64,000 nucleotides of DNA, from positions 682,001 to 746,000 of the forward strand of contig NZ_AP023179.1 of NCBI RefSeq assembly GCF_013426915.1, given 5' to 3'. The stretch comes from Paraburkholderia sp. PGU19 (lineage in GTDB: Bacteria > Pseudomonadota > Gammaproteobacteria > Burkholderiales > Burkholderiaceae). The position numbers were made by a program, and so were the translations under genes. This document shows positions 1 to 64,000 of this stretch, piece by piece; the stretch's first letter is position 1, and each line of letters starts with the position of its first letter. The notes beneath the pieces are model-generated. The model was not told the origin of the DNA and did not search any database. It was given only the letters and a program-made list of their open reading frames with translations.

Positions 1-1
1 C

Positions 2-649
2 GCGCACGCACTGCGCGAAACGGACGGCGACCGGGTGCTGACGCTCAGCGCGGACGTCACGAAGCGCGAAGACATCGCGCGCATCGTCGAGCAGACGGTG
101 CAGCGCTTCGGCCAGATCGACATTCTCTTCAACAACGCGGCGCTGTTCGACATGCGCCCGATCCTCGACGAATCCTGGGACATCTTCGACAAGCTCTTCG
201 CGGTCAACGTGAAGGGCATGTTCTTTCTGATGCAGTCCGTCGCACAGCGCATGGTCGACCAGGGCCACGGCGGCAAGATCATCAACATGTCGTCGCAGGC
301 GGGCCGTCGCGGCGAGGCGCTCGTGTCGCACTACTGCGCGACCAAGGCAGCCGTGCTGAGCTACACGCAGTCGGCCGCGCTGGCGCTCGCGCCGCACCAG
401 ATCAACGTGAACGGCATCGCACCGGGCGTCGTCGATACGCCGATGTGGGAACAGGTCGATGCGCTTTTCGCGCGTTACGAGAACCGGCCGCTGGGCGAGA
501 AGAAGCGTCTCGTCGGTGAAGCGGTGCCGCTCGGCAGGATGGGGTTGCCGGCGGATCTGACGGGGGCGGCGCTGTTCCTCGCGTCTTCGGATGCGGATTA
601 CATCACCGCGCAAACCCTGAACGTCGACGGCGGCAACTGGATGAGCTGA
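2..649 (+). CDS. Sorbitol dehydrogenase-like short-chain dehydrogenase (5' end cut by window)
   Basis: The open frame runs from the window edge to TGA at 649, so the N-terminal Rossmann glycine motif lies outside. About 215 residues remain. They show the SDR features NNAA (structural Asn region), a Ser followed by YCATK (catalytic Tyr-x3-Lys), PGVVDTPMW and the C-terminal NVDGGNWMS. The ending and the neighbourhood match sorbitol (L-iditol 2-) dehydrogenases of bacterial polyol operons (SmoS/PolS type), which oxidise D-sorbitol to D-fructose and galactitol to tagatose with NAD. It lies 106 bp upstream of the polyol ABC binding protein on the same strand, which supports this. Substrate is inferred; family is clear. 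Confidence 0.85.
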   Translation, partial: AHALRETDGDRVLTLSADVTKREDIARIVEQTVQRFGQIDILFNNAALFDMRPILDESWDIFDKLFAVNVKGMFFLMQSVAQRMVDQGHGGKIINMSSQAGRRGEALVSHYCATKAAVLSYTQSAALALAPHQINVNGIAPGVVDTPMWEQVDALFARYENRPLGEKKRLVGEAVPLGRMGLPADLTGAALFLASSDADYITAQTLNVDGGNWMS

Positions 650-755
650 CCGTCATTCATTCACCGGCATCCGCACGACGGCGCCACACAACCGCAAGCG
701 CCGCTCACGTACCGATCAAGTACCAAAACGCAAGTACGAATAAAGGAGACAAACG

Positions 756-2078
<1,323 letters not shown>

Positions 2079-2195
2079 GCGAGAAACAAGCGTCAAGGCC
2101 TCATGGCGCGCCGTCTGCACGATCCCCACGCGGACGGCGTGTCCAGGAGCTGAATCGCAGCCTCGAAGTCAGTAAGCCGGATCAGATGGAAAGCG

Positions 2196-2221
2196 CCGGC
2201 TGACAGCGCATCGTCAGCCGG
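2196..2221 (+). promoter_or_regulatory. Stem-loop between binding-protein and permease genes
   Basis: A perfect 9-bp stem CCGGCTGAC/GTCAGCCGG with an 8-nt loop, not followed by a T tract. It lies in the ~200-bp gap between the binding-protein gene and the first permease gene. Hairpins here in other ABC operons protect the 3' end of the upstream message or attenuate readthrough, giving more binding protein than permease. That role is inferred. Confidence 0.55.
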
Positions 2222-2284
2222 ACCCTGGCAGCACAGCGTGCCGCACGCCCCGCGGACCGCGCACTACCGAAGAGGTGGTCCATC

Positions 2285-3223
2285 ATGCGTCAACACTTGC
2301 GTCTACCCCTCATGCATGCCCATCCCCAAACCGAACACGAGCGCGAAGAGCGCAAAGCCGCGCACGCGCGCTGGCTCGCCATGCCGTCCGTAGGCATTCT
2401 CGTCTTATGGATGGCGATACCGCTCGCGATGACGATCTGGTTTTCGTTCTCGCGCTACAACCTGCTTAATCCGGATGTAAAAGGATTCGCGGGTATCGAA
2501 AACTACAAGTTTCTTGCCAGTGACCCGTCCTTCGGCCCGTCGATCCTGCACACGATGCAACTGATCATCTCGGTGCTGGTGATCACGGTGGTCGGCGGCG
2601 TACTGCTCTCGGTGCTGTTCGACCGCAAGTTCTACGGGCAGGGCATCGCGCGGCTGCTCGCCATCGCGCCGTTCTTCGTGATGCCGACTGTCTCCGCGCT
2701 GATCTGGAAGAACATGATCCTGCACCCGGTGTATGGGCTCATCGCGCAAGGCATGCGCGCGCTCGGTATGACACCGATCGACTGGTTCGCCGACTATCCG
2801 CTGATAGCGGTGATCATCATCGTCGCGTGGCAGTGGTTGCCGTTCGCGTTCCTCATTCTGTTCACGGCGATCCAGTCGCTCGATCAGGAGCAGAAGGAAG
2901 CGGCGAAGATCGACGGCGCCGGTCCGTTCGCGATGTTCTTCTTCATCACGCTGCCGCACCTGAAACGCGCGATCGCGGTCGTGGTGATGATGGAAACCAT
3001 TTTCCTGCTGTCGATCTTCGCTGAAATCTACACGACGACGGGCGGCGGTCCGGGCAACGCGACGACCAATCTGTCGTACCTGATCTACGCGCTCGGCCTG
3101 CAACAGTTCGACGTTGGCCTCGCATCCGCAGGCGGGATTCTCGCTGTGGTGCTCGCGAATATCGTGTCGTTCTTCCTCGTGCGCATGCTCGCGAAGAACC
3201 TGAAAGGGGAGTACGAAAAATGA
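2285..3223 (+). CDS. Polyol ABC transporter permease (SmoF-like)
   Basis: Inner-membrane permease of 312 residues with a cytoplasmic N-terminal tail (~35 residues rich in His/Glu/Arg) and six predicted membrane segments. The EAA loop that contacts the ATPase is visible as EQKEAAKIDGAGPFAMFFFI around residues 200-220. The family is the MalF-like half of carbohydrate ABC importers. A GAGGTGG ribosome site precedes the ATG. The stop overlaps the start of the next permease as ATGA, indicating translational coupling of the two membrane subunits. Confidence 0.9.
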   Translation: MRQHLRLPLMHAHPQTEHEREERKAAHARWLAMPSVGILVLWMAIPLAMTIWFSFSRYNLLNPDVKGFAGIENYKFLASDPSFGPSILHTMQLIISVLVITVVGGVLLSVLFDRKFYGQGIARLLAIAPFFVMPTVSALIWKNMILHPVYGLIAQGMRALGMTPIDWFADYPLIAVIIIVAWQWLPFAFLILFTAIQSLDQEQKEAAKIDGAGPFAMFFFITLPHLKRAIAVVVMMETIFLLSIFAEIYTTTGGGPGNATTNLSYLIYALGLQQFDVGLASAGGILAVVLANIVSFFLVRMLAKNLKGEYEK

Positions 3224-4086
3224 GCCAGGTTGCCGCTACACCTGTTACGACCAATCTTTCGAAAACGAACTCGCCGTTGGCCATCGTCCGACGCAGCATT
3301 CCGGGCATCCTTGCGTGGCTGATTGCGCTGCTGCTGTTCTTCCCGATCTTCTGGATGACGATCACGGCATTCAAGACGGAGCAGCAGGCTTACGCGTCAT
3401 CGCTGTTCTTCATGCCGACGCTCGAAAGCTTCCGCGAAGTGTTCGCGCGCAGCAATTACTTCAGCTTCGCGTGGAACTCGATTCTGATCTCGGTCGGCGT
3501 CACACTGCTGTGCCTGATTCTGGCCGTGCCGTGCGCCTACGCGATGGCGTTCTTCCCGACGCGGCGCACGCAGAAAGTGCTGCTGTGGATGCTGTCGACG
3601 AAGATGATGCCGTCCGTCGGCGTGCTGGTGCCGATCTATCTGCTGTGGAAGAACAGCGGCCTGCTCGACACCGTGAGCGGCCTCGTGATCGTCTACACGC
3701 TGATCAACCTGCCCATTGCGGTATGGATGTCGTTCACGTATTTCGCGGAAATTCCGCGCGACATTCTCGAAGCAGGGCGCATCGACGGCGCGGCGACGTG
3801 GCAGGAAATCGTCTATCTGCTGATGCCGATGTCGCTGCCCGGGCTTGCGTCGACGGCACTGCTGCTTGTCATCCTGTCGTGGAACGAGGCGTTCTGGAGC
3901 ATCAACCTGTCCAGCTCGAACGCCGCGCCGCTGACGGTGTTCATCGCGTCGTATTCGAGTCCTGAAGGCTTGTTCTGGGCGAAGCTGTCGGCGGCGTCAC
4001 TGCTGGCCGTGGCGCCGATCCTGATCGTCGGCTGGGTTTCGCAGAAACAGCTGGTGCGTGGCCTTACCTTCGGGGCGGTCAAGTGA
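3220..4086 (+). CDS. Polyol ABC transporter permease (SmoG-like)
   Basis: Second inner-membrane subunit, 288 residues, MalG-type with six predicted helices. Its EAA loop (EIPRDILEAGRIDGAATWQE) lies near residues 175-195. The start overlaps the upstream permease stop (ATGA), and the stop overlaps the GTG start of the HAD gene, so three genes are translationally coupled. It pairs with the preceding permease to form the translocation pore for a sugar alcohol. The family assignment is secure; the substrate comes from context. Confidence 0.9.
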   Translation: MSQVAATPVTTNLSKTNSPLAIVRRSIPGILAWLIALLLFFPIFWMTITAFKTEQQAYASSLFFMPTLESFREVFARSNYFSFAWNSILISVGVTLLCLILAVPCAYAMAFFPTRRTQKVLLWMLSTKMMPSVGVLVPIYLLWKNSGLLDTVSGLVIVYTLINLPIAVWMSFTYFAEIPRDILEAGRIDGAATWQEIVYLLMPMSLPGLASTALLLVILSWNEAFWSINLSSSNAAPLTVFIASYSSPEGLFWAKLSAASLLAVAPILIVGWVSQKQLVRGLTFGAVK

Positions 4087-4778
4087 CGGAGATCAGAACA
4101 GAGGCGAAGCTTGCGCTCATCTGCGACTGCGACGGCGTGCTGATCGACAGCGAAGCCGTCGCCGCCGCGGTGCTCGTCGAGGAACTCGAAGCGCGCTGGC
4201 CTGGTACGGATGTCGCGCCCGTCGTGATGCCGTTGCTCGGCCTGCGCACGGAACGCGTGCTGGCTGGCACGGCGTCGGCGCTCGGCAAGACGCTCGACGA
4301 GGTCGATGTCGAAGCGATTCGCAGCGCAGTCGAACGCGCTGCCGTCAAGGCGCCGATGGTCGACGGCATCGAGGCTGCGCTCGCGAGCATTCCGTTGACG
4401 AAGGCCTGCGCGAGCAACAGCTTTCGCGCGTATGTCGAAGCGGCGCTGGCGCGAACGGGCCTCGTGAAGCATTTCGGCGACAGGCTTTTCTGCGCGGATT
4501 CCGTCGCGCATCCGAAGCCGGCGCCCGACGTCTATCTCGCCGCCGCGCGCGGGCTCGGCACGAACCCGGAAGCGTGCCTGGTGATCGAGGACAGCGTGGC
4601 GGGTGTGACGGCTGCGACGGCAGCGGGCATGACGGTATATGGATTCATCGGCGGCGGTCATGCGAGCGAAGATCAGGTCGGCGCGCTGCGCCGCGTGGGC
4701 GCGCAACACGTATTCGACGACATGACGCAATTGCCGGAACTGGTCGCGCGATGGCTGCAGCGCGTGACGGTGGCATGA
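4083..4778 (+). CDS. HAD-superfamily hydrolase (phosphatase-like)
   Basis: Cytoplasmic HAD-IA hydrolase of 231 residues. Motif I is CDCDGVLIDSE (nucleophile and acid/base Asp), motif II the Ser in ACASNSF, motif III the Lys in HPKPAPD and motif IV IEDSVAGV. It resembles the phosphoglycolate/beta-phosphoglucomutase branch. The start is GTG in a GTGA overlap with the permease stop; no competing ATG is closer. Its place inside a polyol transport operon suggests dephosphorylation of a toxic or dead-end sugar phosphate. HAD substrates cannot be assigned from sequence. Confidence 0.85.
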   Translation: MTEIRTEAKLALICDCDGVLIDSEAVAAAVLVEELEARWPGTDVAPVVMPLLGLRTERVLAGTASALGKTLDEVDVEAIRSAVERAAVKAPMVDGIEAALASIPLTKACASNSFRAYVEAALARTGLVKHFGDRLFCADSVAHPKPAPDVYLAAARGLGTNPEACLVIEDSVAGVTAATAAGMTVYGFIGGGHASEDQVGALRRVGAQHVFDDMTQLPELVARWLQRVTVA

Positions 4779-4830
4779 AGGCATCGGCGAAACGATTAAA
4801 CGTAGTACGGATTCGCACTATCGTGCATGG

Positions 4831-4956
4831 GATCAGGGTAAGCGCTAAAGCGTCAACTCAGGTCGACTCGCCAAGGGATCAGAGTAAGCGCTGAAGCGCT
4901 AACTCTGATCGACATGGCATGGGACCCGAGTAAGCGCTGAAGCGCCAACTCGGGTC
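4831..4956 (+). repeat. Three tandem 46-bp hairpin repeats before the ABC ATPase gene
   Basis: Three 34-nt near-palindromes lie at 4831-4864, 4877-4910 and 4923-4956, spaced exactly 46 bp start to start, with 12-bp spacers. Units 2 and 3 have a 9-bp outer stem (GATCAGAGT/ACTCTGATC, then GACCCGAGT/ACTCGGGTC), an A:A mismatch, and an inner AGCGCT stem around a GA loop. The outer stem bases differ between units 2 and 3 but stay complementary, which argues for a conserved hairpin. Unit 1 is more degenerate. The array ends 17 bp before the ATPase start codon and could act as an mRNA structure, a processing site or a protein-binding array. Confidence 0.85.
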
Positions 4957-4973
4957 GACAACGGAGACACATC

Positions 4974-6083
<1,110 letters not shown>

Positions 6084-6099
6084 TCCGGCACGCAAAGAG

Positions 6100-6135
6100 G
6101 GCGCCGTTGCATGCTTTGCAACGGCGCCTTTCCTA
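6100..6135 (+). terminator. Rho-independent terminator after the polyol operon
   Basis: Perfect 12-bp stem GGCGCCGTTGCA/TGCAACGGCGCC with a TGCTT loop, followed by TTTCCTATTT. It starts 16 bp after the ATPase stop codon and ends the transport operon. Confidence 0.85.
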
Positions 6136-6300
6136 TTTGCAGACTCGGACTTTTCCGATTTATCTGCAACCTATCTCATATCAAAATTGTACATCGTCTG
6201 ACAGCGCGCATCTGAGCGGTTCTTCAGGTGGGTTCTGTCCGTTCTCCGTCCATTACCCCGAACACGTCATCCGCGCGATTGCTCTCAAGATCGCGCAAGC

Positions 6301-8112
6301 ATGCGCGTGCGGCCGACTCAAGACGCCATGCACAACGCCTCCACGCTCACACCTCAAGAAACCGTCTCGACACCGGCTGTCGATCACGCGCTGGCGCTGC
6401 ACGGCGCCGGCCAGCTCGATCGCGCCGAACACGCATATCGCGCGATCCTCGACGCACAGCCCGATGATGCAAACACGTTCTACATGCTGGGGGTGCTGTA
6501 CTTGCAGCGCTCGGATGTCGAGCGCGCAATCGAATGCTTCGATACGTCGCTCGCGCTGCGGCCTGACGACGCAGACTGTCTGAACGATCGCGGGATCGCT
6601 GCGCTTTCGCGAGATGACAACGAAGGCGCGGCCGATTTTTTTCGAAGAGCCGTCGAATGCGCGCCGCAGGATGCGCTTGCGCATTGCAACCTGGGCAAGG
6701 CGTTGCGGCGCCTGTCCCAACCCGAAGATGCGCTGAGCAGCTTCCAGCGCGCGCTTGCTCTCGATCACGACCTGTTCGAAGCTGCGCTCGGCAGCGCGGA
6801 TATGCTCGAAGTCCTTTCCCGTCCGCATGATGCCGTGGTTGCCTATGAATACGCCGCACGTTACGCACCCGACGATCTGCGCGTGCTGCTGGGCCTCGGC
6901 TTGACCCTGAACGCCGTGCGCCGCCATGCGGAAGCGGAAGCTTGCTTCGAACGCGCCTTGCGAAAGGAACCAGAAAACGTGCACGCGCTGTTCGGGATCG
7001 CATTTGCGACGGATGGCCAATTGAAGTTCGAGGATGCGCTCATCAGATACCAGCGCGCGCTGGAAGCCATGCCCGATTCGCCGACGCTGCACAACAACGT
7101 CGCGTTCACGCTGACGTGCATGTCGCGTTACGACGAAGCGGATCATCACTTACGGCGCGCAATCGAACTCACGCCGGATCTTTCGAATGCGTACAAGCTG
7201 CTCGGGATGTCGGAGTTGCGGCGCGGAAATTTTCGCAAAGGCTGGGCGTACTACGAGCATCGCAAGACGACGCCGAGCGGGCTGCGCGATTACCCAAAGT
7301 GCGAGATGCCCGAATGGCGGGGTGAGCCGGTCGAAGGCAAGCGTTTTTTGCTGACGCGTGAACAGGGTGCGGGTGATCAGTTGCAGTTCATTCGCTATGC
7401 GAGCGTGCTGTCCGACATGGGCGCAACCGTCGACGTGTGTACGAGCGAGGAACTGGCGCCGCTCTTTGCCCGTGTGCGCGGCGTGAACAACGTGTTGACG
7501 GCGTTGCCCGAAGGCGTCGGTTACGACTACTACTGCCCGATGATGAGCGTGCCCGCCTGGCTGAACGACGACACGATTCCGAACGCGGTGCCGTATCTGT
7601 CCGTAGATGACACGCAGGTTGCCGCATTGCGCTCGCGCCTCGAACAGGCCGCAGGGTCGCGCAAGAAAATCGGCCTGGTGTGGGCGGGGAATCCGGGTCA
7701 TTACCTCGATGTCTACCGTTCGGCGCAGCTCGCGGCGCTGGAACCGCTTGCGTCGGTCGACGGCCTGGCGTGGTTCGCGTTGCAGAAGGGCGCGCCAGAG
7801 ACGCAACTCGATGGCGTTGCGCATCGCTGGCCGATCTGCGCGCTGGGCCGGTTGCTCGACAGCTTTTACACGACGGCAGCCGTGATCCAGTCACTGGATC
7901 TCGTCATCACCGTCGATACGTCTGTCGCGCATCTGGCAGGCGCGCTCGGCAAACCGGTATGGGTGATGCTGCCGAAGCAGGCGGACTGGCGCTGGATGAT
8001 GTCGGGCGAGACGAACCCGTGGTATCCAGGCGCGCGGCTTTTCCGGCAACAGGTGTTGGGCGACTGGTCGCCCGTCGTCGAAGCGCTGCACAGCGCACTC
8101 GAAGCGCTCTAG
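6301..8112 (+). CDS. TPR-repeat protein with C-terminal glycosyltransferase (family 9-like) domain
   Basis: A 603-residue protein. Residues ~25-310 are a row of tetratricopeptide repeats (AxxxxRxAL and FRKGWAYYEHR-type helices). Residues ~330-600 resemble the heptosyltransferase-like domain found in Burkholderia TPR proteins, with LLTREQGAGDQLQFIRY, KIGLVWAGNPGH and the nucleotide-sugar loop VITVDTSVAHLAGALGKPVW. No signal peptide is seen. The ATG at 6301 has no good ribosome site; 6328 is an alternative start. It has its own position between a terminator and a convergent regulator, so it need not belong to polyol metabolism. Likely roles are protein or surface glycan glycosylation; acceptor unknown. 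Confidence 0.8.
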   Translation: MRVRPTQDAMHNASTLTPQETVSTPAVDHALALHGAGQLDRAEHAYRAILDAQPDDANTFYMLGVLYLQRSDVERAIECFDTSLALRPDDADCLNDRGIAALSRDDNEGAADFFRRAVECAPQDALAHCNLGKALRRLSQPEDALSSFQRALALDHDLFEAALGSADMLEVLSRPHDAVVAYEYAARYAPDDLRVLLGLGLTLNAVRRHAEAEACFERALRKEPENVHALFGIAFATDGQLKFEDALIRYQRALEAMPDSPTLHNNVAFTLTCMSRYDEADHHLRRAIELTPDLSNAYKLLGMSELRRGNFRKGWAYYEHRKTTPSGLRDYPKCEMPEWRGEPVEGKRFLLTREQGAGDQLQFIRYASVLSDMGATVDVCTSEELAPLFARVRGVNNVLTALPEGVGYDYYCPMMSVPAWLNDDTIPNAVPYLSVDDTQVAALRSRLEQAAGSRKKIGLVWAGNPGHYLDVYRSAQLAALEPLASVDGLAWFALQKGAPETQLDGVAHRWPICALGRLLDSFYTTAAVIQSLDLVITVDTSVAHLAGALGKPVWVMLPKQADWRWMMSGETNPWYPGARLFRQQVLGDWSPVVEALHSALEAL

Positions 8113-8122
8113 TACAAGTGAG

Positions 8123-8138
8123 CCGCGCGCAGGCGCGG
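8123..8138. terminator. Short GC hairpin between convergent genes
   Basis: CCGCGC/GCGCGG stem with a GCAG loop in the 27-bp gap between the TPR gene and the convergent regulator. It has no T tract, so it is only a weak candidate for termination. Confidence 0.35.
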
Positions 8139-8139
8139 A

Positions 8140-9129
8140 CTAACCGGCGCCGTGATTCAGCGCGGCGCGCGCGCACAACTCGTCGGTCACGAGCCCCGAC
8201 AGCCAGCCGCCCTTCAACGCGGCAAGCACCGCATTGCGCTTGCGTTCGCCGCCCGCGAAGCCGATCACGGGCCGCTTCGGCGGCGAATCGAGTCGCACGC
8301 TCGTCACGCGGCGCCCCGTCGGCGATTCGACGCGGGCGCCGTTCGCATCGATCGGCAGTCCGAGCAGTTCCGCCACCGCGCCCAGCGACACCAGTTCTTC
8401 CACTTCATCCGACGTGATGAAGCCGTCTTCATGCAGCGGGCAACGCAGCCCGATATTGCCGATCCCGACGAACGCGACATCCGCGTCGCCCGACAGCGAT
8501 TCGACGATCCGGTACAGACGGTGATTGCACCACTGCGCGCGTTCCGCCTCGCTGTCGGCGATCAACGGCGCGGGCAGCAGGAAGTGCTTGCCGCCTGTTT
8601 TCTCGGAGATGTGCAGCGCGACGTCGTAGCGGTTCGACGAGCCGTCCTGCGCGATTGCGCCGACCATCGACACCAGCCGGTGCTGCGGCCGCTCCAGTTG
8701 CCCGACCTGATCGACGACGGCCTTCAGCGTACGGCCGCTGCTCACGGCAACGACCATCGGCTTTTCTTCGCCGAGATAGCGTTCCATCACCTGCGCGCCC
8801 GCGACGGCGAGCTTGCGGTCGATCTCCTCGGGCTTGTCGTTGTCGACGGGGACGACTTCGCACATCGACAGGCCATAGCGCTTCGACAGCTGATCGGCGA
8901 GCGACAGACAGTCCGCCAGCCGATGATCGACACGCACGCGAATCAGGTTCTTCTCGACGGCGAACGCGACGAGCCGTTGTGCGACGGGCCGCGACACCTG
9001 CAGTTTTTCCGCGATCTCGTTTTGCGTATTGCCGGCGACGTAGTAGAGCCAGGCGGCGCGCGTCGCGAGATCGAGCTTTTCAGTGGACTTGGGCACGATG
9101 TTGTCGGTCTGAATGGCGCTAATGCGCAC
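8140..9129 (-). CDS. SorC-family sugar-binding transcriptional regulator
   Basis: A 329-residue regulator. An N-terminal helix-turn-helix (residues ~20-60, NEIAEKLQVSRPVAQRLV) is followed by the large SorC/DeoR-type phosphosugar-binding domain, with VAVSSGRTLKAV and VAFVGIGNIG as glycine-rich loops. The start is a GTG at 9129; no good ribosome site is seen. It lies 94 bp downstream of xylB on the same strand, as the third gene of a dalD-xylB-regulator group. It probably senses a polyol-derived phosphosugar and controls the dalD promoter and perhaps the transport operon. The palindrome in the dalD promoter is a candidate operator. Confidence 0.88.
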   Translation of the reverse strand: MRISAIQTDNIVPKSTEKLDLATRAAWLYYVAGNTQNEIAEKLQVSRPVAQRLVAFAVEKNLIRVRVDHRLADCLSLADQLSKRYGLSMCEVVPVDNDKPEEIDRKLAVAGAQVMERYLGEEKPMVVAVSSGRTLKAVVDQVGQLERPQHRLVSMVGAIAQDGSSNRYDVALHISEKTGGKHFLLPAPLIADSEAERAQWCNHRLYRIVESLSGDADVAFVGIGNIGLRCPLHEDGFITSDEVEELVSLGAVAELLGLPIDANGARVESPTGRRVTSVRLDSPPKRPVIGFAGGERKRNAVLAALKGGWLSGLVTDELCARAALNHGAG

Positions 9130-9223
9130 AACGTCGATGTGTCACCAGGAAGCCTGTGTCAGGCGATCTGGTGCGCTGCATGCGGTGGACATTCATCGCA
9201 GTCTTCATGGGTGGTTTACGCGT

Positions 9224-10708
9224 TCAAGCCGCGTCCGCTTCGGGCGCGGGCACGAACATCGGCTTCACATGCCGGTACAACGCACGATAACTCGCGAGCC
9301 GCTCGCGCAGCATCGCATGTCGCCGCGCGTTCGGCGTGAATTCGATTTCGACGGGCGGCTTGGTCAGCACTTTCGCCGGATCGCCGCCTGCCGCGAGCCA
9401 GCCGAGACGCGCCGCGCCGAGCGCCGCGCCCGTTTCGCCGCCGCCGTGCTTGCGCGTGGTGGTGTTCAGTGAATCAGCTAGCAGTTGCGCCCAGTAATTG
9501 CTGCGCGCGCCGCCGCCCAACAGCGACAGCGCGTTCACTTCGGTGCCCGCCGCGCGCAGCGCGTCGAGCCCGTCCGTCAACGCGAGCGTCACGCCTTCGA
9601 GCACGGCGTAGCCGAGCAGCGCGCGGTCGGTCGCGTGCGTCATGCCGAAGAACACGCCCTGCGAATACGGATCGTTGTGCGGCGTGCGTTCGCCCGACAG
9701 ATACGGCAAAAACAACGGCGCGGTTGCGAGCGCGTCGTCGGGCAGCTTTTCGACTTCGGCGAGCAGCGTCGGCTCATCGGTCGAGGTGAGCTTGCAGACC
9801 CAGCGCAGGCAGCTCGCCGCCGACAGCACCACGCTCATCTGATGCCAGCGGTCGGGGATCGCATGACAGAACGCATGCACGGCCGATTCGGGGTTCGGGC
9901 GGAAGCTGTTGCCGATCACGCACAACACGCCCGACGTACCGAGCGACACGAAGCCGTCGCCCGGTTGCGTCGCACCGATGCCGATTGCGCTCGTCGCATT
10001 GTCGCCGCCGCCCGCCGCGACCACGACGGGCTCGCGCAAGCCCAGCTCACGCGCGAGTTCGGGCCGCAGCATGCCCGACGGCGCGCTCCCTTCAGCGAGC
10101 CGCGGCATGTGCGAGCGGTTCATGTCGCACGCGGCGAGCAGCGTATCGGACCAGTCGCGCTGCGCGACGTCGAGCCAGAGCGTGCCGGCGGCGTCGGACG
10201 GATCGGAGACCTTGTCGCCCGTCAGTTGCAGGCGCAAATAGTCTTTCGGCAGCAGCACACAGGCCGTCTGGCGGAAGATCTCCGGCTCGTGCCGCGCAAC
10301 CCACAGCAGCTTCGGCGCGGTGAAGCCGGGCATCGCCAGATTGCCGGCGATCCGATGCAGATCCGGCGCGCGCCTGAGCAGCTCCTCGCATTCCTCGACG
10401 GCGCGCATGTCGTTCCACAGGATCGCGGGACGCAGCACGCGGTCTTCGTTGTCGAGCAGCACGGCACCGTGCATCTGTCCCGACAGCCCGATGCCGCGAA
10501 TCTGCGCAAACTGCTCCGGGTAGCGGTCGCGCAGCGCGAAGAGCGCGGCGCGCGTGCCTTGCCACCAGTCGGACGGGTTCTGCTCCGACCAGCGCTGATG
10601 CGGACGCGAAACGGTGAACGGAGAACCTGCCGTGCCGACCACGCGTCCGTCGGACGCGAGCAGCAGAACTTTTACTTCGGACGTGCCGAGGTCGATGCCG
10701 AGATACAT
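9224..10708 (-). CDS. xylB: Xylulokinase
   Basis: FGGY-family kinase of 494 residues that phosphorylates D-xylulose to D-xylulose 5-phosphate. It opens with LGIDLGTSEVKVLLL (phosphate-binding loop). It has the xylulokinase substrate block GLSGQMHGAVLLD (~residues 75-87), WNDMRA, the catalytic Asp in AAGGGDNATSAIG (~233) and the C-terminal LLGGGARSNYWAQLLAD. It lies downstream of dalD with a 192-bp gap, so it takes the product of arabinitol oxidation into the pentose phosphate pathway. Length and motifs match xylulokinase rather than glycerol kinase. Confidence 0.94.
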   Translation of the reverse strand: MYLGIDLGTSEVKVLLLASDGRVVGTAGSPFTVSRPHQRWSEQNPSDWWQGTRAALFALRDRYPEQFAQIRGIGLSGQMHGAVLLDNEDRVLRPAILWNDMRAVEECEELLRRAPDLHRIAGNLAMPGFTAPKLLWVARHEPEIFRQTACVLLPKDYLRLQLTGDKVSDPSDAAGTLWLDVAQRDWSDTLLAACDMNRSHMPRLAEGSAPSGMLRPELARELGLREPVVVAAGGGDNATSAIGIGATQPGDGFVSLGTSGVLCVIGNSFRPNPESAVHAFCHAIPDRWHQMSVVLSAASCLRWVCKLTSTDEPTLLAEVEKLPDDALATAPLFLPYLSGERTPHNDPYSQGVFFGMTHATDRALLGYAVLEGVTLALTDGLDALRAAGTEVNALSLLGGGARSNYWAQLLADSLNTTTRKHGGGETGAALGAARLGWLAAGGDPAKVLTKPPVEIEFTPNARRHAMLRERLASYRALYRHVKPMFVPAPEADAA

Positions 10709-10900
10709 GGGCGCGAAACCTTCGTCGGTAGGAGATGCGCTACTTTAGCCGCATGCCGCGTGCGATGCCATGCGCAAAAGACCTGACGCATTGCATGTAT
10801 CGCATCTGTCGGATACGGCGCTCAATGGGATCGGCCGCGCGTGGTTCGTCGCCATGCGCGGCCGGGATGTCATGTACAGAACGAGCCGGTATGAACGCTC

Positions 10901-12310
10901 TTAGCCGTTGCGCTTCGCAAGCCACGCATCGACGCGACCGACGGCCGAACGCACCACCTTCTCGAGCGAAGCCGTGCCCGCCATGCTGCCCCACAGCAGC
11001 TTGTCCGCGCAGAACGCCTGCACGGGATCGGCCGCGCTGAAGAAGCCGCGCGCGACGCCTTCGTCCATCACGCCATCCTGATACGTGTACGGCAGCTTGC
11101 CCTGCTGCCACCTGTCGAGAAAGCAGAAGAACAGCGCGGGCAGCATCGCGGTCGCGTTCGGCTCGACATTGCGTTCGAAGCGCTCGGACAGTGTCGGCGC
11201 GATGAAGCCGGGAATCTTCGAGAAGCCATCGGCGGCGACGCGCTGATTCGTGTCCTGGATATAAGGATTGCCGAAGCGTTCGAGCACGACGTCGCGATAC
11301 TTCGCGAGATCGAGCGGACTCGGCGTGAGGCAGGGAATCACGTCTTGCGTCACGTAGTCGTGCGCGAACTGGCGAATCCCGGCGTCGAGCGTCCCTTCGT
11401 GGATATACGAAAGCCCAACGAGCGTGCCTGCCCACGCAATGCAGCTATGCGTCGCATTGAGAATGCGGATTTTCGCTTCTTCGTACGGCAGCACCGATTC
11501 GACCAACCCGGCGCCGACCTGCTCCCACGCTGGCCGTCCCGCGATGAAGTGATCCTCGATCACCCACTGGATGAACGATTCGCCCATCACGGGGCATGCA
11601 TCGTCGAAACCTGTTGCGGCCTTCACGCGCTCGCGCACGTCGGGTGTGGGACGCGGCGTGATGCGATCGACCATCGAATTCGGGCACGCGGTGTTCGCAT
11701 CGAACCACTTGCGCAATTCGCTCGCGCCGCGCCGCTCCAGGAACTGCGTCATGCCCGCGCGAAAGCGGTCGCCGTTGCTGCGCAGGTTGTCGCAGGTCTG
11801 CAGCGTGACGGCGCCCGCGTTGCGCTGCATGCGCGCTTCGAGAATCGCCGCGAGCGCGCCGTAGATGGTAGTGCGCGCGCCGTTCAGGTCGGCGGCGAGG
11901 TCGGGGTTGGCCGTATCGAGCTTGTCGTGCTCGTCGAGGTAATAGCCGCCTTCCGTCACGGTGAACGCGATGATCTTGCACGCGGGATCGGCGCCCGCTT
12001 CGACGAGTGCATCGAGATTCTGCGACCACGGCACCACGCGTTCGATCGAGCGGATCGTCTCGTATGCGCGCTCGCCTTGCGGCGTGACGGTTTCGAGCGT
12101 GTAGACGCCGTTCTGCGCGGCGAGCGCTTCGGCGACGGCGTTCATGTCGCTGCGGATGTTGCCGACGGTCAGCGACCAGTGCGGATCGCTGGGCTTGCGC
12201 GCTTCGTTGAGCCGGTGCAGATACCAGGCCTGATGCGCGCGATGGAACGAGCCCGCGCCGATATGCAGGATCACCTGCTTGCTTGCGCCGCTGCTTTGGC
12301 CGCTGTTCAT
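10901..12310 (-). CDS. dalD: D-arabinitol 4-dehydrogenase
   Basis: A 469-residue member of the long-chain mannitol dehydrogenase family. The N-terminal Rossmann part begins [19 protein letters not shown]. The C-terminal catalytic block [16 protein letters not shown] carries the Lys, Asn and His that define the family (K-x4-N-x2-H). The sequence and the xylulokinase downstream fit D-arabinitol oxidation to D-xylulose; mannitol to fructose is the alternative. AGGAGACAC precedes the ATG. It is first in the - strand operon and has a recognisable promoter with an operator-like palindrome 90-118 bp upstream. Confidence 0.9.
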
Positions 12311-12885
12311 ATGTGTCTCCTAAATGCGCACGGTCTTTCGCGTGCGTTCCTTGGGATAAGTCTAGAAGGTGTCCCGGCGTTGTGAGCCGATGTCAGAAGA
12401 ATATGAGAGCATTTGCTCTGCATTTGAACTAATGATCGTATTCGGCCGATTGAAAGTCAAGGCGCAGCACGCGGCTTTTCGTGGCGCAGCGCGGTGGGAC
12501 GGGCTTCTCCCGCGCACGCGACATGCGCGGAATGCTGCCGGACAAGCCATCGCGCGACTGTTGCGTTGCATCAAATTTGACAGCGCAGAGGCCAGGACTA
12601 ACCCGAATGCAAAAAAGTATCAGTCGGCAGTCTCATTTCTAGTGGCCGCCGTTGCGCCATGGGTCTAACTTTCGATACACACGACAAGAGCAACAAAACA
12701 TCTTCATGCCGCGAGCCTTCAGCTTGTGCGGCTGGACGAAGCAACAGGAGGAAGACAGATGAAGGGCATCGTCACGACGGTTACCTGGTTGCACGCACAT
12801 CGACATGCGGATCTGCATGTGCGTCGCGCGGAACGCGCGCAATATGCGCGGCCCTTCGTCTGAGCCGCGGCTCCAGGAGACCGAT
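12311..12885. other. Intergenic region between dalD and the AraC gene
   Basis: About 575 bp between divergent genes. It contains the dalD promoter and palindrome near 12400-12428. The rest has open frames but none with convincing codon use or a ribosome site, so I see no gene. The AraC regulator's own promoter must also lie here, but I could not place it. Confidence 0.6.
12400..12428 (-). promoter_or_regulatory. dalD promoter with palindrome in the -35/-10 spacer
   Basis: Read on the - strand: TTCAAA (12428-12423), a 17-bp spacer, then CATATT (12405-12400). The spacer contains the perfect inverted repeat AGAGCA-AA-TGCTCT (12406-12419). A repressor bound there would block RNA polymerase directly. 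The SorC-family regulator encoded two genes downstream is the obvious candidate. Each hexamer matches consensus at only four of six positions. Confidence 0.55.
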
Positions 12886-13908
12886 GTGCAACCCGATCTC
12901 GAACTGGTCAGCGTGCGCCGCGATGAGTCGTTCAAAGCGTGGTATCACGGCTTTCCTTACCGCACGGTGCGCTGGCATTTCCACCCTGAATTCGAAATCC
13001 ATCTGATCGTCGCGACGACGGGCAAGATGTTCGTCGGCGATTACATCGGCGGTTTTGCGCCGGGTAATCTCGTGCTGATGGGGCCAAACCTGCCGCACAA
13101 CTGGGTCAGCGAAGTGCCCGAAGGCGTGACGATCGCGCAGCGCAATCTCGTCGTGCAGTTCGGTCAGGACTTTGTCGCGCACTGCACGGAGAGCTTCCCC
13201 GAATGGCGCACGCTCGAAGCGCTGCTCGCCGATTCGCGGCGCGGCGTGTCGTTCGGTCCGCAGACCAGCGCACTGATCCAGCCGCTCTTCATGGAACTGC
13301 TCGACGCACGCGGCCTGCGCCGGATCGTGCTGTTTCTGTCGATGATGGAAATTCTGCTGAACGCAAGTGACCGCGAACTGCTCGCGAGTCCTGCGTATCA
13401 GGTCGATCCGACCCGCTACGCGTCGACGCGCATCAATCACGTGCTGTCGTATATCGGCAAGAACCTCGCTTCGGAGTTGCGCGAATCGGACCTCGCGCAA
13501 CTCGCGGGCCAGAGCGTGAGCGCATTCTCGCGCTACTTCCGCCGTCATACGGGCCTGCCGTTCGTGCAGTACGTGAACCGCATGCGCATCAATCTCGCGT
13601 GCCAGTTGCTGATGGACGACGAGTTGAGCGTCACCGACATCTGCTACAAGGTCGGCTTCAATAATCTGTCGAACTTCAACCGGCAGTTTCTCACCGCGAA
13701 AGGTATCCCTCCGTCGAAGTTCCGCCGCTTCCAGCAACTAAACGACGCGAGCCGCGTCGCTTCGGAAGCGGCCGCGGCGCTCGGCAAGGGCATCGCCAAC
13801 GCGCCTTCGATCGTGCCGGCCGCGCAGACGCCCAGTCATACGCACGGCCAACCGCGCGCCGCGCCCGCGGCGTATCCGCCTCACGGCTCGCCGCTCGCGA
13901 CGACCTAG
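12886..13908 (+). CDS. AraC-family transcriptional regulator of the second carbohydrate locus
   Basis: A ~340-residue regulator. The N-terminal half is a cupin sensor (WHFHPEFEIHLIV, then MGPNLPHNW). The C-terminal pair of helix-turn-helices (~residues 190-285) includes SAFSRYFRRHTGLPF and ICYKVGFNNLSNFNRQF. A ~45-residue Ala/Pro-rich tail follows. I chose GTG at 12886 because AGGAGA lies five bases upstream; ATG codons at 12844 and 12805 are in frame but lack such a site. It stands directly before the ABC importer genes on the same strand and probably activates them on binding the transported sugar alcohol. Confidence 0.88.
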   Translation: MQPDLELVSVRRDESFKAWYHGFPYRTVRWHFHPEFEIHLIVATTGKMFVGDYIGGFAPGNLVLMGPNLPHNWVSEVPEGVTIAQRNLVVQFGQDFVAHCTESFPEWRTLEALLADSRRGVSFGPQTSALIQPLFMELLDARGLRRIVLFLSMMEILLNASDRELLASPAYQVDPTRYASTRINHVLSYIGKNLASELRESDLAQLAGQSVSAFSRYFRRHTGLPFVQYVNRMRINLACQLLMDDELSVTDICYKVGFNNLSNFNRQFLTAKGIPPSKFRRFQQLNDASRVASEAAAALGKGIANAPSIVPAAQTPSHTHGQPRAAPAAYPPHGSPLATT

Positions 13909-13953
13909 GGCACTTTCTCTAGCGTTTCTGTAGCTCACCGCTGCATCGTCTGA

Positions 13954-13974
13954 TCACGCGCTGAAACCGCGTGA
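13954..13974 (+). promoter_or_regulatory. Inverted repeat before the ribose-type ABC operon
   Basis: TCACGCG-N7-CGCGTGA, a perfect 7-bp inverted repeat in the 100-bp gap between the AraC gene and the binding-protein gene. It may be a regulator site or an mRNA hairpin; the sequence alone does not decide. Confidence 0.4.
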
Positions 13975-14008
13975 GGGACGCACTTATCCTCAAAAACGGA
14001 GACAAGCC

Positions 14009-14956
14009 ATGACGCACACCACTTCACTTCAGTCGCACGCCTTGCGCCTGCGGGCCACGCTGACTATTGCCGCCGTGATGCTCGGCGCACCGCTCGTTGC
14101 GCACGCCGCCGAACCCACGCCGCTGAAGATCGGCATGACCTTCCAGGAACTGAACAACCCGTACTTCGTGACGATGCAAAAGGCGCTGAACGACGCGGCT
14201 GCATCGATCGGTGCGACGGTCGTCGTCACCGACGCGCATCACGACGTGAGCAAGCAGGTGAGTGACGTCGAAGACATGCTGCAGAAGAAGATCGACATTC
14301 TGCTCGTGAACCCGACCGATTCGACGGGCATCCAGTCCGCCGTGGCGTCGGCGAAGAAGGCGGGCGCCGTGGTCGTTGCCGTGGATGCGAACGCGAATGG
14401 TCCCGTCGATTCGTTCGTCGGCTCGAAGAATTTCGATGCCGGCCAGATGTCGTGCGAATACCTTGCGAAAGCCATTGGCGGCAGCGGCGAAGTGGCGATT
14501 CTGGACGGCATTCCCGTCGTGCCGATTCTCGAACGCGTGCGCGGCTGCAAGGCGGCGCTCGCGAAGTTCCCGAACGTGAAGATCGTCGATACGCAGAACG
14601 GCAAGCAGGAACGTGCGACGGCGCTGTCCGTCACCGAGAACATGATCCAGGCGCATCCGAACCTGAAGGGCATCTTCAGCGTGAACGATGGCGGATCGAT
14701 GGGCGCGTTGTCCGCGATCGAATCGTCGGGCAAGGACATCAAGCTGACGAGCGTCGACGGCGCGCCGGAAGCGATCACCGCGCTCCAGAAGCCGAACTCG
14801 AAGTTCATCGAAACGTCCGCGCAGTTCCCGCGCGACCAGATTCGCCTCGCCATCGGCGTGGCGCTCGCGAAGAAGTGGGGCGCCAATGTGCCGAAGACGA
14901 TTCCCGTCGACGTGAAGCTCGTCGACAAGGACAACGCGAAGGGCTTCAGCTGGTAA
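14009..14956 (+). CDS. Sugar ABC transporter substrate-binding protein (RbsB-like)
   Basis: A 315-residue periplasmic binding protein with a signal peptide (~34 residues, ending VAHAAEP). The mature protein is a type I periplasmic fold of the ribose/xylitol cluster: KIGMTFQELNNPYFVTMQ, ILLVNPTDSTGIQSAV, VDANANGPVDSFVGS and FSVNDGGSMGALSAI. AACGGAGACAAGCC precedes the ATG. It is the first structural gene of an importer whose ATPase and permease follow. The ligand is likely a pentitol or tetritol given the downstream dehydrogenases and kinase, but this is inference. Confidence 0.9.
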   Translation: MTHTTSLQSHALRLRATLTIAAVMLGAPLVAHAAEPTPLKIGMTFQELNNPYFVTMQKALNDAAASIGATVVVTDAHHDVSKQVSDVEDMLQKKIDILLVNPTDSTGIQSAVASAKKAGAVVVAVDANANGPVDSFVGSKNFDAGQMSCEYLAKAIGGSGEVAILDGIPVVPILERVRGCKAALAKFPNVKIVDTQNGKQERATALSVTENMIQAHPNLKGIFSVNDGGSMGALSAIESSGKDIKLTSVDGAPEAITALQKPNSKFIETSAQFPRDQIRLAIGVALAKKWGANVPKTIPVDVKLVDKDNAKGFSW

Positions 14957-14972
14957 GCGACGTGTCGTGCAT

Positions 14973-15004
14973 GGCGTGACACAGGCGCAGCCTTGCGTCA
15001 CGCC
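14973..15004 (+). promoter_or_regulatory. Stem-loop between binding-protein and ATPase genes
   Basis: GGCGTGAC/GTCACGCC, an 8-bp perfect stem with a 16-nt loop. It lies in the 69-bp gap after the binding-protein gene and is not followed by a T tract. It is placed like the hairpin in the first transporter operon and may raise the relative level of the binding-protein message. Confidence 0.5.
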
Positions 15005-15025
15005 TTGAAACGCAAAGGAAACGCG

Positions 15026-16561
15026 ATGGACACGATTCTCAAACTCGACAACATCACGAAGAGCTTTCCGGGTGTGAAGGCGCTGCAAGGCATCCACCTG
15101 GACATTGCGCGCGGCGAGATTCACGCGTTGCTCGGCGAGAACGGCGCGGGCAAGTCGACGTTGATGAAAATTCTGAGCGGCATCTATCAGCCCGACGACG
15201 GCACGATCGTGATCGACGGACAGGAACGGCACTTCACGAATTATCACGATGCCGTCGCGGCGGGCGTCGGCATCGTGTTTCAGGAGTTCAGCCTGATTCC
15301 GTACCTGAATGCCGTCGAGAACATGTTCCTCGGACGTGAGTTGCGCAACCGGCTAGGCATGCTTGATCGCGCGAAGATGCGGCGCGCCGCGGCGGAGATT
15401 TTCGAGCGGCTCGGCGTCGCAATCGATCTGTCCGTGCCGATCCGCGAACTGTCGGTCGCGCAGCAGCAGTTCGTCGAAATCGGCAAGGCGTTGTCGCTGA
15501 ATGCGCGCATCCTGATTCTCGACGAGCCGACGGCCACGCTCACGCCCGCCGAAGCCGAGCATCTGTTCACGATCATGCGCGATCTGAAGCAGCAGGGTGT
15601 CGCGATGATTTTCATCTCACATCACCTCGAAGAGATTTTCGAAGTGTGCGACCGCATCACCGTGTTGCGCGACGGTCAGTACGTCGGCATGACGGACGTG
15701 GCGAAAACGGACGTGAGCCGGCTGGTCGAGATGATGGTCGGGCGCAAGATCGAAAACAGCTTTCCGCCGAAGCCCGCATTACCCGCCGACGCAAAAGCCG
15801 TGCTCGAAGTGAACGCCTTGCAGTTGCACAAGGACGGACCGATCAATCGCTTCACGCTGCGCGAAGGCGAGATTCTCGGCTTCGCGGGACTGGTCGGCTC
15901 GGGCCGCACGGAAACGGCGCTCGCGGTGATCGGCGCGGATGCCGCGCATGTGAAGGACATTCGCATCCACGGCGCGGCGGCGAACCTGTCCGATCCCGCC
16001 GATGCGCTGAAGTCCGGCATCGGCATTCTGCCCGAAAGCCGCAAGACGGAAGGGCTGATCACATCGTTCTCGATCAAGCAGAACATCTCGATCAACAACC
16101 TCGGCAAGTACCGTACGGGCCGCTTTTTCATCGATCACCGCAGCGAAGCGAAGGCCACGGCCGACATCATGAAGCGCGTCGGCGTGAAGGCACCGACGAT
16201 GCACACCGAAGTCGCAACATTGTCGGGCGGCAATCAGCAGAAGGTGGTGATCGCGCGCTGGCTGAATCACCACACGAACATCCTCATCTTCGACGAGCCG
16301 ACGCGCGGCATCGACGTCGGCGCGAAAGCGGAGATCTATCTGCTGATGCGCGAACTCACGGCGCGCGGCTACTCGATCATCATGATTTCGTCGGAATTGC
16401 CGGAGATCGTCGGCATGTGCGATCGCGTCGCCGTGTTCCGGCAAGGACGCATCGAAGCGATTCTCGAAGGCGACCAGATCGAATCGAATGCCGTGATGAC
16501 CTATGCAACGGCTGGTGCATCGGCTGCAACTCGTGGAGCAACACAGCATGAACACGCCTAA
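15026..16561 (+). CDS. Sugar ABC transporter ATP-binding protein (RbsA-like, two ATPase domains)
   Basis: A 511-residue fused ATPase. The N-terminal domain has Walker [13 protein letters not shown], signature [13 protein letters not shown] and Walker [13 protein letters not shown]. The C-terminal domain has a degenerate Walker A (GLVGSGRTE), signature [15 protein letters not shown] and Walker [13 protein letters not shown]. This asymmetry is normal for RbsA/XylG/AraG proteins. I chose the ATG at 15026 because AAAGGAA lies upstream; an in-frame ATG at 14993 lacks this. The 3' end overlaps the permease gene by 14 bp. Confidence 0.94.
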
Positions 16562-17549
16562 CACTTCTCCCAGGACATCGACAGTCGCATCCGATACGCC
16601 GGGCGCGCCGTTTCGCCTGAACTGGGCGAGCATCAAACGCTCCACCTTGTTCTATCCATTCATCGGTTTGCTTGTTGTGTGCATCGTGATGGTGTTCGCC
16701 AGCGACAGTTTTCTGTCCGCAGCGAATCTCGAGAACGTGCTGCGCCAGGTGTCGATCAACGCGATCATCGCCGTCGGCATGACGGCCGTGATTTTGACGG
16801 GCGGCATCGACCTGTCCGTCGGCTCGGTGATGGCGCTGTCGGGCACGCTCGCGGCGGGGCTGATGGTGGCGGGCCTGAACGGCGTCGCGGCGATTGCGAT
16901 CGGTATTGCCGTGGGACTCGGTTTCGGCTTTGCGAATGGCTTTTTCGTCGCGTTCGCGGGCATGCCGCCGATTATCGTCACGCTGGCGACGATGGGCATC
17001 GCACGCGGCCTCGCGCTGATCTATACGGGCGGTTATCCGATCGACGGTCTGCCGGACTGGGTCAGCTTCTTCGGCAGCGGCAAGGTGTTCGGCATTCAGG
17101 CGCCCGTGCTGATCATGCTGGTGATCTACGCGATCGCATGGCTGTTGCTCGAACGCATGCCGTTTGGCCGCTACGTGTACGCGATAGGTGGCAACGAACA
17201 GGCAACGCGCCTGTCGGGCGTGCGTGTCGCGCGCGTCAAGCTGATCGTCTACACGCTGGCTGGTTTGACCTCGTCGTTCGCGGCCATCGTGCTCACGTCG
17301 CGCTTGATGAGCGGCCAGCCGAATGCGGGCGTCGGCTTCGAACTCGATGCGATTGCGGCTGTGGTGATGGGCGGCACATCGATATCGGGCGGACGCGGCT
17401 CGATCGTCGGCACGCTGATCGGCGCGCTGCTGCTGGGCGTGCTGAACAACGGCCTGAACATGGTCGGCGTGAATCCGTACGTGCAGAACGTGATCAAGGG
17501 CGGAATCATCCTGCTCGCGATCTACATCAGCCGCGAACGCAAGAAGTGA
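16548..17549 (+). CDS. Sugar ABC transporter permease (RbsC-like)
   Basis: A 333-residue inner-membrane permease of the ribose/xylose family with 8-10 predicted helices. Landmarks are [39 protein letters not shown] and [20 protein letters not shown]. The start lies inside the end of the ATPase gene with GGAG upstream; an in-frame ATG at 16503 is less likely. It forms the channel for the importer. Confidence 0.92.
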
Positions 17550-17591
17550 AATCACATACTCCTCTGTTTCCATTAATCGCAAGGCAATGCA

Positions 17592-18680
17592 ATGACCACT
17601 CAGGACAACAGCAAAAGCATGACGGCGATCGTGTGTCACGCGCCGGAAGACTATCGCGTCGAACGTGTGACGAAGCCGCAGGCGCGCGCGCATGAACTCG
17701 TGATCCGTATCGCCGCGTGCGGCATCTGCGCGAGCGACTGTAAATGCCATTCCGGCGCAAAAATGTTCTGGGGCGGCCCGAGCCCTTGGGTGAAAGCGCC
17801 CGTGATTCCAGGCCATGAATTTTTCGGCTACGTCGAAGACATCGGCGAAGGCGCGGCCGAACATTTCGGCGTGGAGAAGGGCGACCGCGTGATCGCCGAG
17901 CAGATCGTGCCGTGCGGCAAATGCCGCTACTGCAAATCCGGCCAGTACTGGATGTGCGAAGTGCACAACATCTTCGGCTTTCAGCGCGAGGTCGCGGACG
18001 GCGGCATGGCCGAATTCATGCGCATTCCGCCGACGGCCATCGTCCACAAGATCCCCGATGGCATCTCGCTCGAAGATGCCGCGATCATCGAGCCGCTTGC
18101 GTGCGCGATTCACACCGTCAATCGCGGCGACATTCAACTCGACGACGTGGTCGTGATCGCAGGCGCGGGCCCGCTTGGTCTGATGATGACGCAGGTCGCG
18201 CACCTGAAAACACCGAAGAAACTGGTCGTGATCGATCTCGTCGAAGAACGGCTGGCGCTGGCGCGCGAATACGGCGCGGACGTGACGATCAATCCGAAGA
18301 AAGACGACGCGCTGGCCATCGTCAAATCGCTGACGGACAACTACGGCTGCGACGTCTACATCGAAACGACGGGCGTGCCGGTGGGCGTGAATCAGGGCAT
18401 GGACCTGATTCGCAAGCTCGGGCGCTTTGTCGAGTTTTCGGTGTTCGGCGCGGAGACTACAATGGACTGGTCGATCATCGGCGACCGCAAGGAACTCGAC
18501 GTGCGCGGCGCGCATCTGGGCCCTTACTGTTATCCGATTGCAATCGATCTTCTGGCGCGCGGGCTCGTCACATCGAAAGGCATCGTCACGCATGGCTTTT
18601 CGCTCGAAGAGTGGGACGAAGCGATCAAGGTCGCAAATTCGCTCGACTCGATCAAGGTGTTGATGAAGCCGGCCCGATAG
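17592..18680 (+). CDS. Zinc-dependent alcohol/polyol dehydrogenase (MDR family)
   Basis: A 362-residue medium-chain dehydrogenase. Catalytic zinc ligands are the Cys in CGICASD and the His-Glu pair in PGHEFFG. Structural zinc ligands are the four Cys in CGKCRYCKSGQYWMC. The NAD-binding loop is AGAGPLGLMM, with an acidic residue (VVIDLVEE) favouring NAD. It resembles threonine/sorbitol/xylitol dehydrogenase relatives. Placed between an importer and an FGGY kinase, it probably oxidises the imported polyol to a ketose. The substrate could be xylitol, L-arabinitol, ribitol or a tetritol; nothing in the sequence settles this. Confidence 0.88.
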   Translation: MTTQDNSKSMTAIVCHAPEDYRVERVTKPQARAHELVIRIAACGICASDCKCHSGAKMFWGGPSPWVKAPVIPGHEFFGYVEDIGEGAAEHFGVEKGDRVIAEQIVPCGKCRYCKSGQYWMCEVHNIFGFQREVADGGMAEFMRIPPTAIVHKIPDGISLEDAAIIEPLACAIHTVNRGDIQLDDVVVIAGAGPLGLMMTQVAHLKTPKKLVVIDLVEERLALAREYGADVTINPKKDDALAIVKSLTDNYGCDVYIETTGVPVGVNQGMDLIRKLGRFVEFSVFGAETTMDWSIIGDRKELDVRGAHLGPYCYPIAIDLLARGLVTSKGIVTHGFSLEEWDEAIKVANSLDSIKVLMKPAR

Positions 18681-18731
18681 TCCGACAAAATGAACAGTGC
18701 GCGTCGTTCGAGGCGCGCACACGGAGACACT

Positions 18732-20276
18732 ATGAATTACGTCATCGGCGTCGATATCGGCACGCAGAGCACGAAGGCCGTGCTCGTCGACGAGAGCGGC
18801 GCAATCGTTGCCCAGCATTCGAGCGGCTATCACCCGGACACACCCAAACCCTTGTGGGCCGAACAATGGCCGACCGTGTGGATGAAGGCGGTGGTCGAAT
18901 GCATTTCGCGCTGTGTGGCGAAGGCGCGCGAAGCGGGCGTCGCTTCGAATGCGATCAAGTCCGTGTGCGTGAGCAGTCTGTATGGCGGCTCGGGCATTCC
19001 CGTCGATAGCGACATGAAGCCGCTGTATCCGTGCCTGATCTGGATGGACCGGCGCGCGACGGCGCAGGTCGAAGCGGTGCGGGCGACCGTCGATCTCGAA
19101 CGTTTGTATGCGATCACGGGCAACGGCGTCGACAGCTACTACGGTTATACGAAGATGCTGTGGCTGCGCGACAACGAGCCGAACGTGTGGGCGAACACAC
19201 GCTTCTTCCTGCCGCCGAATGCCTATGTGATCTATCTGCTGACAGGCGAAGTGGCTGTCGATCACAGTTCGGCGGGCAATATCGGCGGCGTATACGACAT
19301 TGCGAAGCGCGACTGGTCGGACGAGGCGCTCGACATGCTTGGCATTCCCGCGACGATGATGCCAGAGCATCTGGTCGAATCGTCGGATGTAGTGGGTGGG
19401 TTGCTGTCGCAATGGACGGAGCAGCTTGGACTCGAAGCGGGCACGTCGATCGTCGCGGGCGGTGTCGATGCGGCGATGGCCACATATGCGGCGGGTGTCA
19501 CGCGCGCGGGCCAGCATGTCGCGATGATCGGCACGAGCATGTGCTGGGGCTATATCAATCAGAGCGTCGATGCGCATCATGGCCTTATCAGCATGCCGCA
19601 CGTGTTCAACGGGTTGCAGGATATCTATGTGTTCGGCGGCGCGATCACGGCGGGCGCGTCGGTGACGTGGTATCGCGAGCAGTTCTGCCATGCGGAAATT
19701 GAGGCGGCGAAGGCATTGCCGAATGGTGACGCGCATCAACTGCTCGAGGAAGACGCCGCGCAGTTACCGGCGGGTTCGGATGGCGTGATGTTCCTGCCGT
19801 ATCTGATGGGCGAGCGCAGCCCTGTGTGGGACGCGAAGGCGAGCGGCGCGTTTGTCGGGTTGAGCCTGTATCACACGCGGGCGCATCTGTATCGCGCGGT
19901 ACTCGAAGGCGTTGCGTACGCGTTGCAGCACAACATCGTCGCGGGACGCAAGGGCGCGAAGTCACTCGACGACAAGCTGATCGTGGTTGGCGGCGCGGCG
20001 CATTCGGACCTGTGGATGTCGATCATCGCGGACATTACCGGCTTTCCCGTCTACACGATTGAGCAGGACGTGGAAGCGGCGATGGGTGCGGCATTGCTCG
20101 CCGCTTACGGCACGAAGCTGATTTCGCAGGAAACGGCGCGCGGCGGCTGGGTGAAGCTGATCGAGCGTGCGAAGCCCGATCCTGCGCGGCAGGCGGTGTA
20201 CGCGGAGCGCTTCGGTATCTATACGGATCTGTATCCGGCGTTGAAGCCGGTCATGCATCGGCTGCAAGCGAAATGA
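18732..20276 (+). CDS. FGGY-family carbohydrate kinase
   Basis: A 514-residue sugar kinase. It opens with YVIGVDIGTQSTKAVLVDE, has GMGTSMCWG-like phosphate loop residues (MIGTSMCWGY), the catalytic Asp in AGGVDAAMATYAAG and the C-terminal VVGGAAHSDLWMSIIAD. It lacks the SGQMHG block of xylulokinase; the equivalent region reads SSLYGGSGIPVD, so the substrate differs from that of the xylB product. I chose the ATG at 18732, with CGGAGAC upstream, over one at 18690. The stop overlaps the next start as ATGA. It likely phosphorylates the ketose made by the neighbouring dehydrogenases. Confidence 0.88.
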   Translation: MNYVIGVDIGTQSTKAVLVDESGAIVAQHSSGYHPDTPKPLWAEQWPTVWMKAVVECISRCVAKAREAGVASNAIKSVCVSSLYGGSGIPVDSDMKPLYPCLIWMDRRATAQVEAVRATVDLERLYAITGNGVDSYYGYTKMLWLRDNEPNVWANTRFFLPPNAYVIYLLTGEVAVDHSSAGNIGGVYDIAKRDWSDEALDMLGIPATMMPEHLVESSDVVGGLLSQWTEQLGLEAGTSIVAGGVDAAMATYAAGVTRAGQHVAMIGTSMCWGYINQSVDAHHGLISMPHVFNGLQDIYVFGGAITAGASVTWYREQFCHAEIEAAKALPNGDAHQLLEEDAAQLPAGSDGVMFLPYLMGERSPVWDAKASGAFVGLSLYHTRAHLYRAVLEGVAYALQHNIVAGRKGAKSLDDKLIVVGGAAHSDLWMSIIADITGFPVYTIEQDVEAAMGAALLAAYGTKLISQETARGGWVKLIERAKPDPARQAVYAERFGIYTDLYPALKPVMHRLQAK

Positions 20277-21010
20277 AGACGACTTTCGATTTTTCAGGAC
20301 GCTCGATACTCGTGACGGGGGCATCGAGCGGCATTGGCCGCGTGACTGTTGAGATGTTGTGCGCTAGCGGCGCGCAGGTTGTTGCGGCGGCGCGCAATGT
20401 TGGCGAACTTGCTCGTCTTGCGGAGGAGACGGGGTGTGAGCCGCTGGTGCTCGATGTCGGTGATGAAGCTGCGATTGATGATGCGCTTGCGTCGCTCGAT
20501 GTGTTCGATGGGCTCGTGAATTGTGCAGGCACGGCGATGCTTGAGCGTGCGATTGATACGACTGCTGCGAGCTTTGATTCTGTGATGGACGTTAATGCTC
20601 GTGGCGCGATACTGGTTGCGCGGCATGTGGCGCGGGCGATGATCGATGCTAAGCGCGCAGGCAGTATCGTTAATGTTTCTAGCCAGGCGGCGCTTGTTGG
20701 GCTTGAGGATCATTTGAGTTATTGCGCTTCTAAAGCTGCTATGGATGCTATTACGCGGGTTTTGTGTGTCGAGCTTGGGGGGTATGGGATTCGCGTGAAT
20801 AGCGTTAATCCGACTGTCACGCTGACGCCGATGGCGGTGAAGGCATGGAGCGAGCCTTCCAAGCGCGATCCTGCTCTCCAGGCTATTCCGCTTAAGCGGT
20901 TCGCTGAACCGCGGGAAGTGGCTGAGCCGATTTTGTTTTTGCTTAGTGATGCGGCTTCTATGATCACTGGCGTGACTTTGCCAATCGATGGCGGGTATAC
21001 CGCAAGGTGA
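20273..21010 (+). CDS. SDR-family oxidoreductase, L-xylulose reductase-like
   Basis: A 245-residue short-chain dehydrogenase with VTGASSGIG (cofactor loop), NCAG, a Ser in NVSSQA and YCASK (catalytic Tyr-x3-Lys). The stretch RVNSVNPTVTLTPMAVKAW and the overall order strongly recall dicarbonyl/L-xylulose reductases, which interconvert L-xylulose and xylitol. It is translationally coupled to the kinase. Codon use drifts to T-ending codons in the 3' two-thirds, unlike the upstream genes, toward the adjacent long repeat. Function as a pentitol/ketose oxidoreductase is inferred from family and context. Confidence 0.85.
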   Translation: MKTTFDFSGRSILVTGASSGIGRVTVEMLCASGAQVVAAARNVGELARLAEETGCEPLVLDVGDEAAIDDALASLDVFDGLVNCAGTAMLERAIDTTAASFDSVMDVNARGAILVARHVARAMIDAKRAGSIVNVSSQAALVGLEDHLSYCASKAAMDAITRVLCVELGGYGIRVNSVNPTVTLTPMAVKAWSEPSKRDPALQAIPLKRFAEPREVAEPILFLLSDAASMITGVTLPIDGGYTAR

Positions 21011-21011
21011 T

Positions 21012-21763
21012 TTTTTTGGGTTTGGTTTTGTCTGCGACGCTGGGTGGGTTTGCTTGTGCGTTCGCTGGCATCCGCGATGCGTTATCTCGCTTCAAGCGTC
21101 GCCCCTGTGCGGGGCGGCACCTACTTTTCTTTGCCGCCGCAAAGAAAAGTAGGCAAAAGAAAGCGGCTCACACCGCCAGTTCTTGTGTTTGCCTGAGGGC
21201 CCTCAAAGGTTCTTACACTTCACACGGCAACCACGTGACCCATGTCCGTTGCCAGCGCTCTTGCCGTGCGCCTCACCCGCTTCATGCGCCCGCGTTGCAG
21301 CACGCCGTGCCAGATAGTCCGCCGCCGCCCAGGTGGCAAACTGTGTGTAGGCGTTCGCACCATAAACGCATCACTCCGGACCGATAGCGCACGCGTACCA
21401 CCCTGTAAGAGCGCCACGCTATACGACGCGACAACCTACACACAGTTTGCCACCTGGGCGGCAGAAACCATTCGCTGCCGCTAGCCGTTGTGCAGGTGTT
21501 TGAAGTGGGTGAGGCGCTTATTCGAAGCGTTGGCAACACGCGCGAACAAGGACGTTGCCGTGTGAGGCGTAAGACCCGTTGGGGGCCCTCAGGCAAGAAG
21601 AAATGTTGGCGGTGTTAGCCGCTTTCTTTTGCCTACTTTTCTTTGCGGCGGCAAAGAAAAGTAGGTGCCGCCCCGCACAGGGGCGACGCTTGAAGCACGC
21701 TAACGCATCGCGGATGCCAGCAAAAGTACCAGCAAACCAACCCAGCCCCCGCAAGACAAAAAA
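21012..21763. repeat. Long inverted-repeat element, copy A
   Basis: A non-coding element between convergent genes. The two ~200-bp outer arms are inverted copies. Each holds the hairpin CCTACTTTTCTTTGC-N4-GCAAAGAAAAGTAGG (21120-21153 and 21632-21665) flanked by conserved GGGGCGGCA and AAAGAAAGCGGC blocks. Further in are GGGCCCTCA, ACACGGCAAC and CGCCTCACCCGCTTC blocks and their inverted copies. The innermost arms are a perfect 28-bp inverted repeat (21324-21351 and 21435-21462) around an 83-bp asymmetric core. Relative to copies B and C the core is inverted. No transposase or convincing gene is inside. Confidence 0.9.
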
Positions 21764-21765
21764 AC

Positions 21766-22701
21766 CTAGAGCAAAGTCCTCACATGCCAAAGCTCAGGAA
21801 ACAGCACAACATCAAGCATCTTACGCAGATAAGGCGCACCTGCAGTCCCACCAGTCCCTTGCTTAAACCCAATAATCCGTTCAACGGTAGTCACATGCCG
21901 AAACCGCCACTGCCGAAAGGCATCCTCAAGATCGACGAGTTCTTCAGCCATCTCATACAGCTCCCAATGCTGGGAAGGATTCCGATAAACCTCAAGCCAG
22001 GCGGCTTCAACCGAAGCATCATGCTGAGTAGGCAGCGTCCAATCTCGCTCCAGCCGTGAGGCATCAATAGCAAACCCTCGCCGCGCCAACAAACGAACCA
22101 CTTCGTCATAAAACGAAGGCGCCTCGAGTGCCGCTTTCACTTCGGCAAACACATCGGCATGATGCGCATGAGGCTTGAGCATCTGCTCATTCTTATTCCC
22201 GAGCATAAACTCCAGCTCACGATACTGATAAGACTGAAACCCCGACGAACTCCCAAGAAACGGACGCATCGACGTATATTCAGAAGGCGTCATCGTCGAC
22301 AACACGTTCCACGCCTGCACAAGCTGCTCAAGAATCCGCGACACACGCGCAAGCATCTTGAACGCCGGCGGCAACTCATCACGATGCACTGAAGCAAGTG
22401 CGGCACGCAATTCATACAGCGCGAGCTTCATCCACAACTCGCTCGTCTGATGTTGAATGATGAACAGCATCTCGTTGTGATCCGGCGACAACGGATGCTG
22501 CGCATGCAAAATCGAACCGAGCGACAGATAGTCGCCATAGCTCATCGACTTCGAGAAATCGAGCTGCGCGTCGTGCCAGCCTTCGCCCTCATTCACAGCC
22601 ATGTGCGACGCGTGCGTCTCGCGTGGCGTCGCCGTGCCGCCATGCCCGAACGGGCAGCCTTGCGCGGGCTTGTCTTCCGTCATCTTCATATGGTCGGTCA
22701 T
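21766..22701 (-). CDS. kynA: Tryptophan 2,3-dioxygenase
   Basis: Haem enzyme of 311 residues opening the indole ring of L-tryptophan to N-formylkynurenine. Family blocks are [36 protein letters not shown] (haem-side His) and [19 protein letters not shown]. The C-terminus [18 protein letters not shown] is complete. GAGGAG precedes the ATG. It is last in the kynB-kynU-kynA operon, 10 bp after kynU. The 3' end abuts repeat copy A. Regulation by the divergent Lrp-type protein and tryptophan/kynurenine is inferred from known Burkholderia and Pseudomonas kyn operons. Confidence 0.96.
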
Positions 22702-22711
22702 CGCGCGCTCC

Positions 22712-23962
22712 TCAGGTCACGGCGCCGCGTGCGGCAAATTCAGGCGCACGCCAGATCTCGTGTTCGAGCACGTGTCGCAGATGCTCGACGGCATCCCACA
22801 CGTCGACAAAGCGCGTGTACAGCGGCGTAAAGCCAAAGCGCAACACATGCGGCTCGCGATAATCGCCAATCACGCCGCGCGCGATCAGCGCCTGCATCAC
22901 TTCATAGCCGTGCGGATGCTCGAAGCTCGCATGCGAACCGCGTTGCACATGCGAACGCGGCGTCACGAGTTCGAGCGGAAACTCCTTGCAGCGCGTTTCT
23001 ACAAGTTCGATAAAGAGATCCGTCAGCGCAAGCGACTTCTTGCGGATCGCCTGCATGTCGGTTTGCAGAAAAATGTCGAGCCCGCATTCGACGAGCGCCA
23101 TCGATACCATCGGCTGCGTGCCGCACAAGAAGCGGCCGATACCATCGTCGGCGGCGTAGGTCGGGTCCATCGCGAACGGCGCGCGATGTCCCCACCAGCC
23201 GGACAGCGGCTGTTCGAAGTCGCTCTGGTGACGATGCGGCACCCACGCGAACGCGGGCGAGCCCGGACCGCCATTCAGATACTTGTACGTGCAACCGACG
23301 GCACAATCCGCGCCGACGCCGTTCAGATCGACAGGCACGGCACCCGCCGAATGCGCAAGATCCCACAGAGCGAGCGCACCCCTGTCGTGGATCAGCTTCG
23401 TCAGCGCGGCCATGTCGTGCATGTATCCCGTGCGGTAGTTGACGTGCGTGATCATCGCGACGGCGACGTCGTCGGTAATGGCGGCGGGCAATTCGGACGG
23501 ATCGTCGACGAGGCGCAACTCATAACCGCGATCCAGTTGCTTGATCAAACCTTGCGCGATGTACAGGTCGGTCGGAAAGTTCGAGCGCTCCGACACGATC
23601 ACGCGCCGCTTCGGGTCGCGCTTATCCTGCATGCGCAGCGCCGCCGACAGCACCTTGAACAGGTTGATCGAAATCGTGTCGGTGACGACGACTTCGTTGT
23701 GCGCCGCGCCGATCAGCGCCGCGAGCTTGTTGCCAAGACGCCGCGGCAGCGAGAACCAGCCGGCCGTGTTCCAGCTGCGGATCAGTCCTTCGCCCCATTC
23801 GGCGCCGATCACGGTCTGCGCGCGCTGTGCGGCCGCGGCGGGTGGCACGCCCAGCGAATTGCCGTCCAGATAGATGACGTTCGGCGCAAGCGCGAACTGG
23901 TCGCGCAGCGGCGCGAGTGGGTCGGCTGCATCGAGCGCGAGTGCTTCTTCACGTTGATTCAT
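22712..23962 (-). CDS. kynU: Kynureninase
   Basis: PLP-dependent hydrolase of 416 residues that cleaves L-kynurenine to anthranilate and alanine. Visible are [11 protein letters not shown] (N-terminal substrate/PLP part), the Asp of [14 protein letters not shown] that contacts PLP, and the Schiff-base Lys in YKYLNGGPG (~residue 230). Normal length. Middle gene of the operon, between kynB (27 bp upstream) and kynA. Confidence 0.96.
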
Positions 23963-23989
23963 GGTGTTCGTTCGGTCGAAAGAGTGCGT

Positions 23990-24637
23990 TTAAGCGGAAG
24001 GTCGTTGGTCAGGCAGCGCGCGCAGCACGGCGCGCACGGGGCTGGCGTCGAGCGTCGTCAGCTTGAGCGGCAGCGCGATCAGTTCGTAGTCGCCAGGCGC
24101 GACGGCATCGAGCACGATGCCTTCGAGAATCGCCATCCGGTGCGCGCGGATACGGTGATGCGCATCCATCGTCTTCGATTCCTGCGGATCGAGCGACGGC
24201 GTGTCGATGCCGATCAGCTTCACACCGTGCGCGGCGAGCAGATCGATCGTGTCGGGTGCGACTGCGCAGAAAGCGCTGTCCCATGCCGTAACAGGCGCTT
24301 CGCGGTAGGTGCGCAGCAGCACGCGCGGCGGCACGCCGTCGAGCGACGCGGCAACATGCTCCGGGCGCACCAGCGGCGTCGCGCCGATGCAGTGGATCAC
24401 GCGGCAGCGGCCAAGATACGCATCGAGCGGCACCGCGCCGATCGCGGCGCCGTCGGCGTCGTAGTGCAGCGGCGCGTCGGTGTGCGCGCCCGTGTGCGGC
24501 GAGAGCGTCAGCCGTGCGACATTGACGGGCGAGCCCGCCTCCATCCGCCACACGCGCTCGATGCCCACGGGCGTGTCGCCCGGCCAGACGGGCGTCGCCG
24601 TATCGACGGCGGGCGTGATGTCCCAAAGCGTGTCCAT
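23990..24637 (-). CDS. kynB: Kynurenine formamidase
   Basis: Metal-dependent cyclase-fold hydrolase of 215 residues converting N-formylkynurenine to kynurenine and formate. The metal site is [15 protein letters not shown], with the HxGxHxDxP ligand pattern; a second conserved block is [10 protein letters not shown] chose the ATG at 24637, preceded by AGGAGACGC; the upstream codons to 24655 lack a site. It is the first gene of the operon and faces the Lrp-type regulator across a 181-bp control region. Confidence 0.94.
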
Positions 24638-24818
24638 GCGTCTCCTATTGACCACAGTTGGCGCCTCAGCGTCCTACTCTGGTCCCATGCTAGTGCCGTT
24701 GTTCTGCAACCTTCTTTGGATGATAGGCGGCATCAGACGAAATGTGCTTGCTAAAAAAACTGTTTATTTCGCCCCCTTTGGAACATAATTTGAGGCAAAC
24801 GGGAAAGGGAGACCGAAA

Positions 24819-25322
24819 ATGAACGCGATCTCACTGGACGCCACCGATTGCCGTATCTTGACGGTGCTGCAGCACGAAGGACGAATCAGCAATCTGGATC
24901 TGGCGGAGCGCATCTCGCTTTCGCCGTCCGCGTGTCTACGACGTTTGCGCCTGCTCGAAGAGCAGGGTGTGATCGAGCGTTATCGCGCGTGCTTGAACCG
25001 CGAAGTGCTGGGGTTCGAACTGGAAGCGTTCGTGCAGGTATCGATGCGCAACGACCAGGAGAACTGGCACGAGCGCTTCGCCGACGCGCTGCGCGACTGG
25101 CCGGAAGTGGTCGGCGCGTTCGTCGTGACGGGCGAGACGCATTATCTGCTGCGGGTGCTCGCCCACAATCTCAAGCACTATTCGGATTTCGTGCTCAGCC
25201 GGCTGTACAAGGCGCCGGGCGTATTGGACATCCGCTCGAATATCGTGCTGCAGACGCTGAAGGAAGATTCGGGCGTGCCCGTCGCGCTGGTAGCGAGCTC
25301 AAAGGCGCAACAGCCGGGCTAG
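24819..25322 (+). CDS. kynR: Lrp/AsnC-family regulator, probable kyn operon regulator
   Basis: A 167-residue Lrp-type protein. The helix-turn-helix (residues ~5-50) includes NLDLAERISLSPSACLRRL, followed by the RAM ligand-binding domain (FVQVSMRN, VVGAFVVTGETHYLLRV). AAAGGGAG precedes the ATG. Divergent transcription from kynB and the known KynR of related bacteria support control of tryptophan catabolism with kynurenine as effector. The effector is established for the family in this context but not shown here. Confidence 0.88.
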   Translation: MNAISLDATDCRILTVLQHEGRISNLDLAERISLSPSACLRRLRLLEEQGVIERYRACLNREVLGFELEAFVQVSMRNDQENWHERFADALRDWPEVVGAFVVTGETHYLLRVLAHNLKHYSDFVLSRLYKAPGVLDIRSNIVLQTLKEDSGVPVALVASSKAQQPG

Positions 25323-25329
25323 CGGCGCC

Positions 25330-25354
25330 GAGGCGGGCGGAAAAAAGCCGCCTC
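25330..25354. terminator. Hairpin between kynR and the flavin reductase gene
   Basis: GAGGCGG/CCGCCTC stem with a GCGGAAAAAAG loop, in the 60-bp gap between convergent genes. The 3' T tract is weak, so this is a probable rather than certain bidirectional terminator. Confidence 0.5.
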
Positions 25355-25382
25355 TCCAGCCGCGCGGGAAGGCGCCGGCCTG

Positions 25383-25907
25383 TCAGCCGATCCGCTTCAG
25401 GCCGTGAAAATCGCCGTTCTGGAACACGAGTGGCTCGGTTTCGCCGGCCTGATCGTGGACGCCGCAGCGCTCCACTTCACCGACAAAAATGACGTGATCG
25501 CCTTCGTCGTAGCGGCTGCGGTTATGGCATTCGAACCATGCCAGCGCGCCATCGAGCACGGGCATACCCGTGTCGCCCGCCGCATGCGATACCCCTTCGA
25601 AGCGGTCGCCCTTGACGGTTGCAAAGCGCTTGCACAGATCGAGCTGCGTCGAAGCCAGCACATTGACGACATAATGACTGTTCGAGCGGAACACGGGCAT
25701 CGAGGCCGAGCGTGTCGCGAGACTCCACAGCACGAGCGGCGGCGCCAGCGAGACGGAATTGAATGAACTGGCCGTGATGCCGATCAACGCGCCCGACGGC
25801 GCGCGTGTCGTAATGACGGTGACGCCCGTCGCGAACTGGCTGAGCGCGCGGCGAAAAGCGTCGTTGTCGAAATTGGGTGGGTTGGCGCGCTTCATCGGCG
25901 GATGCAT
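25383..25907 (-). CDS. Flavin reductase family protein (FMN-binding split barrel)
   Basis: A ~174-residue protein of the flavin reductase-like/HpaC family, which supplies reduced FMN or FAD to a partner monooxygenase. Family features are FRRALSQFATGVTVIT, ASSFNSVSLAPPLVLWSL (flavin binding), SNSHYVVNVL and CHNRSRYDEGDHVIFVGEV. The frame is open much further upstream, but homology starts near 25895-25907, so I place the start there; neither ATG has a strong ribosome site. No monooxygenase is adjacent, so the partner is unknown. Confidence 0.85.
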   Translation of the reverse strand: MHPPMKRANPPNFDNDAFRRALSQFATGVTVITTRAPSGALIGITASSFNSVSLAPPLVLWSLATRSASMPVFRSNSHYVVNVLASTQLDLCKRFATVKGDRFEGVSHAAGDTGMPVLDGALAWFECHNRSRYDEGDHVIFVGEVERCGVHDQAGETEPLVFQNGDFHGLKRIG

Positions 25908-26210
25908 TCTGGCGAACGGACCGCTTGATGAAGCGACCAGAGGGAAAATAACGGTTCGAAGGTCATGTAGAAATTCGGCGAATTGTCCCAATTTTAACTG
26001 CAATCGCAGAGGGCCAGGCGCAAGCGCGCGGCGGGACAAGGGCGACCGCATGGTACGGATGGTGCATGCGGGCTGCATGAATCCCGAAAAGGGCGGATAT
26101 TGCGCCGGTCGGATGCGGTGAAGCATCGGGTGTCCACAGTGACTGCGGCGAGCCCAGCGCGTTTTGTCCCCAGGGCAAGCGTCGCGGCGAGCCAAATTCA
26201 AGGAGCGAGC
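25908..26210. other. Divergent intergenic region, flavin reductase / msrA
   Basis: About 300 bp between divergent genes. It holds an AT-richer patch around 25975-26000 (AATTTTAACTGCAATC) that could carry promoter elements, but I could not assign -10/-35 boxes. No gene is seen. Confidence 0.5.
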
Positions 26211-26762
26211 ATGAGTCAGTCAGTCGAGACCGCCACGCTGGGCGGCGGGTGTTTCTGGTGTCTGGAGGCGGTGTATCTGGGCGTCGATGGGGTGACGTCG
26301 GTGGAATCGGGGTATGCGGGCGGGCAGGTCGACAATCCGACGTACGAGCAGGTCTGCGACGGCGACACGGGGCACGCGGAAGTCGTCAACGTCGAGTTCG
26401 ATCCGGCGCGCATCACCTACCGCGAGATCCTCGATATTTTCTTCGCGATCCATGATCCGACCCAGCTTAACCGCCAGGGAAACGATGTCGGCACGCAATA
26501 CCGGTCGGTGATCTTCACCCACTCGGACGCGCAGCGCGACACGGCGCTGCAGGCGATCCGCGAGATCGGCGCCGAAGGCATTTACGACGGCCAGATCGTC
26601 ACGCAGGTGCTGCCGCTCGACGGCAATTACTTTGCCGCCGAGGCGTATCACCAGAACTACTTCGCGCAGCATCCGGATCAGGGCTATTGCGCGTTCGTCG
26701 TCGCGCCGAAGGTGGCGAAGTTCCGGCAGAAGTTCGCGCATCGGATCAAGGCCGGAGCGTGA
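26211..26762 (+). CDS. msrA: Peptide methionine sulfoxide reductase A
   Basis: A 183-residue cytoplasmic MsrA reducing methionine-S-sulfoxide in proteins. The catalytic motif GGGCFWCLEA is at residues ~11-20. Also seen are VESGYAGG, VCDGDTGHAEVV and the DPTQLNRQGNDVGTQYRSVI block. AAGGAG lies five bases before the ATG at 26211. Single-gene unit. Confidence 0.96.
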   Translation: MSQSVETATLGGGCFWCLEAVYLGVDGVTSVESGYAGGQVDNPTYEQVCDGDTGHAEVVNVEFDPARITYREILDIFFAIHDPTQLNRQGNDVGTQYRSVIFTHSDAQRDTALQAIREIGAEGIYDGQIVTQVLPLDGNYFAAEAYHQNYFAQHPDQGYCAFVVAPKVAKFRQKFAHRIKAGA

Positions 26763-26812
26763 GCGCGGATTGATCCTGGCGCATTGATGCAGCAGCTTGC
26801 GCGGCGCAGGTC

Positions 26813-27967
26813 CTACGCGGACTGCGCCGCGTTTTCTTTTTGTGCGCTGCGAAGCCGCTCGCACGCAGCCGCGATTTGCGCCGCGAGCTTCACGCAAGTC
26901 AGCGGCGCGGAGCCTTCGGCCTTGTTGTTCGCGGCGATCAGCACCGGCTGGCCCGCAATCGCGTAACGCGCGGCCAGCTCGGCGAGCGCGGTGCGGGTCT
27001 CCGGGTCTTCGTCGACAAGTTTGTCGAACGGTTCGTACTTCGCTTTTGCCTGCTCGTACTTGAAGCCGCCGTGCAGGCTCCAGCGCACGATCAGCGGCCC
27101 TGACGGCGCTTCGTCCAGCATCGCAAGCGCGGCGGCCTGCCGCGACGGATCGGGCATCCGTGCATGAACGCCGACGCAATAGCGCACGCCCGTGGCCTTC
27201 AGCGCGCGAATCAGGCGCGGCGTCAGCAACGACGCATCGCGGATTTCGACGGCATAGCAGGTATCGCCTTCGAGCGGCGGCAGCGCCGCCAGGAACGCCG
27301 TCAGCCGGTCGACGAAGAGGGCCGGGCGCGCGAGCATTTCATTGGGCAGCGGCGAGAACTGGAACACGAGCGCGCCCGCCTTCGCGCCGAGGCCGTCGAC
27401 GCACGGCCGCACGAATTCGTCAATGGCCAGCTGCGCGTTCAGAAAGCAGGGATTCTCCGATACCGGCTCGCCGCGTTCGGCGCGCACGGTCGCGTCGGTG
27501 ACGAGCGCGGGCGCCTTCACGATGAAGCGGAAATGGTCCGGCACCTGCTGCGCGTAACGCAGATAGTCGGTGAGCGTGAGCGGCGCGTAGAACGAGCGGT
27601 CGATGCTCACCGTGCGCAGCAGCGGATGCGCGCCATAGGCGGTGAGGCCGTCGCGCGAGAGCTTGCTGTTGCTGTAGTCGTCGCCGTAGACGATGCCTTT
27701 CCAGCCGGGAAAGGACCATGTCGAGGTGCCGAGATGCACTTGCGGCGGCAACTGGCTGGCGATGTGAAGAACTTCGTCGGAAGGCGGCGCGGCGAGAACG
27801 TCACGGGCGCGGCGCTTTTTCGGCGGCGCGTCGCTGGGCGCGGCAGCCGTTTCCGACGAAGCGTTTGGCGCGGAAGCACCGGCGACAGGCGTCTGCTCGA
27901 CGGGATTGCCGAACATGTCGAGTTGCAGGGAGGTGTCGGGCGCTTCGGGTGCCGCTTCTTCTTCCAT
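26813..27967 (-). CDS. DUF72 domain-containing protein
   Basis: A 384-residue protein. The first ~85 residues are acidic and Ala/Pro-rich; the rest is a DUF72 TIM-barrel-like domain: LGTSTWSFPGWKGIVY, SIDRSFYAP, FRFIVKAP, EIRDASLL and VRWSLHGGFKYEQAKAKYEPF. DUF72 proteins resemble AP endonuclease-like barrels but have no settled function. I chose the ATG at 27967, where the conserved N-terminus begins; the frame remains open upstream. It lies 102 bp downstream of the cfa stop on the same strand. Confidence 0.85.
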   Translation of the reverse strand: MEEEAAPEAPDTSLQLDMFGNPVEQTPVAGASAPNASSETAAAPSDAPPKKRRARDVLAAPPSDEVLHIASQLPPQVHLGTSTWSFPGWKGIVYGDDYSNSKLSRDGLTAYGAHPLLRTVSIDRSFYAPLTLTDYLRYAQQVPDHFRFIVKAPALVTDATVRAERGEPVSENPCFLNAQLAIDEFVRPCVDGLGAKAGALVFQFSPLPNEMLARPALFVDRLTAFLAALPPLEGDTCYAVEIRDASLLTPRLIRALKATGVRYCVGVHARMPDPSRQAAALAMLDEAPSGPLIVRWSLHGGFKYEQAKAKYEPFDKLVDEDPETRTALAELAARYAIAGQPVLIAANNKAEGSAPLTCVKLAAQIAAACERLRSAQKENAAQSA

Positions 27968-28068
27968 CGATCCGTTACGAGAGACAGTGCGCTGACGCTG
28001 ATGAACTACGTCTGCTTCGGGCCGATGCATGAGCGCCATGGGCCCGAAGCGGAATCCAGTCAGCGATT

Positions 28069-29283
28069 TTACAGCGCCTTCTCGTACATGAAGCGGCGCG
28101 ACCAGGGCAGCGTCGTGGCGCTGCGGCCCGCCTTGCGGCACACCACCTGATAGATCGACACGTCGTCGTTCTCGAACGCATACGCGCAGCCCGCGAGGTA
28201 CACGCGCCAGATGCGGAATTTCTCGTCGTCGACGAGCGACTTGGCTTCTGCCGCTCTCGCCTCGAAGTTCTCGGCCCAGATGTCGAGCGTGTGCGCGTAG
28301 TGGCGGCGCAGGCTTTCGATGTCGAAAGCTTCCAGCCCGCCGCGCTGCATCGCTTCGAGCGCGAGACTGATGTGCGGCAACTCGCCGTCGGGGAACACGT
28401 ATCGGTCGATAAATTCGCCGCCGCCGAGCGCCGTTTCGCCGCTGTCGTAATCCGTCGACGTGATGCCGTGATTCATCGCAATGCCGTCGTCGGCGAGCAG
28501 GTCATGGATTTTCTGGAAGTAGCCGGGCAGATTCTTGCGGCCAACGTGCTCGAACATGCCGACGCTCGTGATGCGGTCGAACTGCCCCTGGATGTCACGA
28601 TAGTCCTGCAGCCGGATTTCGATCTGGCCTTCGAGCCCGGCTGCTTTCACGCGCTGCGTCGCGAGATCGAACTGGTTCTGCGACAGCGTCACGCCCACGC
28701 ACTTCGCGCCGAACTTCTGCGCCGCGCGCAGCACGAGCGCGCCCCAGCCGCAGCCGATATCGAGCAGACGCTGGCCCGGCTGCACCTGGATCTTGGTCAG
28801 GATGTGATCGATCTTCTTGATCTGCGCGGTGGCGAGATCTTCATCGCCGTTCTCGAAATACGCGCACGAGTACACCATGTTCTCGTCGAGCCACAGCTTG
28901 TAGAACTCGTTCGAGACATCGTAGTGATACTGGATCGCCTTCTTGTCCGACGTTTTCGTGTGATTGAAATAGCGTCGCACGCGCGCGAGCTTGCTCGCGC
29001 TCGTGACCGTGCTTCGCGCAAGCGAATAGCTGATGTTGATGATGTCCGACAGCTTGCCTTCGATGTCGATCTTGCCCTTCACGTACGCCTCGCCCAGATT
29101 ATCCAGGCTCGGTTCGAGCAATAACGGCAGCGCGGACGCGCTATTCACTTTCAGCGTGACCGCCGGCGCGGCGAACGTGCCGAAGTCATGTTGCTGGCCA
29201 TCCCACAGCACCAGGCGCGCCGGGATATTGGCCTTCGTTTTTACTTCATCTACCCACTGCGCCAGCTTCTTCTCCCAGAACAT
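28069..29283 (-). CDS. cfa: Cyclopropane-fatty-acyl-phospholipid synthase
   Basis: A 404-residue SAM-dependent methyltransferase adding a methylene bridge to unsaturated acyl chains of membrane phospholipids. SAM loop LLDIGCGWGALVLRAA (~residues 175-190), then GVTLSQNQFDLA, SVGMFEHVGRKNLPGYF and FIDRYVFPDGELPH, all characteristic of Cfa. ACGGAGAAATCAC precedes the ATG at 29283. In related bacteria cfa is stationary-phase induced; no promoter was assigned here. Confidence 0.94.
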   Translation of the reverse strand: MFWEKKLAQWVDEVKTKANIPARLVLWDGQQHDFGTFAAPAVTLKVNSASALPLLLEPSLDNLGEAYVKGKIDIEGKLSDIINISYSLARSTVTSASKLARVRRYFNHTKTSDKKAIQYHYDVSNEFYKLWLDENMVYSCAYFENGDEDLATAQIKKIDHILTKIQVQPGQRLLDIGCGWGALVLRAAQKFGAKCVGVTLSQNQFDLATQRVKAAGLEGQIEIRLQDYRDIQGQFDRITSVGMFEHVGRKNLPGYFQKIHDLLADDGIAMNHGITSTDYDSGETALGGGEFIDRYVFPDGELPHISLALEAMQRGGLEAFDIESLRRHYAHTLDIWAENFEARAAEAKSLVDDEKFRIWRVYLAGCAYAFENDDVSIYQVVCRKAGRSATTLPWSRRFMYEKAL

Positions 29284-29459
29284 GTGATTTCTCCGTGTCC
29301 AATGAATCAAAGCAAAGCTTGTCGAACCACAGTGCGCAGCGCGCGAGCCGTCCTTGGCCGCGCTATTCGATGTCGAGCCGCGCGCGCGCGATTCTGCCGT
29401 CGGCGCAACGCGTCATGCAAGATAAAGCAGGACGGGCTGCGCGCCGGTTTATCGATGTG

Positions 29460-30098
29460 TCAGGGCGACAGACGGGCGATCGTCCAGTCGGCGCTGCCGC
29501 TACGCGTGTAGAGCAGCCGGTCGTGCAGACGTGAAGGCCGTCCTTGCCAGAATTCAATCGCGTCGGGAATCAGGCGATAGCCGCCCCAGTGCGGGGGCCG
29601 GGGCGGATTGTCCCCGTATTGTGCAATGAATTCGCGTTCCCGCGCTTCCAAAGCGGACCGGCTTTCAATCACCTTGCTCTGCTCCGACGCCCATGCGCCG
29701 ATTCGCGAGCCGACGGGACGCGATGCGAAGTATGTGTCGCTTTCTGCGTCGCTCGTCTTGACGACGGTGCCCTCGATGCGCACCTGGCGCTCGAGTTCGA
29801 TCCAGTAGAAAAGGAGGCTTGCGTGTGGGTTCTGGGCGAGTTCGAGGCCCTTGCGGCTCTCGTAGTTCGTAAAGAACACGAACCCGCGCTCGTCGACAGC
29901 CTTGATCAGCACGATGCGCGCCGAAGGCCGGCCGCGCGAGTCGACCGTCGCAAGTGTCATCGTGTTCGGTTCGGGGAGTTGCGCGTCGATGGCCTGTTTG
30001 AACCATACGTCGAACTGACGGAACGGGTTCGGGTCGGCGTCGGCAATGTCCAGAGAACCGAGCGAATAGTTTTTGCGAAGGTCGGCAAGAGTGCTCAT
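29460..30098 (-). CDS. pdxH: Pyridoxine/pyridoxamine 5'-phosphate oxidase
   Basis: A 212-residue FMN enzyme making pyridoxal 5'-phosphate. Blocks include [17 protein letters not shown] (FMN), [32 protein letters not shown] and the C-terminal [13 protein letters not shown] ending in WTIARLSP. I chose the ATG at 30098; the open frame extends only to a TTG. Length is normal for PdxH. Confidence 0.95.
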
Positions 30099-30310
30099 TT
30101 TTTTATGCAAGCGCTACAGTGTGTAACCAGTATAGCGAAGGACAAAGTTTTCTGCGTCGAGGCATGTCATGCGGACGGCGCGTTGCCAGGTGCTGACGCC
30201 GCGATCCGCGGGCGGGCGCCGGCGCGATCAGGCAAAATACAGGGTTGAAAGCAGGCAGATATCCGCAGGATATCGCAATGCCGTAGTCCGAATCAGCGAA
30301 GCTACCCATC

Positions 30311-31171
30311 ATGTCCACGCCTCTCGTCACCGAGCATTCCGATATTACTACCGACTCCAGCGCGCATGAAACCGCCGACCGCGCCCGGCGTTTCGGTGGC
30401 GTCGCGCGCCTGTATGGCGCGCCGGCGCTTGCCGCGTTCGAGCGCGCGCATGTTGCCGTGATCGGCATTGGCGGCGTCGGCTCGTGGGCGGCGGAAGCGC
30501 TCGCGCGCACGGCGATCGGCCGGATCACGCTGATCGATCTCGACAACGTCGCCGAGAGCAACACGAACCGGCAGATTCACGCGCTCGACGGCAACTACGG
30601 CAAGCCCAAGGTCGATGCGATGGCCGAGCGTATCCGGCTGATCGATCCGCAGTGCGATGTGCGCGTCATCGAAGATTTTATCGAGCCGGACAACTTCGAC
30701 AAGGTGCTGGGCGGCGGCTTCGACTACGTGGTCGATGCGATCGATAGCGTGCGCACGAAGACGGCGCTGATCGCATGGTGCGTCGAGCACAAGCAGCCGC
30801 TGATCACGGTCGGCGGCGCGGGCGGCCAGCTCGATCCCACCCGTATCCGTATCGACGATCTCGCGCAAACCATTCAGGACCCGCTGTTGTCGAAAGTGCG
30901 CGGCCAGTTGCGCAAGCAACATGGCTTTCCGCGTGGACCGAAAGCGAAGTTCAAGGTGAGCGCGGTGTATTCGGACGAGCCGCTGATTTATCCGGAAGCG
31001 GCTGTCTGCGATATCGACGACGAAGCCGAGCACGTCACGACGTCGCCCGGTCATCATGGTCCTGTGGGCCTGAATTGCGCGGGCTTTGGATCGAGCGTGT
31101 GCGTGACGGCGAGCTTCGGCTTCGCGGCCGTGGCGCATGTGCTGCGCGCGCTGGCGAAGAGCGCGGCCTGA
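30311..31171 (+). CDS. tcdA: tRNA threonylcarbamoyladenosine dehydratase
   Basis: A 286-residue E1-like (ThiF/HesA) enzyme that cyclises t6A37 of tRNA to ct6A with ATP. ATP loop AVIGIGGVGSWAAEAL, TLIDLDNVAESNTNRQIHA, VVDAIDSVRTKTALI and the HHGPVGLNCAGFGSS C-terminal block identify the TcdA (CsdL) branch. The first ~30 residues are a Ser/Thr-rich extension. No strong ribosome site precedes the ATG. Ends at a bidirectional terminator facing the thioredoxin gene. Confidence 0.93.
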   Translation: MSTPLVTEHSDITTDSSAHETADRARRFGGVARLYGAPALAAFERAHVAVIGIGGVGSWAAEALARTAIGRITLIDLDNVAESNTNRQIHALDGNYGKPKVDAMAERIRLIDPQCDVRVIEDFIEPDNFDKVLGGGFDYVVDAIDSVRTKTALIAWCVEHKQPLITVGGAGGQLDPTRIRIDDLAQTIQDPLLSKVRGQLRKQHGFPRGPKAKFKVSAVYSDEPLIYPEAAVCDIDDEAEHVTTSPGHHGPVGLNCAGFGSSVCVTASFGFAAVAHVLRALAKSAA

Positions 31172-31202
31172 AGCGCGGCGGCGTACGCTACTTCGCCTGA
31201 AT

Positions 31203-31233
31203 AAAAAAACGCGGCACAAGGCCGCGTTTTTTT
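31203..31233. terminator. Bidirectional terminator, tcdA / thioredoxin-TPR gene
   Basis: ACGCGGC/GCCGCGT stem with an ACAAG loop, flanked by seven A on the left and seven T on the right, between two convergent genes. Works on both strands. Confidence 0.92.
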
Positions 31234-31251
31234 ATGGTCGAGCGCGAACGA

Positions 31252-32100
31252 TCAGTTCAACGACGCACTCAGCTTGCGGCGCCATTTCGCGACCAGTTCC
31301 GGCTGATGCGCAGCGAGATCGAACACGGACAACATCGTCTTGCGACCGATGTCTTCGCGGAACGTGCGGTCACGCGTGACGATGGCAAGCAGATGCTCGA
31401 GCGCCAGATCGTACTTGCGCCGCGCGATCAAGGCGCTTGCCAGATCGAAGCGCGCTTCGAGGTCGTCGGGATTGCTGGCTACGGCGGCTTCGAGCGCATC
31501 CGTGGGCGGCAGGTCGGCGGCGGCGTCGACGGCATCGAGCCGCGTCTTGATCGCGTTGTAGCGCGCGTCGATGCCCTGCGTCGTTTTAGGCGACAGCAGA
31601 TCGTTTTCCTTCTGCGCTTCTTCGGCGCGGTTGTCTTCGAGCAGCAGTTCCATCAGATCGAGCCGTGCTTCGTCGAAACCCGGGTCATAGGCGAGTGCGG
31701 CCTTGAGCGCGTCGTACGCATCCTCGCGGCGGCCTTCGGCGATTGCTACGGCTGCTTCCGCGCGCGATGCTTCCGCCCCGTCCGGCACGAGACGGTCGAG
31801 GAACTGGCGCAACTGGCCTTCCGGCAGCACGCCGATGAACTGATCGACAGGGCGTCCGTCCGCGAACGCGACGACGTGCGGAATGCTGCGCACCTGGAAA
31901 TGCGCGGCCAGTTCCTGGTTTTCGTCGACGTTCACCTTCACGAGCCGCCATTTGCCTTCGTACTCGGCTTCGAGCTTTTCGAGCATCGGGCCGAGCGTCT
32001 TGCACGGTCCGCACCACGGCGCCCAGAAGTCGACGAGTACGGGAGCGAGCATCGATGCGCTGATGACGTCCTTTTCGAAAGTGGCGAGGGTGGTGTCCAT
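31252..32100 (-). CDS. Thioredoxin-TPR protein (CnoX/YbbN-like chaperedoxin)
   Basis: A 282-residue protein. Residues ~1-110 are a thioredoxin domain with WAPWCGPCKTL; residues ~120-280 are TPR-like helices (EAAVAIAEGRREDAYDAL, EARFDLASALIARRKYDLAL). The same domain order is seen in CnoX/YbbN, which protects clients from oxidation and passes them to GroEL. Unlike E. coli YbbN, which has SQHC, this protein keeps a normal CGPC site and may be redox active. GGAAGAGATATCA precedes the ATG at 32100. Confidence 0.88.
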   Translation of the reverse strand: MDTTLATFEKDVISASMLAPVLVDFWAPWCGPCKTLGPMLEKLEAEYEGKWRLVKVNVDENQELAAHFQVRSIPHVVAFADGRPVDQFIGVLPEGQLRQFLDRLVPDGAEASRAEAAVAIAEGRREDAYDALKAALAYDPGFDEARLDLMELLLEDNRAEEAQKENDLLSPKTTQGIDARYNAIKTRLDAVDAAADLPPTDALEAAVASNPDDLEARFDLASALIARRKYDLALEHLLAIVTRDRTFREDIGRKTMLSVFDLAAHQPELVAKWRRKLSASLN

Positions 32101-32218
32101 TGATATCTCTTCCTTGGATCGGTACGCGGGATAGATGGGGGCGGCCTGAGTCGTTTCAATGCAGGGCTTCAACGGCCCGGTCGTGTTGCTGCGCCGCTCC
32201 CCGCGGATGTCTGCCAGT

Positions 32219-33100
32219 CTAGCGCGGCTTACGCTCGGGCAGCGGGATCCATTCGGTCTCGCCGGGCACCTTGCCCATTTCCTGGTTCGTCCACGCGAGC
32301 TTCGCGCGCTCGATCTTCTCGCGCGAACTCGCGACGAAATTCCATTCGATGAAGCGCTCGCCGTCCAGTTTCTCGCCGCCGAGCAGCATCACCGTCGCGC
32401 CTTTATCGCTCGCGAGCGTGACGGTTTCGCCGGGCGTGAGCACGGCCATCGTCGCGACTTCGAGCGGCTCGCCGTCGAGCGACAGGTCGCCGTCGACGAG
32501 ATACACGCCGCGCTCGTCGTGCTCCGGTTCGAGCGCGAGCACGCTGCCCGGCAAAAAGTGCGCGGCTGCGTACAGCGTGCCGGAGAACGTGCGCGCCGGC
32601 GACGTCTTGCCGAACGACGTGCCCGCGATGATGCGCAGCGTGACGCCGTTGCGCTCGATTTCCGGCAGCGTGGCACCCGCGTGATGTTCGAACGACGGCT
32701 CGGCGTCTTCATCGGCGAGCGGCAGCGCGACCCAGGTCTGGATGCCGTGCACCGTCGAGCCATTCGTACGGTCGGGTTCCGGCGTGCGCTCCGAGTGAAC
32801 GATGCCGCGGCCTGCCGTCATCCAGTTGACGTCGCCGGGCACGATCTTCTGTTCGGAGCCGAGGCTGTCGCGATGCATGATCGCGCCTTCGAACAGATAG
32901 GTGACGGTCGCGAGTCCGATATGCGGGTGCGGGCGCACGTCGAGCCCCGTGCCGGCGGGCAGCGTGGCGGGGCCCATGTGGTCGAAGAAGATGAACGGGC
33001 CGACGAGACGCGCGGCCATCGCGGGCAGCACGCGCCGCACGGCCAGATTGCCGATGTCGCGGACGTGGGGCTTCAGAACCGCTTTGATCGATGAGGACAT
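32219..33100 (-). CDS. Pirin family protein
   Basis: A 293-residue bicupin. The N-terminal cupin carries the metal ligands of pirins: HPHIG (two His, ~residues 57-59), then HSE (~101-103). The block GPFIFFDHMGP is typical. Bacterial pirins have been reported as quercetinases or redox-sensing partners; no specific role can be read here. Starts with ATG at 33100, divergent from the EamA gene. Confidence 0.9.
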   Translation of the reverse strand: MSSSIKAVLKPHVRDIGNLAVRRVLPAMAARLVGPFIFFDHMGPATLPAGTGLDVRPHPHIGLATVTYLFEGAIMHRDSLGSEQKIVPGDVNWMTAGRGIVHSERTPEPDRTNGSTVHGIQTWVALPLADEDAEPSFEHHAGATLPEIERNGVTLRIIAGTSFGKTSPARTFSGTLYAAAHFLPGSVLALEPEHDERGVYLVDGDLSLDGEPLEVATMAVLTPGETVTLASDKGATVMLLGGEKLDGERFIEWNFVASSREKIERAKLAWTNQEMGKVPGETEWIPLPERKPR

Positions 33101-33269
33101 GACGGGCTCGGTTGGTGGGGACAGGGTGGATTATTCTACTGCCCGTCGCGGTTGCGTGTATCCAAGGGCTTGAGTCATCGAAATAGTCGACTTGGGCGAA
33201 GCAGACCATGCGTCCGCCGCTGCTCGGCTACACTCTCATGCTCTGATACGGGCAAACACAGGAATGCAG

Positions 33270-34151
33270 ATGTCACCAAAAGACCTGCTGCTGGCGCTGG
33301 TCGTCGTCGTTGCGTGGGGTGTGAACTTTGTCGTGATCAAGGTTGGGCTGCATGGTGTTCCGCCAATGCTGCTCGGCGCGCTGCGCTTCATGCTTGCCGC
33401 TTTTCCCGCTGTGTTCTTTGTTAAACGGCCGCAGATGCCGTGGCGCTGGCTCATTGCCTATGGCGCGACGATCTCGCTCGGCCAGTTCGCGTTTCTATTT
33501 TCGGCGATGTATGTCGGTATGCCGGCCGGGCTTGCGTCTTTAGTGCTGCAGGCGCAGGCGTTCTTTACGCTTCTGTTTGCGGCTCTGTTTTTGCATGAGC
33601 GGTTTCGCTTGCAGAACGTGCTCGGGCTCGTTGTCGCGGCTATCGGGCTCGCTGTGATCGGTATGCAGGGCGGAGCCGCGATGACGCTTGCCGGGTTCAT
33701 TCTCACGCTGTGCGCGGCTGTGATGTGGGCGCTCGGCAATATCGTCACCAAGAAAGTCGGTAAGGTCGATCTGGTGGGCCTCGTTGTGTGGGGTAGTTTG
33801 ATTCCGCCTGTGCCGTTCTTCGTGCTGTCGTATCTGTTCGAAGGGCCGCAGCGGATCGGGGCTGCACTGACGGGCATCGGCGCTTCGTCGGTGTTCGCGA
33901 TCGTTTATCTCGCGTTTGTTGCTACGCTGGTTGGGTATGGGCTTTGGAGCCGGCTGCTGTCGAGATATCCGGCTGGGCAGGTTGCGCCGTTTTCGTTGCT
34001 CGTGCCGATTGTGGGGCTGGCGTCGGCGTCGTTGTTTCTTGGTGAGTCGTTGTCGGGCGCGCAGGTTGCCGGCGCGGTTTTGGTGATGGTGGGGCTTGCT
34101 GTTAATGTGTTTGGCGGGTGGGTTGTGCAGAGGTTGGTTTTCGCACGGTGA
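33270..34151 (+). CDS. EamA/DMT-family transporter
   Basis: A 293-residue inner-membrane protein with ten predicted helices in two EamA repeats (WGVNFVVIKVGLHGVPPM opens the first, VMWALGNIVTKKVG the second). RhaT/EamA-type exporters move amino acids or metabolites; the cargo is unknown. I chose the ATG at 33270, which has CAGGAA upstream; 33264 is an alternative. The 3' third has many T-ending codons, unlike neighbouring genes, and the stop lies at the edge of repeat copy B. Confidence 0.88.
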   Translation: MSPKDLLLALVVVVAWGVNFVVIKVGLHGVPPMLLGALRFMLAAFPAVFFVKRPQMPWRWLIAYGATISLGQFAFLFSAMYVGMPAGLASLVLQAQAFFTLLFAALFLHERFRLQNVLGLVVAAIGLAVIGMQGGAAMTLAGFILTLCAAVMWALGNIVTKKVGKVDLVGLVVWGSLIPPVPFFVLSYLFEGPQRIGAALTGIGASSVFAIVYLAFVATLVGYGLWSRLLSRYPAGQVAPFSLLVPIVGLASASLFLGESLSGAQVAGAVLVMVGLAVNVFGGWVVQRLVFAR

Positions 34152-34152
34152 T

Positions 34153-34913
34153 GGGTTTTTTTTGTGTCTGCGACGCTGGGTGGTTGGCTTTAGCTTTGCG
34201 CTGGCATCCGCGTTTCGTTATCTGGCTTCACGCGTCGCCCCTGTGCGGGGCGGCACCTACTTTTCTTTGCCGCCGCAAAGAAAAGTAGGCAAAAGAAAGC
34301 GGCTCACACCGCCAACTCTTCTTCCTGCCTGAGGGCCCCCAACGGGTCCTACGCTTCACACGGCAACGTATCTGTTCGCGAGCGTTGCCAACGCTTCGAA
34401 TGAACGCCTCACCCGCTTCGAATACCCGTACCCGGGCAAGCGGCAGCGCATGGTATGTGCCGCCCAGGTGGCAAACTGTGTGTAGGTTGTCGCGTCGTAT
34501 AGGGTGGCGCTCTTACAGGCTCTTACAGGGTGGCACGCGTGTGCTATCGGTCCGGAGTGAGGCGTGTGCAGTACTACGGCCTACACACAGTTTGCCACCT
34601 GGGCGGCTGGGGGCCATCTGGCACGGCATGATGCGGCGCGGGTGCGTGAAGCGGGTGAGGCGCACCGCAAGAGCGCTGGCAACGAACGTGGGTCACGTGA
34701 TTGCCGTGTGAAGTGTAGGACCCGTTGGGGGCCCTCAGGCAAATACAAGAACTGGCGGTGTGAGCCGCTTTCTTTTGCCTACTTTTCTTTGCGGCGGCAA
34801 AGAAAAGTAGGTGCCGCCCCGCACAGGGGCAACGTGTGAAGCTCGATAACAAATCGCGGATGCCAGCGCAAACACAAGCAAACCACCCAGCGTCGCAGAC
34901 AAAAAACCCCCAA
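34153..34913. repeat. Long inverted-repeat element, copy B
   Basis: Same architecture as copy A, but with the core in the opposite orientation. Outer hairpins at 34256-34289 and 34778-34811, perfect 28-bp inner arms at 34459-34486 and 34580-34607, and a 93-bp core. The core holds a tandem duplication of GCTCTTACAG (34509-34518 and 34519-34528) that is single in the other copies. It fills the gap between the convergent EamA and amidase genes. Short open frames inside are repeat sequence, with no support as genes. Confidence 0.9.
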
Positions 34914-34914
34914 A

Positions 34915-36474
34915 TCAAGTCATCCGATTCTTAGCCAGCGGCGGATTAGCCGCAAAATACCGCTTAATCCCGGTCATGATCGCGCTAGCCATCTTCTCCC
35001 GATAAGCATCATCATTCAGACGACGCTCCTCATCCGGGTTACTGATAAAAGCAGTCTCAACAAGAATCGACGGAATATCAGGCGCCTTCAGCACGGCAAA
35101 GCCAGCCTGCTCGACAGACCCCTTATGCAACCTGTTGATCCCACCAATCTCCTTCAGCACAAAATTGCCATACCTCATCGAATCGCGAATCTGCGCCGTC
35201 GTCGACATATCGAACAAAGCGCGGTTCACGCTCGCATCGGCGGACTTGATGTTGATACCGCCAATCTGATCCGACGAGTTCTCCTTGTTCGCCATCCAGC
35301 GCGCGGCCGCGCTCGACGCGCCATGCTCCGACAGCGCGAACACCGACGAACCGCTCGCTTCCGGCGTAGTAAACGCATCCGCATGGATCGACACAAACAG
35401 GTCCGCGCCGACGCGCCGCGCCTTCTGCACACGCACGTTCAGCGGCACGAAGAAGTCGGCGTCGCGCGTCATCATTGCGCGCATGTTCGGTTGGGCATCG
35501 ATCTTCGCGCGTAACTTCTTCGCGATGTCGAGCGCGACGTGCTTCTCATACGTGCCGCTGCCGCCAATCGCGCCCGGGTCCTCTCCGCCGTGGCCCGGAT
35601 CGATCGCGACAGTCAGCAGGCGCACCGTGTTGCTGCCCTTCTTCGGATTGGTGAACTTGTAGGCGTCGTCTCCGCCGTCGCCGTCGCTATCCGTATCGGC
35701 GTCGTTGTTGCGCGCGATGACGGGCGGGACAGGCGTCGGCGCGGGCTTCGAAGGCACATGCGGCGTGGGCGCCGGCGCTGCATGGACGGGCGGACGCGGC
35801 GCGGGCGAGGGCGACGAAGGCGCGTTGTTCTGCGCGTACTTCTCGAAGAACGCGTCGGTGTTGTCGGCAGGCGGCGCAGTCGGGCCACTCAGCGTCGCCG
35901 CGGGTGGTGCAGCGGGCGGCGCGGCGTTGTCATCCAGTTGCTGTTGCTTGCGCTCCGACTGCGCGAGCAGTTCCATCAGCGGATCGGGCGCGACGGCGGG
36001 ATACAGGTCGAACACCAGACGATATTTGTACGTGCCCACGGGCGGGAGCGTGAACACCTGCGGCTTCACCGAGCCCTTGAGGTCGAACACCATCCGCACG
36101 ACGTGCGGCTGATACTGCCCGACTCGCACGGATTGAATCTGCGGATCGTTCGGCGCGATCTTCGAGACGAGGTCTTTCAACGCCTGATCGAGATCGAGAC
36201 CGTTCAGATCGACCACCAGCCGGTCAGGCCCTTGCAGCAACTGCTGCGTGTTCTGCAGCGGCTGGTCGGACTCGATGGTCACGCGCGTGTAGTCGCGCGC
36301 AGGCCACACGCGCACGCCGAGCACCGACTGCGCCCACGCCAGACGCGGCGCGACAAGCCCGAGGACGAGCGTGGAAGCGCCCGCGCGAAGAATCTGCCGG
36401 CGGCGCCAGTTGTGCGTCGCGGTGGCCGCCGATTCAATCGAGCGGAACGGTTTGATCAACATCTTTCGAGACAT
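34915..36474 (-). CDS. amiC: N-acetylmuramoyl-L-alanine amidase, Tat-exported (AmiC-like)
   Basis: A 519-residue periplasmic cell-wall hydrolase that splits septal peptidoglycan. Residues ~24-48 form a twin-arginine signal (RRRQILRAG, hydrophobic core, AWAQ). An AMIN domain follows (~50-160), then a Pro/Ala-rich linker (~180-270) and an Amidase_3 domain: AIDPGHGGEDPGAIG (Zn His), EKHVALDIAKKL (Zn Glu), FVSIHADAF (Zn His) and ILVETAFISNP (catalytic Glu). Its start overlaps the tsaE 3' end by 19 bp. The 3' end is next to repeat copy B. Confidence 0.94.
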   Translation of the reverse strand: MSRKMLIKPFRSIESAATATHNWRRRQILRAGASTLVLGLVAPRLAWAQSVLGVRVWPARDYTRVTIESDQPLQNTQQLLQGPDRLVVDLNGLDLDQALKDLVSKIAPNDPQIQSVRVGQYQPHVVRMVFDLKGSVKPQVFTLPPVGTYKYRLVFDLYPAVAPDPLMELLAQSERKQQQLDDNAAPPAAPPAATLSGPTAPPADNTDAFFEKYAQNNAPSSPSPAPRPPVHAAPAPTPHVPSKPAPTPVPPVIARNNDADTDSDGDGGDDAYKFTNPKKGSNTVRLLTVAIDPGHGGEDPGAIGGSGTYEKHVALDIAKKLRAKIDAQPNMRAMMTRDADFFVPLNVRVQKARRVGADLFVSIHADAFTTPEASGSSVFALSEHGASSAAARWMANKENSSDQIGGINIKSADASVNRALFDMSTTAQIRDSMRYGNFVLKEIGGINRLHKGSVEQAGFAVLKAPDIPSILVETAFISNPDEERRLNDDAYREKMASAIMTGIKRYFAANPPLAKNRMT

Positions 36475-37010
36475 GCCTTTCCTGGTTCGCTATACGCCCG
36501 GGCGATCAGCATGCGGCCATCGCCGTCGACGTCGAGCGAGAAGACGAGATCCGGCACGCCCAGCAGACTGCCCGCGCGTTCCGGCCATTCGACGAGGCAG
36601 ATAGCGCCGCTGTCGAAGTATTCGCGAAAGCCTGCGTCGGCCCATTCGGCCGGATCGGTGAAACGGTAGAGATCGAAGTGATATAGCTCGAGTTCCCCAT
36701 CCGGCCGTTCGACCGCATAAGGTTCGACGAGCGTATAGGTCGGGCTGCGCACGCGGCCCGCGTGTCCGAGCGCGCGCAACGTGGCGCGCACGAGCGTCGT
36801 TTTGCCGGCGCCCAAGTCGCCGTGCAACTGCACCTGGAGACCGTTGAATCCGTCATGGACCGTCGCGTCGGCTGCGCTGCGCACGCTGTCGATCGCATGC
36901 GCGAAGCGCTCGCCGAATGCCATCGTCGCGGCTTCGTCCGCGAGCGCAAACTGGCGCTCGAGCAGGACAGCGGCGGAAGGTCGATTCGCGGGACCGGTGT
37001 GATCGGGCAT
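36456..37010 (-). CDS. tsaE: tRNA threonylcarbamoyladenosine biosynthesis ATPase
   Basis: A 184-residue P-loop ATPase, partner of TsaB/TsaD in t6A37 synthesis on ANN-decoding tRNAs. Walker A GDLGAGKTTLVRATLRALG, then VRSPTYTLVEPY and LYHFDLYRF (both TsaE hallmarks) and CLVEWPERAG. The C-terminal ~30 residues are somewhat longer than in minimal TsaE proteins. I chose the ATG at 37010, where homology begins. It overlaps amiC and is divergent from queG across only 17 bp. Confidence 0.95.
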   Translation of the reverse strand: MPDHTGPANRPSAAVLLERQFALADEAATMAFGERFAHAIDSVRSAADATVHDGFNGLQVQLHGDLGAGKTTLVRATLRALGHAGRVRSPTYTLVEPYAVERPDGELELYHFDLYRFTDPAEWADAGFREYFDSGAICLVEWPERAGSLLGVPDLVFSLDVDGDGRMLIARAYSEPGKACLERC

Positions 37011-37015
37011 TCTCG

Positions 37016-37021
37016 TAAAAT
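37016..37021 (+). promoter_or_regulatory. Possible -10 box directly before queG
   Basis: TAAAAT, six bases before the queG ATG at 37028. If used, the transcript would start at or near the A of the ATG, giving a leaderless message. No good -35 is seen upstream, where tsaE coding sequence begins. Confidence 0.4.
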
Positions 37022-37027
37022 GACGTA

Positions 37028-38284
37028 ATGAACCAAGGCCAGCAGCAATCCATGTCGGACCCACATCACGATCCTCATTCGCCGCTCGAAACGACGATTG
37101 ATGAAGCACCCGTCACGCGACACTATGATGAAGCGCAACTGGCTGCGCTCGCTTCGCGTATCAAAGGCTGGGGACGCGAACTGGGTTTCGGCGCGGTCGG
37201 CATCAGCGATATCGATCTGTCGCACGCTGAAGCGGGCCTTGCAGCCTGGCTCGACGCGGGTTGCCACGGCGAGATGGATTATATGGCCAAACATGGGATG
37301 AAACGTGCGCGGCCAGCCGAGCTTGTGGCCGGCACGCGACGCGTGATCTCGGTTCGCATGGCTTATTTGCCGGCTTCTTCAGGGGCGCGAAAGGGCGATG
37401 AAAGTGCCGTCGCCGACGTTCAACATGACTGGCGTCTCGACGAACGCGTGCGTTTCGAAGACCCGGCAGCGGCTGTCGTGTCGATCTACGCACGAGGCCG
37501 CGACTATCACAAGGTCATGCGCAACCGCTTGCAGCAACTGGCCGAGCGGATCGAGGCCGAGATCGGGCAGTATGGCTTTCGCGTGTTCACCGATTCGGCG
37601 CCCGTGCTCGAAGTCGAACTTGCGCAAAAGGCGGGCACGGGCTGGCGCGGCAAGCACACGCTGCTGCTGCAGCGGGATGCGGGGTCGCTGTTCTTTCTCG
37701 GCGAAATCTTCGTCGACGTGCCTCTGCCGACAGATGCCGAAACATCGCCCGAAAGCGCGCCCGAAGCACCCGGGGCGCATTGCGGCAGCTGCACGCGCTG
37801 CATCGGCGCATGTCCGACGGGGGCGATCGTCGCGCCTTATCAGGTCGATGCGCGGCGCTGCATCTCCTATCTGACGATCGAACTGAAGGGCAGTATTCCC
37901 CAGGACTTGCGGCCGCTGATCGGCAATCGTGTGTATGGCTGCGACGATTGCCAGCTCGTGTGTCCGTGGAACAAGTTTGCGCAGGCCGCGCCCGTCGCCG
38001 ATTTCGATGTGCGTCACGGGCTGGATCGCGCGTCGCTGGTCGAGCTATTCGGCTGGAGCGCGAGCGACTTCGACACGCGCATGCAGGGCAGCGCGATCCG
38101 CCGGATCGGCTACGAATGCTGGCTGCGCAATCTCGCCGTCGGCATGGGCAACGCGCTGCGCGCCGCGCGCGATACGCTTTCCGCCGATGCCCGCGCGGCC
38201 ATCGTCGACGCGCTGCGCCAGCGTGCCGGCGATCCCTCGCCGCTCGTGCGCGAGCATGTCGAGTGGGCGCTGGAAGCGGCGTGA
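37028..38284 (+). CDS. queG: Epoxyqueuosine reductase
   Basis: A 418-residue iron-sulphur/cobalamin enzyme performing the last step of queuosine synthesis in tRNA. Motifs: GFGAVGISDID near the start, FTDSAPVLEVELAQKAGTGW (cobalamin-side catalytic Asp), the two 4Fe-4S clusters CGSCTRCIGACPTGA and CDDCQLVCPWN, and a C-terminal HEAT-like helix pair. An N-terminal ~35-residue tail is poorly conserved; the ATG at 37055 (MSDPHH) could be the true start. Confidence 0.95.
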   Translation: MNQGQQQSMSDPHHDPHSPLETTIDEAPVTRHYDEAQLAALASRIKGWGRELGFGAVGISDIDLSHAEAGLAAWLDAGCHGEMDYMAKHGMKRARPAELVAGTRRVISVRMAYLPASSGARKGDESAVADVQHDWRLDERVRFEDPAAAVVSIYARGRDYHKVMRNRLQQLAERIEAEIGQYGFRVFTDSAPVLEVELAQKAGTGWRGKHTLLLQRDAGSLFFLGEIFVDVPLPTDAETSPESAPEAPGAHCGSCTRCIGACPTGAIVAPYQVDARRCISYLTIELKGSIPQDLRPLIGNRVYGCDDCQLVCPWNKFAQAAPVADFDVRHGLDRASLVELFGWSASDFDTRMQGSAIRRIGYECWLRNLAVGMGNALRAARDTLSADARAAIVDALRQRAGDPSPLVREHVEWALEAA

Positions 38285-38317
38285 GCGCGCCGTTCGAATG
38301 AGAGGAGTGAACACATC

Positions 38318-38788
38318 ATGTTCAACGCAGTGATCGATGCACCGTTCGGCAAGATCGGTGTGCGCCTGGAAGGCGAGGCGGTGCGCGAGATCGTCTATCT
38401 GCCCGATTCGGTCGCGAACGTCGAGCCGGATTCGGCGCTCGCGAAGCAGGCCGTCGAGCAGATCGAACAGTACCTGCAGCACGCGTCCGCCAGCTTCGAT
38501 CTGCCGCTCGCCGACGTCGGCACGCCGTTCCAGCGGCGCGTCTGGCAAGCGATCAGCGAGATTCCGCCCGGCGTCGTGATGACCTACGGGCAACTGGCGA
38601 AGCAGATCGGCAGCGTGCCGCGCGCGGTCGGCCAGGCGTGCGGATCGAACTTCTTTCCGATCGTGATTCCGTGTCATCGCGTGGTCGGCGCGGGTGGCAT
38701 CGGCGGCTTTGCGCATACGGGCGGCGACGGCTACTATCGCAACGTCAAACGCTGGCTACTCAAACACGAGGGCGTACCCTACGCATGA
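38318..38788 (+). CDS. ogt: Methylated-DNA--protein-cysteine methyltransferase
   Basis: A 156-residue suicidal repair protein that takes alkyl groups from O6-alkylguanine onto its own cysteine. Active site IPCHRVVGAGG (~residues 117-127) with GFAHTGG after it; upstream DNA-binding block TPFQRRVWQAISEIPPG and YGQLAKQIGSVPRAVGQA. No Ada N-terminal domain. The stop overlaps the xerD start as ATGA, so the two are translated together. Confidence 0.93.
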   Translation: MFNAVIDAPFGKIGVRLEGEAVREIVYLPDSVANVEPDSALAKQAVEQIEQYLQHASASFDLPLADVGTPFQRRVWQAISEIPPGVVMTYGQLAKQIGSVPRAVGQACGSNFFPIVIPCHRVVGAGGIGGFAHTGGDGYYRNVKRWLLKHEGVPYA

Positions 38789-39720
38789 CTGATGTGCTGA
38801 CCGAAGACGCGCAGCCCGCGTCGCCTTTGCTGCTGACGAGCGGCGCGTCGATCGACGCCTTCTGCGACGCGCTGTGGCTCGAACATGGCCTCGCGCGCAA
38901 CACGCTCGACGCGTACCGGCGTGACTTGCGGCTGTTCTCCGAATGGCTCTCGAGCGCGCGCGACTCGTCGCTCGACACGGCGAGCGAAGCCGATCTGACG
39001 GCATACAGCGCCGCGCGCTCGGCCGACAAGTCGACCTCGGCGAACCGGCGTCTGTCGGTGTTTCGCCGCTATTACGCGTGGGCCGTGCGCGAGCATCGGG
39101 CATCGGCGGACCCGACATTGCGTATCCGCTCGGCCAAACAGCCGCCGCGTTTTCCGTCGACGCTGACGGAGGCGCAGGTCGAAGCGCTGCTCGGCGCGCC
39201 CGACGTGACGACACCATTGGGCCTGCGCGATCGCACGATGCTGGAGCTGATGTACGCAAGCGGCTTGCGCGTCAGCGAGCTGGTCACGCTGAAGACGGTG
39301 GAAGTGGGCCTGAACGAAGGTGTCGTGCGCGTGATGGGCAAGGGCTCGAAAGAACGACTGATTCCGTTCGGCGAAGAGGCGCATGGCTGGATCGAGCGCT
39401 ATCTGCGCGAGTCGCGCCCCGCGTTGCTCGGCCAGCGTGCCGCCGACGCGCTGTTCGTCACCGCGCGCGCCGAAGGCATGACGCGCCAGCAGTTCTGGAA
39501 CATCATCAAGCGCCACGCGATGACGGCGCACGTGCACGCGCCGCTGTCGCCGCATACGCTGCGTCACGCGTTCGCGACGCATCTGCTGAACCACGGCGCG
39601 GACCTGCGCGTCGTGCAACTGCTGCTCGGCCACACCGATATCTCGACGACGCAGATCTACACGCACGTCGCGCGCGAGCGGCTCAGGACGCTGCACGCCG
39701 CGCATCACCCACGCGGCTGA
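38785..39720 (+). CDS. xerD: Tyrosine recombinase XerD
   Basis: A 311-residue recombinase resolving chromosome dimers at dif with XerC. N-terminal SAM-like domain (LARNTLDAYRRDL) and C-terminal catalytic domain with Arg in ASGLRVSEL, Lys in GKGSKERLIPFG, HTLRHAFATHLL (His-x2-Arg), GHTDISTTQIYTHV (His and nucleophile Tyr). The ATG at 38785 overlaps the preceding stop; the frame open to 38638 is out-of-phase alkyltransferase sequence. Confidence 0.94.
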   Translation: MTDVLTEDAQPASPLLLTSGASIDAFCDALWLEHGLARNTLDAYRRDLRLFSEWLSSARDSSLDTASEADLTAYSAARSADKSTSANRRLSVFRRYYAWAVREHRASADPTLRIRSAKQPPRFPSTLTEAQVEALLGAPDVTTPLGLRDRTMLELMYASGLRVSELVTLKTVEVGLNEGVVRVMGKGSKERLIPFGEEAHGWIERYLRESRPALLGQRAADALFVTARAEGMTRQQFWNIIKRHAMTAHVHAPLSPHTLRHAFATHLLNHGADLRVVQLLLGHTDISTTQIYTHVARERLRTLHAAHHPRG

Positions 39721-39744
39721 GTTTCAGGCGCGTTCGTGCGCGGC

Positions 39745-41316
39745 TCAGATCAGGTCGCGCAAGCGGTGCTTGAGAATCTTGCCCGTCGATGCCGCCGGCA
39801 ATGCCGGGAGCACCTTGATGTCGGCGGGCCGCTTGTACGGCGCGAGGCGCGCTTCGCACCATGCGGCGAGATCGGCGGGCGTGACCTTGGCGCCGCCCGT
39901 CAGTTCGACGAACGCGACGACTTCCTCGTTACCCTCGACCGCCCGCCCGATCACCGCCGACTGCACGACATCGGGATGCGCATTCAGCACATGCTCGACC
40001 TCGGCCGGGTACACGTTGAAACCCGAGCGGATGATCAGTTCCTTGCTGCGTCCGGCGATATGCAGCGCGCCGTCCGCGTCCTGGCGCGCGAGATCGCCTG
40101 TCTTGAGCCAGCCGTCCACGGTGACGGCCGCCTGCGTCTGCTGCGGATTGCGGTAATAGCCGAGCATCACGTTCGGCCCGCGCACCCACAGTTCGCCGAC
40201 TTCGCCTTGCGCGACGTCGGCGCCGTCCAGTCCGACAAAGCGCACTTCGATGCCAGGAATTGCCTGGCCGACAGAACAGTCGGTGCGCGGCGCTTCGATC
40301 ATCGTTTGGGAAACGGTCGGACTGCTTTCCGTCATCCCGTAGCCGTTGTGCAGCGTGACGCCATACACGCTTTCGACGCGAGACTTCAGTGCGGCGTCGA
40401 GCGGCGAGCCGCCGGAGTAGGCAAAGCGCAGGCGCGGCGCGGACCACGGCAAGCCTTTCGCGTGCAGGTATTCGAGCAGCTTCGCGTGCATCGCTGGCAC
40501 GCCCTGGAAGATCGACACCCGTTCTTGGGCCAGCGCGTGGCGCACGGCGTCCGGCACGAAGCGCGGCGCGAGCCGGAGCGTGGCGCCCGCGTACAGGCTG
40601 CCGAGGCACACCGACGCCAGGCCGTACACGTGAGAGATAGGCAGTACCGCATAGACGACGTCGTCAGCATTGACGCGCCGCAACGTGCTCGACATCGCCG
40701 CGATGAACAGCAGATTGCGGTGCGACAGCATCACGCCTTTGGGTGAGCCCGTCGTTCCCGTCGTGTAGATCAGCGCGGCGCATTGGCGGTCGCTGGCGAT
40801 TTCGACGGGTTCCACTTGCGCTTTTTCGTCGAGCGCGTACGACCACCCGCCGATGTCCACCGCGATCCGGCGGGCAGGCTGCGCGCCGTGGCGCTCGGCG
40901 TGCTGCCGCGCATCGGGCGATGCATCGACGGCATATGCGACCAGACGCGGCTGCGCGTGCGCGCGGATCGCGTCGAGTTCCGCCGCCGACAGCCGCGCGT
41001 TCGACACCAGCGCCCATGCATCGAGCTTGGCGGTCGCGAACAGCAGCACGATCTGCACGACGCTGTTCTCGGCGACGATCATCACGCGGTCGCCGGCGCG
41101 CACGCCTTGTTCGGCGAGCAGGGCGGCGACGGCATCGACGGCTTCGGCGAGTTGGGCACGCGTCAGCAGGCGGTCGTCTTCGATCAGCGCGGCATGCTGC
41201 GGATCGCGCCCCGCAATGCGTTGCGGGATATCGGCGATGCGTTCGGGAAGCGCGGCCAGTAGCGTCGCAACATCGACATGCTGCGCGCCGGCCGGCGAGT
41301 GTTGGGCTGAATTCAA
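39745..41316 (-). CDS. AMP-dependent acyl-CoA synthetase/ligase
   Basis: A ~523-residue class I adenylate-forming enzyme. ATP loop YTTGTTGSPKGVMLSHRN, aromatic motif NGYGMTESSPTV, hinge TGDLARQDADG and GRSKELIIRSGFNVYPAEVE, and the catalytic Lys in STGKILKHRL. It likely activates a medium- or long-chain fatty acid or aromatic acid to its CoA thioester. I place the start at the TTG at 41316 because AAAGGAG lies six bases before it; the ATG at 41340 has no site and falls inside a partial 46-bp repeat. Confidence 0.88.
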   Translation of the reverse strand: MNSAQHSPAGAQHVDVATLLAALPERIADIPQRIAGRDPQHAALIEDDRLLTRAQLAEAVDAVAALLAEQGVRAGDRVMIVAENSVVQIVLLFATAKLDAWALVSNARLSAAELDAIRAHAQPRLVAYAVDASPDARQHAERHGAQPARRIAVDIGGWSYALDEKAQVEPVEIASDRQCAALIYTTGTTGSPKGVMLSHRNLLFIAAMSSTLRRVNADDVVYAVLPISHVYGLASVCLGSLYAGATLRLAPRFVPDAVRHALAQERVSIFQGVPAMHAKLLEYLHAKGLPWSAPRLRFAYSGGSPLDAALKSRVESVYGVTLHNGYGMTESSPTVSQTMIEAPRTDCSVGQAIPGIEVRFVGLDGADVAQGEVGELWVRGPNVMLGYYRNPQQTQAAVTVDGWLKTGDLARQDADGALHIAGRSKELIIRSGFNVYPAEVEHVLNAHPDVVQSAVIGRAVEGNEEVVAFVELTGGAKVTPADLAAWCEARLAPYKRPADIKVLPALPAASTGKILKHRLRDLI

Positions 41317-41329
41317 CGATGTCTCCTTT

Positions 41330-41363
41330 GTCGAGCGCATTAGCGCTTACTCCCGTCCCATGC
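41330..41363 (-). repeat. Partial copy of the 46-bp hairpin repeat
   Basis: Read on the - strand this starts GCATGGGAC, continues GAGTAAGCGCT and ends GCGCTCGAC. It matches the left half and the end of the unit at 4917-4960 with part of the right arm missing. It lies in the 5' leader of the acyl-CoA ligase gene, just upstream of its ribosome site, as the array at 4831-4956 does for the ABC ATPase. Confidence 0.7.
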
Positions 41364-41453
41364 AAAGCACGCGATCTCGACGCGAGTGGCTGTTGCATTC
41401 CATTGCGCCAGAACAGTTCCGAACGATCGTGCCATAGCCTTGGTGCCCGCACA

Positions 41454-41471
41454 ATTGGCCGTTCGGCCAAT
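41454..41471. promoter_or_regulatory. Perfect palindrome in the ligase/ybaK divergent region
   Basis: ATTGGCCG-TT-CGGCCAAT, 8-bp arms with a 2-bp centre, in the ~190-bp gap between divergent genes and just upstream of the likely ybaK -35 region. It is a candidate operator; the regulator is unknown. Confidence 0.5.
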
Positions 41472-41493
41472 GGTCGACGTGTCGCGCGGCCAT

Positions 41494-41499
41494 TACAAT
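41494..41499 (+). promoter_or_regulatory. -10 box adjoining the ybaK start codon
   Basis: TACAAT, six bases before the ATG at 41506, with a weak TGGTCG 17 bp upstream (41471-41476). The expected transcription start is the A of the ATG, so the message may be leaderless. Confidence 0.5.
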
Positions 41500-41505
41500 G
41501 CGCCG

Positions 41506-41997
41506 ATGAGCAAATCCAGACACGTTTCCGAGACCCCCGCGACGCAGTTGCTGCGCCGTCACAAGGTCGAGTTCGGCGAGCATCCGTACGACTACGTGGA
41601 CCACGGCGGCACTGCCGAATCGGCGCGGCAGTTGGGTGTCGACGAGCATCAGGTCGTCAAGACGCTGGTGATGGAAGACGAAAACGCAAAGCCGCTGATC
41701 GTGCTGATGCACGGCGACCGCACCGTGTCGACCAAGAACCTCGCGCGGCAGATCGGCGCAAAGCGTGTCGAGCCGTGCAAGCCGGAAGTGGCGAGCCGTC
41801 ATTCGGGTTACATGATCGGCGGCACGTCGCCGTTCGGCACAAAGAAGGCGATGCCCGTGTACGTCGAATCGACCATACTCGAACTCGACAGGATCTTCAT
41901 CAACGGCGGTCGGCGCGGCTTTCTGGTCAGCATCGCGCCTGCCGTGGTGACGTCGTTGCTGGCCGCGAAGCCGGTGCAATGCGCGATCGTCGAATGA
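41506..41997 (+). CDS. ybaK: Cys-tRNA(Pro)/Cys-tRNA(Cys) deacylase
   Basis: A 163-residue trans-editing protein that hydrolyses mischarged Cys-tRNA(Pro). YbaK family blocks: TPATQLLRRHKVEF-like N-terminus, HPYDYVDHGGTAESAR, VVKTLVMEDE, KNLARQIGAKRVE, GYMIGGTSPFGTKKAMPVYV and INGGRRGFLVSIAP. I chose the ATG at 41506, where conservation starts. Single gene, followed by plsY. Confidence 0.93.
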   Translation: MSKSRHVSETPATQLLRRHKVEFGEHPYDYVDHGGTAESARQLGVDEHQVVKTLVMEDENAKPLIVLMHGDRTVSTKNLARQIGAKRVEPCKPEVASRHSGYMIGGTSPFGTKKAMPVYVESTILELDRIFINGGRRGFLVSIAPAVVTSLLAAKPVQCAIVE

Positions 41998-42140
41998 CGC
42001 GCGCTGTCGTTGCATTGGCTTGTGGAAGCAACTGAAGGGTTCGGTAGAATGTGCGCCGTTGCGCCGGCGCGTCTTGCGCATGCGGCGCATGGAGACCGGC
42101 GTCGCCTGGTACGCTTTCCGACACTGATAAGAGTTTGAAC

Positions 42141-42782
42141 ATGGAAAACCTGATTGTCGCCGTGGTGGCCTATCTGATCGGCTCGGTGTCGTTTGCGGTG
42201 ATCGTCAGCGCCGCGATGGGACTCTCCGATCCGCGCTCGTACGGCTCGAAGAACCCCGGCGCGACCAACGTGCTGCGCAGCGGCAACAAGAAGGCCGCGA
42301 TTCTCACGCTGCTCGGCGATGCGTTCAAAGGCTGGCTCGCCGTGTGGCTCACGGGGCATTTCTCGGCGCACTTCGGACTCGACGACACGTCCGTCGCGAT
42401 TGCCGCAATCGCGGTGTTCGTCGGCCACCTGTATCCCGTCTTCTTCCGCTTCAAGGGCGGCAAGGGCGTTGCGACGGCAGCGGGCGTGCTGCTTGCAATC
42501 AATCCCATCCTCGGCATTGCGACGCTGGCGACCTGGCTGATCGTCGCGTTCTTCACGCGCTATTCGTCGCTGGCCGCGCTGTGCGCGGCGATCTTCGCGC
42601 CGTTGTTCGACGGCTTTCTGTTCGGCGCGAACGTGATCGCGGTGGCGATCGTCGCGATGAGCGCGCTGCTGATCTGGCGTCACCGCGCGAACATCGCGAA
42701 GCTGGTCGCCGGGCAGGAGAGCCGCATCGGCGACAAGAAGAAAGCGGAAGCGGCGGCGCGGGCGGCTTCGAACAAGCACTGA
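42141..42782 (+). CDS. plsY: Glycerol-3-phosphate acyltransferase PlsY
   Basis: A 213-residue inner-membrane enzyme using acyl-phosphate to acylate glycerol 3-phosphate, the first step of phospholipid synthesis. Five predicted helices. Motifs: [36 protein letters not shown] ~20-residue Lys/Ala-rich C-terminal tail. The start at 42141 is where homology begins; TAGAAT at 42045-42050 may be its -10. Confidence 0.94.
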
Positions 42783-42796
42783 GCCCGCAGGGAGCG

Positions 42797-42824
42797 GGGC
42801 GGCGAAGCCGCTTTGCTGCCGCCC
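42797..42824. terminator. GC hairpin between convergent plsY and yajQ
   Basis: GGGCGGC/GCCGCCC stem with a 14-nt loop in the 86-bp gap between convergent genes. No T tract, so only a possible terminator. Confidence 0.4.
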
Positions 42825-42868
42825 GTCATCGTCAGCGCTGCTCGACGGGCAGCGCCTGAGCGCGAGGA

Positions 42869-43354
42869 TCAGTCGCGGAAGTTGTTGAAATCGAGCGGCG
42901 TATCGGTCACGTCCTTGCGCAGCATCGCGATCACGCTTTGCAGATCGTCGCGCTTGGTGCCCGTCACGCGCACCGCGTCGCCCTGAATGCTCGCCTGAAC
43001 CTTGATCTTGCTGTCCTTCACGAGCTTGACGATCTTTTTCGCGAGATCGCCGGACACCCCCTTCTTCACGGTGACGACCTGCTTGACCTTGTCGCCGCCG
43101 ATCTTCTCGATCTTGCCGTACTCGAGGAAGCGCACGTCCACGTTGCGCTTGGCCATTTTCGACACCAGCACGTCCTTCACCTGGCCGAGCTTGAACTCGT
43201 CGTCGGCGAACGCGGTCAGTTCGCGTTCCTTCTGCTCGACGCGGGCGTCCGAGCCCTTGAAGTCGAAGCGCGTCGAGATTTCCTTGTTGGATTGCTCGAT
43301 GGCGTTCTTCACCTCGATCATGTTGGCTTCGCAGACGACGTCAAACGATGGCAT
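42869..43354 (-). CDS. YajQ family cyclic di-GMP-binding protein
   Basis: A 161-residue protein made of two ferredoxin-like halves: [20 protein letters not shown] at the start, [16 protein letters not shown], and [20 protein letters not shown] in the second half. Members in Xanthomonas and Pseudomonas bind cyclic di-GMP and affect transcription through a LysR partner; that role is inferred here. ATG at 43354, divergent from murB. Confidence 0.94.
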
Positions 43355-43413
43355 TGCTTTCTCCCATTTGTTTCAAAGCGCGCGGCGCGCAAGGCTGCGC
43401 GCGATGCACTCGC

Positions 43414-43419
43414 TATAAT
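43414..43419 (+). promoter_or_regulatory. Likely -10 box of the murB promoter
   Basis: Perfect TATAAT within CGCTATAATCACGG, ~105 bp before the murB ATG. No clear -35 hexamer is seen 16-18 bp upstream. Confidence 0.5.
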
Positions 43420-43522
43420 CACGGACCGGTGTCATTTTACCGACGCCTTCCCTATTTGCCCAAGGCTCGCGCGGGTCGTGTCCATGCCGCGCGGGTTTCG
43501 TGAGCGCTTGCCAGAACTTCTG

Positions 43523-44563
43523 ATGTCCCAGTCCGATCCCCTTTCGTTCATCGCCGACTTCCCGCTGAAGCCGCACAACACGTTCGGTTTCGACGTGCGC
43601 GCGCGGCTTGCATGCCATATCGAAAGCGAGGCGCAACTGTTTGCCGCCGTGCGCGATCCGCGCGCTGCGGGCTTGCGGAGGCTCGTGCTGGGCGGCGGCA
43701 GCAACGTCGTGTTGACGGGCGATTTCGACGGCCTCGTGCTGCTGGTCGGTTTGCGCGGCCGCAAGGTGATCCGCGAAGACGACGACGCATGGTACGTGGA
43801 AGCGGCCGCGGGTGAGAACTGGCACGAGTTCGTGTCGTGGACGCTCGCAGAGGGCATGCCCGGCCTCGAAAATCTCGCGCTGATTCCCGGCACGGTAGGC
43901 GCGGCGCCGATCCAGAACATCGGCGCGTACGGGCTGGAGATGTGCGAGCGCTTCGTGTCGCTGCGCGCCATCGAGCTGGCGACGGGTGAAACCATCGAAC
44001 TCGATGCCGGCGCTTGCCGCTTCGGCTATCGCGACAGCTTCTTCAAGCAGGAAGGGCGCGAACGCTTCGTGATCGTGTCGGTGATGTTCAGGCTGCCGAA
44101 GGCGTGGGTGCCGCGCGCAGGTTACGCGGACATCGCACGCGAGCTTGCCGCCGTCGGTCTCGGCGATTCGACGCCGTCACCTCAGGCGATCTTCGATGCC
44201 GTCGTCGCGGTGCGTCGCGCGAAGCTGCCCGATCCGCTCGCGCTCGGCAACGCGGGGAGCTTCTTCAAGAATCCCGTCGTGGAGGCGGCGCAGTTCGACG
44301 CGTTGCGCGCGAAGGAGCCGGAGGTTGTTTCGTATCGTCAGGCGGATGGGCGCGTGAAGCTCGCGGCTGGCTGGCTGATCGACCGGTGCGGCTGGAAAGG
44401 CCGCACGATGGGCGCGGCGGGCGTGCATGAGCGGCAGGCGCTCGTGCTCGTGAATCGCGGTGGCGCGAGCGGGGCAGAGGTGCTGGCGCTCGCGAAGGCC
44501 ATTCAGCAGGATGTCGCACAGCGGTTCGGCGTCGAGCTGGAGGCCGAGCCGGTTTGTCTGTGA
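43523..44563 (+). CDS. murB: UDP-N-acetylenolpyruvoylglucosamine reductase
   Basis: A 346-residue FAD enzyme making UDP-N-acetylmuramate for peptidoglycan. FAD block [18 protein letters not shown], then [28 protein letters not shown] (catalytic Arg), [12 protein letters not shown] (catalytic Ser), [12 protein letters not shown], and Glu near the C-terminus (ELEAEPVCL). E. coli-type length. I chose ATG 43523, where homology begins; ATG 43484 is in frame. Confidence 0.94.
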
Positions 44564-44582
44564 ACGGTCTGCGCCGCGTCTG

Positions 44583-44620
44583 AAACGAAAATCGCCGGCT
44601 TCGAGCCGGCGATTTCGTTT
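44583..44620. terminator. Bidirectional terminator, murB / argF
   Basis: ATCGCCGGCT-TCG-AGCCGGCGAT with A-rich left and T-rich right flanks (AAACGAAA and TTCGTTT), between convergent genes. Confidence 0.9.
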
Positions 44621-44639
44621 GATCTGCTTGTCGGAATGC

Positions 44640-45569
44640 TCAGTGATTCAGCTTGCCGAGCAGCAGGAATTCCATCAGCGCCTTCTGCACGTGCAGACGG
44701 TTTTCCGCTTCGTCCCACACGACGCTCTGCGGCCCGTCGATCACCTCCGCGCTCACTTCCTCGCCGCGATGCGCGGGCAAACAGTGCATGAAGAGGGCGT
44801 CCTTGTTCGCGCGCGCCATCATGTCGGCATCGACGCACCAGTCCGCGAACGCCTTCTTGCGTGCCTCGTTTTCCGCTTCGAAGCCCATGCTGGTCCAGAC
44901 GTCGGTGGTGACGAGGTCGGCGCCCTTGCAGGCTTCGTTCGGATCGTCGAATTCTTCGTAGAACGGCGCGCTTTCGGCCGCGACCAGCGCGCGGTCGAGC
45001 TTGTAGCCCGGCGGCGTGGACAGGCGCAGCTTGAAGCCGAGAATCTGCGCGGCTTCGATCCACGTGTACAGCATGTTGTTCGCGTCGCCGACCCACGCGA
45101 CTGTCTTGCCGCGAATCGGCCCGCGGTGCTCGTAGAACGTGAAGATGTCGGCCAGCACCTGGCAGGGGTGATATTCGTTCGTCAGCCCGTTGATGACGGG
45201 CACGCGCGAATTTTCCGCAAAGCGCTGAATGATGTCCTGGCCGAACGTGCGGATCATGATGATGTCGACCATCCGCGAGATGACCTGTGCCGCGTCTTCG
45301 ATCGGCTCGCCGCGGCCGAGCTGCGTGTCGCGCGTGCTCATGAAGACGGCATGACCGCCCAACTGGAAGATGCCCGCTTCGAACGACAGGCGCGTACGCG
45401 TCGAGTTCTTCTCGAAGATCATCGCGAGCGTGCGGTCGTGCAGCGGATGATACGTCTCGTAGTTCTTGAACTTGCGCTTCAGGATGCGCGCGCGTTCGAG
45501 CACGTACTCGTAGTCATCCAGCGAGAAATCGTTGAACTGCAGATAGTGGCGGATTTTCTTGGCGTTCAT
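44640..45569 (-). CDS. argF: Ornithine carbamoyltransferase
   Basis: A 309-residue enzyme of arginine synthesis converting ornithine and carbamoyl phosphate to citrulline. Carbamoyl-phosphate loop STRTRLSFEAG, then EYHPCQVLAD (HPCQ motif), DVWTSMG and the ornithine-side HCLPAHRGEEV. Anabolic-length protein. ATG at 45569, divergent from DUF3579. Confidence 0.96.
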   Translation of the reverse strand: MNAKKIRHYLQFNDFSLDDYEYVLERARILKRKFKNYETYHPLHDRTLAMIFEKNSTRTRLSFEAGIFQLGGHAVFMSTRDTQLGRGEPIEDAAQVISRMVDIIMIRTFGQDIIQRFAENSRVPVINGLTNEYHPCQVLADIFTFYEHRGPIRGKTVAWVGDANNMLYTWIEAAQILGFKLRLSTPPGYKLDRALVAAESAPFYEEFDDPNEACKGADLVTTDVWTSMGFEAENEARKKAFADWCVDADMMARANKDALFMHCLPAHRGEEVSAEVIDGPQSVVWDEAENRLHVQKALMEFLLLGKLNH

Positions 45570-46034
45570 GAAACAAATACGGCGGATTCAGCCGGGCGAA
45601 ATTGCCGGATTGGGCCGCCGTTGTTTGTGGTAACTCGGTCCAGCATAAAGGATTTTGAATGTTTTGACGAGTCAGCCAGAAGGCGTGTCCCACTTATCGG
45701 AGGCTGCAAAGGACTGTTCCAGGGTGCCTGGGTGCGGTGCGGAAAAACCCTCGCTGCGCTATAATCTCGGAGTTTTCTCAAAGCCCGGCGGGCAGGCTCC
45801 ACGCTTGCAGGACACGGCTTTCGCGCACTCGCTGGCGTACCTCTGGTATGCGCCGCGCAGTGTGCCTTCATGGCTGCTGCCCAAGGTGCCCTCGCTGGCT
45901 TTCCGCGACAAACGAACAACAGGCTTGCTGCTGGTTCGCGTGATCGCGAAACGTATTCCGACAGCGTTTTCTGGCAACATCCTTCGCGGGCTCTTTACCG
46001 GCAGATCGCTGGGCAGTCACTCAGGGTTTCGTAC
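45570..46034. other. Divergent region argF / DUF3579
   Basis: About 465 bp. It contains TATAAT at 45760-45765 on the + strand, the best promoter signal here, leaving a ~265-nt leader before the DUF3579 gene. Open frames cross the region but none has convincing codon use or a ribosome site. Binding sites for an arginine repressor were not recognised. Confidence 0.5.
45760..45765 (+). promoter_or_regulatory. Possible -10 box upstream of the DUF3579 gene
   Basis: Perfect TATAAT in GCGCTATAATCTCGG. The -35 region is poor. It would give a long 5' leader for the downstream gene. Confidence 0.45.
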
Positions 46035-46364
46035 ATGGCCGACACACCCCCAACCGAATATTTCATTCAAGGCATCACGTCGAATGGGCGAAAGTTTCGT
46101 CCAAGCGACTGGTCGGAGCGGCTGGCAGGCGTGATGTCGTGTTACGGTCCGGGCGCGAAAGGGCCGAATGCCCGTCTCCAGTATTCTCATTACGTTCGCC
46201 CTACGCTGATCGGCGACGTGAAGGTCGTGATTCTGGATTCGCGGTTGCGGGACATCGAGCCGATGGCTTTCGACTTCGTGATGAACTTCGCGAAAGACAA
46301 CGATCTGCTCGTCACCGAGGCTTGCGAGCTTCCGCCGGAGCATGAAGCGCGTAAGGCGCCGTAG
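46035..46364 (+). CDS. DUF3579 domain-containing protein
   Basis: A 109-residue soluble protein. It has the family opening TEYFIQGITSNGRKFRPSDW, followed by ERLAGVMSCYGPG and LRDIEPMAFDFVMNFAKDN. The family is common next to argF and rpsT in beta-proteobacteria and has no settled function. The frame is open to 45870, but conservation begins at the ATG at 46035. A terminator follows. Confidence 0.88.
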   Translation: MADTPPTEYFIQGITSNGRKFRPSDWSERLAGVMSCYGPGAKGPNARLQYSHYVRPTLIGDVKVVILDSRLRDIEPMAFDFVMNFAKDNDLLVTEACELPPEHEARKAP

Positions 46365-46393
46365 TGTTTGAGCGTTGAGGCAGAGACAATGGA

Positions 46394-46415
46394 ACCCGCA
46401 TCGGCGGGTTTTTTT
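46394..46415 (+). terminator. Terminator of the DUF3579 gene
   Basis: ACCCGC-ATCG-GCGGGT followed by a run of T, 30 bp after the stop codon. Confidence 0.88.
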
Positions 46416-46450
46416 GTGTCCGCGCGCGCCTGAGGCTCCGCTCAGAAAAC

Positions 46451-46475
46451 AAAAAAGCCCGCAAAAGCGGGCTTT
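46451..46475 (-). terminator. Terminator of rpsT
   Basis: On the - strand: AAAGCCCGC-TTTT-GCGGGC followed by six T, ~60 bp after the rpsT stop. Confidence 0.88.
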
Positions 46476-46532
46476 CATGACGCAGCGGAAACAGGAAGCG
46501 GCTCGCGTGAGCGAGCCACCGGATTCGTTAAT

Positions 46533-46811
46533 TTACTGCGCTGCGGGCGCTTGCAGACCCTTGACGGCTGCAGCGAGGCGGCTCTTATGGCGAGCTGCCT
46601 TGTTCTTGTGAACAATTTTCTTGTCGGCAATGATGTCCAGCGTCTTTGCCGATGCCTTGAAGATTTCAGCGGCTTGCGCTGCGTCGCCGGCTTCGATTGC
46701 CTTGCGGACAGCCTTGACAGCCGTGCGGTACTTCGAGCGCAGCGCCGAGTTGTGCGAGTTTGCCTTGGCGGCTTGACGGGCGCGCTTGCGTGCTTGTGCG
46801 GAGTTAGCCAT
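46533..46811 (-). CDS. rpsT: 30S ribosomal protein S20
   Basis: A 92-residue basic protein with the S20 signature: [20 protein letters not shown], then [20 protein letters not shown] and [15 protein letters not shown]. It binds the 5' domain of 16S rRNA. Single-gene unit with its own terminator. Confidence 0.97.
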
Positions 46812-47303
46812 GACGGTTCCTTATCCTGTTCCTGTTTCCAGTGCCCGCTTTCATACGAAGGCAGGCGCTGCTTTTAGATCGTACCCCTGAGAGCGATTGC
46901 TCAAGGGCGCAAAATAGACAAACGACTGAGAACTACTTCAAATGCCGCTCTTTCCGGCTCGGATTGCCCTGAATTTGAACAAGGCAGGCGAGGCAAAAGG
47001 CTGAGCGAGCTTCGAAACCGGCGATTATAGCAACAAAATCAGGCACGTGGCAACCGCGCGGCGTGCCGGCCTTCCAGGCGAGTTCGCGCGAGGCGGCGTG
47101 GAGGGCGTGCGTTTGCGTTAGCGCAGCGGCGCGAAGGCAAGGCATTGCGTACACGAGAGACCCGTCGGGCGAGACATTTCCCCACAAATTCGTCGTCAAA
47201 TCGAACGTCTTTGCTGCAAATCGGTCCCAAACGCTTCGAATTGCCACGAATCATGCCCCTGACATGCTGACCGCCCTGGACGCACCCGTATAATAAGCGC
47301 CCC
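46812..47303. other. Divergent region rpsT / murJ
   Basis: About 490 bp between divergent genes. It holds the murJ promoter at its right end and must hold the rpsT promoter at its left. The open frames inside (for example - strand 47247-46933) have Burkholderia-like composition but no recognisable domain or ribosome site; I do not call a gene. Confidence 0.5.
47267..47294 (+). promoter_or_regulatory. murJ promoter
   Basis: CTGACC (47267-47272), 16-bp spacer, TATAAT (47289-47294). The murJ ATG is at 47304, so the message would start about three bases before it or at it. Confidence 0.6.
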
Positions 47304-48854
47304 ATGAATCTATTCCGTGCCCTGCTGACGGTCAGCGGCTTCACGTTGCTTTCGCGCGTGACCGGACTGGCCCGCGAGACTCTGATCGCCCGTGCATTCG
47401 GGGCGAGCCAATACACCGACGCGTTCTACGTCGCATTCCGCATTCCGAACCTGCTGCGCCGCATTTCCGCGGAAGGCGCGTTTTCGCAAGCCTTCGTGCC
47501 GATCCTTGCTGAGTTCAAGAACCAGCAAGGTCACGACGCGACGAAGGCGCTCGTCGACGCGACCTCGACCGTGCTTGCCTGGGCGCTCGCCGTGCTGTCG
47601 CTGCTCGGCGTGGCGGGCGCGACCTGGGTCGTGCTGGTGGTCGCGTCCGGCCTGCGCAGCGACGGCCAGGCGTTCACGCTCGCCGTGTCGATGACGCGGA
47701 TCATGTTCCCTTACATCGTGTTCATCTCGCTGACGTCGCTGGCGTCGGGCGTGCTGAATACGTACAAGAATTTCTCGCTGCCCGCGTTCGCGCCCGTGCT
47801 GCTGAACGTCGCGTTCATCATAGCGGCCGTATTCTTCGCGCCGCTGATGAAGGTGCCCGTGTACGCGCTCGCGTGGGCGGTGATCGCGGGCGGTATCGCG
47901 CAGTTCGTCGTACAGTTGCCGGGCCTGAAACGGATCGACATGATCCCGCGCATCGGGCTCAATCCGCTCAAGGCGCTCGCGCATCGCGGCGTCAAACGCG
48001 TGCTCGCGAAGATGCTGCCGGCGATGTTCGCCGTCTCCGTCGCGCAGATCAGCCTGATCATCAACACGAACATCGCGTCGCACATCGGGCCGGGCGCCGT
48101 GTCGTGGATCAATTACGCCGACCGTCTGATGGAATTCCCGACGGCGCTGCTCGGCGTCGCGCTCGGCACGATCCTGCTGCCCAGCCTGTCGAAAGCGCAC
48201 GTCGACGCCGACACGCACGAATACTCAGCGCTGCTCGACTGGGGCTTGCGCGTGACGTTCCTGCTCGCCGCGCCGAGCGCCGTCGCGCTGTTCTTCTTCG
48301 CCGAGCCGCTCACGGCGACGCTGTTCCACTACGGCAAGTTCGACGGCAATGCCGTGGTGATGGTGGGGCGCGCGCTGTCCGCGTACGGCATTGGGCTGAT
48401 CGGCATCATCCTGATCAAGATTCTCGCGCCAGGTTTCTACGCGAAGCAGGACATCAAGACGCCCGTGAAGATCGGCGTTGGCGTGCTGATCGTCACGCAG
48501 TTGAGCAACTACGTGTTCGTGCCGATCTTCTCGCATGCGGGGCTGACGCTGTCGATCGGGCTTGGCGCCTGTGTCAACGCGCTGTGTCTGTTCATTGGCT
48601 TGCGGCGGCGCGGCATCTACATGCCGTCGCGAGGCTGGTCGGTGTTTTTCGTCCAACTGGTCGGCGCGTGCCTCGTGCTGGCGGGCGTGATGCACTGGTT
48701 CGCCATCAGCTTCGATTGGATCGGCATGCATGCCGAGCCGTTGCGGCGCATGGTGTTGCTTGCAGCGTGCCTCGTGCTGTTCGCGGCGTTATATTTCGGT
48801 ATGCTTTGGGCGATGGGCTTCAAATACGCGTATTTCAGAAGGCGAGCGAAGTGA
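47304..48854 (+). CDS. murJ: Lipid II flippase MurJ (MviN)
   Basis: A 516-residue inner-membrane protein of the MOP superfamily with 14 predicted helices, moving lipid II to the periplasm for peptidoglycan synthesis. Family blocks: LLSRVTGLARETLIARAFG, FYVAFRIPNLLRRISAEGAFSQAFVP, MFPYIVFISLTSLASGVLN and ILAPGFYAKQDIKTPVKI. No normal ribosome site is seen, in line with the promoter lying almost at the start codon. The stop overlaps the next gene's GTG start. Confidence 0.95.
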   Translation: MNLFRALLTVSGFTLLSRVTGLARETLIARAFGASQYTDAFYVAFRIPNLLRRISAEGAFSQAFVPILAEFKNQQGHDATKALVDATSTVLAWALAVLSLLGVAGATWVVLVVASGLRSDGQAFTLAVSMTRIMFPYIVFISLTSLASGVLNTYKNFSLPAFAPVLLNVAFIIAAVFFAPLMKVPVYALAWAVIAGGIAQFVVQLPGLKRIDMIPRIGLNPLKALAHRGVKRVLAKMLPAMFAVSVAQISLIINTNIASHIGPGAVSWINYADRLMEFPTALLGVALGTILLPSLSKAHVDADTHEYSALLDWGLRVTFLLAAPSAVALFFFAEPLTATLFHYGKFDGNAVVMVGRALSAYGIGLIGIILIKILAPGFYAKQDIKTPVKIGVGVLIVTQLSNYVFVPIFSHAGLTLSIGLGACVNALCLFIGLRRRGIYMPSRGWSVFFVQLVGACLVLAGVMHWFAISFDWIGMHAEPLRRMVLLAACLVLFAALYFGMLWAMGFKYAYFRRRAK

Positions 48855-49702
48855 TCACGATGACCCGGGTTCTCGACTATTTCAGCGCGCTTGTCGCCGA
48901 GGACGATGGCCTTCCACTAACGGAAGCGGCGCTCTCGCTCGCGCAAGACGCTTACCCCGACCTCGATCTGCAAGCCGTGCTCGCCGAGATCGACGAACTC
49001 ACCTTGCGCGTCAAACGCCGCATTTCCGACGACGCCGACATCCAGCAGCGCGTCGGCATTCTGAACCGCTACTTCTTTCGCGAGCTGGGTTTCGCGGCGA
49101 ACGTCAACGACTATTACGACCCGGACAACAGCCATCTGAACATGGTGCTCAAGCGCCGGCGTGGCATTCCGATTTCGCTGGCGGTGCTCTATCTGGAGAT
49201 GGCGTCGCAGGTGGATATCCCCGTGCGCGGCGTATCGTTCCCGGGGCACTTCCTGCTGCGCGTCACGCTGCCCGAAGGCGACGCGATGATCGATCCGACC
49301 ACGGGTCATCCGCTGTCGGAAGCGGAGATGGTCGAGATGCTCGAGCCTTATGTGGCGAAAGCGGGGGAATCGGTGAGCCGCGCGCTGCGCATGCTGCTGC
49401 AACCGGCGACACGCCGCGAGATCATCGCGCGCATGCTGCGCAACCTGAAGGCGACGTATCTGCAAACCGAGCGCTGGCAGCGGCTGCTTGCCGTGCAGCA
49501 GCGTCTCGTGATCCTGCTGCCAGAGAGCATCGAGGAAGTGCGCGATCGCGGCTTCGCGTATGCGCGGCTCGATTACCTGCGGCCTGCGCTCGAAGATCTC
49601 GAACGCTATCTCGGCGACCGCCCGGATGCGGACGACGCGACCGTCGTCGAATCGCAATTGCACGAGTTGCGGCAGCGCACGCAACACGACGATCACGACT
49701 GA
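48851..49702 (+). CDS. SirB1 family protein (transglutaminase-like with TPR)
   Basis: A ~283-residue soluble protein. Residues ~30-170 are a transglutaminase-like SirB1 domain with ILNRYFFRELGFAAN, RRGIPISLAVLYLEMASQ and VSFPGHFLLRV; the C-terminal ~80 residues are TPR-like (LIVILL-type helices, LDYLRPALEDLERYL). No catalytic role is established for the family. The GTG at 48851 overlaps the murJ stop and has AGAAGG upstream; the ATG at 48860 is the alternative. Co-transcription with murJ is likely. Confidence 0.88.
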   Translation: MITMTRVLDYFSALVAEDDGLPLTEAALSLAQDAYPDLDLQAVLAEIDELTLRVKRRISDDADIQQRVGILNRYFFRELGFAANVNDYYDPDNSHLNMVLKRRRGIPISLAVLYLEMASQVDIPVRGVSFPGHFLLRVTLPEGDAMIDPTTGHPLSEAEMVEMLEPYVAKAGESVSRALRMLLQPATRREIIARMLRNLKATYLQTERWQRLLAVQQRLVILLPESIEEVRDRGFAYARLDYLRPALEDLERYLGDRPDADDATVVESQLHELRQRTQHDDHD

Positions 49703-49728
49703 CGCGCGTTCGAAAGGCTGCTTCAGAC

Positions 49729-49765
49729 AAAAACGCCTGCGTAGTTTGAATACGCAGGCGTTTTT
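49729..49765. terminator. Bidirectional terminator, SirB1 / SDR
   Basis: AAACGCCTGCGTA-GTTTGAA-TACGCAGGCGTTT with A/T tracts on both sides, between convergent genes. Confidence 0.92.
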
Positions 49766-49829
49766 CATTTCAGCGGCATGCCTTCGCGCGACGCGACGTA
49801 ACGCGCGGCAAAAACGTTCATTTCGGCGC

Positions 49830-50588
49830 TTACTTCGGCTGCATGCGGATCGCGCCGTCCAGACGGATCACTTCGCCGTTGAGCATCGGGTTATCGAAGA
49901 TCTGCTTGACGAGCATCGCGTACTCGTTGGGTTTGCCGAGGCGCGGCGGGAACGGCACCATTGCGCCGAGCGCGTCCTGCACTTCTTGCGGCATGCCGAG
50001 CAGCATCGGCGTTTCGAAGATGCCTGGCGCAATCGTCATCACGCGAATCGCGCTGCGCGACAGGTCGCGCGCGATCGGCAGCGTCATGCCCGCGACGCCC
50101 GCCTTCGACGCCGCATACGCGGCCTGGCCGATCTGTCCGTCGAACGCCGCGACGGAAGCCGTATTGACGATCACGCCGCGCTCGCCGAGCGCATTGGGTT
50201 CGAGTTTCGCCATTTCAGCGGCCGCGAGGCGAATCATGTTGAACGTGCCGACGAGGTTGATCGACACCGTGCGCGCGAACGAGTGCAGCGGATGCGGGCC
50301 GTCCTTGCCGACCGTCTTCATCGCCGGCGCGACGCCCGCGCAATTGACCAGGCCGCGCAGTGCGCCGAGCTTCGTCGCGGCCTCGACGGCGAGCACGGCA
50401 TCGTCTTCGCGGCTGACGTCGCACTTGACGAACACGCCGCCGAGTTCCTGCGCGAGCGCGGTGCCCGTTTCGTGGTTCAGATCCGCGAGCACGACCTTGC
50501 CGCCGTTCTGCGCGAACAGGCGCGCCGTCGCGGCGCCCAGACCGGACGCGCCGCCCGTGATCAGAAACACGTTGTCCTTGATGTCCAT
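49830..50588 (-). CDS. SDR-family NAD-dependent 3-hydroxyacyl-CoA dehydrogenase-like protein
   Basis: A 252-residue short-chain dehydrogenase: [18 protein letters not shown] (NAD loop), LADLNHETG (acidic residue favouring NAD), NCAGVAPA, Ser in [17 protein letters not shown] (Tyr-x3-Lys) and [10 protein letters not shown]. The sequence resembles the type-10 17beta-HSD / short-chain 3-hydroxyacyl-CoA dehydrogenase branch. Repeat copy C lies upstream of its start. Confidence 0.9.
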
Positions 50589-50678
50589 GTCTTCTCCTTG
50601 ATGGATGCGTTGATCGCGTGATTGGAATAGTTGTCGCTGGACGATTTTAACGGGTCGCTCTTGTGCGTCAAACCGCGC

Positions 50679-51410
50679 GGGTGGTTGGGGTTTGCTAGTG
50701 TTTTGTTTTCGCTGGCATCCGCGATTCGTTAGCGTACTTCACGCGTTGCCCCTGTGCGGGGCGGCACCTACTTTTCTTTGCCGCCGCAAAGAAAAGTAGG
50801 CAAAAGAAAGCGGCTCACACCGCCAGTTCTTGTATTTGCCTGAGGGCCCCCAGCGGTTCTTATCCTTCACACGGCAACTTCTCAGTTCCCGCTCGTTGCC
50901 AACGCTGCGAATTAACGCCTCACCCGCTTCAATCACCCGTAGCACAGCAGGAGGCAGCGAATCGTATGCGCCGCCCAGGTGGTGTACTGTGTGTTGGTTG
51001 TCGCGTCGTATGCGTTAGCGTTCTTGCAGGGTGGGGCGCATGCGCGATCGGTCTGGAGTGGTGCGTGTGAAGTACAGGAAACCTGCACACAGTACACCAC
51101 CTGGGCGGCGGTGGGCTGTCTGGCGCGGCATGCTGTTATGAGGGAGTGTGAAACGGGTGAGGCGCACATTCAGAGCGCTGGCAACGAGCACGAATGACGT
51201 GATTGCCGTGTGAAGCGTAAGAACCTGTGGGGGCCCTCAGGCAGTAACAAGAGTTGGCGGTGTGAGCCGCTTTCTTTTGCCTACTTTTCTTTGCGGCGGC
51301 AAAGAAAAGTAGGTGCCGCCCCGCACAGGGGCGACGCGTGAAGTACGCTAACAAATCGCGGATGCCGGCGAAAACAAAAGCAAACCACCCAGCATCGCAA
51401 GACAAAAAAG
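50679..51410. repeat. Long inverted-repeat element, copy C
   Basis: Third copy, core oriented as copy B. Outer hairpins at 50767-50800 and 51280-51313 are identical to those in A and B. Inner arms at 50970-50997 and 51080-51107 differ from A and B: CAAAC/GTTTG there is TGTAC/GTACA here, so three base pairs have changed on both sides. One T:T mismatch and one wobble pair lie at the core end. The core is 82 bp. Unlike A and B it lies between two genes on the same strand, downstream of adk. Confidence 0.9.
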
Positions 51411-51411
51411 C

Positions 51412-52092
<681 letters not shown>

Positions 52093-52333
52093 CTATGTCA
52101 ATTCTGTGTGGCGCGCCGCGAGTCATTGCATGCTGCGGTCGACGCTCTTGATTCTTCGTTGCCGCTGTAATGGCCGGGCAGCTTTTCGCTGCCGACTTCG
52201 CGCTGCACGCAATGAGCGGCGCTGCGAAGCAAACGGCAAAACAGGCGGATAAAAAAACGGGCGAATGGTGATATCGATCAACGCGCATCGATATCGGGTG
52301 AATCGCGCGAACGATCGATTATGCCATGGCTTT

Positions 52334-53137
52334 TTACGCCGACGACCCGAAAAACGCCTGTACACGGGCCAGATCGTCAGGCGTGTCGACGCCCGGCAGC
52401 GGCGCGTCATGCGTGACGAGCACCGCAATACGCTCGCCGTGCCACATTGCACGCAGCTGTTCGAGTGCTTCGGCCTGCTCGATTGGCGAGATCGACAGAC
52501 TCGGGTAAGTACGGAGGAACTTCGCGCGATACGCATACAGTCCGATATGCCGGTACACAGCAGCGGGTGCAGGCGGAGCGGGCATCTGCGCGACATTCGG
52601 CCAATGCGGCTGGTAGGCGTCGCGAGCCCATGGAATCGGCGCGCGCGAGAAGTACAGCGCGACACCGCGCGCATCGAGTACGACCTTGACGACGTTCGGA
52701 TTGAATATCTCAGCGGGCTCGTGGATCGGATGCGCGGCTGTCGCGATCGCGCAGCCATCTGTGGTTGCGAGGTGCGACGCTACGCCGCGCACCAGTGCCG
52801 GATCGATCAGCGGCTCGTCGCCCTGCACGTTGACGACGATCGTGTCGTCGCTCCAGCCGTAATGCGCCGCCACTTCCGCGAGACGGTCCGTGCCCGACGG
52901 ATGATCGGCGCGCGTCATCATCGCGTCGATGCCATGCGCGCGCGCGACGTCGAATACCGATTGCGCGTCGGTCGCGACCAGCACCTGCTGCGCGCCCGAC
53001 TCGAGCGCGCGTTCCGCGACACGCACGACCATCGGTTTGCCGCCGATATCGGCCAGCGGCTTGTTCGGCAGACGCGTCGAAGCGAGGCGCGCCGGGACGA
53101 CGGCGATGAAGGGCGGAGTGTGCAGGGTGTCGTTCAT
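52334..53137 (-). CDS. kdsB: 3-deoxy-manno-octulosonate cytidylyltransferase
   Basis: A 267-residue cytosolic enzyme making CMP-Kdo for lipopolysaccharide. Blocks [54 protein letters not shown] and [15 protein letters not shown]. Downstream of Trm112 and lpxK in an LPS-related group on the - strand. Confidence 0.96.
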
Positions 53138-53176
53138 CGGAAGCGTGACGTCAGGCCGTGTGCGGGCCGAGAAAGA

Positions 53177-53199
53177 CGCGCCGCCTGATCGGCGGCGCG
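53177..53199 (-). terminator. Hairpin between Trm112 and kdsB genes
   Basis: CGCGCCGCC/GGCGGCGCG 9-bp stem with a 5-nt loop. On the - strand it is followed by TCTTTCTC, so it may cause partial termination inside the operon. Confidence 0.5.
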
Positions 53200-53262
53200 G
53201 GATAGGTGTTCAGTGGCAGCGTGCGACGCGCGGTTCGCTGCACGGCTTGACATGCCTGGCCT

Positions 53263-53466
53263 TCAGGCGACGGAGCCAGGGTTCAGATCGACGGGCGTGC
53301 CTTCGACTGTTTGCCGCGCTTCGTCGACGAGCATCACGGGAATGCCGTCGCGGATCGGATAGGCGAGCTTGTCTGCGTTGCAGATCAGCTCCTGCGCGGC
53401 ACGGTCGTAGCTGAGCGGGCCCTTGCAGATCGGGCAAACGAGAATTTCAAGCAGGCGAGCGTCCAC
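53263..53466 (-). CDS. Trm112 family protein
   Basis: A 67-residue small protein: [18 protein letters not shown] with the Cys-x2-Cys pair, [21 protein letters not shown]. Trm112-like proteins serve as partners of methyltransferases; the bacterial partner here is unknown. The start is GTG at 53466, with GGAGAAA eight bases before; it overlaps the lpxK 3' end by 20 bp. Operon with lpxK and kdsB. Confidence 0.92.
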
Positions 53467-54463
53467 GGACTTTCTCCACAACGAGTGCAATGAGGCGATG
53501 ATCGAGCGTGGCTTCGACGGGGACGACCCAGAGCCGCGCATCATGCCAGGACCCCAATTTTACCGCATCCTTTTCAGTGATCAGGATCGCATCGGCGTCC
53601 ACGTCGACGAACGGATTCGTGCTGAACGCGTAATGATCGGGCAGCGCGCGCGTCTGCGGCGAGAGGCCCGCCGCGCGCAGCGTCGCGAAGAAACGCTCGG
53701 GCGCGCCGATGCCCGCCGCCGCGAGCACGCGCTCCCCGGCGAACTGCGCGAGCGGGCGGCGCAGGCGCGGATTGTCGAGATGCCACGCGTCGCCGGGCGC
53801 GAGTTCCAGCGAGAACGTGTTGGGCCACGGCGGCAGCGCGCGGTCGTACGGATTGTTGATCAACGTCGCGTCGCGCTCGCGCGACAGCGGTTCGCGCAAC
53901 GGGCCGGCGGGCAGCAGGAAGCCGTTGCCGCCTAGCCGGTGATCGAACACGACGATCTCGGCGTCGCGCTCCAGACGGTAGTGCTGCAGGCCGTCGTCGC
54001 TGACGATCACGTCGACATTGCGGTGAGCCTTGCACAGCGCCTCGGCGGCGGCGACGCGATCCGGGCAGACGAACACGGGCGCACCCGTGCGGCGCGCGAT
54101 CAGGAGCGGCTCGTCGCCCGCCTGCGATGCCTTCGAAGTCGGCGTGACCAGCGTCGGCAGCGTAATCTTCACGCCGTAGCCGCGCGACACGACGCCCGGC
54201 GTGAAGCCCGCGCTGCGCAGCGCCTGCACGAGCGCGATTACCGTCGGCGTTTTGCCCGTGCCGCCGACCGTCACGTTGCCGACCACCACAACGGGCACGC
54301 GAACGCGCACCGACTTCAGCCAGCCGAGCCTGAACGCCGCGCGGCGCGTGAGCGCGACCGCGCCGAACACACAGGCGAGCGGCGTCATCGCCCACGCGAG
54401 CGGGCCGCGCTGCTGCCACTCGCGCGCGATGCGCGCTTCGAGGCGGGAAGCGAGTTCGCTCAT
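53447..54463 (-). CDS. lpxK: Tetraacyldisaccharide 4'-kinase
   Basis: A 338-residue inner-membrane-associated kinase adding the 4'-phosphate of lipid A. P-loop [18 protein letters not shown], then [22 protein letters not shown] [11 protein letters not shown], and [12 protein letters not shown]. One membrane segment near the start ([11 protein letters not shown]). First recognised gene of the LPS group here; in related genomes exbD usually precedes it, but not in this window. Confidence 0.95.
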
Positions 54464-55048
54464 CGGCAGGCGGCCGGCTTGCGCGGCGCGTCAGACAGGA
54501 CGGACAGGGCGAGCATCAGCAGGCATCTCCGGGCGGTCGGTTGCACCGACAGTTGAAAGACCAAGGGAACTACGAAACGCAGACGACGGCGGAACAGCAA
54601 CAGGACGACGAGGGCGACGAAAATCCTTCGCACCCGTTCGCGCAGGGGCGCTCGCCGCGTCCGACAGCTTCCGCCAGAACCCGGCACTCTAGCGCGCGGG
54701 CGGCGTTAGCTGCAAGTCGGAGAGGCCACCACACGCGGGACTCGCACGAGCGATGCGTTATCCATAGTCTGTGGATAACTTTGTGGAGAACGTGCCTTGC
54801 AATTTGTCGGGAAGGCCGTCGCGCAAGCATCGGCTCGGTAATGGGGAACTTTTATCGAGAGAAAATATGATAAAAATCAGTGAGTTAGATGGTATTAAGT
54901 GGGCTCTGGGGCCGTTTTGAGTCGACGCTCGGCGGCGCTCCCGACATGTGGACACTTTTAACAATCCGGCTAAAGACGTTTAGAACGCGCTGGACCTGAC
55001 TGGCCGATCAGTCTATCGTCTGTCCGGCCTGTTTAAACCATTCCTCGC
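54464..55048. other. Gap lpxK / xseA without exbBD, AT-rich in part
   Basis: About 585 bp between divergent genes. No exbB or exbD can be recognised in any frame. A 75-codon frame on the - strand (54687-54460) overlaps the lpxK start as ATGA and is hydrophobic in the middle, but it is Arg-rich and unlike any family I know. The stretch 54840-54900 is clearly AT-richer than the surroundings, and DnaA-box-like 9-mers lie at 54758-54790. Confidence 0.6.
54758..54790. promoter_or_regulatory. Cluster of three DnaA-box-like 9-mers
   Basis: TTATCCATA (54758-54766), TGTGGATAA (54770-54778, a perfect TTATCCACA on the - strand) and TGTGGAGAA (54782-54790, one mismatch), at 12-bp spacing. An AT-rich stretch follows 50-110 bp to the right. 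This could bind DnaA for titration or gene control. It is not near dnaA/dnaN, so I do not call it oriC. Confidence 0.5.
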
Positions 55049-56428
55049 ATGAATTCCGAAAGTCCTTTCTCGTCGTCCGCTGGCGCGGGCGGCGATGTCG
55101 TCGTTCCCGTCTCGGTGCTCAACCGCGCGATCGGCACGATGCTCGAACGCTCGTTTCCGCTCGTCTGGGTTTCCGGCGAAGTGTCGAACTTCACGCGTGC
55201 CGCAAGCGGGCACTGGTATTTCTCGATCAAGGACGCGCAGGCGCAGATGCGCTGCGTGATGTTCCGCGGCCGCGCGCAATATGCGGAGTTCACGCCGCGT
55301 GAAGGCGACAAGATCGAAGTGCGCGCGCTTGTCACGATGTACGAGCCGCGTGGCGAACTGCAACTGAATGTCGAGGCTGTGCGCCGTACGGGTCAAGGCC
55401 GTTTGTACGAAGCGTTCCTGCGGCTGAAGGCGCAACTCGAATCAGAAGGCCTGTTCGACGCGGAGCGCAAGCGCGCGCTGCCCGCGCATCCGCGCGCGAT
55501 CGGCATTGTCACGTCGTTGCAGGCGGCCGCATTGCGCGACGTGCTGACAACCCTGGCGCGCCGCGCGCCTCACATTCCCGTGATCGTCTATCCCGCGCCC
55601 GTGCAGGGTGCGGGCGTCAGCGCGAAGCTGGCCGCGATGGTCGAGACGGCAAGCCGGCGCGGCGAAGTGGACGTGCTGATCGTGTGCCGCGGTGGCGGCT
55701 CGATCGAAGACCTGTGGGCGTTCAACGAAGAAGTGCTGGCCCGCGCGATTGCGGAAAGCAAGATGCCCGTCGTGAGCGGCGTCGGTCACGAAACCGACTT
55801 CACGATCGCCGACTTCGCCGCCGATGTCCGCGCGCCCACGCCCACGGGCGCCGCCGAACTCGTCAGCCCGCAGCGCGTGCTGCTCTTGCGCGACCTCGAT
55901 CATCGTCATGCGACGCTCGCGCGCGGCTTCGGCCGCATGATGGAGCGGCGCGCGCAACAACTCGACTGGCTCGCGCGGCGTCTCGTGTCGCCGGCCGAAA
56001 GGCTCGCGCGGCAACGCACGCATCTGCAGCAACTGAGCGTTCGGCTCGCGTCGGCAGGTGCACGGCCCGTGCGTGATGCGCGCGCGCGTTTCGCCCTCGT
56101 GCAGATGCGCTGGCAGCGCTGGCGCCCCGATCTCTCGCTGCAACGTTCGCAAGTGAACGGTCTTGCCGAGCGGCTCGAGCGCGCATTGTTGCGTCAACAT
56201 GAAAGACACATTGCGCGCGTGGAAACGCTTGCCGCGCGGCTCGAAGTACTGAGCCCGCAACGCACGCTCGAACGTGGCTACGCAGCCTTGCTCGATGCGC
56301 AAAACGGCCGGGCAGTGCGCGCGCCATCGGCACTGAAGCCGGGCCGCCGCATGACCGTTCACCTCGCCGAAGGCTCGGCGGATATCGCGCTGTCGGATGT
56401 TCAGCCGCGTCTTACGGATGGCTTTTAA
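55049..56428 (+). CDS. xseA: Exodeoxyribonuclease VII large subunit
   Basis: A 459-residue subunit of the single-strand exonuclease. N-terminal OB fold ([20 protein letters not shown]), central catalytic block ([63 protein letters not shown]) and a coiled C-terminal arm with RGYA-type ending ([11 protein letters not shown]). The small subunit gene xseB is not in this window. Confidence 0.96.
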
Positions 56429-56558
56429 TCGCGCTTGGAAGCGCCATTGGGCACAGTAGTTTTGACCTTCATATGACAGGCGAAAAGCCGCTGCGCGAGC
56501 ATTAATTACGCTGCCCGCGCAGCGCGTTTTCGCAATGCGCGCCATAAAGGGCTTGCGT

Positions 56559-56587
56559 TTGCGGGGTTATTCCAACTCGCCTACAAT
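56559..56587 (+). promoter_or_regulatory. sodB promoter
   Basis: TTGCGG (56559-56564), 17-bp spacer, TACAAT (56582-56587), 60 bp before the sodB ATG. Confidence 0.6.
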
Positions 56588-56647
56588 CGAGTGCTCCCGC
56601 AGCGTTATCCGCAGACTCCCCATAAACAGATACAAAGGAATAGCACC

Positions 56648-57226
56648 ATGGAACATACGCTCCCGCCGCTGCCGTTCGCGAAGAACGCGCTCGCTCCGCA
56701 CATGTCGGAAGAGACGCTCGAGTTTCACTACGGCAAGCACCATCAGACCTATGTGACCAACCTGAACAATCTGATCAAGGGCACTGAGTTCGAGAACCTG
56801 TCGCTGGAAGAGATCGTCAAGAAGTCGTCGGGCGGTATCTTCAACAACTCCGCGCAAATCTGGAATCACACGTTCTTCTGGAACAGCCTGTCGCCGCAAG
56901 GTGGTGGCGCGCCGAAGGGCAAGGTCGCCGACGCGATCAACGCGAAGTGGGGTTCATTCGACAAATTCAAGGAAGAATTCACGAAGACGGCAGTCGGCAC
57001 GTTCGGCTCGGGCTGGGCATGGCTCGTGAAGAAGGCAGACGGTTCGCTGGATCTGGTGTCGACCAGCAACGCCGCCACGCCTCTGACCACGGACGCAAAG
57101 GCGCTCCTCACGATCGACGTGTGGGAACACGCGTACTACATCGACTACCGCAATGCGCGTCCGAAGTTCGTCGAAGCATTCTGGAACATCGTGAACTGGG
57201 ACTTCGCGGAAAAGAACTTCGCGTAA
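56648..57226 (+). CDS. sodB: Superoxide dismutase [Fe]
   Basis: A 192-residue cytosolic enzyme of the Fe/Mn family. Metal ligands are His in [12 protein letters not shown], His in IWNHTFFWN, and Asp/His in [22 protein letters not shown] and the FNNSAQIW context favour the iron form. AAAGGAATAGCACC precedes the ATG at 56648. Terminator follows. Confidence 0.96.
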
Positions 57227-57279
57227 GTCTTTGCTTGATCCGGTAAGCGTTTGAAAAACCGGCAAGCGGGGAATCAATG

Positions 57280-57306
57280 AAAAGCCCTCATTTGTGAGGG
57301 CTTTTT
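57280..57306 (+). terminator. sodB terminator
   Basis: AAAAGCCCTCA-TTTG-TGAGGGCTTTTT, 54 bp after the stop codon. Confidence 0.93.
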
Positions 57307-57551
57307 CTTTTTTGGCATCTATTAATTCGCCATCCGAATCAATAGGTGAATTGCGGTAATGCTCGCACTTGCCAGCATCCGTCGAAGCAAAACGCCTACT
57401 CCCTTCGCCACCCGTCCGGGGTGGTCCTGTCCGCTGCCCGTCAGGGCTTACTACGATCAAGGGGCATTCTGTCGCCCCGACACTCACAACCGACAGCAAG
57501 GCCCGGTTGGCACTCGTCAGCGGGGCCGCAATTCCATGGAGACAGGTGACG
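57307..57551. other. Non-coding stretch between sodB and the pseudogenes
   Basis: About 245 bp. Open frames cross it but none is convincing. GGAGACAGGTGAC just before 57552 is the ribosome site of the broken CaiB-type gene. Confidence 0.5.
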
Positions 57552-58045
57552 ATGGGTGTTTTGAACGAAATCAGAGTGCTGGAATTCGAGGCGATCGGTC
57601 CCGGGCGCCTTCGGCGCGATGCTGCTCGCCGATATGGGCGCGGACGTGCTGCGCATCGAGAGGCCGGCTGCGCCCGACGATCTCGGGCCGAAAACCAACG
57701 GCAAGCGCATCGACATCACGGGTCGCGGACGCCGCTCGGTCACGCTCGATCTGAAGCAGCCTTCATCGGCGGAAGCGGCGCTGGATCTGATGGCGCGCGC
57801 GGATGTCGTGATCGAAGGCTATCGGCCCGGCACGATGGAGCGTCTCGGACTCGGCCCGAACGAGGCGTTCGTGCGCAATCCGAAGCTCGTCTACGGACGC
57901 ATGACGGGCTGGGGTCAAACAGGCCCGCTCGCGGCGCGCGCCGGCCACGATCTGAACTACATCGCGCTGTCCGGCGTGTTGTCCGGCATCGGACCTGCCG
58001 ATGGCGCACCCGTCGTGCCGCTGAACCTGGTCGGCGATTACGGCG
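57552..58045 (+). pseudogene. CaiB/BaiF-type CoA-transferase (alpha-methylacyl-CoA racemase-like), truncated and frameshifted
   Basis: The ATG at 57552 follows GGAGACAGGTGAC and encodes [18 protein letters not shown]. An extra base at 57606-57609 (CGCC where CCC is expected) then shifts the frame, after which the family sequence continues: [44 protein letters not shown] and [27 protein letters not shown]. It stops at VGDYG near residue 164 where a full protein has ~360-380. There it runs into ETF-QO sequence. The active-site Asp region beyond is lost, so it cannot be functional. Confidence 0.85.
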
Positions 58046-59366
58046 AATCACGGCAACTATGTGATCAGTCTCGCGAACGTCACGCGCTGGCTGGGCCAGC
58101 AGGCCGAAGCGGCGGGCGTCGAGATTTTTCCGGGTTTCTCTGCCGCTGAAGTGCCGTACAACGAAGATGGCTCGGTCAAAGGCGTCGCGACGTGCAATCT
58201 CGGCATCGGCAAGGACGGCGAGCCGACCGAAAACTTCCAGCTCGGCATGGAACTGCACGCGAAATACACGCTGTTCTGCGAAGGCGCGCGTGGGCATCTC
58301 GGACGCCAACTGTCGGACAAATTCAAGCTGCGCGACGGCGCCGATCCGCAGGTCTACGGCATCGGCATCAAGGAACTGTGGGAAATCGATCCGGCGAAGC
58401 ACGAGCCCGGACTCGTGATCCACACTGCCGGCTGGCCGCTCGATACGCAGACTTACGGCGGCTCGTTCCTCTATCACATCGACAATAACCAGGTGATGGT
58501 GGGCTTTGTCGTCGGCCTGGGTTATTCGAATCCGTATCTGTCGCCGTTCGAAGAGTTCCAGCGCTACAAGACGCATCCGTCGATTCGCGCGTTCCTTGAA
58601 GGTGGCAAGCGTGTGTCATATGGCGCTCGCGCAATTACGGCGGGCGGCCTGCTGTCACTGCCGAAGCTCGCTTTCCCAGGCGGCGCCCTCGTGGGCGACG
58701 ATGCAGGCTTCCTGAACGCGTCGCGGATCAAGGGTTCGCACGCGGCAATCAAGACAGGCATGCTCGCCGCCGACGCTGCCTTTGACGCCGTACAAGCCGG
58801 TCGTCACAACGACGAACTGGTTGCGTATCCGGAGTCGTTCAAGACTTCATGGCTGCACACGGAGTTGCATAAGGCACGCAACTTCAAGCAGTGGATGAGC
58901 AAGGGCCTATCTCGGCACGTTGATGGTCGGCATCGAACAGAAGCTGCTGGGCGGCAACGTGCCATGGACGCTGCATCACCAGCACTGGGATCACGAGATG
59001 CTGAAACCGGCCTCGCAGTGCACGCCGATCGAGTATCCCAAGCCTGACGGCAAGCTGACGTTCGACCGCCTCTCGTCGGTGTTCATCTCGAACACGAATC
59101 ACGAAGAGAATCAGCCGACGCATCTGACGCTCAAAGACGCAAGCATTCCCATCAAGCTGAATCTGCAAACCTACGCGGGTCCTGAAGCGCGCTTCTGCCC
59201 GGCGGGCGTTTACGAGTTCATCAAAACCGGAGAAGGCGAAGACCGCCTGCAGATCAATGCGCAGAACTGCTTGCACTGCAAAACCTGCGATATCAAGGAC
59301 CCGACGCAGAACATCGTGTGGGTGACGCCCGAGGGTGGCGGCGGTCCGAATTATCCGAACTTGTGA
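58046..59366 (+). pseudogene. Electron-transfer flavoprotein-ubiquinone oxidoreductase, 5'-truncated and frameshifted
   Basis: Homology starts abruptly at [19 protein letters not shown], about 110 residues into a normal ~555-residue ETF-QO, so the FAD P-loop is missing. It continues in one frame to MSKGL (58906). There a two-base loss at 58907-58910 shifts the frame, and the rest ([15 protein letters not shown] to the end) follows in another frame. The C-terminal 4Fe-4S cysteines are intact ([23 protein letters not shown]). The high codon bias is still present, suggesting recent decay. A terminator follows. Confidence 0.88.
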
Positions 59367-59390
59367 AGCGCGCTGCGTGGTCCGCAAAGC

Positions 59391-59418
59391 AAAACGCCGC
59401 TCGAACGAGCGGCGTTTT
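59391..59418. terminator. Bidirectional terminator after the ETF-QO remnant
   Basis: AAAACGCCGCTC-GAAC-GAGCGGCGTTTT, a perfect 12-bp stem between the + strand remnant and the - strand NYN gene. Confidence 0.92.
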
Positions 59419-59433
59419 CACCTAAAGCCTCAT

Positions 59434-60747
59434 TCACTCCGCGTCGTTGGCCGACTCGGTCTTGCGCGGACGGCGGCTGCGCGCCGTCGATTTGCGCGAG
59501 GGCTTCTTCTTCGCAGCGGGCGCTTCCGTTGCGGGATGTTCCGCTTCGAGCACAGGCGCGTGAGCCTCCGATACCGCGACGGGTTCCGCCACATGCTGCG
59601 TTTCCGCAGCCAGCGACGAATCCGTTTCGCCTTCAGCCGCTTCGACGCGTTCAGTCTTCTTCGCTCTCTTTGCAGCGGGCTTGCGGGTGCCGCGTCCCTT
59701 GCGGCGCGGCTCGCTCTTGCCGTTGTCGGCGTGACCGGTCGATACAGCATGCGCCGCAACCTCGACTGCTTCATCAACGGGCACATCTGCTTCGACATCG
59801 GCTGTGACAGTCGCTTCTTCCAGATCCACGATCTCGGCGGCGGCAGGCATCGCTGCCCATTCATCGCCTGTCTCGCGCGGGCTCGCGACTTCGACCGACG
59901 CAGCCGCACCGGACGACCCGCTGCGATATACGAACGTGCCCGACTTCTCGTCGCGGCCCACTTCGAGCAGCCCGCGCGACTGCGCTTCTTCGAGCAGATT
60001 GCCGAATGCGCGGAAACCGTAGTACGTCTCGTTGAAATCGGGCTTGCGGCGCTTGATCGCGTTCTTCAGCACCGACGCCCAGATTTTGCCGCTATCGCCA
60101 CGCTCCGACGCGAGTGCATCGAAAGTCTGCACGGCCAGTTCGACCGCTTTCGTCTTGCGCGTTTCCAGGTCTTCCTTTCGCTTCTCGCCGTCGGATGCGC
60201 GTTTCGTGGCCTGTTGCGCTGCCTGCTGCGCGGCTTTCGCGCTGTCGCGTTTCGCAGCGGCGCGCTGGTTCTCGCGCACCAGATCGTCGTAGAAAATGAA
60301 TTCGTCGCAATTGGCCGTCAGCAGATCCGACGTCGAGCGTTGCACGCCGACGCCGATCACCTGTTTCGCGTTTTCACGCAGCTTCGACACGAGCGGCGAA
60401 AAATCCGAATCGCCGCTGATGATGACGAACGTATTGACGTGCGACTTCGTATAGCAGAGGTCGAGTGCATCGACGACGAGGCGAATGTCTGCGGAATTCT
60501 TGCCTGATTGCCGCACATGCGGAATTTCGATCAGCTCGAAGTTCGCTTCGTGCATTGCGGCCTTGAAGCCCTTGTAGCGGTCCCAGTCGCAGTACGCCTT
60601 CTTCACGACGATGCTGCCTTTGAGCAGCAGCCGTTCGAGCACGAGCTTGATGTCGAATTTTTCGTATTTCGCGTCGCGCACGCCGAGCGCGACATTTTCG
60701 AAATCACAGAACAGCGCCATGCTGACGGTATCCTGGGATGACGCCAT
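59434..60747 (-). CDS. NYN-domain protein with OST-HTH/LOTUS-like domain and basic tail
   Basis: A 437-residue protein. Residues ~8-160 are a NYN (PIN-like, LabA/DUF88) domain with the acidic residues of ALFCDFENVALG, KNSADIRLVVDALDL and FVIISGDSDFSPLV. A helical, Ala/Lys-rich segment (~165-205) follows, then an OST-HTH-like domain (~210-280; LKNAIKRRKPDFNETYYGF). The last ~150 residues are low-complexity: acidic first, then Lys/Arg/Ala-rich. Such proteins are thought to be RNA-binding nucleases. The start is ATG 60747, with GGAG upstream. Confidence 0.88.
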   Translation of the reverse strand: MASSQDTVSMALFCDFENVALGVRDAKYEKFDIKLVLERLLLKGSIVVKKAYCDWDRYKGFKAAMHEANFELIEIPHVRQSGKNSADIRLVVDALDLCYTKSHVNTFVIISGDSDFSPLVSKLRENAKQVIGVGVQRSTSDLLTANCDEFIFYDDLVRENQRAAAKRDSAKAAQQAAQQATKRASDGEKRKEDLETRKTKAVELAVQTFDALASERGDSGKIWASVLKNAIKRRKPDFNETYYGFRAFGNLLEEAQSRGLLEVGRDEKSGTFVYRSGSSGAAASVEVASPRETGDEWAAMPAAAEIVDLEEATVTADVEADVPVDEAVEVAAHAVSTGHADNGKSEPRRKGRGTRKPAAKRAKKTERVEAAEGETDSSLAAETQHVAEPVAVSEAHAPVLEAEHPATEAPAAKKKPSRKSTARSRRPRKTESANDAE

Positions 60748-60834
60748 ATGCTTCTCCAATGAAGTGCAGGCTCGATCGTCTCACACAACGCGGTATCGAT
60801 CGAGGTTTTGCATGACGATCGGCCTGCAACACGC

Positions 60835-61434
60835 TCACGCGCCGCCGAACGTCCCTGTTTCGGCAACGGCGCTGATGAATTCCTCTGTCGAGCGCACGAA
60901 GCCCATGCGCGGAAAGATATGGTCGATCGGAAAGGCATGCGTGTCGCCCGACAGGCCCGACATCGCATCTTCGATGAAGATCAGCTCATAGCCCTGGTCG
61001 AACGCCGCGCGCGCCGTCGACTCGACGCCGAAGTTCGTCGCAATGCCCGTCAGCGCGATAGTGCGGATGTGACGGCGTCGCAATTGCTGTTCCAGATCGG
61101 TGCCGTAAAACGCGCCCCACTGGCGCTTCGTCACGACGAGATCGCCGGCCTGCATATTGCACTCGGGCACGAGGTCCGATGCGTGCGGCGGCGGAGCGGG
61201 CGCATCGCGCGGACGCAGCGGCGCATCGGCGGGCAACGACAGCAGTTGCGCGACATCGACGCGTACGAACACGACCGTGCCGCCCGCCGCGCGCAATGCG
61301 TCGGCGGCGCGTACGGAACGCGCGACGACATCAGCGGCGGAATGCGGTGCCAGTTGCCGGCCGACATTGCTGTGCTGCAGATCGATCAGCACGATGGCCG
61401 TGCTGCGCGGATCGATGGAAAGCGCTTGCGCCAT
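60835..61434 (-). CDS. Isochorismatase-family protein, YecD-like, lacking the catalytic cysteine
   Basis: A 199-residue cysteine-hydrolase fold. The catalytic Asp (D18 in VLIDLQ) and Lys (K103 in VVTKRQWGAFYGTDL) are present with the cis-peptide block TGIATNFGVESTARAA. The nucleophile position, normally Cys, is Gly136. E. coli YecD has a Gly in the same place, to my memory. AGGTGA precedes the ATG. Divergent from a TetR regulator across 48 bp containing a palindrome, so probably controlled by it. Substrate unknown; it may not be a hydrolase. Confidence 0.88.
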   Translation of the reverse strand: MAQALSIDPRSTAIVLIDLQHSNVGRQLAPHSAADVVARSVRAADALRAAGGTVVFVRVDVAQLLSLPADAPLRPRDAPAPPPHASDLVPECNMQAGDLVVTKRQWGAFYGTDLEQQLRRRHIRTIALTGIATNFGVESTARAAFDQGYELIFIEDAMSGLSGDTHAFPIDHIFPRMGFVRSTEEFISAVAETGTFGGA

Positions 61435-61448
61435 ATGTCACCTATATG

Positions 61449-61462
61449 TGAGGATGTCCTCA
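61449..61462. promoter_or_regulatory. TetR-type operator candidate
   Basis: TGAGGA-TG-TCCTCA, a perfect 6-bp inverted repeat centred in the 48-bp gap between the divergent isochorismatase-like and TetR genes. Fits autoregulation with control of the neighbour. Confidence 0.6.
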
Positions 61463-61482
61463 TGTCATGATAAGCGATAAAC

Positions 61483-62094
61483 ATGAGTCTCGCCTCAGAT
61501 AATCCAAAAGTGCGGCGCATTCCCCAGCAGGAACGCGCGGCAAAGCGTGTCGATGCGCTGCTCGACGCCGCCGGCGACGTGATCGCGGAGCGCGGTTTCG
61601 ACGCCGCGACAATGACGGCGATCGCCGAACGCGCGGGCGCGTCGATTGGTGCCGTCTATCAATACTTTCCCAATAAGGATGCGCTCGTTTTCGCGCTGCG
61701 CACGCGCTACGGCGACGAAATGGACGCGCAATGGAGCGCGCTGGGCGAAGCAGCGCACGAATGGAGCGTTGATAAACTGGTCGAGCGCCTTTTCGCGCTG
61801 ATGATCGACTTCATCGCGGCGCGGCCCGCGTATCTGCCGCTGCTGTCGGTGACGCTGAATTTCCGGCGCGACGCGGCCGCGCGCAACCGCTTGCGCGGCC
61901 GGTTCGCCGAACTGTTTCAGCGCTACAGCCCGGCGTTATCGGACGACGAGGCGTTTCGCGTCGCCGAGGTCGCGTTGCAGGTCGTGAAAAGCCTGAATCC
62001 GCTGTACGCAGCCGCGAAACCGAAAGATCGCAAGGCGCTGGTCGACGAGTACAGGCTGGTCGTTTCGTCGTATCTCGCCGCGCGCCTGCGTTGA
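61483..62094 (+). CDS. TetR/AcrR-family transcriptional regulator
   Basis: A 203-residue repressor. N-terminal helix-turn-helix (~residues 20-65): RVDALLDAAGDVIAERGFDAATM, then AIAERAGASIGAVYQYFPNKDAL. The C-terminal ligand domain is variable and not diagnostic. Divergent to the isochorismatase-like gene, with a palindrome between. Confidence 0.92.
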   Translation: MSLASDNPKVRRIPQQERAAKRVDALLDAAGDVIAERGFDAATMTAIAERAGASIGAVYQYFPNKDALVFALRTRYGDEMDAQWSALGEAAHEWSVDKLVERLFALMIDFIAARPAYLPLLSVTLNFRRDAAARNRLRGRFAELFQRYSPALSDDEAFRVAEVALQVVKSLNPLYAAAKPKDRKALVDEYRLVVSSYLAARLR

Positions 62095-62110
62095 GCGCGA
62101 GAAGAAAACG

Positions 62111-62764
62111 CTACATCGCGCTGTGCGCCGCTTCGGTAATAGCGGGCACGCGCGTCGTCAACACGTCGTCGACGAGGCCGTAGGCTTTCGCCGCATCCGC
62201 TGACATGAAGTTGTCACGATCCGTGTCCTTCTCGATCTGCGCGATGCTCTGGCCCGTTCTTTCCGCGAGCACGCTGTTCAGGCGCTCGCGTAGATACAGC
62301 ACTTCCTTCGCTTGTATCTCGACGTCCGACGCCGTGCCCTGGCCGCCGCCCGAAGGCTGATGGATCATGATGCGCGCGTTCGGCAACGCAAAGCGCTTGC
62401 CGGGTGCGCCCGCCGCGAGCAGGAAGGTGCCCATGCTGGCCGCAAAGCCCGTGCAGAGCGTCGATACGTCAGGCTTGATGAACTGCATCGTGTCGAAGAT
62501 CGCGAGGCCGTCGTAGACCGAGCCGCCCGGCGAGTTGATGTAAAAAGAAATATCCTTGTCAGGGTTCTCCGATTCGAGAAACAGCAACTGCGCGACGATC
62601 AGGCTCGCCGACTGGTCGTTGACGGGGCCGACCAGAAACACGATCCGCTCGCGCAGCAGGCGCGAATAGATGTCGTAGGCGCGTTCGCCGCGGCCCGATT
62701 GCTCGATGACGGTCGGCACGAAATTGAAGCCGGACGCGGCCGGGTAAGTGAAATGTCGATGCAT
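62111..62764 (-). CDS. clpP: ATP-dependent Clp protease proteolytic subunit (stand-alone paralogue)
   Basis: A 217-residue serine peptidase. Catalytic Ser110 in [13 protein letters not shown], His135 in [10 protein letters not shown] and Asp184 in [10 protein letters not shown] are all present. The usual N-terminal region is replaced by [17 protein letters not shown] before [19 protein letters not shown]. It is not next to tig/clpX as the housekeeping ClpP gene usually is, so it is probably a second copy. I chose ATG 62764, where homology begins; the frame is open to 62866. Confidence 0.93.
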
Positions 62765-62944
62765 GCGTTCCTCGCTGATTGACTGAAAGACCCGTGAAAG
62801 ACCGTGAAAGGCCCGCACGAGGCGGGTTTCAGTCGCATGACGCGAACACGCGGCACGGTGTGACAAAAGAATTTTTGCGTCGACGTGTCACATCGGGGGC
62901 GGCTGGCCCGTCAACCCGGAGACAACGCCACAGGAGCGGCTTGC

Positions 62945-63901
62945 ATGGAAATGAACGGAGAGAAGGCGGCGGATTTCGAGGCGATGCGCGCGAGGCTCTT
63001 CGCGCTCGCATACCGGATGCTCGGCAGCCGCGCGGAAGCGGAAGACATCGTGCAGGACGCGTGGCTCAAATGGCATGCCGCCGACGCGAGCGAACTGCGT
63101 TCGTCGGCCGCATGGCTCACGACGATTGCGACACACCTCGCGATCGACCGGCTGCGCCATCTGCAGATCGAGCGCGCGACGCGTTCGGGCGGCTGGATGC
63201 CGGAACCGTGGATCGAGAGCCTTGCGCCTTCGGCGGAAGACCTCGCGTTGCAGGCCGTGCAGATGTCGTATGGCGTGATGCTGCTGCTCGAACGGCTGAA
63301 GCCTGAAGAACGCGCGGCATTCGTGCTGCATGAGGCATTCGATTGCGACTACGCGGAGATCGCGAAGATTCTTGCGAAGACGCCCGCAAATTGCCGGCAG
63401 ATGGTGCATCGCGCGAGGGCGCGTTTGCAGCGCGAAGGCGTGCCGGCAAAGCGCGCCGATCCCGCTGCGCATGCGCGCATCGTCGAGCGTTTGCGGGCGG
63501 CGATGGAAGCGCAGGATCGCGCGGGGCTGGTGCGGCTCTTCTGCGAGGTGCCGAGCGTAATGAGCGACGCACCCGAAACGGTCGATGCCGTCGCGACGGC
63601 TGAACAGGCGGCGACCGCGCTGTCGATGCGCAGCCGTGGCGACCAGATGGAGACGGTGACGATGAACGGCATGCGCGCCGTAGCGTTGATGCGCGACGGC
63701 GAAATCGACGCGCTGCTTGACATTTCGATCGGCGAGGACGAGCGCATCGTCGCGTTGCGCATCGTGACGGGTGCGTTGCGGCTGGCGAGCGCAACGCGCG
63801 TGTTCGGGCGCGCGGCCGTCCTGCAACTTCTGCGGCCCGTCAGCAGTCAGGCCGCATCAATTACGATGCGCGGCCACTTCCCAGTTGATATCGACGCATA
63901 G
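62945..63901 (+). CDS. ECF sigma-70 factor with SnoaL-like C-terminal domain (SigJ/ECF41-like)
   Basis: A 318-residue protein. Sigma region 2 (~residues 10-80): FALAYRMLGSRAEAEDIVQDAWLKW; region 4 (~115-175): LLLERLKPEERAAFVLHEAFDCDY and AKTPANCRQMVHRARARLQ. The last ~120 residues form a SnoaL_2-like fold. In ECF41 proteins this C-terminal part controls sigma activity in place of an anti-sigma factor. No DGGGKV-type motif is obvious. The ATG at 62945 is chosen by homology. Its 3' end overlaps the convergent gene by 45 bp. Confidence 0.87.
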   Translation: MEMNGEKAADFEAMRARLFALAYRMLGSRAEAEDIVQDAWLKWHAADASELRSSAAWLTTIATHLAIDRLRHLQIERATRSGGWMPEPWIESLAPSAEDLALQAVQMSYGVMLLLERLKPEERAAFVLHEAFDCDYAEIAKILAKTPANCRQMVHRARARLQREGVPAKRADPAAHARIVERLRAAMEAQDRAGLVRLFCEVPSVMSDAPETVDAVATAEQAATALSMRSRGDQMETVTMNGMRAVALMRDGEIDALLDISIGEDERIVALRIVTGALRLASATRVFGRAAVLQLLRPVSSQAASITMRGHFPVDIDA

Positions 63902-64000
63902 CACCTGCATGCCGCGCGCGGTTTCCGCCGCGATCGACGCCGTCACGCAAAGGTGCGCCTCGTTGATCGACAGATAGGGCGGTGTCAGATGCACCTGGCC
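63857..64000 (-). CDS. Unidentified protein, C-terminal 47 residues (continues beyond window)
   Basis: An open - strand frame from the window edge to TGA at 63857 with typical codon bias. The visible part includes LTPPYLSINEAHLCVTAS and MQVLCVDINWE. This resembles the end of a PDC/cache sensor domain, but the piece is too short to be sure. It overlaps the 3' end of the sigma factor gene on the opposite strand by 45 bp. Confidence 0.55.
   Translation of the reverse strand, partial: GQVHLTPPYLSINEAHLCVTASIAAETARGMQVLCVDINWEVAAHRN

Follow-up and report, generated by a model that had tools for sequence, protein, structure and literature searches.

An old, dispersed, multi-copy palindrome without genes of its own is found in the genome of Paraburkholderia sp. 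PGU19 (G000; 11.25 Mb in 5 contigs), and the sequences on both sides of its copies bear a polar footprint, in which cytosine on the strand reading toward the element gives way to thymine. The old, derived C>T direction of this change is firm. Three copies, here called A, B and C, lie in the window, i.e., the whole stretch of 64,000 nucleotides that was analysed. We suggest, at a little short of even confidence, that the palindrome is broken time and again, that 3'-ended strands are thereby laid bare and suffer damage to their cytosines, and that repair of the breaks flips the cores of the element and mixes its outer arms.

Architecture of the palindrome and probable exchange between its arms

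The sequence-only reading had described three copies of a nested inverted repeat; their positions, outer hairpins, mid blocks, arms and core all stand (Table 1), each copy measuring 0.73-0.76 kb, but the total is not three, as the genome carries roughly 125-135 copies. At the centre of each is an asymmetric core, about 80-95 bp long, set between paired inner arms of 28 bp, which are borne out as perfect in A and B; each copy also has long arms that are imperfect and a local outer hairpin on either side. Half-sites of the outer hairpin (CTACTTTTCTTTGC / GCAAAGAAAAGTAG) number 12 in the window, where chance would give 0.16. Genome-wide the outer hairpin occurs 252 times at up to three mismatches, and the inner arm gives 133+135 matches; the reversed patterns of hairpin and inner arm, used as a control, give 0 matches. 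We collected 84 distinct copies with a full core, of which 80 were aligned and four with IS insertions were left out. The consensus of the aligned copies is a single long palindrome with matches of 0.66-0.76 kb, in which variation is found mainly in the mid arms, the inner arms and core being conserved and the outer module almost invariant. Within the three window copies, copy A has an ORF of 126 aa, and no other ORF reaches 120 aa.

Table 1. Positions in the window of the palindrome copies, their parts and the associated flanks
Feature	Position	Strand	Remark
Copy A	21012..21763	+	Core orientation taken as +; flanked by two convergent genes
Copy A, left outer hairpin	21121..21152	.	
Copy A, left inner 28-bp arm	21324..21351	+	
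Copy A, asymmetric core	21352..21434	+	In some orthologues of other copies, core orientation differs
Copy A, right inner 28-bp arm	21435..21462	-	Perfect match to left arm
Copy A, right outer hairpin	21633..21664	.	
Copy A, right end	21655..21761	+	RF02421 Bp1_684 match (Rfam search)
Empty site in G000	25323..25382	.	Orthologous gap in G067 holds a private copy with private polar flank changes
Copy B	34153..34913	-	Core opposite to A; convergent genes either side; core flipped in G066 and G067 orthologues
Copy B, left outer hairpin	34257..34288	.	
Copy B, left inner arm	34459..34486	+	
Copy B, right inner arm	34580..34607	-	
Copy B, right outer hairpin	34779..34810	.	
Copy C, left flank	50080..50680	+	Derived C>T 22/173 vs G>A 5/151 on + strand (600 bp)
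Copy C	50679..51410	-	Between an SDR-type gene directed away from it and adenylate kinase directed toward it
Copy C, left outer hairpin	50768..50799	.	
Copy C, left inner arm	50970..50997	+	TGT allele and one unmatched change
Copy C, right inner arm	51082..51109	-	TGT allele and one unmatched change
Copy C, right outer hairpin	51281..51312	.	
Copy C, right flank, adenylate kinase gene	51412..52077	-	Derived G>A 27/169 vs C>T 6/176 on + strand (665 bp)

An autonomous full-length relative of the element was sought, and the longer copies that were read (L068, L073, L080) carry inserted IS-like genes. In three of the four interrupted copies an IS of about 1.13 kb sits at the identical base just past the outer hairpin (L073:2165, L080:2040, L077:2132), L077 sharing the insert junction of L073 and L080, with AGG on both sides of these insertions; the fourth such copy is L074. 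From the reading of its ORF in L073 and L080 we take this IS to be IS30-like, and it seems to target the palindromic element. In another copy (L068:2369-3985, about G000:C1 1727368-1728984) some 1.5 kb lies inside the core, between the inner arms, and encodes by our reading a transposase-like ORF of about 470 aa.

All changes in the inner arms of copy C had been described as matched between left and right, and this had been taken to point to selection for, or repair toward, a folded structure. The CAA to TGT change is indeed present in both arms, but two further differences in the same arms are unmatched. The TGT allele is also carried by the copy C orthologues of two related genomes (G066 and G077), and hence would most simply represent one inherited event. 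Among the 80 aligned copies the inner arms are perfect on both sides in 40, show a matched variant in 2, one of which is copy C itself, and have only unmatched changes in 38. Further, across the 118 arm pairs variable on both sides, Watson-Crick pairing stands at 0.479 versus 0.453 (sd 0.004) when right partners are permuted among copies, an excess of 2.6 points that is beyond chance but tiny. The left and right arms thus vary almost independently, and selection on pairing of the long stem is rejected as the main force.

For repair toward symmetry, the other possibility named in the sequence-only reading, the support is indirect. On the one hand, at many pairs of the outer arms the left and right sides draw on the same alleles, and every combination of them occurs (e.g., pair 192/607 with GC in 28 copies, GG in 19, CC in 17 and CG in 16), and two of 14 orthologous copies, namely copy B and the copy at C1:1496315, have the core one way round in G000 and the other way in G066. 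Within the window, the core of copy A lies opposite to those of B and C, and because of this A and C align at only 0.71 identity in the window direction. On the other hand, about 90 bp beside the inner arms resist free mixing, in that they hold fixed non-pairing differences in register with the core (e.g., pairs 239-254, with GA at 244/555 in 51 copies), and therefore exchange seems to act outside this stretch. Comparison between species, with one copy from each and two from G000, finds the left arms of G119, G133 and Caballeronia NK8 at 0.62-0.71 identity to those of G000, against 0.62-0.66 when shuffled, and the elements themselves 78-82% self-complementary (71% in P. caribensis). By inspection, the local outer hairpin also shows paired differences between species: CTACTTCTC/GAGAAGTAG in G133, GTTAC/GTAAC in B. 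cepacia, and one base fewer on both sides in Caballeronia NK8. In these alignments the symmetry of the palindrome is maintained while its sequence turns over between species; recombination between arms would account for both the core flips and the persistent symmetry without selection on within-copy pairing.

Distribution and genomic setting

Searches of the genome and its relatives with the core and arms extended the family well beyond the window. The outer hairpin, at up to two mismatches, is present in 59 of 117 genomes of the genus (the own genome included) with 1 to 365 matches each. The inner core was detected in 4 of 59 genomes searched for it (G000, G001, G020 and, in short pieces only, G005), a sample that excluded G066, G067 and G077. 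Among the matches listed, holders of the element include Burkholderia sp. Ac-20365 and Paraburkholderia sp. Tr-20389. Additionally, 19 plasmid records of Paraburkholderia, Caballeronia and Burkholderia match, six of which, from P. largidicola, P. caribensis and P. sp. 22B1P, cover at least 80% of the query; the phage records searched with the element gave no match. Comparison of G000 with G066 shows that the 14 G000 copies with an orthologue identified by their flanks are filled in both, so the spread is mostly old, and one G066 copy is absent from G000. Movement of the element is old and slow. Copies A-C hold the same addresses in relatives that are about 5-13% divergent in sequence, with A collapsed in G001: its orthologue there (within L252) retains only the outer arms, joined at a GCCCC hairpin, which amounts to an internal palindrome deletion.

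The copies tend to lie at the ends of genes. A gene was called in 136 flanks, and in 102 of them it turns its 3' end to the element, as compared with 310 of 628 in element-free gaps (p=1e-9); the 56 copies called on both sides comprise 27 with convergent, 26 with co-directional and 3 with divergent neighbours; copy A, for example, lies between convergent genes for an SDR oxidoreductase and a tryptophan 2,3-dioxygenase. Stop codons are often a few bases from the T-rich end of the element: the stop is 76-93 bp from the edge marker in 20 of the 102 genes reading toward it, and in the window copies the marker is 89-100 bp from the adjoining stops.

Filled and empty orthologous gaps, a comparison that the sequence-only reading had named as informative, could both be found. 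At the adenylate kinase site of copy C the element is present in 5 and the site empty in 25 of 30 genomes, those with the best of 58 matches. Judged by eye over 120 bp, an A-run with a GC-hairpin terminator is present in 22 of the 25 empty sites and in none of the five filled ones. The former gap is likewise replaced at the private copy of G067, in the gap at 25.3 kb of the window (Table 1), and for a copy present in G066 and G001 the corresponding G000 gap carries a terminator-like hairpin. At these three sites with empty relatives, the element has replaced the old gap together with a terminator-like hairpin. Empty sites thus exist, yet the old gap is replaced at them, and no target-site duplication was recognised. 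A putative side role of the element as a two-way transcription terminator is plausible. On another contig of the genome (G000:C4:655295-655915) lies a stretch 84% identical to the adenylate kinase gene.

The polar footprint in the flanks

Composition was measured in the 138 of 168 flanks of the 84 copies that had an exact edge marker (30 were dropped, and 2 more lacked a gene call). Read 5' to 3' toward the element, C makes up 0.308 of the bases at 900-1200 bp and 0.192 at 0-50 bp, while T on the same strand rises from 0.186 to 0.333 over the same distances. The polarity is the same beside genes reading toward the element (102) and away from it (34). In 54 of 57 copies GC skew is positive on both sides, as is TA skew in 48 of 57, and the mean GC skews of the two flanks are 0.200 and 0.205. 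The gradient is repeated in Ac-20365 (70 flanks), Tr-20389 (25) and G066 (29), and also in G119 (15) and G133 (21), where the elements share little beyond the outer module with those of G000; G020, with one flank only, was left out of the interpretation. Inside the arms the inward strand is instead C-rich (GC skew -0.23 to -0.28), i.e., the footprint halts at the element.

The codon usage of the neighbouring genes is altered accordingly. In the 102 genes reading toward the element, the C-ending fraction of NNY codons falls from 0.754 at 300-450 codons from the stop to 0.308 in the last 17, and NNR codons remain G-ending (0.82 to 0.90), slightly more so near the element. In the genes reading away, of which 28 were used because six of the 34 calls overlapped the marker and were kept only in the composition by orientation, it is the G-ending fraction of NNR codons that is reduced, standing at 0.787 for 200-300 codons and at 0.457 for the first 17, NNY codons being mostly C-ending throughout (0.84, 0.89, 0.75). 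The loss of C-ending codons is present in all neighbouring-base contexts, with none marked. In contrast, 310 element-free gene 3' ends (82 of them convergent) lack such a gradient, the last 50 bp of the convergent ones having C at 0.290 and T at 0.160, in a control set that was called on normal codon usage, which favours ordinary genes, and that pools orthologous stretches of several relatives. A caller trained on normal usage failed near the elements, and another caller was used for the flank genes. The two genes adjoining copy A (window 20273-21010 and 21766-22701) were missed by the codon-model caller, so altered is their usage.

The direction of the changes can be read at sites with empty relatives. 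With three empty-site outgroups to polarise them, the two flanks at the adenylate kinase site (Table 1) together give polar C>T at 49/342 versus 11/327 for the opposite strand (p=5e-7). Since both neighbouring genes at this site lie on one strand, the polarity goes with the element rather than with transcription. In the outermost bins of the two flanks the sign is reversed, with C>T at 3/70 versus G>A at 7/69 on the left, and 18/130 versus 8/136 on the right. At the private element of G067, private polar C>T changes number 21/101 versus 2/125 (p=2e-6). Polar C>G is clear only at this element (10/101 versus 3/125), the adenylate kinase site giving 17/342 versus 10/327, and among recent singletons C>G is mixed or reversed (8 polar versus 35 anti at 0-300 bp; 13 versus 30 in the G000 and G066 tips).

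Recent changes point the same way for C>T. Singletons in four-species alignments, obtained for 11 of 16 flanks tried (five were dropped for want of four-species coverage), show polar C>T at 262/2937 versus 169/3900 within 1.1 kb, and 33/512 versus 31/547 beyond. In the cleanly rooted tips, G000 and G066, the polar C>T singletons are 92/5874 versus 58/7800 (p=6e-6), and for copies A-C the six-genome singletons are 87/4106 versus 53/5909 within 600 bp; G001 is reversed in this last set, with fewer polar than anti changes. Singleton changes of T>C, too, are more frequent than those of A>G (153/9192 versus 81/7356 near the element, 18/1228 versus 9/1144 far from it; 49/4596 versus 19/3678 in the G000 and G066 tips). 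A part of the recent C>T excess may therefore be due to pyrimidine sites being freer to change, and these counts fall short of proving that C is still being lost in one direction. It is nevertheless likely that polar C>T change continues today, and a stronger phase of mutation following insertion is possible.

Possible origins of the footprint and comparison with known systems

The geometry of the footprint offers the main clue to its origin. On each side the marked strand has its 3' end toward the element, and it is therefore the strand that resection of a two-ended break would leave single. Further, both sides are marked, which argues against a one-way fork stall, since this would mark one side per copy. 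A footprint on the 3'-ended strand, on both sides and independent of transcription, is what a fragile site would be expected to leave. We envisage the long inverted repeat as a natural fragile site, which would fold or stall replication and be broken repeatedly; resection on both sides would then leave the 3'-ended strand single, and cytosines on it would be damaged and read as T. Homologous repair would restore the locus, and the same repair could flip the core and mix the outer-arm alleles, preserving the symmetry without selection for pairing within a copy. Convergent repair synthesis would yield an equal polarity and is counted within the same model. The G001 copy reduced to its outer arms is counted in favour of breakage. 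Against breakage stands the C-rich inward strand within the arms; a central break would lead one to expect this only if arms that are folded or converted were shielded.

In Escherichia coli, an SbcCD break at a palindrome followed by RecBCD processing and sister repair would expose the very strand that bears the footprint. RecB (TIGR00609) is above cut-off in 115 of 117 genomes, and canonical SbcD (TIGR00619) in 11 of 117, including G067 and G018 and excluding G066, G001 and G077, each of which has many copies; in G000 the SbcD profile search gave a best score of 56.8 bits, partial and below cut-off. In G067 both SbcD and the footprint are present. Canonical SbcD, the known palindrome nuclease, is ruled out as the general cause, being mostly absent from high-copy genomes. 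Loss of the nuclease as the explanation for high copy number fares no better, with SbcD in 2 of 10 genomes having at least 90 hairpins and in 9 of the 107 others, i.e., no clear association. The absence of SbcD may all the same be the reason why long palindromes are tolerated.

One could instead posit a single burst at insertion, when resection and error-prone filling of the target gap accompanied the replacement of the target and left a footprint that has mostly faded since. This would fit the replacement of the former gap at the three sites discussed above and the largest excess being that at the private element of G067, and it is also in line with recent singletons being raised in both pyrimidine directions; on account of the raised T>C, we weight the breakage reading lower and the insertion burst higher. 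However, singletons beside copies that have long been shared still have a polar C>T excess of about twofold, which extends to 1.1 kb and not beyond, and the six-genome counts for A-C agree; we regard the burst as unlikely, though deserving of real weight.

It is less probable again that the element is a MITE-like passenger whose outer hairpins are cut in trans by a dedicated enzyme yet to be recognised, e.g., a transposase or a nuclease of the homing type, with the footprint left by repair. The near-invariance of the outer hairpin module across 80 copies, its presence in elements with otherwise unlike arms, and the start of the footprint directly outside it would all be understandable on these terms. 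Such an enzyme was not found, however; the three Y1_Tnp matches in the genome (L287-L289), which were inspected for a cognate RAYT, have none of eight element motifs in their loci, and the copies hardly move, given the 14 of 14 sites filled in both G000 and G066.

That the element is a structured RNA or two-way terminator under selection for pairing, with flanks made different by transcription into it, strikes us as doubtful. The concentration of copies at gene 3' ends, the missing terminator-like hairpins where copies sit, and the listing of the end of the element as an sRNA in Rfam speak for such a role, but the near-independent variation of the arms within a copy does not, and the polarity is unchanged beside genes reading away and flips across the element at the adenylate kinase site, so transcription fails on orientation as the cause of the skew. 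Recombination signals of the Chi type would need to be located on the toward-reading strand, the one marked here, but selection for such oriented G/T-rich motifs, or ordinary gene-end composition in place of mutation, is very improbable, given that the change occurs at synonymous sites in all neighbouring-base contexts and that ordinary gene ends lack the gradient.

The flanks seem to hold a record of break processing, from which one can tell the strand that was single, its reach of about 1 kb and the outcome of the lesions. If the breakage reading is right, comparative genomics could be used to measure the fragility of palindromes, the length of resection and the errors of repair under natural conditions. 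Long palindromes are regarded as unstable in bacteria, and about 125-135 of them in one genome run against that expectation. More broadly, and more tentatively, the copies could be dispersed natural fragile sites, i.e., giant palindromes that break repeatedly at fixed addresses, lay down kilobase-scale strand-polar gradients, keep their symmetry by repair and rewrite the codon usage of neighbouring gene ends, as a bacterial counterpart of strand-coordinated break-induced mutation. In practical terms, the elements distort codon usage and skew plots in their vicinity and mislead gene callers, and automatic annotation there may be unreliable.

The earlier statement that the element matches no described family has to be qualified. 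The right end of copy A matches RF02421 over 107 bp at 48 bits (cut-off 44), the sole match above gathering threshold in the window, while copy B, with 42.1 and 34.6 bits at its two ends, stays below that cut-off. This family, Bp1_684, corresponds to the Burkholderia sRNA candidate Bp1_Cand684_SIPHT (PMC3521395). It is about 113 nt long and represents a single arm, whereas the element has two such ends inverted around about 500 bp of further palindrome; its ends are part of a 0.7-kb palindrome rather than a stand-alone short RNA of about 113 nt. A single arm-like hairpin lies between aceF and lpdA in a Burkholderia cepacia plasmid record (L313:2925-3036; RF02421 at 118.8 bits) and is perhaps an ancestral solo form.

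Among interspersed repeats, the RAYT-moved REP, BIME and REPIN sequences resemble the element in being intergenic, in high copy number and with hairpins in inverted pairs, but the REP units are 20-40 bp (PMC3733652), as opposed to 0.7 kb here. By our reading the hairpin module, with GTAG beside a GC-rich hairpin, is also a REP-like feature. The text of PMC3733652 contains no mention of Burkholderia, and the same holds for that of PMC2267715. Mobilisation by a RAYT is not supported, the genome having no hairpin-flanked Y1_Tnp gene. Compared with MITE-like repeats such as ERIC, NEMIS and RU (PMC2229807, PMC10969869, PMC2759123), no pair of terminal repeat and target duplication was recognised for the element. 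The ERIC, NEMIS and RU repeats are about 100-200 bp long, and we know of no flanking mutation gradient for any of them. They are likewise non-coding, symmetric, foldable and dispersed between genes.

Experimental parallels are the long palindromes cut by SbcCD in E. coli (PMC4125073, PMC6061781, PMC8386832); those are engineered and single, unlike the element described here, which is natural, dispersed, long-lived and mostly found without canonical SbcD. In kataegis, described for eukaryotic cells with deaminases (PMC4052342), mutations cluster at cytosines of single-stranded DNA, for instance at resected ends; the footprint of the element, by contrast, is bacterial, has accumulated over evolutionary time and has no marked neighbouring-base context. 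In the open-access literature searched, we recognised no description of the element or its flank footprint, other than the sRNA paper for the end module. Thus, interspersed palindromic repeats are known as such, and it is the size, the copy number and the footprint of the present element that are, as far as we have seen, new.
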